DNA of 44,473 nt from Fibrobacterota bacterium (GTDB taxonomy: Bacteria > Fibrobacterota > Fibrobacteria > UBA11236): the NCBI GenBank assembly GCA_028287465.1, contig JAQBPO010000026.1, positions 1 through 44,473 of the forward strand, given 5' to 3'. The notes beneath the pieces were generated by a model that was not told where the DNA came from, ran no database searches, and saw only the letters and a program-made list of their open reading frames with translations. The position numbers were made by a program, and so were the translations under genes. Shown here one piece after another: positions 1-44,473 of this stretch; the stretch's first letter is position 1, and each line of letters starts with the position of its first letter.

Positions 1-821
1 ACCTGGTTGGCCTGGGCCAACATCGAGGTCGCGCTCTGGGTGAGGATCTGCGCCCGGGTGAACTCCGTGGTCTCCTTGGCGAAGTCCACGTCGCGGATGC
101 GGCTTTCCGCGTCCTGGGTATTGTAGATCTGGTTGGAAAGGTTCGAGATGGCGAACTCGAGGCGGTTCACGTAGGCGCCCATGTCCGAACGCATGGTATT
201 GACCGACCTGACCGCATTGTCGATGAGGGACAGGGCCGACAGGGCCGTGGCCGCCGTGCTCACCGAGGTGGTGACCGGGCTCATGCCGAGGGCGCCGAGG
301 GTTATGGCCGTGATGGTGATGCTGATACGGTCGACGGAAGCGCTGGAGCCCGCGCCGATATGCAGAACCGAAGACTGACCGCCCGATACGCCGAAGGAGC
401 TGGCTCCGCCGTCAAGCAGGGTCATGCCGTTATAGGATGCGGAACTGGAAATCCGGGTGATTTCGTTCATCAACTGCCCGAACTCCTTATTGATATAAGA
501 GCGTTCGGTCGTGGTCATGGTATCCGTCGCGCTCTGGATGGACAATTCGCGCATGCGCTGCAGGATATTGTTCACCTCGCCCGTGGCGCCTTCAGCGATT
601 TGCATGAGGGCGATGCCGTCTTCGGCATTCGACTTGGCGCGATCCATGCCCCGGATCTTGGAACGCAGGGATTCCGACACCGAAAGGCCGGCGGCGTCAT
701 CGGATGCGCGGTTGATGCGCAGGCCGGTGGAAAGTTTTTCCAGGGACTTGTTCAGCGCGCTGTGCTGGGTGCTGAGGGATTGTTCGCCGATCATGGAAGA
801 GATGTTGTGATTGATGCGCAT
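1..821 (-). CDS. fliC: Flagellin (C-terminus cut by window edge)
   Basis: Structural subunit of the flagellar filament. The product starts MRINHNISSM and contains the classic N-terminal D0/D1 helix features (LSTGLRINRASDDAAGLSVS, then a segment rich in MRELSIQSA-type residues) and the C-terminal D1/D0 helix (NRLEFAISNLSNQ, RDVDFAKETTEF, ending in AQILTQSATSMLAQANQ). The variable middle is short, so the protein would be about 280 residues. The open frame runs off position 1 and only the last few residues are missing. The start is supported by GGAGG at 831-835, nine bases upstream. Its position beside a chemotaxis cluster fits a motile cell. No convincing sigma-28 promoter was found upstream. 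Confidence 0.95.
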   Translation of the reverse strand, partial: MRINHNISSMIGEQSLSTQHSALNKSLEKLSTGLRINRASDDAAGLSVSESLRSKIRGMDRAKSNAEDGIALMQIAEGATGEVNNILQRMRELSIQSATDTMTTTERSYINKEFGQLMNEITRISSSASYNGMTLLDGGASSFGVSGGQSSVLHIGAGSSASVDRISITITAITLGALGMSPVTTSVSTAATALSALSLIDNAVRSVNTMRSDMGAYVNRLEFAISNLSNQIYNTQDAESRIRDVDFAKETTEFTRAQILTQSATSMLAQANQ

Positions 822-1170
822 GGTACTTAACCTCCGTGTTGTTTATTTCGCTAGGCTACGTCCTTGCAGCTTCGCGTTGATACCGGGACTCCCTCCCGGC
901 TTATACTGGTTCTTCGGATTATTTTTTGCCGGGGTTGAGGACTTTTTTTCCGCGGCTTCATCCATAAGTCGAAGTGGCACCGGAAGTTAAGGAAATACCT
1001 AAAGCGGATTGCCATGGTTTTCTCGAAGGAAAAAAGGCCCGACCGCAAAATTCCGGCGGTAACGGGCAAGATACGGACGGGAGGATGAACCGGAACTTGA
1101 AGGGGATTCTCCGGAAGGAAATCGGCGGGCTGGAAAAATTTTCCCAGGGCTTTACCTTACGCGCGCGGAT

Positions 1171-1190
1171 AAGCGCCCATACGGGCGCTT
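1171..1190. repeat. Perfect 8-bp inverted repeat
   Basis: AAGCGCCC and GGGCGCTT are separated by the four bases ATAC. No T-run follows on either strand, so it is not a standard intrinsic terminator. It lies between the end of the DUF1080 gene and the flagellin start. Confidence 0.5.
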
Positions 1191-1223
1191 CAGGCGGGTC
1201 TGCTCTCGGCAAAGAGTGGGACG

Positions 1224-1267
1224 GGGCGGTAGAAGGGCGGTAGTAGGGCAGTAAAAGGGCGGGCATC
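1224..1267. repeat. Four tandem 11-bp units
   Basis: Consecutive units start at 1224, 1235, 1246 and 1257. The first three are GGGCGGTAGAA, GGGCGGTAGTA and GGGCAGTAAAA; the fourth is degenerate (GGGCGGGCATC). The period is about one DNA helical turn. Function is unknown; phased protein binding is possible. Confidence 0.5.
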
Positions 1268-1370
1268 CGGGTGGAAACGCCCCGCCTGCGGAGGCCCTCC
1301 TATATATAGGCCCGATCCCCCGGGAAAAGTCCGGCGCGTATCCCGGCGGCAGGAAGGACCGCTATCGGCA

Positions 1371-2474
1371 TCAGAAAAATGCCGTCCTGCGTTCGGCGGA
1401 TCCCGTCGCGGTGCGGACCGATACCAGGTAGACCCCCGGTCCGGCCGGAGTGAACCCGGTCAGGCCGGGCCGCGCCGCGAAGCCGGGCGCGAGGGACCCG
1501 TCCATGCGCCTGACCGATTCGATCCAGGCCCCGCCGCCCCGGACCCGCAGGGCGGGGCCTTCACGCAGGAGTTCGAACCCGGAAGCTTCCGCCCGGCGCA
1601 GGGCGGCGGTGGCGTTGCAGGCTGCCGGGTCGCTTTTGACGAAATAGGAACGGTAGGCGGGCTTGGACTTGTCCATGCAGCCCACCAGGTCGAGCACCTC
1701 GATCTTGCGGAAGAGGACCGGAGCGCTCTCGGCCTGGATGACGATATACCCGTCCTTGAGGGGCGTATTATCGGGGATGGAGACGGTAACCCCCGAAACC
1801 ATGCCCCCTCCGGTGACGGGCTTTGTGAACTTGAAAACGGTATCCTTCCCGACCATATGCTTGATGAGCGAGTCTCCCAACACCAGGGCCGAGACCGAGG
1901 TCCAGGCCGGAGCCGCCTGCCGGGCGTTCGCCGTGGCGTTCGTGCAATGGTCCGTGATCAGCTTGCCGGACATGTCGTGGTAGTTCGTCCCGGGCGTGCA
2001 CAGGTTCATGGTGCCGCCGCCGTTGGCGGGCCCGAGCAATTGGGCTTCCAGGCTGATGGGGAAATCCTGATCCTTGCCCATGCTGGCGATGGATTGGGAA
2101 TGCAGCATGAATCCGTTGTTCTCCTTGGCCCAACCGGGACCGCCCGTGACCTGCTTGCCGGTCAGGAACTGGTATTCCGACCGCAGCAGGTAATGGGAGA
2201 ACTTCCTGAGCTTGTAGCCCATGTGGCCGAAAGGCTCCTTGTCGAAGTTCACGTACTCCGAATAATCGACGAACAGGTTCCCGTCCACCACCTTGAAGGT
2301 ATGGTTGGGATCCACGTTCATGGCCTGGAACCGGATCTTGAAATCCCAGTCCTTGAGATCCTTGCCGTTGAACAGCTGGATCCACGCGGAATCCTCCGCC
2401 GCGGCCGATGCCTTTACGGCGGTGAAGGGCAGGGAGCACAATAATATCGTTCCGGCAATCCTGTTCATGCGCAT
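1371..2474 (-). CDS. Secreted DUF1080 (3-keto-disaccharide hydrolase family) protein
   Basis: A 367-residue secreted protein. Residues 1-25 form a signal peptide. The DUF1080 motif WIQLFNGKDLKDW is at residues 31-43, followed by the jelly-roll pattern of this LamG-like fold. Family members include enzymes that cleave 3-keto-glycosides; others only bind carbohydrate. The last 60 residues form a separate beta-rich tail ending near GVYLVSVRT, resembling secretion-tail modules seen elsewhere in this window. The chosen ATG follows GAGGAG by five bases; a second ATG lies two codons later. It is the last gene of the probable operon, 132 bases after the other DUF1080 gene. Function as a hydrolase is inferred from the family. 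Confidence 0.8.
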   Translation of the reverse strand: MRMNRIAGTILLCSLPFTAVKASAAAEDSAWIQLFNGKDLKDWDFKIRFQAMNVDPNHTFKVVDGNLFVDYSEYVNFDKEPFGHMGYKLRKFSHYLLRSEYQFLTGKQVTGGPGWAKENNGFMLHSQSIASMGKDQDFPISLEAQLLGPANGGGTMNLCTPGTNYHDMSGKLITDHCTNATANARQAAPAWTSVSALVLGDSLIKHMVGKDTVFKFTKPVTGGGMVSGVTVSIPDNTPLKDGYIVIQAESAPVLFRKIEVLDLVGCMDKSKPAYRSYFVKSDPAACNATAALRRAEASGFELLREGPALRVRGGGAWIESVRRMDGSLAPGFAARPGLTGFTPAGPGVYLVSVRTATGSAERRTAFF

Positions 2475-2606
2475 GATGTCTCCTCGTTATCCGATTGTAC
2501 CGGCCCCATCGTTGCCCCCACGGCCGCGGCGGATATCCGGAGATGATTGAAACGACCCCCACCCCCGCCGCGTCCGCCAAGGACCAAGCCGGGGTCCGTC
2601 CGACCG

Positions 2607-3704
2607 TCAGTCGGGCAATGGAAGAACAGGGAGCCCGCGGCTCCCGACCTTACGGCCCCGAAGGTCCGATAGGGTTCCTTCACGCGAGATCCGGACGGCG
2701 CCGTGCGAACCCGGCACCCCTCCGGCCGTAGCCGGGACCAGGCCATCCGCGCGACCGCTCGGGCGCGACGTCCCCCGCCGCGCGAGGGCGACGGGTTTCC
2801 CTTCGGCGTCCAGCTCCATGATGTGCCAATTCCGGTACCAGACCTCGTGGCCTTCGGCCTGCAGGCCGATCTTGCCCTTGAAGAGCGGCAACCGGGAGGC
2901 GGTATCGTCCTTGTTCTTGTCGTATTCGAGATGGGTGCCCTTCATGACCACCTTGCCGTTCACGACGTGCAAGGAACTGTCGGCGCCGTAGACCCGTATC
3001 TCCTCGGTGTTCCAGGCCGTATCCGCCGGCCAGTGCTCCGTATGCGACGAAGACATGATGGTGCGCTTGGGGTCCCGGTCGCCCTGGACATAGGGCACGC
3101 CGCCCGCGGAGGCCGGCATGTAGACCGGGGTATCGTCCCCCTTGGTCTTGGGATCCACCGTCGTGGTCATCCAGACGTTCGCGATGAGGAAGGTCCATCC
3201 GGCCTCATTGTGCTTCATCTGGCATTCCACCGAGCGCGGATGCTGGCCGTAGAGCTTCCAGGAGGCCGTGTCCAGGTGGTACAGGAAACCCGCATTGGTG
3301 CTGCCCGTGGTGCCGGCGTAACGGTATTCGACCCGGCACCTGTACCGCGAGTAGTCCTTGCGGGTGCCGACATGGCCCTGGTTCACGGTATTGGACGCGT
3401 GGATCATGCCTTGTTCGGCCTTGAAGGTCCCGAGGGGATCGTTGTCGTAATTCCTGCCGCCCAGGTCGGCGCCGCCCACCAGGTAGGTATACAGGCCGGT
3501 CAGGTTCTTTCCGTTGAACAGATCCACCCAGCCCGAATCCCGCTGGGCCTGGGTGAGTTCGGCCGAGCCGGAGCGGGGCATGCCCAGAACGGTGCATGCG
3601 ATGACCGCCAGGGCGGCTCCCCGCAACCGGCGGGGGGCCGTGACTCCAGGGTTCGACGGTGTCTCCGGCGATCCCATTTCGCCGGACAGGATCACGACGG
3701 TCAT
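2607..3704 (-). CDS. Second secreted DUF1080 protein, shortened C-terminal tail
   Basis: A 365-residue DUF1080 protein with the motif VDLFNGKNLTG at residues 60-70. A signal-like segment is preceded by two Arg at residues 25-26 and ends near residue 48, so the true start may be the Met at residue 10 (position 3677). The first ATG lies one base after the stop of the sugar dehydrogenase gene, and neither start has a good Shine-Dalgarno, suggesting coupled translation. The end contains SDLRGRKV, the core of the C-terminal module of its neighbours, but stops about 18 residues later where the others continue for 30 or more. The tail is therefore truncated or frameshifted. Confidence 0.78.
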   Translation of the reverse strand: MTVVILSGEMGSPETPSNPGVTAPRRLRGAALAVIACTVLGMPRSGSAELTQAQRDSGWVDLFNGKNLTGLYTYLVGGADLGGRNYDNDPLGTFKAEQGMIHASNTVNQGHVGTRKDYSRYRCRVEYRYAGTTGSTNAGFLYHLDTASWKLYGQHPRSVECQMKHNEAGWTFLIANVWMTTTVDPKTKGDDTPVYMPASAGGVPYVQGDRDPKRTIMSSSHTEHWPADTAWNTEEIRVYGADSSLHVVNGKVVMKGTHLEYDKNKDDTASRLPLFKGKIGLQAEGHEVWYRNWHIMELDAEGKPVALARRGTSRPSGRADGLVPATAGGVPGSHGAVRISREGTLSDLRGRKVGSRGLPVLPLPD

Positions 3705-3705
3705 T

Positions 3706-5442
3706 TCAGAGGAACCTGATGCGCAGGAGGCCGCCCGCGATGGCGGAGGGAAGGTCCACGCGGACGACGCCTTCGGCTCCCGAGCGGATATAGGTCCAAA
3801 CCTTTTTGCCCTGCATATCGTAGGCCTCGAAGCCCGAATGCCCGGAGGGCAGGTCTACATAGGTGAATCCGGCCAGGACCGCCAGCTGCTTGCGCGCGGC
3901 CTGGGAGCGGTCGTGACGGGCCAGGGAAACGGGGACGCAGGAGGCATCCCGCGGACCGATGTATTCGATGCGGACCAGGGCGCTCTTGGTATCGCTGTAC
4001 CCGGACTCGCTGTATTGCAGGACGTACAGCGCGCCATCGGGACCGTATTGGGCCGAGATATCGCTCTTCATGGTCGCGTCCGGGAATTCGTAGATCTGGC
4101 CGAGCTTGCCGTCGCCGGTGAAGGAGATGAGCTTGTGCACGCGCCTGGACCAGTCCCAGAAGAACATGCGGCCGTCGTACTGGGGCGGGAACTTGATTTC
4201 GGATTTGAGGTTGGGATCGTACCGGTAGACGGGTCCGCCCATGGCGGTCTCCCCGCCCACGCCCATCTCCTTGAAGTCGATCTTGTTGTTGCCCGCATAC
4301 CAGACGATCGGGGCCTGGGAGGGGGGCAGCTTGCTGACCCCGGTATTGTTGGGGGAGTTGTTGACGGGAGCGGCGCAATCGAACTTGGCGCCGGGCACTC
4401 CCGGGTCCGTGGAATAATCCACCTTGTTATAGGCGAACTGGTTCCCGTTGCAGTACGGCCAGCCGAAGTAGCCGGGCTTGGTCGCAACGTTTATTTCGTC
4501 ATGCCCCATCCGCCCCCGGGCCGCGTTATCGTCGTTGGCGTCCGGGCCCACCTCGCCCCAGATGACCCAGCCGGTCTTGTTGTCGACGGTGAATCGGTAG
4601 GGATTCCGCATGCCCATGGTGTAGATCTCCGGGCGTACCTTGGCGAGCTCGGCCGTGGTCCAGAAGGAGGCGTAGGCGTCCTTCAGATTGCCGGCCGGGA
4701 CCGTGTACCATTTGCCGTTCACCTGGGCCGCCTCGGGATGGATGCGGTTGATCTTGCCGCGGAGATCGTTGGTGTTGGCCGCGGACTTCTGCGCGTCCTT
4801 GCCCGGCTCCTTGTAATAGATGGGGGCGTAGCCGTCATTGGGGGCGCCATGGGGATTGGTGTCGTCGCCTTCGCTGAAGTACAGGTTGCCCTTGTCATCG
4901 AAGACCATGCCTCCGCCGGCATGGTAGATGCCTCCGGCCACCCGGGGCGTGCGCAGGATCTCGACCTTGGAGGCCGCGTCCAGCTTGTCGCCGGTGACGG
5001 TATAGCGGGAGATCACGTGGGCGCGGTTCACCTTGTCCGGATCCGAATACAGCACGTAGAGGAAATGGCTGGCGTTGAAATCCGGGGGCGTGGCGATGCC
5101 GAGCAGGCCGTCCTCGTTCTCGAAACGGGTGGCCACGGTTCCCGCCAATACGGGAGTGGCCGTACCGGGCTTATAGACCTGGATATTGCCCGTGGTCATC
5201 TCCCCGATGAACACCCGCCCGTCCGGGACGATGGCGATATGCACGGGATGGTCGAGCCCGGAAGAAAGCAGCACGGTCTTGCGGAAATCCGTCGCCTTGG
5301 GTTCCGCGCAGGTCTGCGCCCCCGCGGATGCCGCGAACATGCAAGCGGCGGCGGCCAGCGCGGTGACGGCGCTGGTGGCACCCCCCAAGGTCCCCCTCCA
5401 TGATCCCGACCGCCGCTTGCAATTCGTTTCGTTGCCGTTCAT
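3706..5442 (-). CDS. Secreted PQQ-dependent sugar dehydrogenase (GSDH family)
   Basis: A 578-residue exported six-bladed beta-propeller of the glucose/sorbosone dehydrogenase family. It would oxidise sugars outside the cytoplasm using pyrroloquinoline quinone. The start at 5442 gives a normal signal peptide ending near AGAQTC and follows GGGGGGAAGCG; a longer GTG frame from 5520 overlaps the upstream stop but adds a non-signal extension. The segment YHAGGGMVFDDKGNLYFSEGD keeps the expected catalytic His (about residue 174) and the Asp after SEG. MGMRNPYRFTVD and GYFGWPYCNG are typical later-blade motifs. The last 60 residues form a tail module with the core YDMQGKKV. It lies between the lipoprotein and the DUF1080 genes. 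Confidence 0.85.
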   Translation of the reverse strand: MNGNETNCKRRSGSWRGTLGGATSAVTALAAAACMFAASAGAQTCAEPKATDFRKTVLLSSGLDHPVHIAIVPDGRVFIGEMTTGNIQVYKPGTATPVLAGTVATRFENEDGLLGIATPPDFNASHFLYVLYSDPDKVNRAHVISRYTVTGDKLDAASKVEILRTPRVAGGIYHAGGGMVFDDKGNLYFSEGDDTNPHGAPNDGYAPIYYKEPGKDAQKSAANTNDLRGKINRIHPEAAQVNGKWYTVPAGNLKDAYASFWTTAELAKVRPEIYTMGMRNPYRFTVDNKTGWVIWGEVGPDANDDNAARGRMGHDEINVATKPGYFGWPYCNGNQFAYNKVDYSTDPGVPGAKFDCAAPVNNSPNNTGVSKLPPSQAPIVWYAGNNKIDFKEMGVGGETAMGGPVYRYDPNLKSEIKFPPQYDGRMFFWDWSRRVHKLISFTGDGKLGQIYEFPDATMKSDISAQYGPDGALYVLQYSESGYSDTKSALVRIEYIGPRDASCVPVSLARHDRSQAARKQLAVLAGFTYVDLPSGHSGFEAYDMQGKKVWTYIRSGAEGVVRVDLPSAIAGGLLRIRFL

Positions 5443-5516
5443 CGCTTCCCCCCACATTTTGGAATACTTACCTTGGTTGCAAAATCGCGGAGCGCTTGCC
5501 TGCCGCTCCGTCTCCG

Positions 5517-7232
5517 TCACCGCGGCGCGGCCGTGATGCTGATCGCCGGGAAGGACGCGCCCGGCTTCTGGTTCTCATAGCTCAACCTGGACCAATCCGC
5601 CCCCCTGGCCGCGGAATGGATCTGGACCTCGTCCAGATCGCCTTCGTACTCATAGCCCCGCTTGCCGTTTCCGTGCTTGCCGAAGGTGGCGTTCAGGGGG
5701 AACTGGAAGCCCACCACGTCCTTCGCGGGGGAATTCCCCACCTCCTTGCCGTCCACGTAGAGCCTCAGGGTCGCGCCGTCGAAGGTGCCCATGACCAGGT
5801 GCCATCCGCCATCGGCGAAGTCCGCGCCCTTCACGTTCACTTCGTACCAGTCGATCTTGGATCCCGTGGGCGGATTCGGGGGCCAGTACCACAGATGCAG
5901 CACGCTGTCCGAATAGACGCGCAAGCCGTAATTGTCCCCGACATTGACCATCTCCCCGCCCGCGCTCCCCAGGCCTTTGGCCGTGGTCCGGTACCAGGCG
6001 GAAAGGGTGAACGCCATGGGAAGCTTGAACCCTTGGGTCACCTTGGGCGATTGGATATAGTCCCCGGAGTCGATGCCATGGCCGAACCCGATAACGCCTG
6101 CCCGCGAGGTGGAGGCCACCCGGTCATTCCCGTCGTTCCCCGCTCCCGTCGCATCCTCGTAAAGGCCGTTCGCCACGGTGTCCGCGGCCTCTTCCCCCAG
6201 GTGCCAGACTCCGGCGAAGCCGGAAACGGTATCGAAAACGGGGCGCTGGGACGCGGGTTCCGCCGCGCCCGCCTTGCCCCAATGCATGGTGATGAACTGG
6301 GACGCGTTCATGGCATGGACGGTATCCAGCCTCACCCAGATCACGGCCTTTCCGGCCTGGGCGTCCCAGGATTCGATTTCCCGGGCCAAGGGGGTGCCGT
6401 CCGGTTTCGCGAACCGAAGGTCGGCCCCGCCGGCGGCGGCCTTGGAAAAGTCGAAGGCGGGCGCGGACAGGCGTACCAGCAAGGGGAAATCCCTGAGGTC
6501 CCTTGCCACGGGAACGCCCGTCGCCGAAGCGTTCAGATCCAGTTTGGCGGAACCGGGCCAGGTGGCATAGGCGTTCACGTAGGTGATTTCGGACTTGCGG
6601 ACCGGCACGTCCGTAGCGATCACGATGGGCTTCGAATCGGCGTCGCCCTTGGTGTAGACGACCTCGGGCATCAGACCCTGGGGCACGGAATCCAGCAGGA
6701 CCCGACCCTCTATCCGGATCTCGGAATTGATGCGGACGCGGAAGGTGGTGCCGGGGATATAGATATAGCCCACGCCGGAATCCCGGGTCTCCGGAAGCGG
6801 CACGGACATGGCGCCCGGTGCGTGCAGGGTGTCTTCGGGAAGGATCACGGAATCCGCGGCCAGCTTGATCCCGTATACGAAGGACCGGGTGCGGCTGCCC
6901 TTATGGTCCACCTGGATATTGTAGCGACCCGGTTCCAGGCGGGTGAAACGATACCGGCCGTTCGCGTCCGTCGTATCCTTCTGGGAATCGGGAACCGCCC
7001 CGCCGCTTACGGGATTGAAGTCGGATGGAAGGATGGTCACTTCCGCCCCCATCTTGGGAAGCCCATCCTCCATCACGACCTGACCGGCCACGCGGGCGTT
7101 GCCGGTCTCGGTGGCGTCGCCCCCCAACGCCACTTTTTCGCCGCACCCGTAAAACAGCCAGATGGCCATGACCGCCGGCAGAGCCGCCAGGAATCCGGCC
7201 GGCGAGGACGGCCTGGAAAGCGCGCGCATCAT
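5517..7232 (-). CDS. Lipoprotein with carboxypeptidase-regulatory-like, DUF2341 and LamG domains
   Basis: A 571-residue surface lipoprotein. An N-terminal hydrophobic segment ends in LFYGC, giving a lipidation Cys at residue 30. Residues about 45-115 look like a carboxypeptidase-regulatory beta-sandwich (DANGRYRFTRLEPGRYNIQV). Residues about 240-340 match DUF2341, and residues about 365-560 match a concanavalin/LamG lectin-like domain (FAGVWHLGE, GWHLVMGTFDG, LYVDGKEV). It probably binds polysaccharide at the cell surface. Its ATG overlaps the stop of the TIGR02147 gene by four bases (ATGA), so the two are translationally coupled. Fibrobacter genomes often place DUF2341 genes after TIGR02147 genes. 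Confidence 0.82.
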   Translation of the reverse strand: MMRALSRPSSPAGFLAALPAVMAIWLFYGCGEKVALGGDATETGNARVAGQVVMEDGLPKMGAEVTILPSDFNPVSGGAVPDSQKDTTDANGRYRFTRLEPGRYNIQVDHKGSRTRSFVYGIKLAADSVILPEDTLHAPGAMSVPLPETRDSGVGYIYIPGTTFRVRINSEIRIEGRVLLDSVPQGLMPEVVYTKGDADSKPIVIATDVPVRKSEITYVNAYATWPGSAKLDLNASATGVPVARDLRDFPLLVRLSAPAFDFSKAAAGGADLRFAKPDGTPLAREIESWDAQAGKAVIWVRLDTVHAMNASQFITMHWGKAGAAEPASQRPVFDTVSGFAGVWHLGEEAADTVANGLYEDATGAGNDGNDRVASTSRAGVIGFGHGIDSGDYIQSPKVTQGFKLPMAFTLSAWYRTTAKGLGSAGGEMVNVGDNYGLRVYSDSVLHLWYWPPNPPTGSKIDWYEVNVKGADFADGGWHLVMGTFDGATLRLYVDGKEVGNSPAKDVVGFQFPLNATFGKHGNGKRGYEYEGDLDEVQIHSAARGADWSRLSYENQKPGASFPAISITAAPR

Positions 7233-8068
7233 TTGCGATCCGCCTTGCCCACGGGGAACAATTGGAAATTCAGCTGGTAGACCCGGTCCGGATCCTTGGA
7301 CGCGATGGCGATGTCCATGATCTCCTTGCGGAAAGCCTGGATGCGCGCCTTGATGCGGAGGAAATCCTCTTCGCTGATGCCGAGGGTCAGCGCCGAAATG
7401 TCCCGTTCCTCCTTGGAGGAAAGATCGTGGGCGCCCTCGGCCAGGCGCGATACCTGCTTGTGGTAGTTCACGACGTTGAGCGAAGCGACCTCGTCGCCCG
7501 TCGAGATCACGGCGTTGCTCTGGGTGTACCGGCCATCCTTACCCTCGGCGATCAGGCCCAGCTTCTCGAGAAGCTGGACGGATTTCTTGGCTTCGCGCGC
7601 CGGGATGGGCGGCATCAGGCAACGCGCCAACATCCCGAAATCGTGGCCGCCGCGGCCATCCCCGAAATCAACCTTGGACACCATGGATCGTATCACCGGG
7701 TGGTACCACTTGGTGTAATAATCGTACTGCTCTTCGCCGATCTTGGCGATCTTGAGCTTGCGCTTGAGGGCCAGCATCCGCTGGTAATAATGGTCCTTCA
7801 CCCCGTTGGTGCGCGCCTGGGTGAAAGGGACCATCATCTCGAAATAATCCGCCTCCGCCTTGGTGAACTTGAGGGCCTTGGCCACCCGGACGATGGAATC
7901 CGCGGAAAGGTTCTTGGTGCCTTTGATGAGGTGGAGAAGCCACGAGGTCGAATTCATCCCGGTCAGGCGGGAAAAGTCGCGATAGGTGAAACCCTTATCG
8001 GCCTTCTGTTCCTCATAGTATTCCTTGAGGAAGAGCCTATAGTCGGTGTATTCGTAAATGGTTTTCAT
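7229..8068 (-). CDS. TIGR02147 family (DUF4423) transcriptional regulator
   Basis: A 279-residue protein of the TIGR02147 family, known mainly from Fibrobacter and Bdellovibrio relatives. It begins MKTIYEYTDYRLFLKEYYEE, the usual family start; an upstream start at 8134 would overlap the promoter. An N-terminal helix-turn-helix-like region (FTYRDFSRLTGMNSTSWLLH, about residues 27-46) precedes the DUF4423 domain. It probably controls the downstream lipoprotein and sugar genes. A sigma-70 promoter and GGTAAACA-type sites lie just upstream. The Shine-Dalgarno is weak. Regulation of its own operon is inferred from the sites, not shown. Confidence 0.85.
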   Translation of the reverse strand: MKTIYEYTDYRLFLKEYYEEQKADKGFTYRDFSRLTGMNSTSWLLHLIKGTKNLSADSIVRVAKALKFTKAEADYFEMMVPFTQARTNGVKDHYYQRMLALKRKLKIAKIGEEQYDYYTKWYHPVIRSMVSKVDFGDGRGGHDFGMLARCLMPPIPAREAKKSVQLLEKLGLIAEGKDGRYTQSNAVISTGDEVASLNVVNYHKQVSRLAEGAHDLSSKEERDISALTLGISEEDFLRIKARIQAFRKEIMDIAIASKDPDRVYQLNFQLFPVGKADRK

Positions 8069-8083
8069 GTTTTGCACCGACTT

Positions 8084-8091
8084 GGTAAACA
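8084..8091 (-). promoter_or_regulatory. Half-site of the TIGR02147-linked palindrome
   Basis: TGTTTACC on the minus strand matches one arm of the perfect palindrome at 8207-8224. It lies about 10-17 bases downstream of the expected transcription start and 16 bases before the TIGR02147 start codon, a position suited to autoregulation. Confidence 0.45.
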
Positions 8092-8106
8092 AGGCCGGTA
8101 GGTCCC

Positions 8107-8134
8107 AAGATAGCGGCAATCCCGGAAATGTCAA
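8107..8134 (-). promoter_or_regulatory. Sigma-70 promoter of the TIGR02147 operon
   Basis: A perfect -35 TTGACA (8134-8129) and a -10 TATCTT (8112-8107) are separated by 16 bases on the minus strand. Transcription would start near 8100 and give a leader of about 30 bases before the ATG at 8068. This also argues against the longer reading frame beginning at 8134. Confidence 0.7.
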
Positions 8135-8206
8135 GCGGATCCCGGGTTAAAACCGATGCCAAACCCCAAAAATCCCGAACCTGGCGTCGAATTTTCCCCC
8201 TATTTT

Positions 8207-8224
8207 TGTTTACCATGGTAAACA
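8207..8224. promoter_or_regulatory. 18-bp perfect palindrome, candidate operator
   Basis: TGTTTACCATGGTAAACA reads the same on both strands. It sits about 75 bases upstream of the -35 box of the TIGR02147 operon and has no coding role. A half copy lies just inside the transcript at 8084-8091. A dimeric DNA-binding protein, possibly the TIGR02147 product, is the likely ligand (inference). Confidence 0.6.
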
Positions 8225-8243
8225 TGAAACCGACCCTTCGGAT

Positions 8244-8489
8244 TCAATCCAGAACCACCAGCACCGGGAAGGCCCATTCACGCGCCCGCATCCGCGACCA
8301 TTCCAGCAGGATGGCCCCTTCGGGATCGTCCGGACGGCGGGTGCGCAATTCCTTGCCCTTATGGGTGAAGTAGACCTTGCGTCCCATGGGCGTCATTTTG
8401 GCTACGTGCAGGCGATCCCGGCCGTCCAGCTTGAGCGCCATCCCCCGGTGCTCGAGATAGATCTCCCCATTCTTCTCCGTAAGCCTCAT
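8244..8489 (-). CDS. Small conserved-looking protein coupled to cheY
   Basis: An 81-residue protein of unknown function. Its ATG overlaps the stop of the upstream cheY gene by four bases (ATGA), so it is almost certainly translated. It is rich in charged residues, has no signal or membrane segment, and ends in a hydrophobic VLVVLD. It is the last gene of the chemotaxis operon, so a role in that pathway is possible but not supported by any motif. Confidence 0.65.
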   Translation of the reverse strand: MRLTEKNGEIYLEHRGMALKLDGRDRLHVAKMTPMGRKVYFTHKGKELRTRRPDDPEGAILLEWSRMRAREWAFPVLVVLD

Positions 8490-8857
8490 TTGGCCTTTTG
8501 GGTCACCGCGGAGATCTTCTCCTGAAGGGTTTCGGGTTGGAAGGGCTTGACCACGTAGTTGGCGGCCCCGGCCTGGATGGCCTCCAGGATGCGGGTCTTT
8601 TCCGATTCCGAAGTGACCATGATGACCGGTACAGCCTTCAGGGCCGGGTCGGCCTTGATGGCCTTGAGCGCTTCGATGCCGGTCATGTTGGGCATGTTCC
8701 AATCCATCAGGACCAGCTCGAAGCCCCCGGCGCCCAGCTTCCGGATGGCATCGGCCCCGTCCGTGGCTTCGTGCACCTCGGTGTAGCCCATCTTTTCGAG
8801 GGTGTTCTTTTCGATGCGGCGCATGGTGTTCGAGTCGTCGACGAGCAGGATTTTCAT
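8486..8857 (-). CDS. cheY: CheY-like single-domain response regulator
   Basis: A 123-residue stand-alone receiver domain. The acidic pair is D7-D8, the phospho-acceptor is D52 in MDWNMP, the switch Thr is T82 and the conserved Lys is K104 in VVKPF. This pattern fits a CheY that carries the CheA phosphoryl group to the flagellar motor or acts as a phosphate sink. AGGA lies nine bases before the ATG. It follows the first CheX-like gene by 54 bases and overlaps the small gene downstream. It is one of two CheY genes in the operon. Confidence 0.92.
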   Translation of the reverse strand: MKILLVDDSNTMRRIEKNTLEKMGYTEVHEATDGADAIRKLGAGGFELVLMDWNMPNMTGIEALKAIKADPALKAVPVIMVTSESEKTRILEAIQAGAANYVVKPFQPETLQEKISAVTQKAK

Positions 8858-8911
8858 TTGGCGTGTCCTTTTGCGGTGGGATTGATGGAAAGGATTGGGT
8901 TCATCCGGGCG

Positions 8912-9388
8912 TTACTCCGCGGCCTTGAGGCTTACCAGGAGGTGGAAGCCCCCGAGGGGCGTTTCGAACGGGACGATGAAGGAGAATACGTCCTTGGGTT
9001 CCATGATCTGGTGGTTGGTCCCGGTGATCACGCTCGGCAGGGAGATCAGGACGTTGAACTCGCTCAGGCCCTTCTTCGCGTAGCCGACCACGATGTTGGC
9101 GAGCTCGCCGATGGCGTCGATGGTGTCCGCGTTCATCTCCTCATATGCCGTCCCCACGAACTTGTTCGTCACCCGCAGGGCTGTGCTTTTGGGGAAGCTC
9201 AGGGCGACCATGCCCTTGGCGCCGCCCGAGATGCCGATGATGCCGGAGATGTCGTAGTCCTCCTTGTTCCCCTTCTTGACCATGAGCTTTCCCGGCTTGG
9301 CCTCTACGCCGACCATCTTCGCGAAGGTCTCGATCGTGGAGGTGACGAAGGGATTGATGTGTTCGACCTTGATCTTCAATTGGGACAT
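8912..9388 (-). CDS. cheX: CheX-family CheY-P phosphatase
   Basis: A 158-residue protein of the CheC/CheX/FliY phosphatase family. The catalytic pair in IGELANIV is present (E95 and N98 of the ExxN motif). The start MSQLKIKVEHINPFV is the usual CheX beginning, with GGCGGA upstream. It should remove phosphate from CheY. It lies 55 bases after a second CheX-like gene with which it shares clear similarity along its length, so the two look like tandem duplicates. This copy keeps the active-site Asn while the neighbour does not. Confidence 0.88.
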   Translation of the reverse strand: MSQLKIKVEHINPFVTSTIETFAKMVGVEAKPGKLMVKKGNKEDYDISGIIGISGGAKGMVALSFPKSTALRVTNKFVGTAYEEMNADTIDAIGELANIVVGYAKKGLSEFNVLISLPSVITGTNHQIMEPKDVFSFIVPFETPLGGFHLLVSLKAAE

Positions 9389-9443
9389 CGATTCCGCCTT
9401 TATGTTATTCGTTTCCGGCCCGGGCGATTCCGGTTTCCGTTTC

Positions 9444-9914
9444 TCAGCCTTCACTCTTGAACCGGACCACGAGGTTGAACGTACCTTGCGGGCACTGGAA
9501 GGGCACCACCATGGGCACGACGTCCCCCGGGCCCGCAAGCTCATGCCCGCCCAGGATGATCGAGGGCAGGGAGATCTGGATCCTGTACTGGGACAGCTCG
9601 GACTTCGCCGCGCCCGCGACGATGCTCGCAAGCTCGCCGATGGCGTCCGTGACCGTGTCGTCCAGGGCCAACACCCGCGCGCCCACGAAGGCGGAGACCA
9701 CCTTGAGCGCCGTAATGCGGGAAAAGCTGAGGGACACGCTGCCTTTCGCCATGCCGCTCAGGCCGATGATCCCGGAGACGTCGGCGCGAAGACCGGCGCC
9801 CGGCATCAGGACGACCTTTCCGGCATGCGCGTCGGAATAGACCATGGTCTGGAAGGTGCGCACCGTGGCCTCGATGAACGGGTTGATATGCTCGACCCTG
9901 ACGGAAGCTCCCAT
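9444..9914 (-). CDS. CheX-family protein with altered active site
   Basis: A 156-residue CheX paralogue. It aligns with its downstream neighbour from VRVEHINPF onward, but the ExxN motif reads GELASIV: E94 is kept and the Asn is Ser at residue 97. The codon is AGC, one base from AAC. Known CheX and CheC proteins need the Asn to orient the water that attacks phospho-Asp, so this copy may bind CheY-P without efficient hydrolysis. The ATG lies one base after the cheB stop, indicating coupled translation. Confidence 0.85.
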   Translation of the reverse strand: MGASVRVEHINPFIEATVRTFQTMVYSDAHAGKVVLMPGAGLRADVSGIIGLSGMAKGSVSLSFSRITALKVVSAFVGARVLALDDTVTDAIGELASIVAGAAKSELSQYRIQISLPSIILGGHELAGPGDVVPMVVPFQCPQGTFNLVVRFKSEG

Positions 9915-9915
9915 G

Positions 9916-11471
<1,556 letters not shown>

Positions 11472-11479
<8 letters not shown>

Positions 11480-11858
11480 GATCGCCTCCAAGGATGGAAT
11501 CCAGGATCTTCTTCAGGGCCTCGGGCTGGAAAGGCTTCCGCAGGAAACCGTTGATGCCCATGGTCTCCAGTTCCCGAAGGCGCGTCGCGCTCCCCTCAGT
11601 GGAGATGATCACTATGGGGATCCCGGCCAGGGACGGGTCGCGTTTCATTTCCGCGACAAGCTCCATGCCGCCCATGATGGGCATGTTGATGTCGGCCACC
11701 GCCAGGTCCACCTTTTCCCGGCGGAGGATGGCCAGGGCCTCGATGCCGTTGCCCGCGTCGAACAAGGTTCCGACGGGAACCCCGGACATGGCCAGGGACT
11801 TCGCGATAACGGCCTTGACCGTCCGCGAATCGTCCACCAATAGGATGTTCCAGGCCAT
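11472..11858 (-). CDS. cheY: CheY-like response regulator
   Basis: A 128-residue single receiver domain with D9-D10, phospho-acceptor D56 (VADINMP) and K108 (LRKPF). It begins one base after the cheD stop and its stop overlaps the start of the CheX-like gene, so it is embedded in the cheR-cheD operon. It resembles the other CheY in this operon in architecture, but the sequences are clearly distinct. Which of the two acts on the motor cannot be told from sequence. Confidence 0.9.
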
Positions 11859-11859
11859 T

Positions 11860-12336
11860 TCAGATCTCCACTTCCCGGCCCTGCATCTTCAGGACCGTCT
11901 TGCCGGTTTCCACATGCAAGGACATGGTGCGCGGTACGGAGCCGCCTACGTCCTCGCCGGAAACCAGGATGTTGTTCTTCCAAAGGAGCTTACGGAGCAC
12001 GGCGTAGTTCCGCTCCCCGATGTTGAAGATCCCCTTCTCGTCCATGATCTGCGAACCGCCCGCCACCTTCGCGATGAGGCTGTGCTTCCTGGCGCCCCGG
12101 TCGAACATGGCCTGCAGCAGGGCGGGCACGCCCGTGTCCACGAACATGCAGGGCATGCGCTTGGCCTTTTCCGGGTCTATCTTGGAGAAGGGCAGCATGC
12201 TGTGGATGAGCCCGCCGATGCGGGCCTCCGAATCGTACAGGGCCAGGCCCACGCAGGAACCGAGGGAATAGGTTATCAGGGTTTCCGCCGGTTCCGCGGA
12301 TATCCTCATCTCGGAAATGCCGACCGTGATCTTCAT
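11860..12336 (-). CDS. cheD: Chemoreceptor glutamine deamidase CheD
   Basis: A 158-residue CheD. The catalytic Cys is C28 in SLGSCVGLALYD and the His is H45 in GGLIHSMLP, with a Thr at about residue 22, matching the Cys-His-Thr arrangement of the family. CheD deamidates receptor glutamines and often works with CheC/CheX phosphatases, three of which are encoded here. Its ATG overlaps the cheR stop by four bases. Confidence 0.93.
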   Translation of the reverse strand: MKITVGISEMRISAEPAETLITYSLGSCVGLALYDSEARIGGLIHSMLPFSKIDPEKAKRMPCMFVDTGVPALLQAMFDRGARKHSLIAKVAGGSQIMDEKGIFNIGERNYAVLRKLLWKNNILVSGEDVGGSVPRTMSLHVETGKTVLKMQGREVEI

Positions 12337-13139
12337 TGGGCCTGCTTCAGGTAGACGGACGGCTTGACGCATTTGAACCCGGTGACCAGGCCGGTCAGGC
12401 TTTCCGCGTGGCCCACCAGCAGGTAGCCCCCTGGCTTGAGCAGGCGGTGGCAATCGTCGATGAGCTTCTTGCGCACGTCGTTGTCGAAATAGATCATGAC
12501 ATTGCGGACCAGGATGATATCCAAAGGGCCCTTCATGGGAAAGGGCGGGAAGGCCAGGTTCAGGCGGCTGAAGGCGACCATGTCCCGGAGGGAATCGCGG
12601 ACGGCCATGGTCCCGCCGCCGGCGGGGGCGAAATACCGCGAAGCGTACCCGGAGGGGAGCGAAGCCAGCTTCGCGGATGCGTAGACGCCCTCGCGCGCCG
12701 CGGCCAGGATCCGCGTGGACAGGTCGGTGGCGAGGATGCGGGTGTCGGTTGCCGAAGTCAGGCCGCATTCGGAAAGGGTCATGGCCAGGGTATAGGGCTC
12801 TTCGCCGCTCGAAGAGGCCGCGGACCAGAAGCGGAAGCGCTTCTGCCCGGCGCGCACCCATTCCCCGGCCTTTTCCCGGATGAAGTCGAAATGCTCCGGC
12901 TCACGGAAGAAGCTGGTGACATTGGTGGAGATGGCGTCCAGCATGTGGACCATCTCGTCCCCGGCCGAACCGTCCTTCAGGCAGTCCAGGTAGGACTGGA
13001 AATCCTCCATGCCCAGGATCCGCATCCGCTTGCCGATGCGCGAGCTGACGAGGGATTCCTTGCCTTCGCCCAGATTGATGCCGCTCGTCTCATAGACCAG
13101 GGAGCGGAACGATTCGAATTCTCTGCTTTTGAGTTGCAT
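12333..13139 (-). CDS. cheR: Chemoreceptor methyltransferase CheR
   Basis: A 268-residue CheR with an N-terminal helical domain (EFESFRSLVYETSGINL) and a SAM-binding methyltransferase domain (FRFWSAASSSGEEPYTLAM, then ILVRNVMIYFD and the LLKPGGYLLVGHAESL segment). It methylates receptor glutamates. The start MQLKSREF fits the usual family start. An in-frame ATG at 13166 adds nine residues but would overlap a candidate sigma-54 promoter (13155-13170). If that promoter is used, the leader before 13139 is only about five bases, which is a weakness of this start. It is the first gene of the operon. Confidence 0.92.
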   Translation of the reverse strand: MQLKSREFESFRSLVYETSGINLGEGKESLVSSRIGKRMRILGMEDFQSYLDCLKDGSAGDEMVHMLDAISTNVTSFFREPEHFDFIREKAGEWVRAGQKRFRFWSAASSSGEEPYTLAMTLSECGLTSATDTRILATDLSTRILAAAREGVYASAKLASLPSGYASRYFAPAGGGTMAVRDSLRDMVAFSRLNLAFPPFPMKGPLDIILVRNVMIYFDNDVRKKLIDDCHRLLKPGGYLLVGHAESLTGLVTGFKCVKPSVYLKQAQ

Positions 13140-13154
13140 GATGGCCTTATAGAA

Positions 13155-13170
13155 GGCAATCGCCATGCCA
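13155..13170 (-). promoter_or_regulatory. Candidate sigma-54 promoter before cheR
   Basis: On the minus strand TGGCAT, five bases, then TTGCC matches the -24/-12 pattern TGGCAC-N5-TTGC with one change. It is followed by TT, as in the two stronger sites at 18873 and 24979. A partial copy of their shared upstream element lies 82 bases upstream. The doubtful point is the very short distance to the cheR start codon. Confidence 0.4.
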
Positions 13171-13252
13171 GATCGATCCTGGGGCGTGGATCGGCGCCAT
13201 GGGGCCTCCCAACGCCACCGGACTCGGGAAGCTTGGGGAAGGAAGGCCTGAA

Positions 13253-13271
13253 AAGGGGTGGCCAGTTTCGG
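13253..13271 (-). promoter_or_regulatory. Degenerate copy of the shared upstream element
   Basis: Reads CCGA, six unmatched bases, then CCACCCCTT: 13 of 19 positions match the element at 18783 and 24889. It lies 82 bases from the candidate -24 box, against 71 in the other two, an offset of about one helical turn, so it would face the same side of the DNA. Confidence 0.35.
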
Positions 13272-13352
13272 ATGGCGGCCGGAGCCCGCAATCGGCAAGA
13301 CCCGGCGGATCGGGCGGTTAGGCCGGATCCCGTTTTTGGCCGGGGATGGAAA

Positions 13353-14069
13353 TTAGGCGCGCGTTGCCGGAGCGTCCCGCGGATAATCCGCCCCGGCCTG
13401 CGCCGGTTCCACGTTCTGGATGACGTAGGCGGAGAAGAAGACGAGCAGGATCAGTAGGAAGAGCCCCACCGCGATCTGTCCGTAAATCCGGCTGCGGACC
13501 ACTACCGCGGCCCGGGCTTCATCGTCCCGGTTGCGCACCTTGGCCAAGGCGACCACGGAATCGATCAGGCGCCGGTGAAGCTGGTACTCCCTCTTGATGG
13601 TTACGTCGAGCACGGTGGCGGCAAGGACCTTGTCGCCTGCGTGGAGGGCTGGAAGGAACTGGCTGTCGATGGCGCCGAGCATGGCCAGGCCGGGCCGGTA
13701 CGACTCCTCCAGAAGGATGCGCCCCAATTCGCCTTCGGTCAGGGCCGCGGCCCAATGGGCATGCCGATCCCGGTAATCCGCCCCCAACCGCGCCAACCTG
13801 GCCTCGAGCCCGGCGGACTCCGCGGAATCCCCGGCATGCATCATCTCGAAGGCGGTAAGGTACGATTCGATCAGGTACTCCGGGGGCGGCAGCACGTCGG
13901 CGATGATGTCCTTGCCCTGGATGATGCGCTTGTAATGGGGTCCGTTGATTTTCACTTCCGTAACGGTATTGATGCAATACAGGCCATACAGGCTGAAGGA
14001 GAGGAGGAAAACCAGGGCCAGGGCGCCTATTTTGGCCAGTCCCCGCGGCTGCCGGAGCATGGAATTCAT
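13353..14069 (-). CDS. Two-helix membrane sensor module without an output domain
   Basis: A 238-residue protein with a membrane helix at about residues 12-33, a periplasmic region and a second helix at about 195-217, followed by only 21 cytoplasmic residues. The periplasmic stretch NGPHYKRIIQGKDIIADVLP with PPPEYLIESYLTAFEM is the signature of a sensor domain normally found in chemoreceptors and histidine kinases. No HAMP, kinase or methyl-accepting domain follows, and no such domain is visible downstream in other frames. The start follows GGAGG by seven bases. It is divergent from the MASE1 kinase and could be its partner or a decoy sensor. Confidence 0.75.
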   Translation of the reverse strand: MNSMLRQPRGLAKIGALALVFLLSFSLYGLYCINTVTEVKINGPHYKRIIQGKDIIADVLPPPEYLIESYLTAFEMMHAGDSAESAGLEARLARLGADYRDRHAHWAAALTEGELGRILLEESYRPGLAMLGAIDSQFLPALHAGDKVLAATVLDVTIKREYQLHRRLIDSVVALAKVRNRDDEARAAVVVRSRIYGQIAVGLFLLILLVFFSAYVIQNVEPAQAGADYPRDAPATRA

Positions 14070-14185
14070 TTTCAAACCTCCGATTCCGGCCGATTCCGGG
14101 AATTCCCTAATATTAGCATAAGCGCCGGGCCGTTTCGCCGGGTACTTCTCCGGAGCCGATAACCCTATGATTGTCGGTTTATCCA

Positions 14186-14215
14186 TTGCATGGCCCGGAC
14201 AAATCTTCATAAAAT
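14186..14215 (+). promoter_or_regulatory. Possible sigma-70 promoter of the MASE1 kinase gene
   Basis: A -10 TAAAAT (14210-14215) lies 18 bases after a weak -35 TTGCAT (14186-14191). Transcription would start near 14222, after the GTG at 14219, which favours translation from the ATG at 14273. Confidence 0.3.
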
Positions 14216-14272
14216 GCCGTGGTAACATCCGCGATCCCGGAAACATCCGTGATCCGGGATGCCTGGAGCTAC

Positions 14273-17209
14273 ATGACCGAAAGGCCGGCATTGCCGCGGT
14301 GGACCTGGATCCTTCCGCTGCTGATCTTCCATATGGGGACCGGCCTCTCCCTGGGGTTCCGCATCTCCCCTGGCATGTCCTTATGGTACCTGCCGGTCCC
14401 GCTGGGGATGATCCTGATCCATTGGTGGGGGCCGCGGGTGCTGGTGGGCCTTTACCTCAACGCCATGTTCTGCGCCGGATACTGGGGGCTCTACAAGTGG
14501 CACCTATGGCCCTTGTATGCGGTTCCGGAAACCCTGAAAGTGGGGCTGTCCTGGTGGATTTTCCAGCGCATGCTCAAGGGAAAGCCTTGGCTGCCGGACC
14601 TGAACCATACCTGGCGATTCCTGTTTTTCGGGATCATCGTGCCCTGCGGCGTGAGTACCTTGGCCGGCCAATCCCTGCTGACCCTGACCGGCGACCTGGC
14701 CCCGGGAAACCTGCTTCGCAATGCGTATACCGAATTCGTGCAGGACATCCTCAGCCCATTCGCCATAACCGTGCCGGTTCTGCTCTTCGCCAGTTCCTGG
14801 ATGGAAAAGCGCGGCCTTTCCCTGACCCGCGGAGCCCATCCCCGACCCCCTCTGGTCTTGTCCTCGCACCGGCCACGTACCTTGGCATTCGAAGCCGCGG
14901 CCGTGTTCATGGTGCTTACGGCGCTCAGCCTGTACGTGCCCATGGGCAAGTTCTGGTTCATCTACGGAGCGGTCCTGATCGGCACGGCCCTGCGCTTCGG
15001 CATCGGCCCAGCCTCCCTGGCGTCCGTGTGGACCATCCTCCTGACCCTGCCCCTTTCCGCCATCCTTACGGGGAGGTTCGCGGCCGAATGGCCCGCCCGA
15101 TCGGAACTCCTGAAGGTGAACATGAACGTGGCGACCCTATGCTTCGCCGCCTTGGTGGTCGGACGGGCCATGAGCGACGTATTCCAGGAGATCGAACGGC
15201 GGGCCAAGGTCGAAGCGGACCTGCGGAAGAGCATTTCCGAATGGGAGCGCATGCGTGAGACGGTCAAGGAGGGAGAGGACAAGTACCGCATCCTGTTCGA
15301 GTCCTCCCAGGACGCCATCGTGCTGGGAGACGACGGGATCCTGTTCGAATGCAACGAGGCCGCATTGGAGATGTTCCGGGCCCGGCGGGAGGAGGTCATC
15401 GGCTCCCATGCTTCGCGCTTCTTCCCGGAAACCCTGGAAGACGGTTCCAATGCCGAAACCGAAATGGCGAAGCGGAGGGTCGCGGCGATAAAAGGCAAAT
15501 CCCAATTCTTCGAATGGCGCATGAAGCGGGGGGACGGGACCCTATTCGATACGGAAACCAATTTCGTGGGAATCACCTTGGGCGGCAAGCGCGTGGTCAT
15601 GGCCGTGATCCGGGACATCACCAAGCGCAAGGCGATGGAGAAGGATCTTTCCAACAACGAAAGCAAGTACCGGACCCTATTCGAATCGGCAACGGACACC
15701 ATTTTCATCGCCGAAAAGGGGCGGATCCTGGATTGCAATCCGGCCAGCCTGGAAATGTTCAGGGGCGGGCGGGACCGCCTCGTTGGCGCGCGCGCCATTT
15801 CCTTTTCGCCGCCGAAACAGGCGGACGGCAGCGATTCCGAGGCCGCCATCGAAAGGCTCCGCGATGCCGCCCTCGGGGGAGAACTCCAGAAATTCGAATG
15901 GACATTCCGCCGCTTCGATGGGACCACCTTTGAAGCCGAGGTGGCCAACATCCCGGTGACGATAGACGACCAACCCCGCGTCGTGGTGACCATCCGGGAC
16001 ATCTCCGCCCGCAAGCAAATCGAACGGGCCCTGATCGAAAGCGAAGAACGGTTCCGCCAGATGGCGGAAAGCATCCAGGAGGTATTCTTCCTCCTGGACC
16101 GCTCCCGGGGGCGCATGCTCTACCTGAGCCCATTGACGAAAACCATCCTGGGCATTCCCGTGGCCGCGGTGGCGGAGAACCCCGAGTCCTTCTTCGACCG
16201 CATGCATCCCGAGGATCGCGAACGCATCGGATTCTTCAAGGACGGGGCCTGGCATACCCGGCCGTTCAACGAGGACTTCCGCTTCATCCGCCCGGACGGG
16301 GCGGAACGCTGGTTGCGCCTCAGGTCATTCCTGATCCGCGACGATGCGGGCGAGGTCTTCCGGGTGGCCGGGGTGATTGGGGACATCACCGAATACAAGC
16401 AGGCCCAGGAGGAATCCCGCCAGCACCAGCAGCGGCTCATCCAGGCGGACAAGATGAACTCCCTGGGCCAGATGGTCTCGGGGGTGGCGCATGAGGTGAA
16501 CAATCCCAACAACCTCATCATGCTGAACGCGGACGTGATGGAGACCTTCTGGAGGCATATGCGGCCGGTGATGCGCGAGCAGGCGGCGGCCAATCCCGAC
16601 TGGAAGCTCGCCGGAATCCCTTACGGCATCGCCGAAGGGAAGTTCGAGACCCTGCTGAACGGCGTTTCCGGCGGGGCCAAGCGCATCAAGCGCATCGTGG
16701 ACAACCTCAAGGACTTCGCCCGCATCGACGGCGGGGACCTTTCCGAATCCGTGTCGATGGAAAAGGTCCTGGAGGCCTCCGTGGCCATCGTGGACAACCT
16801 CATCCGGAAATCCACCGATCGCTTCTCGATCGCGCACGGTACGGACCTTCCCCGCATCCGGGGGAATTTCCAGAAGCTGGAACAGGTGATCATCAACCTC
16901 ATCACCAATGCGTGCCAGGCCTTGGAGAGCCGCTCCAAGGCCGTGCGCATCACCACCTGGCATGAAGCGGAAAACGGCATGGTGGGCATCCGCGTCGAGG
17001 ACGAGGGCAGGGGCATCCCGTCGGAACTCCTGGACAAGGTCGCCGATCCTTTCTTCACCACCAAGCGGGATACCGGCGGCACCGGCCTGGGCCTGTCCGT
17101 CTCATACGGCATCGTCCGGGAGCACCGGGGCCGGATCGAATTCACATCGGACGTACTGCGCGGAACCACGGTGGAAATCCGCATCCCCGTCCCTAAGGAA
17201 ACGGCCTGA
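14273..17209 (+). CDS. MASE1-type membrane histidine kinase with three PAS domains
   Basis: A 978-residue hybrid-free sensor kinase. About 300 N-terminal residues form a multi-helix MASE1-like membrane sensor. A short coiled coil follows, then PAS domains starting near residues 335, 463 and 590. The phospho-acceptor is H740 in GVAHEVNNPNN, and the ATPase domain has N (NLITNACQAL), G1 (DEGRGIP), F (PFFTTK) and G2 (GTGLGLSVSYG) boxes. It should phosphorylate the NtrC-type regulator encoded immediately downstream, whose ribosome site overlaps its stop. The ATG at 14273 follows GGAG; an in-frame GTG at 14219 would add 18 residues. Confidence 0.9.
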   Translation: MTERPALPRWTWILPLLIFHMGTGLSLGFRISPGMSLWYLPVPLGMILIHWWGPRVLVGLYLNAMFCAGYWGLYKWHLWPLYAVPETLKVGLSWWIFQRMLKGKPWLPDLNHTWRFLFFGIIVPCGVSTLAGQSLLTLTGDLAPGNLLRNAYTEFVQDILSPFAITVPVLLFASSWMEKRGLSLTRGAHPRPPLVLSSHRPRTLAFEAAAVFMVLTALSLYVPMGKFWFIYGAVLIGTALRFGIGPASLASVWTILLTLPLSAILTGRFAAEWPARSELLKVNMNVATLCFAALVVGRAMSDVFQEIERRAKVEADLRKSISEWERMRETVKEGEDKYRILFESSQDAIVLGDDGILFECNEAALEMFRARREEVIGSHASRFFPETLEDGSNAETEMAKRRVAAIKGKSQFFEWRMKRGDGTLFDTETNFVGITLGGKRVVMAVIRDITKRKAMEKDLSNNESKYRTLFESATDTIFIAEKGRILDCNPASLEMFRGGRDRLVGARAISFSPPKQADGSDSEAAIERLRDAALGGELQKFEWTFRRFDGTTFEAEVANIPVTIDDQPRVVVTIRDISARKQIERALIESEERFRQMAESIQEVFFLLDRSRGRMLYLSPLTKTILGIPVAAVAENPESFFDRMHPEDRERIGFFKDGAWHTRPFNEDFRFIRPDGAERWLRLRSFLIRDDAGEVFRVAGVIGDITEYKQAQEESRQHQQRLIQADKMNSLGQMVSGVAHEVNNPNNLIMLNADVMETFWRHMRPVMREQAAANPDWKLAGIPYGIAEGKFETLLNGVSGGAKRIKRIVDNLKDFARIDGGDLSESVSMEKVLEASVAIVDNLIRKSTDRFSIAHGTDLPRIRGNFQKLEQVIINLITNACQALESRSKAVRITTWHEAENGMVGIRVEDEGRGIPSELLDKVADPFFTTKRDTGGTGLGLSVSYGIVREHRGRIEFTSDVLRGTTVEIRIPVPKETA

Positions 17210-17219
17210 GGAGAGACTC

Positions 17220-18659
17220 ATGAAGAACGATATCCCGGTACTGATCATCGACGATGAAGCGGAAATGCTCGAATCCGAGGCCCTGGCCCTGCAGATCAAC
17301 GGCCACGCCAACGTCCTGACCTGTTCCGATCCCCGGAAGGCCCTGGAAATCATCCAGGGCCTTCCGGCATGCGTGGCCGTCCTGGACATCACCATGCCCC
17401 ACCTTAACGGCATGGAACTGCTCGCCAAGATCACCGAGCACCATCCCGAGGTCACCTCCATCATGATGACCGGCCTCAACGACGTGGAAACGGCCGTGCG
17501 CTGCCTCAAGCTGGGGGCCTTCGACTACCTGCTCAAGCCGGTGGACCAGAACCGGTTCATCACTACCATCGGCCGCGCCCTGGAGCACAAGCTTTCCCAG
17601 GCCCAATCGGCGCGCCTCGCCCGCGGCGTCCTGGAAGACACCCTTTCCGGACCCCAATGCTTCGCGGCCATCGCGACCCGGGAGCGCCGGCTCATGAACA
17701 TCTTCAAATACATAGAGGCCGTGGCGCCCACCAGCCTGCCCGTGCTCCTCACCGGCGAAACGGGAGTGGGCAAGGAGCTCTTCGCCAACGCCGTCCACGC
17801 CGCCAGCGGCCGCACCGGCGAATTCGTCTGCGTCAACAGCGCCGGCATCGATGATGCCATGTTCAGCGACTCCCTGTTCGGCCACGCCTCCGGGGCCTAT
17901 ACGGGTGCCCAAAAGGACCGCAAAGGCCTCATCGATCGCGCCAAGAACGGCACCCTGTTCCTGGACGAGATCGGCGACATGAAACCCGAATCCCAGGTCA
18001 AGCTCCTGCGCCTGCTCCAGGAAGGGACCTATTACCGCCTGGGCCAGGAGACCGAAGAGCGCACCAACGCCCGCATCGTGGCGGCCACCAACCGATCCCT
18101 GGACGAGCTCCAGGCCGATCCCCGGTTCCGTAAGGACCTTTTCTACCGGCTCAAGGCCCACCACGTCCATATCCCGCCCCTGCGCGAGCGCATGGAAGAC
18201 GTGCCCCTGTTGACGGAGCGGTTCCTCGATCAATGCGCCCGGGAGCAGAACAAGGCCAAGCCCACCGCCCCGCCCGAGCTGGAAATCCTGCTTTCGAATT
18301 ACCCCTTTCCCGGAAACGTCCGCGAACTCAGGGGCATGGTCTACGATGCCGTGAGCCGGCACCAGGGCGGGGTTCTCTCCATCCAATCCTTCAAGGACGC
18401 CATCGGGGGGAAACATGCGGGTAATGCCGGCTCCCCCAGACCGCGGCCGGCCGGGCCCGGCCTGTCCTTCCCCTTTCCCCTCCCCACCGTCAAGGACGCG
18501 GAGATCGCCCTGATCCGGGAAGCCCTGAAAAGGACCGCCGGGAACAAGACCCTGGCTTCGGAGATGATCGGCATGGCCCGGCAGACGTTCCGCACCAAGG
18601 TGAAGGACTTCAACATCCAGGCGCCGGCGGGGCCGGCCGAGGACGAAGCCGCGGACTGA
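17220..18659 (+). CDS. NtrC-type sigma-54 activator
   Basis: A 479-residue response regulator with three domains. The receiver has phospho-acceptor D56 and K106. The AAA+ domain has Walker A GETGVGKE (179-186), the sigma-54 contact loop GAYTGA (225-230, where GAFTGA is usual) and Walker B GTLFLDEIGD (244-253), followed by NVREL. The C-terminal Fis-type helix-turn-helix contains GNKTLASEMIGMARQTFRTK. It would bind an enhancer-like site and activate sigma-54 RNA polymerase on phosphorylation by the kinase upstream. Two strong sigma-54 promoters with identical upstream elements lie downstream, making them likely targets. Confidence 0.93.
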   Translation: MKNDIPVLIIDDEAEMLESEALALQINGHANVLTCSDPRKALEIIQGLPACVAVLDITMPHLNGMELLAKITEHHPEVTSIMMTGLNDVETAVRCLKLGAFDYLLKPVDQNRFITTIGRALEHKLSQAQSARLARGVLEDTLSGPQCFAAIATRERRLMNIFKYIEAVAPTSLPVLLTGETGVGKELFANAVHAASGRTGEFVCVNSAGIDDAMFSDSLFGHASGAYTGAQKDRKGLIDRAKNGTLFLDEIGDMKPESQVKLLRLLQEGTYYRLGQETEERTNARIVAATNRSLDELQADPRFRKDLFYRLKAHHVHIPPLRERMEDVPLLTERFLDQCAREQNKAKPTAPPELEILLSNYPFPGNVRELRGMVYDAVSRHQGGVLSIQSFKDAIGGKHAGNAGSPRPRPAGPGLSFPFPLPTVKDAEIALIREALKRTAGNKTLASEMIGMARQTFRTKVKDFNIQAPAGPAEDEAAD

Positions 18660-18782
18660 TTCCCGTCCCTGTGGGGTCCCGGTCCGCGGAACCCTGCACA
18701 ATTCCGAACCGCGGCTAAAATCGGAGACCCGCCTAACCCCGCCCCCTTCCGCGGTTTGCGCCCGTTCCGGCCCACGGACCAT

Positions 18783-18801
18783 CCGATTTCATCCACCCCT
18801 T
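18783..18801 (+). promoter_or_regulatory. Shared upstream element, copy 1 (candidate activator site)
   Basis: CCGATTTCATCCACCCCTT is identical to 24889-24907 and lies 71 bases before the -24 box in both places, while the sequence between element and promoter is not conserved. This is the position expected for an enhancer-like site of an NtrC-family activator. Confidence 0.65.
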
Positions 18802-18872
18802 CCCCGGCCTTCCAAGGCCGAAATCCCCCTCGTAACGTGCGGAATACCCCATTCCGGTCCCGGGATCCGGGA

Positions 18873-18888
18873 TGGCACGGGACTTGCC
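18873..18888 (+). promoter_or_regulatory. Sigma-54 promoter of the cheA operon
   Basis: TGGCAC-GGGAC-TTGCC matches the -24/-12 consensus TGGCAC-N5-TTGC. The transcript would start near 18899 and give a leader of about 69 bases to the small gene before cheA. The surrounding CTTGCCTTAT is repeated at the second promoter. Confidence 0.8.
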
Positions 18889-18967
18889 TTATGCTTGACC
18901 GGAATCCGGCGGCATCCGGAGCCCGAACGGCGGCCACGGCAGCGTGGACGGAAAAGGAAGGTAAGAA

Positions 18968-19294
18968 ATGGCGACCCTGGAACTGCGGCAGCAAAACCTT
19001 ACGACGGATGAACTGGCGGAATTGGCGCGCTCCCTGGCGGCCCTCGCTTCCGAGGCCATGGATAGACCATCCGCCCTGGAACAGATGGCCCGCGGCTTCC
19101 TGGAGCTCTCCTCCCTGGCCAGCCGGATGGGCCGGAAGCGGGCCTGCATGGCCTCCCGCGCCATGGCCTCCATCCTCGCGGGGCTGGACCGCCGCCCCGC
19201 GGACGACGCCGCCTTCATCCTCGGCCTCGCGATCGATTTCCTCGAAACCATCGGCACCGCCGGAACCCGGCGTCCTTCCCTGGCGGGTGCATGA
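18968..19294 (+). CDS. Small helical protein upstream of cheA
   Basis: A 108-residue, Ala- and Leu-rich protein predicted to be mostly helical, with no signal peptide or membrane segment. It is the first gene after the sigma-54 promoter, has a good ribosome site (AAGGAAGG), and its stop overlaps the cheA start by four bases (ATGA). It is therefore expressed with CheA and could modulate it. No family was recognised; there is no phosphotransfer-type His motif. Confidence 0.7.
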   Translation: MATLELRQQNLTTDELAELARSLAALASEAMDRPSALEQMARGFLELSSLASRMGRKRACMASRAMASILAGLDRRPADDAAFILGLAIDFLETIGTAGTRRPSLAGA

Positions 19295-21192
19295 GCCAGA
19301 CAGGATCCCTCGAAGCCGTCGCGAGCGACCAAGCCTCCTTCCTGCTGCCCGCGGACGCCGATACCGGCATCCTGGCGGATTTCATCGCCGAGGCCAACGA
19401 GCATCTGGAAGCCTCGGACCTGCACCTGCTCACCCTGGAGACGGATGCGGGCAACCGCGACCTCCTGGACGCCGTGTTCCGCGCCTTCCACAGCATCAAG
19501 GGCGTGGCCGGGTTCCTGGGCCTGGACGGGATCAAGGTCCTCTCCCATGAGGCCGAGAACATGCTGGACAAGATCCGCAACGGGGAGATCCCCTTGCAGG
19601 GTCCGGTCATGGACTGCGTATTCGATTCCGTGACCTTCCTGAAGGGCGCGATCGCGGACCTGCGGAAAGGCGTGAACGACGAAGACGATGCCCGGTCCCG
19701 CGAAGCCTCTTCGGCCTTGCGGACGCGCATCCGGGCCCTGCTCTCCGGGCAGGAGCCCGCGAAAACGGGAGCCGGGGAAGGCGAGCCCCTGGCATCCGCC
19801 TCCGCGCCGGCTACCGGCCCCGCCCCTGCGGCCGTCAGGCTCGGGGACATCCTGGTAGCCGCGGGGGATCTGGCGCCTGAATCCCTCGCCGAGGCCCTCA
19901 AGGAGCAGGCCGATCCGGCTCCACGCAAGCTCGGGGACGTGCTGGTGGAAACCGGCCGGGCCGACGCCAAACAGGTGGCCCAGGCCCTGCGCGTGCAGAA
20001 GGGCGCGGCCGCTCCCGGTATCGCCGCCGTCAAGGAAACCGTCAAGGTGGACGCGGAACGGCTGGACCGCCTCCTCGACACCATCGGCGAGCTCGTGATC
20101 GCCGAGTCCATGATCCAGGGCTCCCCAGAACTCAAGGGCCGGGTCTCGCCCAAGCTCGTCCAGCAAATGGGCCAGCTCGACAAGATCACCCGGGAGCTCC
20201 AGGAGATGGGCACCTCCCTGCGCATGGTGCCGGTGCGGCCCACTTTCCAGAAGATGGCGCGCCTGGTGCGCGATCTTTCCAAGAACAGCGGCAAGGCCGT
20301 CAACTTCCTCACCGTGGGCGAAGAGACCGAGCTGGACAAGACCGTGGTCGAGAAGATCGGAGACCCCCTGGTCCATATGATCCGCAACTCCCTCGACCAC
20401 GGAATCGAATCCGATCCGCAGGATCGCATCCGGTCGGGCAAGCCCGCCACCGCCACCGTGAAGCTGAGCGCCTTCCAGAAGGGCGGGAACGTATGCATCG
20501 AGATCTCCGACGACGGCAAGGGGCTCAACCGGGACGCCATCCTGAGCAAGGCCCGGGAACGCGGGCTCATCAAGGAAGACGCCAATCCCACCGACAAGGA
20601 GGTCTGGGGATATATCTTCGAAGCCGGGTTCTCCACCGCCAAGCAGGTCACGGAACTCTCGGGCCGCGGCGTGGGCATGGACGTGGTCAAGCGGAACATC
20701 GAGATCCTCCGCGGGCGCATCGATATCCATTCCGTCCCTGGACAGGGCACGACCTTCAGCATCTGGCTGCCCTTGACCTTGGCCATCATCGACGGCATGG
20801 TGGTGCGTATCTCGGACGAACGTTACGTCTTCCCCACCTTGTCCATCGTGCGCATCGTCTCCTACCTGGAAAAGGACCGCCTGACGGTGAAGGGCAAGGG
20901 AGAGATGCTTTCCGTGCAGGGCGAGCTCGTGCCCTTCTTCCCCCTCAAGGATTATTTCCAACCGGACGGCGGGCGTTCCGCCCAGGCCGCGCGGCTCATC
21001 GTGATAGCGGAAAGCGAAGGCCGCCGCGCCGCCTTTCCCGTGGACGAGCTGCTGGGACAGCAGCAGATCGTGATCAAGAAACTCGAGACCGCCTTCCAGA
21101 ACATCCCGGGCCTTTCCGGCGGCGCCATCCTTTCGGACGGATGCGTCGGCCTGATCCTGGACATGGACGGCCTCATGAAACTCGGATTTTGA
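19291..21192 (+). CDS. cheA: Chemotaxis kinase CheA with tandem RLG motifs
   Basis: A 633-residue CheA. The phosphotransfer domain has H67 (AFHSIKG). After a proline/alanine linker, two 24-residue repeats (residues 183-206 and 213-236) match the RLGxxLVxxG...LxxALxxQ pattern of GspE-N/MshEN modules, some of which bind cyclic-di-GMP. The dimerisation, ATPase (MIRNSLDHGIE, DDGKGLN, GRGVGMDVV) and CheW-like domains follow. No clear CheY-binding P2 domain is seen between H67 and the dimerisation domain; the repeats occupy that space. It is coupled to the small gene upstream and followed by cheW after 35 bases. Confidence 0.94.
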   Translation: MSQTGSLEAVASDQASFLLPADADTGILADFIAEANEHLEASDLHLLTLETDAGNRDLLDAVFRAFHSIKGVAGFLGLDGIKVLSHEAENMLDKIRNGEIPLQGPVMDCVFDSVTFLKGAIADLRKGVNDEDDARSREASSALRTRIRALLSGQEPAKTGAGEGEPLASASAPATGPAPAAVRLGDILVAAGDLAPESLAEALKEQADPAPRKLGDVLVETGRADAKQVAQALRVQKGAAAPGIAAVKETVKVDAERLDRLLDTIGELVIAESMIQGSPELKGRVSPKLVQQMGQLDKITRELQEMGTSLRMVPVRPTFQKMARLVRDLSKNSGKAVNFLTVGEETELDKTVVEKIGDPLVHMIRNSLDHGIESDPQDRIRSGKPATATVKLSAFQKGGNVCIEISDDGKGLNRDAILSKARERGLIKEDANPTDKEVWGYIFEAGFSTAKQVTELSGRGVGMDVVKRNIEILRGRIDIHSVPGQGTTFSIWLPLTLAIIDGMVVRISDERYVFPTLSIVRIVSYLEKDRLTVKGKGEMLSVQGELVPFFPLKDYFQPDGGRSAQAARLIVIAESEGRRAAFPVDELLGQQQIVIKKLETAFQNIPGLSGGAILSDGCVGLILDMDGLMKLGF

Positions 21193-21227
21193 ACCCAGAA
21201 ACGGAAACACAGGAAAGGGCGGATACC

Positions 21228-21716
21228 ATGTCGGCTGGAAAATACCTCACGTTCAAATTGGGCCCCGAGGATTTCGGGATCGGGATCCTCAAGGTCCAGG
21301 AAATCATCGGGATGCTGGCGGTCACCCGCATGCCCCGCACCCCCGCCTACGTGCGCGGGGTGGTCAACCTGCGGGGGAAGGTCATCCCCGTCCTGGATCT
21401 GCGACTCAAGTTCGGCATGGAGGCACGCCCCGACACGGACCGCACCTGCATCATCGTGGTGCAGCTGCAGTCCGGCGATTCCGTCATCACCATGGGCATC
21501 ATCGTGGACGAGGTATCCGAAGTGCTGGACGTGGCCTCGGCCCAAATCGAGCCGCCCCCGAGCTTCGGATCGGCCGTGGACGTTTCCTTCATCATGGGCA
21601 TGGGCAAGGTCGGGAACAAGGTCGTCCAATTGCTCGACGCCGATCGCATCCTGATGCGCCAGGAATTGGAAGCCATCGGATCCGCGGAATCGGCCGAAGC
21701 CGGAGTCCATCCGTGA
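21228..21716 (+). CDS. cheW: Chemotaxis adaptor CheW
   Basis: A 162-residue CheW that links chemoreceptors to CheA. Typical segments are KYLTFKLGPEDFGIGILKVQEIIG, shown here as residues 5-28 in key form, RTPAYVRGVVNLRGKVIPV and MGIIVDEVSEVL. The start follows a purine-rich stretch (AGGAAAGGGCGGA). Its stop overlaps the GTG start of the beta-barrel gene by four bases (GTGA). Confidence 0.93.
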   Translation: MSAGKYLTFKLGPEDFGIGILKVQEIIGMLAVTRMPRTPAYVRGVVNLRGKVIPVLDLRLKFGMEARPDTDRTCIIVVQLQSGDSVITMGIIVDEVSEVLDVASAQIEPPPSFGSAVDVSFIMGMGKVGNKVVQLLDADRILMRQELEAIGSAESAEAGVHP

Positions 21717-22669
21717 TCCCCGGAGCGCGCCCGGCCGCGTATTCCCTGGCCGCCCTTCTCCTAGGCGCGGCGATTGCCTCCCCAGCCGCCGCAGGCCTGG
21801 ACGAGAAGCTGCAGTTGGGCGGCCTCGTGTCCCTCGATCATACCTCCGGGCTCGATGCCACCCGGAACCCGGACCTGAGCCTGAGCCAGGTCGCCCTGGG
21901 GGCGAACGTGACCCTATCCAAGGAGGTCCTGGCCTCGGTGCTCCTAAAGGCGGAAGGGGATATGGGCGCGATCTTCTTCGACCAGGCCATGGCTTCCCTG
22001 CATCCCGAGGGATCCCCATGGACCTTCCTCTTCGGCCAGCAGACCTTGAACCACGGCTTGCTCTCCACCCGGCTCATCAGCGATCCGGAAATCCTTCCCG
22101 AGGTGGAACTCTCCCTGCCCGGCGCGGCCGCGGCCTACGCCTGGAGCGCCTTCAGCGCGGGAGGGGGCGTCGCGATCCTCGAATCGGACCTGGACGGATC
22201 CGTCTCCAAGGATTATTCCCTGGTGCCCAACCTGGATTATACGGCCGGCGACCTGATGGTGCGGGTCTCCGGCGTGTTCTCGCGCTACCGCACCGACGCC
22301 GACCTGGCCCTGTCCGCGGCCTTCGGCGGCCTGCTGGTGGACGCCGAATCCTTTTCCGGATTGTCCGTCTGGGACTCCCGCACCCGGTCCTCCGGATACT
22401 ATCTCGGCGCGGAGTACGGCTTGACCTCCTTCGTGTCCCTGGCCTTGCGCCATGACGGCCTCGCCTCGGACCGGTTCTCCCGCTGGGAGGCCTTCCGCTA
22501 CGGAGCCGGTATGACCCTGACCCTCAAGCATGATCTCTTCGCCGCCTGCGAATACGGGTACCTGGACGGCCGGGACGTTCCCGGCGGCCACCGCATCGCT
22601 TTGCAGATCGGATTGAAGTCCACCCTGGAATTGCCGGGGTTCCAACGCAAGACCTTGACGCAGGATTGA
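21713..22669 (+). CDS. Predicted outer-membrane beta-barrel protein
   Basis: A 318-residue exported protein with a signal peptide ending near ASPAAAG. The rest is rich in alternating hydrophobic strands with aromatic residues at strand ends, and resembles porin-like barrels in general pattern ([31 protein letters not shown]). It starts with GTG overlapping the cheW stop, so it is translated with the chemotaxis core. An outer-membrane protein in this position is unusual and suggests a ligand-entry or ligand-binding role for the receptor encoded next. No specific family was recognised. Confidence 0.7.
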
Positions 22670-22724
22670 AAAAGGCCCTCGGACCGCGGCCGTGCCCGGA
22701 ACAACGCTTCACAAAGGAACTGGA

Positions 22725-24353
22725 ATGAACTGGTCGATACGCGCGAAAGTGATGAGCCTGGCCGGAACGGCCCTGGCCATGGTGGTGCTCACGGGATGCG
22801 CCGGGTATTGGCTCCTGAAGGCTCCGGTCCGGATGATCCAGGAACAGGCCATGGCCGCCCAGGCCCAGTTCAACCATATGCAAGGCGATATGATGCACGA
22901 TGCCCTCCGCGGCGACGTGCTGGTCTCCCTGTCCGCCGACAAGGAAAAGGATTGGGCCCAGTGCAAGGCCGACATGTCCGGGCATAGCGTGGAATTCCGG
23001 GAAATGCTGCGCAGGAACTCGGAACTGCCGTTGAACCCGCAAATCAAGGGAGAACTGGTCAAGCTGGCCCCCAAGCTCGAGGCCTACATCAAATCCGCCG
23101 AAACCGCGATGGGCGCGAGCTTCAAGGAGCGGGGGAACAAGGCCGCCATCCTTCCGCCTTTCCTGGCCGCCTTCGACGAGCTGGAAGCGGCGCAAAGCGA
23201 ACTTACGGACCTGTTCAAGGCCCAGGCGGAGGCCTTCGTGGCCTCGAACGGCAGGACCATGGCCCGCGATAGCCTTCTCCTGGCGGGGCTCGCCCTGGCC
23301 GCCTGCCTCATCATTTCGGTCTCGGCGTTCTTCATCAACCGCTCCATCACCTCCAGGCTCCTGCTCGTGGTTTCGGCCATGGATTCCAGCAGCCGACAGG
23401 TTTCCACCGCCTCGAGCCAGGTAAAGGAGGCCAGCACGGAATTGGCCGAAGGCGCGAGCACCCAGGCCTCGTCGCTGGAACAGACCTCCGCGTCCTTGGA
23501 GGAATTGTCCTCCATGACCCGCCAGAACAGCGAGAACGCCCGCCAGGCCAATACCATGGCCGCCGCCGCCCGCACTGCCGCCGAGAACAGCCGCGGGGCC
23601 ATGGACCGGATGGGGGCCGCCATCGGCAGCATCAAGAATTCCTCCGATGAGACCGCCAAGATCATCCGTACCATCGACGAGATCGCCTTCCAGACCAACC
23701 TGTTGGCGCTTAACGCCGCGGTCGAGGCGGCCCGCGCGGGCGATGCGGGCAAAGGCTTCGCGGTGGTGGCCGAAGAAGTGCGCAACCTGGCCCGACGCAG
23801 CGCCGAGGCCGCCAAGAGCACCTCCTCCCTCATAGAGGAATCCAAAAAGAACGCCGACAAGGGCGTCTCGGTGTCCGGCGAAGTGGCCGGCATCCTGGCG
23901 GGCATCGTGGAAAGCGTCCGCAAGCTCGCCCAACTTATCGGGGAGGTCTCTTCAGCCAGCGATGAGCAGGCCAAGGGCATCGGCCAAATCGGATCGGCCG
24001 TGACCGAAATGGACAAGGTCACCCAGTCCAACGCGGCCAGCGCCGAACAATCGGCCTCCGCCAGCGAAGAACTCCATTCCCAGGCCAAGGAGCTCGGGGA
24101 TATGGTGGGCATTCTGGTCGGCATCGTGAAGGGAGGAACCGGCCATGCCGCAACGGACGCGCCCGATGGCTCCCGCCCGCGCGGCGCGTCCCGAAAGCCC
24201 CCTCTCATGGCGGCGGACAAGCCGTCCGCGACGGCGTCCGCGAAGGATTGGAGCGCGCAACCCATGCCCCGCGGCATCAGGAAGGCGCACTCCAATCCGG
24301 AGCGCAAGGAATCCATCCCGCCTCTGGCCAATGACGACGTGAAGGATTTCTGA
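22725..24353 (+). CDS. Methyl-accepting chemotaxis protein (first copy)
   Basis: A 542-residue chemoreceptor. Membrane helices lie at about residues 9-31 and 182-205, enclosing a periplasmic helical sensor domain of about 150 residues. A HAMP domain is not obvious. The cytoplasmic coiled coil contains the kinase-contact hairpin ([20 protein letters not shown]). A long Pro/Ala/Lys-rich tail ends in DDVKDF. The start follows AAAGGAACTGGA. It lies 55 bases after the barrel gene and is probably in the cheA operon. Its signalling half is nearly identical to that of the receptor at 25056, while the sensor halves differ. Confidence 0.93.
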
Positions 24354-24374
24354 AAGTGGATTCCCGGATCCGCC

Positions 24375-24749
24375 TTATTGGATTCCTTCCAAGAGCCATG
24401 AAAGCAGGGAAGACGGATCCGACCCCACATTGACCTGGGCGTAACGGTTCACGGCGGTGTTCTCGAACAGCCGGTTGATGCGCTCCCGGGGAGCCAGGAT
24501 GGCGACCTTCATCTGACCGCCCCATACCTCGGCGAACAGTAGACCGAGTCCGTGCCGCTCCAGGTTCGGCATTTCACCCTCCACCCGGGTAATGTCGAAC
24601 ATGGCCCGGCTTACCCCCCTACGGACGCATTCATCCTTGAGGATCTGGATGAGAGTGCGGAAATCCCCATAGTCATAGCGACCCGCAAAGGTGAAGAGGA
24701 CGTATTCCCCCCGTTCCTCGGGCGTGACGGTCACGAGTTTCATTACCAT
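24375..24749 (-). CDS. STAS/SpoIIAA-like protein
   Basis: A 124-residue soluble protein with the alpha/beta pattern of SpoIIAA-like STAS domains (RYDYGDFRTLIQILKDEC, SRAMFDITRVEG, MKVAILAP, then a C-terminal helix SSLLSWLLEG). STAS proteins are often targets of SpoIIE-type phosphatases, and such a phosphatase appears to be encoded at 26742. It is on the opposite strand between two receptor genes. Two possible ATG starts lie two codons apart and neither has a strong ribosome site. The fold assignment is by pattern only. Confidence 0.6.
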   Translation of the reverse strand: MVMKLVTVTPEERGEYVLFTFAGRYDYGDFRTLIQILKDECVRRGVSRAMFDITRVEGEMPNLERHGLGLLFAEVWGGQMKVAILAPRERINRLFENTAVNRYAQVNVGSDPSSLLSWLLEGIQ

Positions 24750-24888
24750 GGGTTGTTCGATGCCTGGCCCCCTTGAGAATCAAATAAAGGTAACTACCTG
24801 CGCCCAATTTCAACCACCGGCCAAAACCGGTACCCGTCCTAAGCTCCCCTTTCCCACGGAGTTAGGCCTTTCCGGGCCGCCGCGGCAA

Positions 24889-24907
24889 CCGATTTCATCC
24901 ACCCCTT
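24889..24907 (+). promoter_or_regulatory. Shared upstream element, copy 2 (candidate activator site)
   Basis: Same 19 bases as 18783-18801 and the same 71-base distance to the -24 box. The match extends upstream by two of three bases. Confidence 0.65.
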
Positions 24908-24978
24908 TGAACGCGCTCGATCGCGCCGGATGTCCCGAAAGCCGCCAAGGCTGCGCAAGGAAGGCCTCAAGGGCCGGT

Positions 24979-24994
24979 TGGCACAGGACTTGCC
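24979..24994 (+). promoter_or_regulatory. Sigma-54 promoter of the second receptor operon
   Basis: TGGCAC-AGGAC-TTGCC, followed by TTAT as at the first site. Transcription would start near 25005, which removes the ribosome site of the ATG at 25011 and supports translation from 25056. Confidence 0.8.
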
Positions 24995-25055
24995 TTATAG
25001 GGAGGTACCAATGCTATGGGCCTTAGGAATTTTCACCATCGTCAGGAGCTGGAAG

Positions 25056-26726
25056 ATGTTCGCAAAAATGGGTTTAGCCGGAAAGCTGTACTTCGGATTC
25101 GGAGCCGTGCTCCTGGTGCAATTGTGCCTGGGAGGTTTCCTCTATCGGAAACTGCAGTCCGTGGACGGATTCGAGAAAATCATCACGGGGGATTGCCTTC
25201 CCGGAGTCGCATCCATCGGCAAGCTCGAATCCATGGCCAAAAGCAATTTCGAATCCCTGTCGGCGCATCTCCTGGCGCAGGATCCGGCCGCCAAGGACGC
25301 GGTCGAGGCGGAAATGGCCAAGCGATCGGCCGAAATCGACGGCATCCTGAAGGCCTATGAAGCCACCATCACCGTGACCGAGGATCGCGCCATGTTCTCC
25401 GCCATCGCCCCGGTGCGGGAGGCATACCTTAAGTCGTACCATAAGGACTTCCTGCCCCTGAGCCGCGCTCGCAAGGTGCCGGAAGCCGCCCGCGAGCTCA
25501 CGACCGAAATCCGGCCCGCCTTCGACAAGTACATGGAGACGGTCAACAAACTCGTGGTCTGGAACTCGGCCCATGGGGAAGAGGCCGGCGCCGACATCAA
25601 GGGCGCGGTATCCTCCTCGGTGAAGGGATTGCTGTCCGGCCTGGCCATCGCAGCCGCCCTCTCCGCCGCCATCGGCCTGTTCTTGAGCCGGTCCATCGGC
25701 GCGGCCCTCAGGAATGTCATCGCCTCCCTGGAATCCGGCAGCGGCCAGATCTCCTCGGCCTCGGGTCAGGTGAGCCAGTCGAGCCAGAGCCTTGCCGAAG
25801 GCGCCAGCGAACAGGCATCCTCCCTGGAAGAGACCTCGGCCTCCCTGGAAGAGCTGTCCTCCATGACCCGCCAGAACAGCGATAACGCCCGCCAGGCCAC
25901 CACCATGGCGGAAGAGGCCCGCGGCTCGGCGGAGACCGGCCGGGAAGCCATGGGACGCATGGGAGTCGCCATCGGCAAGATCAAGGACTCTTCCGATCAG
26001 ACCGCGCGCATCATCAAGACCATCGACGAGATCGCCTTCCAGACCAACCTGCTGGCCTTGAACGCGGCGGTGGAAGCCGCCCGCGCCGGCGACGCGGGCA
26101 AGGGCTTCGCGGTGGTGGCGGAAGAGGTCCGCAACCTGGCCCGGCGCAGCGCCGAGGCCGCCAAGAGCACTTCCGCCCTCATCGAGGAATCGCAGAAGAA
26201 CGCCGAGCAGGGCGTAACCGCCTCCGCCGAGGTCGCCGCCATCCAGGATCGCATCGTGGAAAGCGTCCGCAAGCTGGCGCAATTGATCGGCGAGGTTTCC
26301 GCGGCAAGCGACGAGCAGAGCAAGGGCATCGGCCAGATCAGCACGGCGGTGGAACAGATGGACAAGGTGACCCAGTCCAACGCCGCCAGCGCCGAGGAAT
26401 CGGCGTCCGCAAGCGAAGAACTCTACGCCCAGGCCAAGGAACTCGGAGACATGGTACTGGCCCTGGTCTCGGTCGTCAATGGCGGAACTTCCGCCGGGCC
26501 CGCGGCCCCGGTTCCGGCGCAACGTGTCGACGCTCCGCGGAAACCAATCCCCACCCCGGCTTCCCGATCCCGCCTCCTCAGGCCCAAGCCCGAAATCTCC
26601 GGCGCCCGCGTCCCCTCGGCGAAGGAAGAACGCAACGGCCATGCCGTAGGGGCCATGGCCGCCTCGGGTTCCCGCCGCGCCGAATCCGTCCTGCCCCTTA
26701 CCGACGACGAGATTAAAGACTTCTGA
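25056..26726 (+). CDS. Methyl-accepting chemotaxis protein (second copy)
   Basis: A 556-residue chemoreceptor that begins [20 protein letters not shown]. Membrane helices are at about residues 10-30 and 190-212, with a helical periplasmic domain between. The signalling coiled coil and hairpin ([20 protein letters not shown]) closely match the first receptor, and the C-terminus again ends in an acidic KDF motif (DDEIKDF). Starts at 24930 and 25011 are in frame, but the sigma-54 promoter and AGGAG before 25056 favour the chosen one. It leads an operon with the receiver-phosphatase and the soluble kinase. Confidence 0.93.
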
Positions 26727-26741
26727 TCCGGAACCACGGCC

Positions 26742-27863
26742 ATGAAAACCATCCATGCCCTTCTCGTCGATGACGACACCCAATCCCTGGAAACGATGGG
26801 ACTCATCCTGGAAATGGACGAGTACCTGGTTTCCCGGGCTTCCAGCGGCCGCATGGCCCTGGAGCGCATGGAAGGCGCGGAACTGGCCCAGCCCACGGTG
26901 GATTTCCTCGTGATGGACCTGGACATGGCGAACCTATCCGGGATCGAACTGCTGACGGAAATGCGCCGGCGCGGGCACAACATCCCGGTGATGGTCGTGA
27001 CCGGCTTCGCCTCCAAGGGCACCGTGGTCGAACTGCTCCGCCAAGGGGTCGTCGACTTCCTGGATAAACCCATCCACCTGGAGGAATTCCGGATCCGCGT
27101 GCGCCGCATGGCGAATGAGGCCCTGAAGCGCAGGCGCAGGATCGCTCCCCCCCGGGATCCCGCCGTGGAGTCGGCGGATGCGCCCTTCCGATCGCTCACG
27201 GTACTCGACCTGGCCAATCTGGGGGTCCCGTACTCCCTACGTCGCCAGCTCGACGCTCCTGAGCGGAACAGCCTCGTGCTCGCCTGCCGTCGCCCTTCCG
27301 GGTTCGATATCCTCTTGGCGGATATACCGGGCCAAGACGCCGAAAGCTTCTATGCCTCGGTACTCATCAAGACCCACTTCGACCGTTGCCGCTCCCAAAA
27401 GATGGAAGGAGGCGAGTTCATGGCCTCCCTGAACCGGGTCATTTTCGACGGGGCGTTCAAGAAGCGCGACCTGGAGGCGATTTTCATCCGCATCCGGTAC
27501 GGCGAGAGGCGCATCGAAATCCACCCTGCGGGTTTGCCATGCCAATGCCTGGTGGGCCTGGGAGGGACCGCCCCGCGGGCCCTCTCCTTCTCCGGTTCCC
27601 CCTTGGGCTCGGTCCAGGAACCCGGCCTCACCGTCTGCGGGTTCCCCTACCTGCATGGGGACAGAATCTTCTTCGTTTCGGATACGCGACCCGCGCATGG
27701 AGAGGCACACAAAGCCTCCGCCGCCATCTTACGGGAATCCCGGATGCCCGGGCCCCAAGACAACCTGGATGCAACCGCGGACGGACTATGGCGCGACATG
27801 CGCTCCGCCTCGATAGAAGGAGAATCCCATGACTTCCTACTGCTCGGATTGGAACTCGACTGA
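26742..27863 (+). CDS. Response regulator with SpoIIE/RsbU-like phosphatase domain
   Basis: A 373-residue protein. The receiver (about residues 1-125) has D11-D12, phospho-acceptor D59 (VMDLDMA), T87 and K109. The C-terminal region (about 150-373) follows the PP2C/SpoIIE order: ILLADIPGQDAESFYAS, FMASLNRVIF, EAIFIRIRYGE, IEIHPAGLPC and the final LLLGLEL. The usual DVSGHG metal motif is changed to ADIPGQD, and the late TDG motif reads SDT, so activity is uncertain. The likely substrate type is a phosphorylated STAS protein. It starts 15 bases after the receptor and overlaps the next gene by 35 bases. Confidence 0.75.
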   Translation: MKTIHALLVDDDTQSLETMGLILEMDEYLVSRASSGRMALERMEGAELAQPTVDFLVMDLDMANLSGIELLTEMRRRGHNIPVMVVTGFASKGTVVELLRQGVVDFLDKPIHLEEFRIRVRRMANEALKRRRRIAPPRDPAVESADAPFRSLTVLDLANLGVPYSLRRQLDAPERNSLVLACRRPSGFDILLADIPGQDAESFYASVLIKTHFDRCRSQKMEGGEFMASLNRVIFDGAFKKRDLEAIFIRIRYGERRIEIHPAGLPCQCLVGLGGTAPRALSFSGSPLGSVQEPGLTVCGFPYLHGDRIFFVSDTRPAHGEAHKASAAILRESRMPGPQDNLDATADGLWRDMRSASIEGESHDFLLLGLELD

Positions 27864-28623
27864 GACCGCCATGATGGACGCCCGCACCCCCAGGGAAGGA
27901 TTCCCCGCCGATTACCTGTGGAAGCTGGAGACCCTGGGCAAGGTCACGGAGGGGGTGGTCCATGACTTCAACAATATCCTGGCGACCATCTCCGGATTCG
28001 CGGAACTCATCCTCACCACCGACGGGATGGCCGAGCGGGAGATGGACCGGATCACCGGGTTCGCCCGGATGATCCAACAGGCCGCCATGACCGGCCAATC
28101 CACGGTGCGCGGACTGAGCGATTTCTCACGCAAATCAAGGATCGCAAAGGAGGGACTCGATCCCCATGAGGTGCTGCGCCAATCCATGGCCATGGCCCGG
28201 GGCGCCCTCGGCGGCCGGATCAGCCTCGGCGCCGATTTCCAGGACGTTCCGGTTCAAGTGCATGGTAGCCGCAGCCACTTGCACAACGTATTCATCAACC
28301 TGTTCCTGAACGCCAGGGACGCCATGCCCCGAGGCGGCGATATCACCGTCAAGACCCGGGTCGGGGAGGATCCGGAAGGGCGCCTCGGATACCTGATCAT
28401 CTCAGTGCGGGACAACGGAACGGGAATACCGGAAGAGGTGAAGACCCGCGTTTTCGAACCCTTCTTCTCGACCAAGGGCGGGAAAGGATCCGGTCTGGGC
28501 CTCGCGAACGTGGACGCCACGGTAAAGGATCACGGGGGCTGGATCACGGTGGAATCGGAACCGGGCCGAGGCACGGAATTCCGCATCCACCTGCCTTTGC
28601 TGCCCGGAAATTCCGACCGCTGA
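27829..28623 (+). CDS. Soluble histidine kinase
   Basis: A 264-residue kinase core without a membrane or PAS domain. H45 lies in VVHDFNNILATISGF, and the ATPase domain has FINLFLNARDAM, DNGTGIPEE, PFFSTK and GSGLGLANV. AAGGAG six bases before the ATG supports the start at 27829, inside the end of the preceding gene. It probably receives its signal by interaction and could phosphorylate the receiver-phosphatase encoded just before it. The pairing is inferred from the overlap. Confidence 0.87.
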   Translation: MTSYCSDWNSTETAMMDARTPREGFPADYLWKLETLGKVTEGVVHDFNNILATISGFAELILTTDGMAEREMDRITGFARMIQQAAMTGQSTVRGLSDFSRKSRIAKEGLDPHEVLRQSMAMARGALGGRISLGADFQDVPVQVHGSRSHLHNVFINLFLNARDAMPRGGDITVKTRVGEDPEGRLGYLIISVRDNGTGIPEEVKTRVFEPFFSTKGGKGSGLGLANVDATVKDHGGWITVESEPGRGTEFRIHLPLLPGNSDR

Positions 28624-28636
28624 CGCAAGAAGTCTT

Positions 28637-28671
28637 ATGCGACGTACCGGTTCTTAACCGGCGAATCGCAT
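28637..28671. terminator. Two-tier hairpin between convergent genes
   Basis: Outer arms ATGCGA and TCGCAT enclose inner arms CCGGTT and AACCGG with a three-base loop. It lies between the ends of the kinase gene and the phosphoglucomutase gene. No T-run follows on either strand, so it is a terminator by position and structure only. Confidence 0.45.
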
Positions 28672-28673
28672 TC

Positions 28674-30572
28674 CTATGCGACCGGTCCCGCCTTCGCGCG
28701 GGCACGATCGAGGATTTCCGCCGCCGCGTTCCCGTACGCGGCCAGCAAGGCTTCCGCATCCGCCAGTTCGGTCTCCCCCACTACCTCGTAGTAGTAGCGG
28801 AACTTCGGCTCGGTCCCTGACGGGCGCAGCAGGATCCAGCTCCTGTCGGTGAACACGATCTTCAGGCCGTCGGAGATATTGGTCCGGGCCACGGCCTTTT
28901 CCGCCGCGCCCACCTTGATGCGATCGCCCTCCTTGACCAGGCCGCCCTCCAATACCTTCATCACCGCGTCCTTGTAGCGCTGCCAGGCCTCCACGCTCAC
29001 GCCTTTGACGTCCGCGCCGCCCTTGCCCGGATAGAACCAGCCGTATTCCTTGCGGAGCTCCAGGTAGAGGTCCGATAGGTTGCGGCCGGAGGAGGCGATG
29101 GAATCGAGCGAGGAAAGGAAACCCGCCAGGGCGCATTTCTCCAGGGTATGCCCGCCGAAGGAGATGCCGTCGCTTTCCTCGTAGGCCATGATGGCCTCGC
29201 CCTTGGAAAGGGGGCCGCGGAAATTCTTGAAACCCACCGCGGTCTCCGAGACCTTCTCCCCGCGCTTGCGGGCGATTTCCGAGGCGAAGCCCGAGGAGGG
29301 AACCGAGGTGGCCAGGCCGCCGCGCAGGCCCCGGCGCAACAGGTTGGCGTAACCGATGGCGCTGAAGCGGTTCATGTCGATGTCCAGGCGCGCGTCCGCG
29401 AAGCGGATCCGGTCCGCGTCGGGATCGAGGGCCACGCCCAGGGTGAGCCTGCGCCCGGACCCCTTGAGCTCCTCCATGAGGATGGCCTGGTTCCTGGCGT
29501 TCGGTTCCGGCTTCACGCCATGGAAGGAGTAATCCTCCTCGGTATTGTAGAAACGGATGGAGCCCGCGGCCTCCAGGGCCCCCAGGGTATCCGATCCGAG
29601 CAGGTTCTGGATATAGCCCCGCGAGGACCCGTGCATGTTGTCCACCGCGATGAAAAGGTCCTTGGCGTTCCCGCGCAGCCAGGAGCGCAAGGCCTTGAGG
29701 TCGAATACCCTGCTTTTCTTCTCCACGAATTCCGTGAACATATCCGCGGCGTTGACGGTCTTACGCAAGGGCCGGTAATCGCCCGAGGCCCGCGAGAAGG
29801 TTCCCGGCCCGCTCATCAGGGCATTGGCGCGGGATTCGATCAGGGAGGTGAGGTTCACGTCGGCGGGGCCGCCGTCCGCGGGATTGAACTTGATCCCGGC
29901 GTATTCCATGGGATTGTGCGACGGGGTGAAATTGATGGAGCCGGCCGCCTTGAGTTCGGTGAGGATGGCCGAGCCCACGCCCGTGGGGCATTCGCCCGCG
30001 TCATGGATGGCGATGTTCTCCGCGGCCAGTTCGCGCATGGCGCAGGCCATGAACTCGTCCCCCATGAAACGGTTGTCGCGCAGGATGAGCACGCCGGCCT
30101 TCCTGACCGCCTCGAAATCCGCGTAGCCGTTCCCGCGCAGGAACTCGCCGGACTTCATCATGGCGATGATCCCGCGCACCACCTTGTGGACGTTTTCGAC
30201 GGTGAATCCCTCGCCGATCGCTTCCCGCCAGCCGGAGGTGCCGAATACGACCGTGGTGGGCACGGTGGATTCCCGCGCCAGGCGTCCCTGGAATTCCCGG
30301 ATGCGGGTGATGGCGTCGACGCAGGAGGCGCGCACCTCATCCGGAAGGCGATGGGCGTTGAAACACGCGCCCAGGACATTGGCCGCTTCCCAGAGATTGG
30401 GGCCGCCGGGGCCGCGCGATTCGAAGTTGACCTTGATCTTCGCGGGCCATTCGCCGGGAAGGGAGGCCAGGACCGGGACCAGGTCCTCGCCCAGGGCCCG
30501 CGCGAAATCCCGTTTCGCTTTCACCATGGCCTCGAGATTCCCCGTAGTTTCGCCGCTTTTTCCCGTTTCCAT
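28674..30572 (-). CDS. Phosphoglucomutase/phosphomannomutase family protein
   Basis: A 632-residue cytoplasmic enzyme that interconverts hexose 1- and 6-phosphates, linking glycogen or cell-surface sugar metabolism to glycolysis. The phospho-Ser loop is TPSHNP (S218), followed by GIKFNPADGGPAD, which is the form seen in alpha-glucose-specific Pgm. The metal loop is DPDADR (D383, D385, D387), the sugar loop EESDG (465-469) and the phosphate loop RPSGTEP (583-589). A helical N-terminal region of about 105 residues precedes the first domain. The start follows GGAAGGATCGAGG. Confidence 0.9.
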   Translation of the reverse strand: METGKSGETTGNLEAMVKAKRDFARALGEDLVPVLASLPGEWPAKIKVNFESRGPGGPNLWEAANVLGACFNAHRLPDEVRASCVDAITRIREFQGRLARESTVPTTVVFGTSGWREAIGEGFTVENVHKVVRGIIAMMKSGEFLRGNGYADFEAVRKAGVLILRDNRFMGDEFMACAMRELAAENIAIHDAGECPTGVGSAILTELKAAGSINFTPSHNPMEYAGIKFNPADGGPADVNLTSLIESRANALMSGPGTFSRASGDYRPLRKTVNAADMFTEFVEKKSRVFDLKALRSWLRGNAKDLFIAVDNMHGSSRGYIQNLLGSDTLGALEAAGSIRFYNTEEDYSFHGVKPEPNARNQAILMEELKGSGRRLTLGVALDPDADRIRFADARLDIDMNRFSAIGYANLLRRGLRGGLATSVPSSGFASEIARKRGEKVSETAVGFKNFRGPLSKGEAIMAYEESDGISFGGHTLEKCALAGFLSSLDSIASSGRNLSDLYLELRKEYGWFYPGKGGADVKGVSVEAWQRYKDAVMKVLEGGLVKEGDRIKVGAAEKAVARTNISDGLKIVFTDRSWILLRPSGTEPKFRYYYEVVGETELADAEALLAAYGNAAAEILDRARAKAGPVA

Positions 30573-30713
30573 CCTCGATCCTTCCCGTTACGGAGGCGCG
30601 CCACCGCTTTCGCGCGGGGCCGGCCTTCCAGGTCATGCAAATTAGGTATTTAGGCCCCTTTACGGAACGGGAACCTAGCCCCCCACCCCCCCGTGAATTT
30701 ACCTTAGGTCATT

Positions 30714-32081
30714 ATGGAACATGAAAAATCGGAACGGGACAAGCCCAGGGTCGTCATTGTCGGCGCTGGCTTCGGGGGCATACGGGCGGCGAAAGCCTTG
30801 GGCCGCACGGGTAAATTCAGGGTCACGGTGGTGGATCGGAGGAACCATCACCTCTTCCAGCCCCTGCTCTACCAGGTGGCCACGGCATCCCTCAACCCTT
30901 CGGATATCGCGGTCCCCATCCGCCAGGTCCTGGCCCATTGGGGGGACGTCCGCGTGCATATGGAGACCGTGCAATCCGTGGACCTGGCCGGCAAGTGCAT
31001 CCTGACGGAGTCGGACCGCCATGGGTACGAGTACCTGATCCTGGCGACCGGATCGACCCATAGCTATTTCGGGCATAATGAATGGGAGGATCTGGCTCCA
31101 GGGTTGAAGACCGTGGAACAGGCCCTGGAAATCCGCCGGCGGATACTCACGGCCTTCGAACAGGCGGAACGGGAGGACGATCCGGAAGATGTCAAGCGAT
31201 TGCTCACCTTCGTGGTCGTGGGCGGCGGGCCCACGGGCGTCGAGATGGCCGGGGCCATGGCCGAGCTGGCCACCTCCATCATCTCCAAGGAATTCCGGAG
31301 CATCCGCCATCATGCCACCCGCGTGATCCTGATCCAAGGGGACGATCGCCTCCTGCCCCAGTTCGACCCCAAGCTTTCCGAAAAGGCCAGGCAGGCCCTG
31401 GTACGCATGGGGGTGGAGGTGAAACTCGGGAAGCAAGCCAAGGAAATCACCCCGCAAGGCGTGCGGCTGGACGACGAGTTCATCGAAACGTCCAATGTCC
31501 TTTGGGCGGCGGGCGTGAAACCCTCTCCCTTGAACAAGATATTGGGCGTACCGCTCGACAAGCAGGGCCGCGTCATCGTGGGCCAGGATCTGAGCCTCGA
31601 GGGCCATCCCGAAGTCTTCGTCGTGGGCGATCAGGCGCACTTCGATACCCCGGAAGGGCCATTACCGGGGTTGGCCCCCGTGGCCATGCAACAGGGCATC
31701 GCCGCCGCGGAGAACATCATCAGGGACCTGGCCAAGAAGCCCAGGAAACCCTTCCGCTACCTGGACAAAGGCACCATGGCCGTGATCGGCCGTTCCTTCG
31801 CGGTTACCGAGATCCGCCATCTGAAGTTCTCGGGCTTCTTCGCCTGGCTCACCTGGCTTTTCGTCCATATCATGTACCTGGTGGGCCACCGCAACCGCGT
31901 CATCGTGCTCATCAATTGGGCCTGGTCCTATTTCACCTTCAAGCGTGGCGCGCGCCTCATCACCATGCATTCGTGGAAGGAATCCGCGCCGGATCCCGCC
32001 CCCATTTCCGCGGTGCGGCATGCCCCCCCCGCGCCGGCGGTGCAGCCGGCTCCCACGGACGGGGCGTTGATCAAGACATAG
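30714..32081 (+). CDS. ndh: Type II NADH:quinone oxidoreductase
   Basis: A 455-residue membrane-associated flavoprotein that passes electrons from NADH to quinone without pumping protons. The FAD site is VVIVGAGFGGIRAA (near residue 13), the NAD site is VVVGGGPTGVEMAG (near 167), and a second FAD motif is VFVVGDQAHF. The quinone-site region APVAMQQGIAAAENI is present. The C-terminal hydrophobic and amphipathic stretch (FAWLTWLFVHIMYLVGHRNR) would anchor it to the inner membrane. It is divergent from the phosphoglucomutase gene with about 140 bases between. Confidence 0.92.
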   Translation: MEHEKSERDKPRVVIVGAGFGGIRAAKALGRTGKFRVTVVDRRNHHLFQPLLYQVATASLNPSDIAVPIRQVLAHWGDVRVHMETVQSVDLAGKCILTESDRHGYEYLILATGSTHSYFGHNEWEDLAPGLKTVEQALEIRRRILTAFEQAEREDDPEDVKRLLTFVVVGGGPTGVEMAGAMAELATSIISKEFRSIRHHATRVILIQGDDRLLPQFDPKLSEKARQALVRMGVEVKLGKQAKEITPQGVRLDDEFIETSNVLWAAGVKPSPLNKILGVPLDKQGRVIVGQDLSLEGHPEVFVVGDQAHFDTPEGPLPGLAPVAMQQGIAAAENIIRDLAKKPRKPFRYLDKGTMAVIGRSFAVTEIRHLKFSGFFAWLTWLFVHIMYLVGHRNRVIVLINWAWSYFTFKRGARLITMHSWKESAPDPAPISAVRHAPPAPAVQPAPTDGALIKT

Positions 32082-32088
32082 GGGATCC

Positions 32089-32114
32089 CGGGCCGCGGAA
32101 GGGAACGCGGCCCG
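32089..32114. terminator. GC-rich hairpin between convergent genes
   Basis: CGGGCCGCG and CGCGGCCCG form a perfect 9-bp stem with an eight-base loop, eight bases after the ndh stop. No T-run follows. A second perfect inverted repeat (GACCGC/GCGGTC, 32139-32153) overlaps the stop of the acetyltransferase gene. Confidence 0.5.
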
Positions 32115-32151
32115 TCCGGGCTCGGGTAACATGCGGGGGACCGCCGGGCGG

Positions 32152-32610
32152 TCAGACATTCTTGACGAGGATGGCGAGCTCTTTGCCGCCGTACTGGACG
32201 GTCTGCAGCACGGTCCATCCCATCTTTTCGAAAACGCCTTGGGTGATGGGATTGAACACGTGGATGCGGGTATAGCCCTGCTGGCGCGCGATTTTCTCGA
32301 TTTCGGTGACCAGGGCGGTAGCCACGCCCTGCCCGCGATAATCCGGATGGACGAAAACCGAGGAGAGCCATGGGGTGATGTCCTGCAGGATTTCCATGTC
32401 GGAATCCTTGAGCGAGGCCGTGCCCAGGACGCCGCGCTCGTCGTGGGCGATCAGGGTGATGGGGATTTCGTTCTCGTTCATGCGGCCGAACAGGCCTTTT
32501 TGGATGTCCTGCAAGGTACGCAGGGGGAAGGCGTAGGACCATTCCTCGTAGATCCATTTTCCGATGATCGGGATCCAGTTCTGGAAATACTTGACATGGC
32601 TGATCTGCAT
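32152..32610 (-). CDS. GNAT-family N-acetyltransferase
   Basis: A 152-residue acetyltransferase fold. The acetyl-CoA motif is VFVHPDYRGQGVATAL (R92 to G96), followed by the helix of motif A and the motif B region NPITQGVFEKMGW. The substrate cannot be told from sequence. It is a single gene convergent with ndh. Confidence 0.87.
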   Translation of the reverse strand: MQISHVKYFQNWIPIIGKWIYEEWSYAFPLRTLQDIQKGLFGRMNENEIPITLIAHDERGVLGTASLKDSDMEILQDITPWLSSVFVHPDYRGQGVATALVTEIEKIARQQGYTRIHVFNPITQGVFEKMGWTVLQTVQYGGKELAILVKNV

Positions 32611-33154
32611 GGCGCGCTATCCCCCGTTCCCATCCAACAAGATACTTAACCGGCGGTAGGCCGGGGCCGGAAAACGCTCCGGAGCGACCGCCTGCCGTCC
32701 AGGAGGGATTCCGGCATCCCTCTCCGGTAACGCCCTCCGGGCCCTCCGGCGGCCCCGCCGGGTAACGGACCCGCTTCCCTTCCGGGCTCCCTTCCGGCCC
32801 GTTTCCCCTCGCGCAGCGCCAGGCCAGGTCCCAGGTTTTCCGTGATGCTTTTCACGAATTCATCCGGAGCCATCACGACCACCTTCCGATCCAGGGACGC
32901 CGGCGTTTCGAATCCTTCCCAGGGATAGGCGAAGCCGCCGATGACGGGCTTGCCGCCCACGAAGGGTATCCCGCCCTTGAGACCCGAATGGCCGGAAAAG
33001 GGGTATTGGAAGATCGCGTCGCTTTAAATCTCCCAAACCCCTTTGATTCCTCACATTTCACTGCCTTTCCATAATCCTGGGATAATGGAAGAACTATATC
33101 CCGCAGCCCCGGCCGGGTTCCGCCTTATCTTGTCGGGATGAGGGAGGGAACCGC
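32611..33154. other. Gene-poor region with a broken coding remnant
   Basis: About 540 bases without an intact gene. The left part (32650-32820) is very GC-rich with short CCCTTCCGG and CCCTCCGG repeats. The middle contains the remnant described at 32646-33027. The right part is AT-richer and should hold the promoter of the gene at 33155; GAGGGAGGG lies just before that start. Confidence 0.6.
32646..33027 (-). pseudogene. Probable remnant of a protein-coding gene
   Basis: From 33027 the minus-strand frame reads SDAIFQYPFSGHSGLKGGIP and continues through AYPWEGFETPAS and PDEFVKSITENLGPG with G/C at most third positions, like real genes here. It has a TAA just upstream and no plausible ATG start, and it turns into low-complexity Gly/Arg/Pro sequence after about 75 residues. 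This looks like an inner or C-terminal piece of a decayed gene. The family was not recognised; a GTG at 32960 could start a short product. Confidence 0.35.
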
Positions 33155-34555
33155 ATGGTCAACCCGATGAAATCCGGAATCGCGGCCTTGCTGCTCCTGC
33201 TGCCGGCCAGCGGCGCATGGAGCCTGCCTGCGAATTTCGAGCGCGCGGAATTCGTGGGCGGATTCAATTCCCCCCTCTCCATGAAATTCGCCCCGGACGG
33301 GCGCCTGTTCGTCCTGGAACAGGCCGGCAAGATCCGCATCGTCAAGAACGGCGCCTTGCTGCCGGCGCCGTTCGCCACCCTGCCGACCTGGGCCCATCGC
33401 GAATCCATGCTCGGCGTCGCCTTCGACCCCAAGTTCGCCGAGAACGGGTTCGTCTACATCTACTATTCCACGCCCAAGCAGAAGAACCGCATCACCCGCC
33501 TCACCGCCAGCAAGGAAAATCCGGACCTGGCCGCGGCGGGCAGCGAGGCCATCCTGCTGGACGATATCGGCGATGCGGGCTATCAGGGCGGCGCATTCTT
33601 CTTCGGCAAGGACGGAATGCTTTATGCCGGCTCCGCCCATGGGGGCTCCCAACTCACCAACAGCCTGGGCGGCAAGGCCTTGCGCATCAATCCCGCGGGC
33701 TATCCCAACGTGATCCCGTCCGACAATCCCTTCGTAGGCAAGGCCGGATACCGCGAGGAGATCTACGCCCTGGGATTCCGCGAACCCTTCACCGGCGCGG
33801 TGGATCCCGTGACCGGGGACATGGTGTTCCTGGACGTGGGCGAGGGCGGCCCGGAGGAGATCGACCTGCTGAAGCCCGGGGCCAACTACGGGTATGAGGC
33901 GGGTTGCGAAGGCACATGCACCAAGGCGGGAATGGAGAACCCCTGGCTGTCCTATGCGCATGGCGTGGGCAATTGCATCACCGGCGCGGCCTTCTACCGG
34001 GCGAACGCCTTCCCGGACGAATACAAAGGCAGCCTTTTCTTCGCCGATTGGGGGGCGTCCTGGATCAAGCGCCGGACCGCGGACGGCAAGATGATCGACT
34101 TCGACGCGACCAGCGGCCAGGTCATCCAGATGGACGTGGGTCCGGACGGCAATCTCTACCTGTTGAAAATCGTGGGCCAGAACATCCCCTGGACGGGTTC
34201 GGTCCTCAAGGTGCGCTATACCGGACCGCTGTCGACCATCGGTGAATCCGGCCGTGGCCCGCGGCTGGCCGGACGCATCGGACCGGAAGGGGCCGTAAGG
34301 GGCCGGAGCGGAGGCAGGGTTACGCGGTTCCTCTTGGGTTCCACGGCCTTGCGATCCGCCATCGTGGACATTTTCGATTCCAAGGGAACCCGGGTGGCCT
34401 CCTTGCATGCGGCGCATCCGGGACCTTACCTGGAATGGGATCCGGGCCCGGGGTCCAAGGGGTCCGGCGCGAAAGCCTATGCCTACGTCATGCGCATGTT
34501 ACCGGATGCGGGACCGGCCGAGATCCGCCGCGGGCGCCTGCTTCTCCTGGATTAG
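33155..34555 (+). CDS. Secreted GSDH-type beta-propeller without the catalytic His
   Basis: A 466-residue exported protein of the glucose/sorbosone dehydrogenase family with a signal peptide ending near AWS. The propeller pattern is clear (FAPDGRLFVLEQAGKIRIV, MLGVAFDPKFAENGFVYIYY, GFREPFTGAVD, VGEGGPEEIDLL, GANYGYE). The motif that normally reads NHNGG has Y143-Q144 in its place, and the following GDGG reads AHGG. The active base and a nearby Asp are thus missing, so it may bind rather than oxidise sugar. The last 80 residues are a tail module with the core IFDSKGTRV. The ATG follows GAGGGAGGG. Confidence 0.83.
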   Translation: MVNPMKSGIAALLLLLPASGAWSLPANFERAEFVGGFNSPLSMKFAPDGRLFVLEQAGKIRIVKNGALLPAPFATLPTWAHRESMLGVAFDPKFAENGFVYIYYSTPKQKNRITRLTASKENPDLAAAGSEAILLDDIGDAGYQGGAFFFGKDGMLYAGSAHGGSQLTNSLGGKALRINPAGYPNVIPSDNPFVGKAGYREEIYALGFREPFTGAVDPVTGDMVFLDVGEGGPEEIDLLKPGANYGYEAGCEGTCTKAGMENPWLSYAHGVGNCITGAAFYRANAFPDEYKGSLFFADWGASWIKRRTADGKMIDFDATSGQVIQMDVGPDGNLYLLKIVGQNIPWTGSVLKVRYTGPLSTIGESGRGPRLAGRIGPEGAVRGRSGGRVTRFLLGSTALRSAIVDIFDSKGTRVASLHAAHPGPYLEWDPGPGSKGSGAKAYAYVMRMLPDAGPAEIRRGRLLLLD

Positions 34556-34728
34556 GCATGGACGGGCCGCAGGGCCGCGCTCCGAGGGCGGCATGCCGGT
34601 TTGAGGTGTTTTAGGTTGGGCGCTACGGGAGCCCCGCCATTTTTCCTGGTCTTGTAGGGGATTCCCGTATTTCCCCCTTCCCCATTACCCCTATCCTGAC
34701 GCCGAAACCCGCCTTCCTGGGCCCCGGC

Positions 34729-34758
34729 TTGCCATCGTAACGGCTAAACCGGTACAAT
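34729..34758 (+). promoter_or_regulatory. Sigma-70 promoter of the cNMP-FHA gene
   Basis: A -35 TTGCCA (34729-34734) and a -10 TACAAT (34753-34758) are separated by 18 bases, each matching five of six consensus bases. Transcription would start about 30 bases before the TTG start codon. Confidence 0.6.
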
Positions 34759-34796
34759 AACCGATATATCCGTCGATTCCGCCCAGGAGACCGCCC

Positions 34797-35615
34797 TTGA
34801 TCACGATCCGGCAATTCTCGCCCCAGGAAATCATCATCCGGGAACATGACCACGGGGAAACCGCTTTCGTCATCGAAAAGGGCAAGGTGGAGGTGACCAA
34901 GGAAAAGGACGGCAAGGCCGTGCATATCGCCTACCTGGAGACCGGCGCCACCTTCGGGGAAATGAGCATGGTGGACGATACCCCACGTAGCGCCACGGTT
35001 ACTGCGGTGGAGGAGACCCTGGTCCGGGAAATCCACCGCGACGATATCTTCACCACCATGAAGGACAACCCCGAGGCCCTCATCAGGCTCCTGAAGAACA
35101 TCTTCGAGCGGTTGCGCGAGGCGAACATGCGCATCGCCCAACTCGAAACCCCCTCAACGGTCCCAGGCCAAGCGCGCCCCTCCCCATGGCAAGCTGAAGC
35201 GGTCCCCGCCGCGCCGATCGCCCCTAAGGAGGCGGCGGCCAAAACGGCGCTCTATTCCATCGAAGGCATGACGCCGAAGGCGGCGGAAGCCATGGCCGAC
35301 AACCCCTTCACCTTCACCACCTTTCCCCTCAAGATCGGGAGGCGGTCCAACGATCCCCTGGTCAACAACCATCTCGAAATCACCGACCAGGATCCGCTCC
35401 AGATTTCCAGGCACCATGTCAGCATCGTCCGGGAGAACGGCAAGCTCGGCGTCGTGGACCGGGGAAGTAAATTGGGCGCCCTGGTGGACAATGTGCGCGT
35501 CGGGGGGAAGAAGAACGGTCCCGGACCGGTATTCTTCAAAGGCGATGAAGGCGTCCTGATCCTGGGAACCGACGCTTCGCCGTACAAGTACAAGGTAAAG
35601 CTCGCCTCCTCCTGA
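34797..35615 (+). CDS. Cyclic-nucleotide-binding and FHA domain protein
   Basis: A 272-residue cytoplasmic signalling protein. The N-terminal cNMP-binding barrel contains the phosphate cassette FGEMSMVDDTPRSATV with G54, E55 and R64 in place, so ligand binding is plausible. An Ala/Pro-rich linker leads to an FHA domain (about residues 175-255; LKIGRRSNDP, then QISRHHVSI), which binds phospho-Thr peptides. There is no DNA-binding domain. Translation starts at TTG, supported by AGGAG and by the position of the promoter. No Ser/Thr kinase is encoded nearby. Confidence 0.85.
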   Translation: MITIRQFSPQEIIIREHDHGETAFVIEKGKVEVTKEKDGKAVHIAYLETGATFGEMSMVDDTPRSATVTAVEETLVREIHRDDIFTTMKDNPEALIRLLKNIFERLREANMRIAQLETPSTVPGQARPSPWQAEAVPAAPIAPKEAAAKTALYSIEGMTPKAAEAMADNPFTFTTFPLKIGRRSNDPLVNNHLEITDQDPLQISRHHVSIVRENGKLGVVDRGSKLGALVDNVRVGGKKNGPGPVFFKGDEGVLILGTDASPYKYKVKLASS

Positions 35616-35631
35616 TCGATACCATCCGGGC

Positions 35632-35648
35632 CGCGGGTCAAGCCCGCG
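35632..35648. terminator. Short hairpin at the convergent gene ends
   Basis: CGCGGG and CCCGCG flank a five-base loop that contains the stop codon of the leftward gene. It lies 17 bases after the stop of the cNMP-FHA gene. No T-run follows. Confidence 0.3.
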
Positions 35649-36516
35649 CCAGGATCTCCTCCCGTCCCGGGAATTCCAGTTTTTCATGCAGGGCCGGAAC
35701 GCGTTCCCGGGACAACGCCTCGGCCTTTTTAGCCAGAAGGTCGAGCCGGGCCTTGCATGACTCGATCTCCCCATCCAGGCCCGCTTCGGTCAGTCCCTTG
35801 ATGCTTTCCATCTTCTTCTCGCCGCGCCGGAACCAGCTCCGCCCCCCCTGATCCAGGGCGGGCACGCTGTCCATCGCCCCGAAGACCTCCTTGCCGGTGA
35901 TTTTCCGGTGGTTCAACGCGGCCCAACGAACGCCCTCCAGCTTGAACAGCCTGGATATCTCCCTTTCCGTCTCCTCGGTCACCGCCTGTTTGCGGGCGCG
36001 CATCGGCCGGTTATGCGCATCGATTACGGCGCGTTCCCGGAGGGATTCCAGCTTCTCCCTTTCCAGATCCGCGGCGGTGAACCGACGTAAGCGGTCCGGG
36101 CAATTGCGGAACAGATCCGCGTTGGAATCATGGAGCACCCATTCCGGGGAAAGGAATTCATGAGAATCACGAAGCGTGATTTCCCGGCGCGCCAGGTCCT
36201 TGAAATGAAGCACCTCCTGGTGGGCCGGGCGGAGAAAGGAGTAGGTGCGTTGCGCCAGGGGAACGGATCGGACGGGCATCGGAGCGGCTGCGGGCCCGTG
36301 GTCCTTAGGCGCGGGGACTTGCGCGCCATGGGACAGGGCCATGGGGCTTTCGGCTCCGGCTTTACCGGCCTTACCGGCCTTGCCGGCCTTATCGGTATCC
36401 GGTCCCTTGCCCGGGAGGGAATCCGGAAGGTCTCCACGAGCGGATTCGGCCGTCGAAACGGAGGGCGGATTGAAAGCCGGCGGGTTGCCGGGATTGCGGA
36501 GATTTGAAATCGGCAT
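35638..36516 (-). CDS. Hypothetical protein with low-complexity N-terminus
   Basis: A 292-residue protein of unknown function. The first 90 residues are Pro/Ala-rich and contain GKAGKAGKAGA, encoded by short repeats at about 36355-36395. The rest is charged and probably helical, with many Arg, Glu and Lys and possible coiled coils near the end. No signal peptide or membrane segment is seen. It lies between the cNMP-FHA gene and cstA; no functional link is evident. Confidence 0.55.
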   Translation of the reverse strand: MPISNLRNPGNPPAFNPPSVSTAESARGDLPDSLPGKGPDTDKAGKAGKAGKAGAESPMALSHGAQVPAPKDHGPAAAPMPVRSVPLAQRTYSFLRPAHQEVLHFKDLARREITLRDSHEFLSPEWVLHDSNADLFRNCPDRLRRFTAADLEREKLESLRERAVIDAHNRPMRARKQAVTEETEREISRLFKLEGVRWAALNHRKITGKEVFGAMDSVPALDQGGRSWFRRGEKKMESIKGLTEAGLDGEIESCKARLDLLAKKAEALSRERVPALHEKLEFPGREEILARA

Positions 36517-36678
36517 GACCGGAAACTAGCCATGGGAAAGGAGGGAAGCGACTCCGGATCCGGAGGAAAAACGGGATGGTTACGGGAGATGGATAGGGGG
36601 TTCCGGTTTCACGGGCTTCGCGGCCGGGGTCCGCCGATCGCGCGAGCGCGTCCTGAAACGATTGGTTACGGAATGGGC

Positions 36679-39015
36679 TCAGCAGCACCGTGGCTGGCGG
36701 AACCGGAGCTCTTCCTTTTCCGCCCAGGCCTTTCCCGTCATGGCCGCACCGGGAACCTGCGCGGCTTCCTCCGAGTCCGATCCATGTCCGTGACCGGCCT
36801 CCGCCAGCAGCAAACCGTTTTCCGCGGGGGGACCCGCATGCGAAACCCGGGCGGGCCTGGAGATGGGGCTCTCCCCTGCCAGGTGCCGCAGCACCGCCAT
36901 CAGGACCAGGCCCAAGGCCCACAACCAACCCAGCACTCCCGAAGCGCGCTCCAGGGCCACGATCTCCTCCTCCAGCCATACCGGCGCGGATTCGCGCAGG
37001 TCCGCACCGTCCAGCTTCAGGGCCAGACGCGCCCAGCGCCAGGCGGAGGTCGCGAGGATGGCGCCTACCAGGAGCAGGAAAGCCCCGGCCACCAAGGCGT
37101 CCAGGCGCAGGTTGAAGATGGCGCGCCCGGTCGATCCGATCTTCTCCGCGGGAACCGCGCCCGAGGCCAGGTCGGAGGCGAGCTTGCGCGCCGCGGAAAG
37201 GAAGCCGATCTTGGGGCTGGCGTGGAATAGCTTTTGCCAACCCGCGGTGAAGGTCACCAAGGTCAGCCAGGACAAGGGCAGCAGGGTAACCCATACGTAA
37301 CGGGTCTTGCCCATCTTGATGATCACCGTGGTCGCCAGGCACAAGGCCACCACCGCCAGGAGCTGGTTGGCGATCCCGAACAGGGGCCATAGGCTGTTGA
37401 TGCCGCCTTGCGGATCGATAACCCCCTGGTAGAGGAAATATCCCCAGGCCGAAACCAGGAGGACGCTTGCCAGGACATTGGCCAGGTAGGAACGCGTGTC
37501 GGCGATGGGTTTCCAGAACTGGCCCAGGAAGGCCTGGATGAGGAAGCGCCCCACCCGGGTTCCCGCGTCCACCGTGGTCAGGATGAACAGGGCCTCGAAC
37601 ATGATGGCGAAATGGTACCAGAGGCCCATCAGGGCGTCCCCGCCCAGCACGGACGAGAAAATCTTCGCCATGCCCAAGGCCAAGGTGGGCGCGCCGCCGG
37701 CGCGGCCGAACAAGGTGGATTCGCCGATGGAGCTCGCCAGGGAGGCCATGGCTTCCGCCGTGACCGGGAATCCCCAATCCGTGATCGCCTTGACGGCCAG
37801 CTCCGGGGTGGCGCCCACGACCGTGGCCGGGGAGTTGATGGCGAAATACACGCCCGGATCCAGGGTGGCCGCCGCGATCATGGCCATGATGGCCACGCAG
37901 GACTCCAGCAGCATGCTGCCGTAGCCGATCGGCCGCGCGTAGGATTCGCGCGTGATGAGCTTGGGCGTGGTGCCGGAGGCGATGAGGGAATGGAACCCGC
38001 TGATGGCGCCGCAGGCGATGGTGATGAAGCAGAAGGGGAAGACGTTTCCGGCGAAGACCGGCCCGGTACCGTCGATGAAACGGGTCAGGGGCGGCAGGTG
38101 CAAGGGCGGGAGCACTATCAGGATCCCCAAGGCCAGGGCGGCGATGGTGCCCAGCTTCATGAAGGTGCTCAGGTAGTCCCGGGGGGCCAGCAGGAGCCAT
38201 ACGGGAAGGATGGAGGCCGCCAGGCCGTACCCGATGATGCACCAGGCGAGGGTGGTGCCCGAGAGGTTGAGCAGGGGCGCCAGGGCCGGCGATTCGTAGA
38301 ACCATTTGCCGCCCCATACGGAAAGCAGCAATAGGACGATGCCGATGGCGGAGACCTCCATGACCCGGCCGGGCCTGAGGAAGCGCAGGTAGACGCCCAT
38401 GAAGAGGGCGATGGGGATGGTGGCCGCGATGGTGAAGGCGCCCCAGGGGCTGCCCACCAGGGCCTTGACCACCACCAGCCCGAGCACGGCGATGAGGATC
38501 ACCATGATGGCGAGGATGGCGATCAGGGCGACGGCGCCGGCGGTCTTGCCGATTTCCTCCTGGACCATTTCCCCCAGGGACTTGCCCCCGCGGCGGATGG
38601 AGCAGAACAGGATGAAGAAATCCTGCACGGCGCCTCCCAGCACCGCGCCGATCAGGATCCACAAGGTGCCGGGCAGGTAGCCGAACTGGGCCGCGAGCAC
38701 CGGGCCCACCAGGGGGCCCGGGCCGCTGATGGCGGCGAAGTGGTGGCCGAAGACGATCCATTTGTTGGTGCGCACGAAATCCTTGCCGTCCTCATTGACC
38801 ATGGACGGGGTGGCGCGGCGATCGTCCAGGACCATGATCCGGGCGGCGATCCATTTGGAGTAGAACCGGTACCCGATGGCATAGGTACAGGCCGCGGCAG
38901 CGAGGAGCCAGACGGCGTTCAGGGGTTCGCCCCGATGGAAGGCCACGGTGGCATAGGCCACGGCCCCCAGGAGCGCGACGAGCGGCCAAATCACCAGGGA
39001 AAACGCTTTTTTCAT
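36679..39015 (-). CDS. cstA: Carbon starvation protein CstA, peptide or pyruvate transporter
   Basis: A 778-residue inner-membrane transporter with about 16-18 hydrophobic helices. Characteristic segments include IGYRFYSKWIA, the GPGPLVGPVLAAQFGYLPG loop (after HHFAAIS), ACGAISGFHSLIASGTTPK and LFGIANQLLA. Family members take up pyruvate or peptides, often under carbon limitation. The C-terminal 90 residues are a cytoplasmic His/Glu-rich tail (AGHGHGSDSEEAAQ) beyond the usual core. The ATG at 39015 follows a weak GGA. It is divergent from the chitosanase gene. Confidence 0.93.
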   Translation of the reverse strand: MKKAFSLVIWPLVALLGAVAYATVAFHRGEPLNAVWLLAAAACTYAIGYRFYSKWIAARIMVLDDRRATPSMVNEDGKDFVRTNKWIVFGHHFAAISGPGPLVGPVLAAQFGYLPGTLWILIGAVLGGAVQDFFILFCSIRRGGKSLGEMVQEEIGKTAGAVALIAILAIMVILIAVLGLVVVKALVGSPWGAFTIAATIPIALFMGVYLRFLRPGRVMEVSAIGIVLLLLSVWGGKWFYESPALAPLLNLSGTTLAWCIIGYGLAASILPVWLLLAPRDYLSTFMKLGTIAALALGILIVLPPLHLPPLTRFIDGTGPVFAGNVFPFCFITIACGAISGFHSLIASGTTPKLITRESYARPIGYGSMLLESCVAIMAMIAAATLDPGVYFAINSPATVVGATPELAVKAITDWGFPVTAEAMASLASSIGESTLFGRAGGAPTLALGMAKIFSSVLGGDALMGLWYHFAIMFEALFILTTVDAGTRVGRFLIQAFLGQFWKPIADTRSYLANVLASVLLVSAWGYFLYQGVIDPQGGINSLWPLFGIANQLLAVVALCLATTVIIKMGKTRYVWVTLLPLSWLTLVTFTAGWQKLFHASPKIGFLSAARKLASDLASGAVPAEKIGSTGRAIFNLRLDALVAGAFLLLVGAILATSAWRWARLALKLDGADLRESAPVWLEEEIVALERASGVLGWLWALGLVLMAVLRHLAGESPISRPARVSHAGPPAENGLLLAEAGHGHGSDSEEAAQVPGAAMTGKAWAEKEELRFRQPRCC

Positions 39016-39098
39016 GTGGTTCCGGCGGGGGGGTTCGCTCCCGCGCAGGGCGGAAAGATAGCAACATGGCCTTGGACGGTTTCTGAAGGTTCTTGAAC

Positions 39099-39125
39099 GG
39101 GATCCCGGGCGGAATCCGGGATCCC
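39099..39125. repeat. 10-bp perfect inverted repeat in a divergent promoter region
   Basis: GGGATCCCGG and CCGGGATCCC are separated by seven bases. It lies between the cstA start (39015) and the chitosanase start (39180), and each arm contains the palindrome GGGATCCC. It could be an operator for either gene or a leader hairpin of the chitosanase transcript. Confidence 0.45.
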
Positions 39126-39179
39126 GGCGCTAGGTTCCGGATGATAGGATCATCCCGACCTTCAAAGGATACCCAAGCC

Positions 39180-40094
39180 ATGAGCCGACTTCCCGCCGCC
39201 GTCGCTGCCTTTTTTTCCATCCTCCTCTTGGACCCTCGCGGCACCGCCCTTGCGGCGGATCCCACCACGGACAATGCCGCCGATCTCCTCAACCTCACCA
39301 AGACCTGCGCCACCCACCTCTCGGGCGCCTACGCGACCGACGACGGCGGGGCGAAGAACACCTATATCTGCGGCGACAGGAAGAACGTGGTGTATTGGAC
39401 CGCGGACATGGACATCGATTGCGACGGGGCCGTCACCTCGGCATGCAATGTGCAGGCGGACCCCTGGTTCCAGGAAGGCACGGCCTTCGGCGACAACGTG
39501 CAGGCGGACAAGGTGCCCTATTTCGTGATCCCGAACAATTTCAATCTGGGTTCGAACGGGATAGGCGGAGGCCAGATCGCGGCCATCATCTACAAGGGCA
39601 AGCTCACCTATGCGGTGCTGGCGGATACGGGCCCGGCCGGCATCATCGGCGAAGCCTCTTACGCCACCGCCAAGCTCCTGGGCATCGATCCGGATCCGGA
39701 AACCGGCGGAACGGACGGCCCCGTGACCTATATCGTTTTCACCGGCACCGCCCCACGGGCGGGCATCACGGAAGCGGCGCATCAGGACGCCCTCACCAAG
39801 GGCAAGGCCGCCGCGGATCAATTCATCAAGGACAATGGCGGCCCGACGGGATTCAGGGTTGCCCAGGCCGCCCCGGGAGTGGCCATGTCCTTCCGCGCCC
39901 TGGGCCGCACCCTGGAAGTCGATGGATCCAGATCCTATTCCATCCGCGTCATGGATTCCCGCGGGCGGGCGGTCCGCTTCATCGAAGGCGCGGGGTCTTC
40001 CTCGCATACCCTGGCGGATCTGGTTCCGGGCGTCTATCGCGCCGAAACGGTTTCGGGCGGCACCCGCCGCAACCTGCGCTTTGTCTTGTTCTGA
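39180..40094 (+). CDS. Secreted GH75-like chitosanase
   Basis: A 304-residue exported enzyme predicted to cleave chitosan. The signal peptide ends near TALA. The family pattern is clear: VYWTADMDIDCDG (residues 71-83), VPYFVIPNNF (112-121), IAAIIYKGKLTYAVLADTGP and IGEAS. The likely catalytic acids are D149 and E158 in the DTG and GEAS segments. The last 55 residues form a tail with the core VMDSRGRAV and GVYRAETV, like the other secreted proteins here. The start follows AAAGGA; a longer frame from 39093 adds a non-signal extension. GH75 was first known from fungi. Confidence 0.78.
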   Translation: MSRLPAAVAAFFSILLLDPRGTALAADPTTDNAADLLNLTKTCATHLSGAYATDDGGAKNTYICGDRKNVVYWTADMDIDCDGAVTSACNVQADPWFQEGTAFGDNVQADKVPYFVIPNNFNLGSNGIGGGQIAAIIYKGKLTYAVLADTGPAGIIGEASYATAKLLGIDPDPETGGTDGPVTYIVFTGTAPRAGITEAAHQDALTKGKAAADQFIKDNGGPTGFRVAQAAPGVAMSFRALGRTLEVDGSRSYSIRVMDSRGRAVRFIEGAGSSSHTLADLVPGVYRAETVSGGTRRNLRFVLF

Positions 40095-40147
40095 ATGGCT
40101 GAAGGGCCAAATGATCGGGAACGGAGCTGGAAAGACCCCGGGGATGA

Positions 40148-40165
40148 GGTAACGAGCCGGTTACC
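40148..40165. terminator. Hairpin between convergent genes
   Basis: GGTAAC and GTTACC form a 6-bp stem with a six-base loop, between the chitosanase stop (40094) and the end of the leftward gene (40190). No T-run is present. Confidence 0.35.
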
Positions 40166-40189
40166 ACGCGGATCGGATCCCGGGCGTTC

Positions 40190-41203
40190 TCAGAACTGGA
40201 AATAATCGGAGAACAAGGTAACCGTGGCCAGGGTATCCGAATATCCCGCCAGGGACACCGGAAAGCCGGGGTGCATGAGGCTTCCCTCCCGCGTGACCCG
40301 GGTCGCGTTTTTGGCTTTCGGGAGCGGGAAGGCCAGGGAGACCGAAAGGGAATCGCCCGGCTTCAGATCCTTCCAGGTTCCGGCATCCTTGCCCAAGGTC
40401 GAGGCTTTGGGATAGGCCCAGTTCCTTTCCGAAGGCACCGCCGTGAACCCCTGCACATCCTTCGGAACCTGGGTCCAGCGCAGGCCGAATACCCCGCAAT
40501 CGGGTTGCGCGCCGGGAAGGGGCAATCGGATCCGCAAAGGGATCCTTCCCCGCAAGACCCAGACGGCCCTGACCTGGAGCCCGCCTTTCCGGTACTTCGG
40601 TTCCGAGGCGCCCAGGCCCAGGCTCCATACGGTATCGGCCTCCGCCGGCCGCATCAGGGCGTTCACCGCGCCCAGGCCATCGGCAATGGATTCCTGGCCG
40701 GGAGGAACCGGACCCGTTAAGTCGAAACGCGCGGTCCTTCCGGCATGGTTCAAGATCATGACCTGATTCGATCCGGAACCGTCCGGCCTGGGCTGGCCGC
40801 CCCGCGCATCCTCCCATTCCATGTTCGCAGCCATCCGGAAGAGCGAGTCCCATTCGGCCTTGCCCGCCTTTCCTTGGAAGGATCCCGGGCCGAAGCGATC
40901 GGATTCGGCGAAGGACCGGGTCCGGAACAATTCCAGCTTCCCGTTCGCGAATACGCGCAACCGGATTTCCGGTTCGTGGCCGGTGCAGGCATTGCTTCGG
41001 CGGTTGAGCTGGTATTCGAACACCAAGCCGGTATCGGGTCCGGGGCCCGATTTACGGAGGGCGGAGGCGAGGTGCCGGAAGCCGGAAAGGGCATCTGGCG
41101 CCAAGGAGGGGGCGGCGCCCCAGGCGGGGGCGCCGAACCAGGCGGGCGCGGAGAGGAGGAGGGCGGCCACGGCCATCTTGGCCAGGACACTAGGCGAGGT
41201 CAT
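40190..41203 (-). CDS. Secreted protein of unknown function
   Basis: A 337-residue exported protein starting MTSPSVLAKMAVAALLLSAP with a signal peptide ending near AWG. It has one Cys in the N-terminal half (SNACTG) and a later Cys in PDCGVF. The middle (QLNRRSNACTG to DLTGPV) and the C-terminal half (VWVLRGRIPLRIRLPLPG, SVSLAFPL) look beta-rich. No family was recognised. Longer frames begin at 41281 and 41260 but would place residues before the signal peptide. It is convergent with the chitosanase gene. Confidence 0.65.
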   Translation of the reverse strand: MTSPSVLAKMAVAALLLSAPAWFGAPAWGAAPSLAPDALSGFRHLASALRKSGPGPDTGLVFEYQLNRRSNACTGHEPEIRLRVFANGKLELFRTRSFAESDRFGPGSFQGKAGKAEWDSLFRMAANMEWEDARGGQPRPDGSGSNQVMILNHAGRTARFDLTGPVPPGQESIADGLGAVNALMRPAEADTVWSLGLGASEPKYRKGGLQVRAVWVLRGRIPLRIRLPLPGAQPDCGVFGLRWTQVPKDVQGFTAVPSERNWAYPKASTLGKDAGTWKDLKPGDSLSVSLAFPLPKAKNATRVTREGSLMHPGFPVSLAGYSDTLATVTLFSDYFQF

Positions 41204-41371
41204 GAGGGTTCTTGACGGAGCAGGTCCTTGCAGGTCGTGGGCGGATCGGAAAGCAGGCATTAGTCTGATTGTAACACACATCCATACCCCCGGGGCTTCT
41301 ATCCGGCCCTGACCCTTATTTGCATTCCAGGTACCGGTCCGGGGGGGATTACCGTCCGGCCATCCGCATTC

Positions 41372-42340
41372 TCAATGGCCACCCGGGAAATCGACCCTTT
41401 CGATCGGTCCTTGCCAACCGCGATGCACGGCGCTGATCCATGCCTCCTTGGGCGGCTTGGAAATCCCGTCTCCCGGGGCGATGAACAAATCCGCGAGATC
41501 GAAATTGAAATGACCCGTATAGGCCCCATCCTGGAAGCGGCATTGGGAGCGGGGGATCCAGATGGTATTCACGTCCACATCGCGTACGTTCCGCTCCGTG
41601 ACCAGGATATGGATGGGCATGCGTTCGGATTCCTTCGGCCATTCGCCGGCGAACCGGAAGGCAGCATGGACGGGGAAATGCCGGATGCCGCGCTCGGAGC
41701 GCGCTTTCCCATGGACCAGGGTCAAACCCGGCTCCTTCGGCGGGACCGAGCCCGGCGAGGCCGAGAAGGTGACGCCCAGGACCCCGAACTCGGCCTTACC
41801 GGGAACACCCTTGGATTTCAGGACCGTCTCGAAAGGCCGGACGGCGGGGGTTTTCGGACCCGCAAGGATCGTAAGCGGGTGCGGATTCGATTGGAAATTC
41901 CCGGCACGAAGGAAAGCCTGATATCTGCCATGCCCACCACAAAAGTCTTCCGGTTTGAAGGTGCGCCAGACATCATTCACGGAATAAGCCTTGACCGTAG
42001 GAATGTTTGAAGGAGGACGAACCGGCTTCGGCCGATGGGCCATGGGCATTTTTCCGGATTCATCCTTCATGGGGAAAGTCAGCAACTCGCCGGTTTCAAC
42101 CGAGGAGAAAACGGCCGTCCCCCACCCGTTATACGGGCCTTCGTTGTCCACGGTATTTGTCTTGGAAATGGAATAGACCGGATAGACGGGGTGGGATGCG
42201 TAATCCCAGACCGCAGCGCCGCGAAAGTAAGCCGCGAAGGGGACGTCTTCGACGAGAAGCTTATCGCGCAAGTTCGCGCCGAAATCCTTTTGTTCGAAAA
42301 ATGAGGAATCCGGGAGAGCCGCCAGAATAGCGTCAAACAT
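41372..42340 (-). CDS. Hypothetical protein, possible relative of the neighbouring lipoprotein
   Basis: A 322-residue protein with no signal peptide or membrane segment. It has two beta-rich halves: one around GWGTAVFSSVETGELLTFP and one around VHAAFRFAGEWPKESERMPI with GAYTGHFNFDLADLF near the end. The arrangement resembles the lipoprotein upstream (AIVFTHLESG, then IKVTLLLFRLDKYP and MKGWFTLPF), suggesting distant paralogy. It lies 61 bases after that gene on the same strand. Function is unknown. Confidence 0.6.
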   Translation of the reverse strand: MFDAILAALPDSSFFEQKDFGANLRDKLLVEDVPFAAYFRGAAVWDYASHPVYPVYSISKTNTVDNEGPYNGWGTAVFSSVETGELLTFPMKDESGKMPMAHRPKPVRPPSNIPTVKAYSVNDVWRTFKPEDFCGGHGRYQAFLRAGNFQSNPHPLTILAGPKTPAVRPFETVLKSKGVPGKAEFGVLGVTFSASPGSVPPKEPGLTLVHGKARSERGIRHFPVHAAFRFAGEWPKESERMPIHILVTERNVRDVDVNTIWIPRSQCRFQDGAYTGHFNFDLADLFIAPGDGISKPPKEAWISAVHRGWQGPIERVDFPGGH

Positions 42341-42401
42341 TTCGTCTCACCTATTTCGTGTTAAGGGATTCAACCCGGAAAGGCCCGCCGATATACTACC
42401 C

Positions 42402-43439
42402 TCAACGCTTTTCCCCGGGGATCTTAATGGGGCCGATAACCTTGCCGTCAGCCATCGCATACAGCATCCGATCTCCAGCGCTAGGCGGGAACGGAAAAGG
42501 CAGGGTGAACCAACCCTTCATCTCATCGCCGACTCGAATGGGACCGGTTCCCAGAATGGGCACTGGAATCTCGGCGGATTCAGGTGGGTATTTGTCCAGC
42601 CTGAATAAAAGGAGGGTGACCTTGATTCCTGCTTGGACGCCTGCAAGGGCCGCCCGTTTTGGATCCGGGGATATGACATTGAAGGCACGCGCCCTGGCAG
42701 CCACCGCGCCGGAAACGAAGCGGGAATCCTTGTGGCCGTCCACCTTCAATGCGATGCCCTTACCCGCTTCCAAGACGGGTGAAGCGGGGCCGGCCTGGAA
42801 GGATTTGGTTACCGACCAGCGCTCCCAGGGCCATGCTGCAACGGCCACGGCGGGATCGAACGGTTTCGGCTTTCCGTCCTTATGGATTATTCGTTGGTTC
42901 GTAAGGCAATCCCAGGAAATGAGATTTACGGAATAGTCACCTTGGGCCAAAGGCTCGGATTGCGAATCCCCGATGACACGGCGGATGGAACCGGCTGAAT
43001 AACCTTCTCCGGGCTCGGGCTTGCGTCCTCGATCCTCGTTTTGGGGCTTCATCCTTTTTACCGGCGGTTTATGCAATGGGCACATCCCAATGACGCCGCT
43101 TTCCAGATGCGTGAAAACGATTGCGCTGTTCTTTTCGAGATTAACTTCCCATTCAAGGAGATCGCTTCTTCTCATCAAGGCCAGGATTGGGATACCAGGA
43201 GCGGCGGCATCCACCTTGGCGGGAGCTGAAAGGTAAAGTCCTTCCCATTCCAGTTCCGCGATCTTGAAATCCAGTTCGGCTGCCCGTTCTTCGTTGGGAG
43301 CGGTATACAGATCATGGTACTCCACCACCAACTTATCCAGCTTGTCCAGCATGCTTTTTCCTTTGATTTTTCCAGATTCGGCGCAGCCTGCCGCGGCCGA
43401 TAATAGTCCAAGTAGAATCCACTTTTTGGAGCCAATCAT
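42402..43439 (-). CDS. Predicted lipoprotein
   Basis: A 345-residue lipoprotein with a signal peptide and lipobox LLSAAAGC, giving a lipidated Cys at residue 19. A helical region follows (LDKLDKLVVEYHDLY, about residues 32-46), then beta-rich sequence ending near GPIKIPGEKR. It starts six bases after the stop of the HExxH gene upstream on the same strand, so they are likely coexpressed. This placement would suit an immunity or partner protein, but nothing in the sequence proves that. Confidence 0.68.
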   Translation of the reverse strand: MIGSKKWILLGLLSAAAGCAESGKIKGKSMLDKLDKLVVEYHDLYTAPNEERAAELDFKIAELEWEGLYLSAPAKVDAAAPGIPILALMRRSDLLEWEVNLEKNSAIVFTHLESGVIGMCPLHKPPVKRMKPQNEDRGRKPEPGEGYSAGSIRRVIGDSQSEPLAQGDYSVNLISWDCLTNQRIIHKDGKPKPFDPAVAVAAWPWERWSVTKSFQAGPASPVLEAGKGIALKVDGHKDSRFVSGAVAARARAFNVISPDPKRAALAGVQAGIKVTLLLFRLDKYPPESAEIPVPILGTGPIRVGDEMKGWFTLPFPFPPSAGDRMLYAMADGKVIGPIKIPGEKR

Positions 43440-43445
43440 GGTGGA

Positions 43446-44473
43446 TCAGGCCTTTCCGAAATCGGTAAAGTCGGTTGCCTTGACGTAAGGCAAACACGTG
43501 TCGCAATATCGGTTCAGGCAACCCGGTTCCGGACCTGAGTGGAACATGACGCAGACCCCGGTCTCGTATATCTTCATCTTTTTGCCAGGATTATCCGGAT
43601 CATCCGCTTCCTTCTCCACGCCCTTGGAATCCTTTCCGTCCTTGAGAACCGTTGAGCAATGCGGACCCGTCCCCCCATGCCCCACGTACTGGTGAGGATG
43701 GTCGGGCAGCCCGGGACTTTGCTCCTTGGATCCAGGGGTCTGGTTGAAGGCATGCCCCAACTCATGGGTCAGGGTATTCTGGAAATCCGTGGGATCGGCA
43801 GGGTCGTACACGGCCAGGATTTGCTTACCCGCGCTTTCGCCCAGGTAGGGCCCGTCCACGCCCCGCAGCATGACGCTGATCTTCACGCCGTTTCCCACTC
43901 CCGGTACGGGCGCATCCGCGGGCAACTTGACTTTGAACTCGGACAGGCCGCCGCGTCCCTTCTCCACCAGGATATCGGCGTCCGTGAGTTTCCCGCTCTT
44001 GCCGTGATCCGCATGTCCGGCCGGCGCCTCGGACTTCCACGTTCCTGATATGACCAGCTTGCCGCTCAGGGGAGGATTGAAAATGGGCAGGCCGGCCTTG
44101 TAAGCGGGGCTGGGATTGGTCGTCATCGTCTTGATGAGGACGGCGCTCGCCTTGCCCTCATCGAATTGGTGCTGGCAGATGACCATATGGCCTTTGGGAG
44201 CTTCCCCTGCCACGGCCTTTTCCAGCTTCTGGAAATGCTCCTTGTTGTGGCTTCCGATCACCGCCACTTCCTTGTCGCCCCCGCCCTTTTTCACCATCCA
44301 TTGCGGATAGAATGTTCGAGCGGGCGCATCCTTCTTCTCGAATTCCTCGTCCTTTGTCCGCTCCAACACCACGAAGGCCAAGTCATATGCCTTGATGAAG
44401 TTCGACAAGGCAGGCAGTTCCCATCCCTTCTCCCGGGAAACCAGATGCCACGCCATCCGCCAGGTCACCACCT
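43446..44473 (-). CDS. Zincin-like HExxH metallopeptidase (5' end outside window)
   Basis: At least 341 residues, with the start beyond the right edge. The zinc-binding helix THELGHAFNQTPG (HELGH encoded at 43752-43766) marks a zincin. It is followed by a region with HPHQYVGHGGTGPHCS and a C-terminal Cys-rich stretch (GVCVMFHSG, then CLNRYCDTC) that could bind a further metal or form disulfides. The N-terminal part is beta-rich and has no recognised domain. It is followed by a lipoprotein gene and a related gene. A secreted effector-type role is possible but cannot be tested within this window. Confidence 0.75.
   Translation of the reverse strand, partial: VVTWRMAWHLVSREKGWELPALSNFIKAYDLAFVVLERTKDEEFEKKDAPARTFYPQWMVKKGGGDKEVAVIGSHNKEHFQKLEKAVAGEAPKGHMVICQHQFDEGKASAVLIKTMTTNPSPAYKAGLPIFNPPLSGKLVISGTWKSEAPAGHADHGKSGKLTDADILVEKGRGGLSEFKVKLPADAPVPGVGNGVKISVMLRGVDGPYLGESAGKQILAVYDPADPTDFQNTLTHELGHAFNQTPGSKEQSPGLPDHPHQYVGHGGTGPHCSTVLKDGKDSKGVEKEADDPDNPGKKMKIYETGVCVMFHSGPEPGCLNRYCDTCLPYVKATDFTDFGKA

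Follow-up and report, generated by a model that had tools for sequence, protein, structure and literature searches.

To leave its closed state, the sigma-54 polymerase needs contact with a bEBP hexamer, which usually binds upstream and reaches it via DNA looping. For NtrC at nifLA, where there are two sites, the effect is face-of-helix dependent according to the account of Minchin 1989 given in PMC7408454. In 61 natural sequences of Vibrio qrr enhancers (PMC4740811), the loop lengths fall into clusters ~11 bp apart from ~80 to ~120 bp. In Myxococcus xanthus the NtrC homolog CrdA is under joint control of CrdS and the Che3 system (PMC3510030).

We studied a locus from a Fibrobacterota genome of 5,818,024 bp (the window is the whole analysed stretch of 44,473 nucleotides) and compared it with genomes of the same class (126 genomes, five congeners). 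As in the NtrC enhancers of glnA and nifLA, multiple putative response-regulator sites lie ~100 bp before a -24/-12 promoter and are here proposed to act by looping, whereas the site sequence, the multi-box organisation in near-fixed register, the chemosensory targets and the phylum are different. With Vibrio qrr and LuxO the locus shares helically clustered spacing at its putative sigma-54 enhancers. There, however, two LuxO sites precede small-RNA genes, compared to up to five boxes and che operons here, and far more sequences stand behind the Vibrio case. Like CrdS-CrdA/Che3, the locus ties a histidine kinase and an NtrC-type regulator to a chemosensory cluster, but the literature describes CrdA as an output that controls development, whereas the regulator studied here would activate the chemosensory genes themselves. 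The kind of system is known from NtrC enhancers and the qrr/LuxO spacing; the multi-box array, the regulon and the phylum appear to be new. We found no experimental sigma-54 work in Fibrobacterota in the literature, and a 2025 cross-phylum sigma-54 survey makes no mention of Fibrobacter or chemotaxis.

An array of ~105 bp before three sigma-54 promoters

The 19-mer CCGATTTCATCCACCCCTT occurs at 18783-18801 and 24889-24907, and in both cases 71 bases (18802-18872 and 24908-24978) separate it from TGGCAC-N5-TTGCC, exactly as the sequence-only reading had described. These are the only exact copies in the genome, and with up to three mismatches the window still holds just these two (mean of dinucleotide shuffles: 0.01). 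Eight further copies with two or three mismatches were found across the genome, none of them with a good -24/-12 promoter within 130 bp; the closest near-match lies within an apparent coding region. Frequent occurrence of the element away from sigma-54 promoters had been named as the observation that would speak against a regulatory role, and the genome-wide search came out in favour of that role. The 71-base spacers are indeed not conserved, with an identity of 0.62 compared to 0.59 in shuffles.

The 19-mer had also been taken for a unit under its own selection. It is real, but it is only the promoter-proximal end (box E and the rest of CCACCCCTT) of an array of ~105 bp whose internal register is almost fixed. 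Box A (GCCTAATTTCGG) is followed 17 bp on by box B (GGCCAAAATCGG) and ~18 bp further by box C (CCTAACC), then by box D (GGTTTGCG) and by box E (CCGAATTcatCC), which runs into CCACCCCTT. The exact identity of the two 19-mers is partly coincidental, as the conserved unit is the array and the two copies differ in relatives. Both sites originally described stand, but there is a third one on the minus strand, before cheR-cheD-cheY-cheX-cheB, which had been overlooked owing to its divergent E box (CCGAAACTGGCCACCCCTT, 13271-13253). All coordinates are given in Table 1.

Table 1. Features of the chemosensory locus, with positions in the window
Feature	Position	Strand	Context and basis
Membrane PAS-type sensor histidine kinase	14219-17209	+	Pfam PAS, HATPase_c, weak HisKA
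NtrC-type response regulator	17220-18659	+	Pfam receiver, sigma-54 AAA+ domain, Fis-type HTH
P1 array	18696-18801	+	alignment of 13 sites; profile 73 bits, E 7e-20; recovered with own genome held out
P1 boxes A, B, C	18696-18707, 18713-18724, 18731-18742	+	
P1 boxes D, E (both inverted)	18750-18761, 18783-18794	+	
P1 CCACCCCTT	18793-18801	+	
P1 sigma-54 -24/-12 promoter TGGCACGGGACTTGCC	18873-18888	+	predicted start ~18899
Small ORF, 108 aa	18968-19294	+	first gene after P1; no known family
cheA	19291-21192	+	after P1; Pfam
cheW	21228-21716	+	after P1; Pfam
Barrel-like protein	21713-22669	+	after P1; no Pfam family
Chemoreceptor	22725-24353	+	after P1; Pfam MCPsignal
P2 array	24802-24907	+	profile 78 bits, E 2e-21; recovered with own genome held out
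P2 boxes A, B, C	24802-24813, 24819-24830, 24837-24848	+	
P2 boxes D, E	24856-24867, 24889-24900	+	
P2 CCACCCCTT	24899-24907	+	
P2 sigma-54 promoter TGGCACAGGACTTGCC	24979-24994	+	predicted start ~25005
4HB chemoreceptor	from 25056 (less likely 25011)	+	after P2; Pfam
Receiver-SpoIIE/PP2C-type phosphatase	26742-27863	+	after P2; Pfam
Second histidine kinase	27829-28623	+	after P2; Pfam
P3 array	13358-13253	-	profile 78 bits, E 3e-21; top match with own genome held out
P3 boxes A, B, C	13358-13347, 13341-13330, 13323-13312	-	
P3 boxes D, E	13304-13293, 13271-13260	-	
P3 CCACCCCTT	13261-13253	-	
P3 sigma-54 promoter TGGCATGGCGATTGCC	13170-13155	-	82-bp spacer; predicted start ~13144
cheR	13139-12333	-	P3 operon; Pfam CheR
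cheD	12336-11860	-	P3 operon; Pfam CheD
cheY-like	11858-11472	-	P3 operon; Pfam Response_reg
cheX	11482-10985	-	P3 operon; Pfam CheX
cheB	~11001-9916	-	P3 operon; Pfam CheB_methylest
Two further cheX	9914-9444; 9388-8912	-	P3 operon; Pfam CheX

The array has sequence features of an upstream activating sequence: its sites are repeated, conserved across species along with the regulator, and present as five boxes in register. Tested against a matrix built from A and B, box E scores as an inverted copy of these two (p < 0.0002) and box D does so marginally (p 0.045). For box C the position is conserved, but the sequence by itself does not reach significance as a copy (p 0.32). The repetition at sequence level is therefore solid for boxes A, B and E only, and CCACCCCTT is strongly conserved and not accounted for by the repeated box. 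As CCACCCCTT lies outside the box common to A and B, it could be occupied by a second protein, a bending factor or a repressor, with the activator restricted to boxes A-D. We consider this arrangement somewhat unlikely: box E overlaps CCACCCCTT and repeats A/B in inverted orientation, and it stays 84-85 bp from A/B in all sites recovered in the held-out test described below, whereas its distance to the promoter varies.

Sequences of the form TGGCAY-N5-TTGC occur at all three places in the window and at equivalent places in the relatives (for P1 in loci L078, L079 and L080). A strict TTGCWT pattern failed on these promoters because they read TTGCC. The genome has one copy of rpoN (PF04552 over cut-off). 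The own genome has a paralogous CheA cluster (contig C74), at which we found no such promoter.

Distribution of the array and the candidate regulator

When 60 relatives were searched for the exact 19-mer followed by the promoter, no match beyond the own genome appeared. The 19-mer was too specific, so the orthologous clusters had to be compared. From the alignment of 13 sites we built a sequence-only profile and searched the 126 genomes of the class. It identified 14 arrays in four genomes, namely three in the own genome, four in G002 (equivalent contig: Fibrobacteres bacterium RYN_348), three in G003 (Fibrobacteria bacterium 336R_metabinner_36) and four in G004, and no array in the remaining 122. 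In the own genome all three arrays (73-78 bits) are in the window, and the next-best match, at 20 bits, is noise. When a matrix from the remaining genomes was searched against the genome left out, the sites were recovered as top matches in 3/3, 3/3, 3/3 and 2/3 of the cases per genome; the site missed, at P2 of G004 (spacer 71), is weakly supported. Matches to CCNCCCYT-N60-90-promoter in G005, G010, G012 and G014, and one in G004 (C42), have no array and were rejected as chance.

In the congeneric genomes G002, G003 and G004 the orthologous cluster likewise holds three sigma-54 promoters, one ahead of cheA, one ahead of the second receptor/phosphatase operon and a divergent one ahead of cheR, with an array at each of them. 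At P2 of G004 the promoter lies directly before the phosphatase gene and the receptor is absent. Without exception, the arrays found are followed by a -24/-12 promoter and by genes that are chemosensory or receptor-like. This includes the fourth G004 site (C36, E 8e-9), which was outside the training set and lies before TGGCAC-N5-TTGCC and a full MCP gene whose sensor part is related to the receptor-like sensor protein encoded at 14069-13353 in the window. A relative of that protein is also encoded behind the fourth G002 site, which was first found by pattern and was part of the training set. The two window E boxes are identical over 19 bp, as would be the case if the pair were a chance match or a recently copied upstream region with no function of its own. 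Such an origin is very improbable, since the window spacers have diverged, the third copy is divergent, and in the relatives the array persists at each of the three promoters with orthologous spacers no more, or hardly more, alike than shuffles.

Between P3 and P1 lies the gene of an NtrC-type protein with a receiver, an AAA+ domain with a loop of the GAFTGA type (GAYTGA) and a Fis-type HTH; Walker motifs and D56 can be read from the sequence. Its orthologs are 84% (G003), 83% (G002) and 74% (G004) identical and syntenic, so that the gene holds this place in 4/4 array-bearing genomes, and these four of 126 genomes are exactly those in which an ortholog of at least 74% was found. The recognition helix is nearly identical among them: the stretch MARQTFRTKVK is the same in the own genome, G002 and G003, has one V-to-L change in G004, and has diverged in G010, whose ortholog is 50% identical. 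The profile search found no array in G010, which does have sigma-54-like sites. In public contigs the activator search returned two near relatives only, followed by NtrC paralogs at no more than 38%.

The protein is thus the natural candidate for the factor that would bind the array. Activator and whole cluster go together, both being missing in G001 and G005, and co-occurrence therefore cannot single it out. The own genome has ~70 matches to NtrC-type proteins, and G002 and G004 carry arrays outside the cluster, so an activator encoded elsewhere might bind the array while the protein encoded at 17220 has different targets. The position of the gene between P3 and P1 with synteny in all four genomes, and a DNA-binding helix conserved with arrays and diverged in their absence, make this improbable. 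The dedicated activator with enhancer sites that the sequence-only reading had suggested gains support from the four-genome comparison, where the same array at the same three promoters is syntenic with the same kinase/NtrC-type pair and the 122 other genomes of the class have no array. In G010, which belongs to the same order, the 50%-identical activator (locus L081, contig C266) lies beside a kinase and a TonB-dependent-receptor-like gene, near divergent sigma-54-like sites and not che genes.

The stop codon of the PAS-type kinase gene is 10 bases before the activator ATG, and the three relatives have 54-71% identical copies beside the activator. The kinase is likely to be the partner of the activator.

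Spacer lengths and the proposed mechanism

From CCACCCCTT to TGGC we measured spacers of 71 bp (n = 7), 82 bp (n = 3) and 103, 114, 116 and 125 bp (n = 1 each). The identical 71-base spacing of the two original sites is thus the commonest value, but other spacers exist and the helical phase sets the spacing. Relative to 71 the offsets are 0, 11, 32, 43, 45 and 54 bp, and all but that of the 116-bp spacer are whole turns at 10.75 bp; the latter is 0.19-0.29 turn out of phase. In a test that covers six distinct spacer values and few independent changes, the phase concentration gave p ~0.0002 (period free) and 0.002 (period 10.5) before the later-found 116-bp site was included, and 0.004 and 0.008 with it. 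With this one exception the spacers differ by whole turns, as for LuxO and qrr. Across the four species the spacing shifts almost only by whole helical turns, and this pattern suggests that a looping activator reaches the polymerase. Together with Vibrio qrr this makes two natural cases of an enhancer-promoter distance that moves by helical turns around an unchanged array.

Taken over the three operons, the array is probably the enhancer of the kinase/activator pair, from which face-of-helix looping to the sigma-54 polymerase would control one chemosensory regulon. The kinase would phosphorylate the response regulator, which would then bind the array as several dimers and assemble its AAA+ hexamer there. 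As the spacer loops out, the hexamer would contact the sigma-54 polymerase waiting at -24/-12, and we infer that the outcome is activation rather than repression. The spacer could change freely in length, provided that array and promoter still face the same way on the helix relative to each other. A single signal input would turn on cheA-cheW-barrel-MCP, MCP-phosphatase-kinase and cheR-cheD-cheY-cheX-cheB. This amounts to a complete sigma-54 regulon (regulator, site and three operons) predicted from sequence alone, with a whole chemosensory pathway placed, as a prediction, under one two-component switch. More tentatively, the array may form a rigid five-site nucleoprotein enhancer (three direct sites, two inverted ones and a separate, conserved CCACCCC end) on which the bEBP assembles in one defined geometry; if so, the enhancer-promoter distance could evolve only in whole helical turns.

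The activator might also bind the array and yet serve chiefly as an output of the chemosensory system, its phosphorylation controlled by CheA in a feedback loop. The joint control of CrdA by CrdS and Che3 in Myxococcus (PMC3510030) and the place of the activator gene inside the che cluster point this way. Such a loop is unlikely, given that the activator gene directly follows that of a PAS histidine kinase and that the cluster has separate receivers in the CheY-like protein and in CheB.

Gene starts and neighbouring reading frames

From gene order we infer that the P3 genes (13139-8912, minus strand) are co-transcribed. Between the predicted P3 start and the cheR ATG there are only ~5 bases, and the cheR mRNA may therefore be nearly leaderless (13139-13156, minus strand). 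The leader in G003 is similar to that in the window, and in G002 a Shine-Dalgarno-like GGAGGAG follows further downstream. For the 4HB receptor the start at 25056 is more likely than the one at 25011, because AGGAG at ~25043 lies downstream of the predicted transcription start.

Box A of P3 overlaps the stop codon of the ORF at 14069-13353 (minus strand), whose product is a receptor-like sensor protein with no signalling domain and no Pfam match. It resembles the N-terminal part of the G004 chemoreceptor on C36 and a short protein in G002 (contig C121). The small ORF after P1 has counterparts of 52-54% identity in G002 and G003; none was found in G004. A further ORF at 24375-24749 (minus strand; 124 aa, no family) is 48-53% identical in three relatives; in every case it lies on the opposite strand, upstream of the P2 array.
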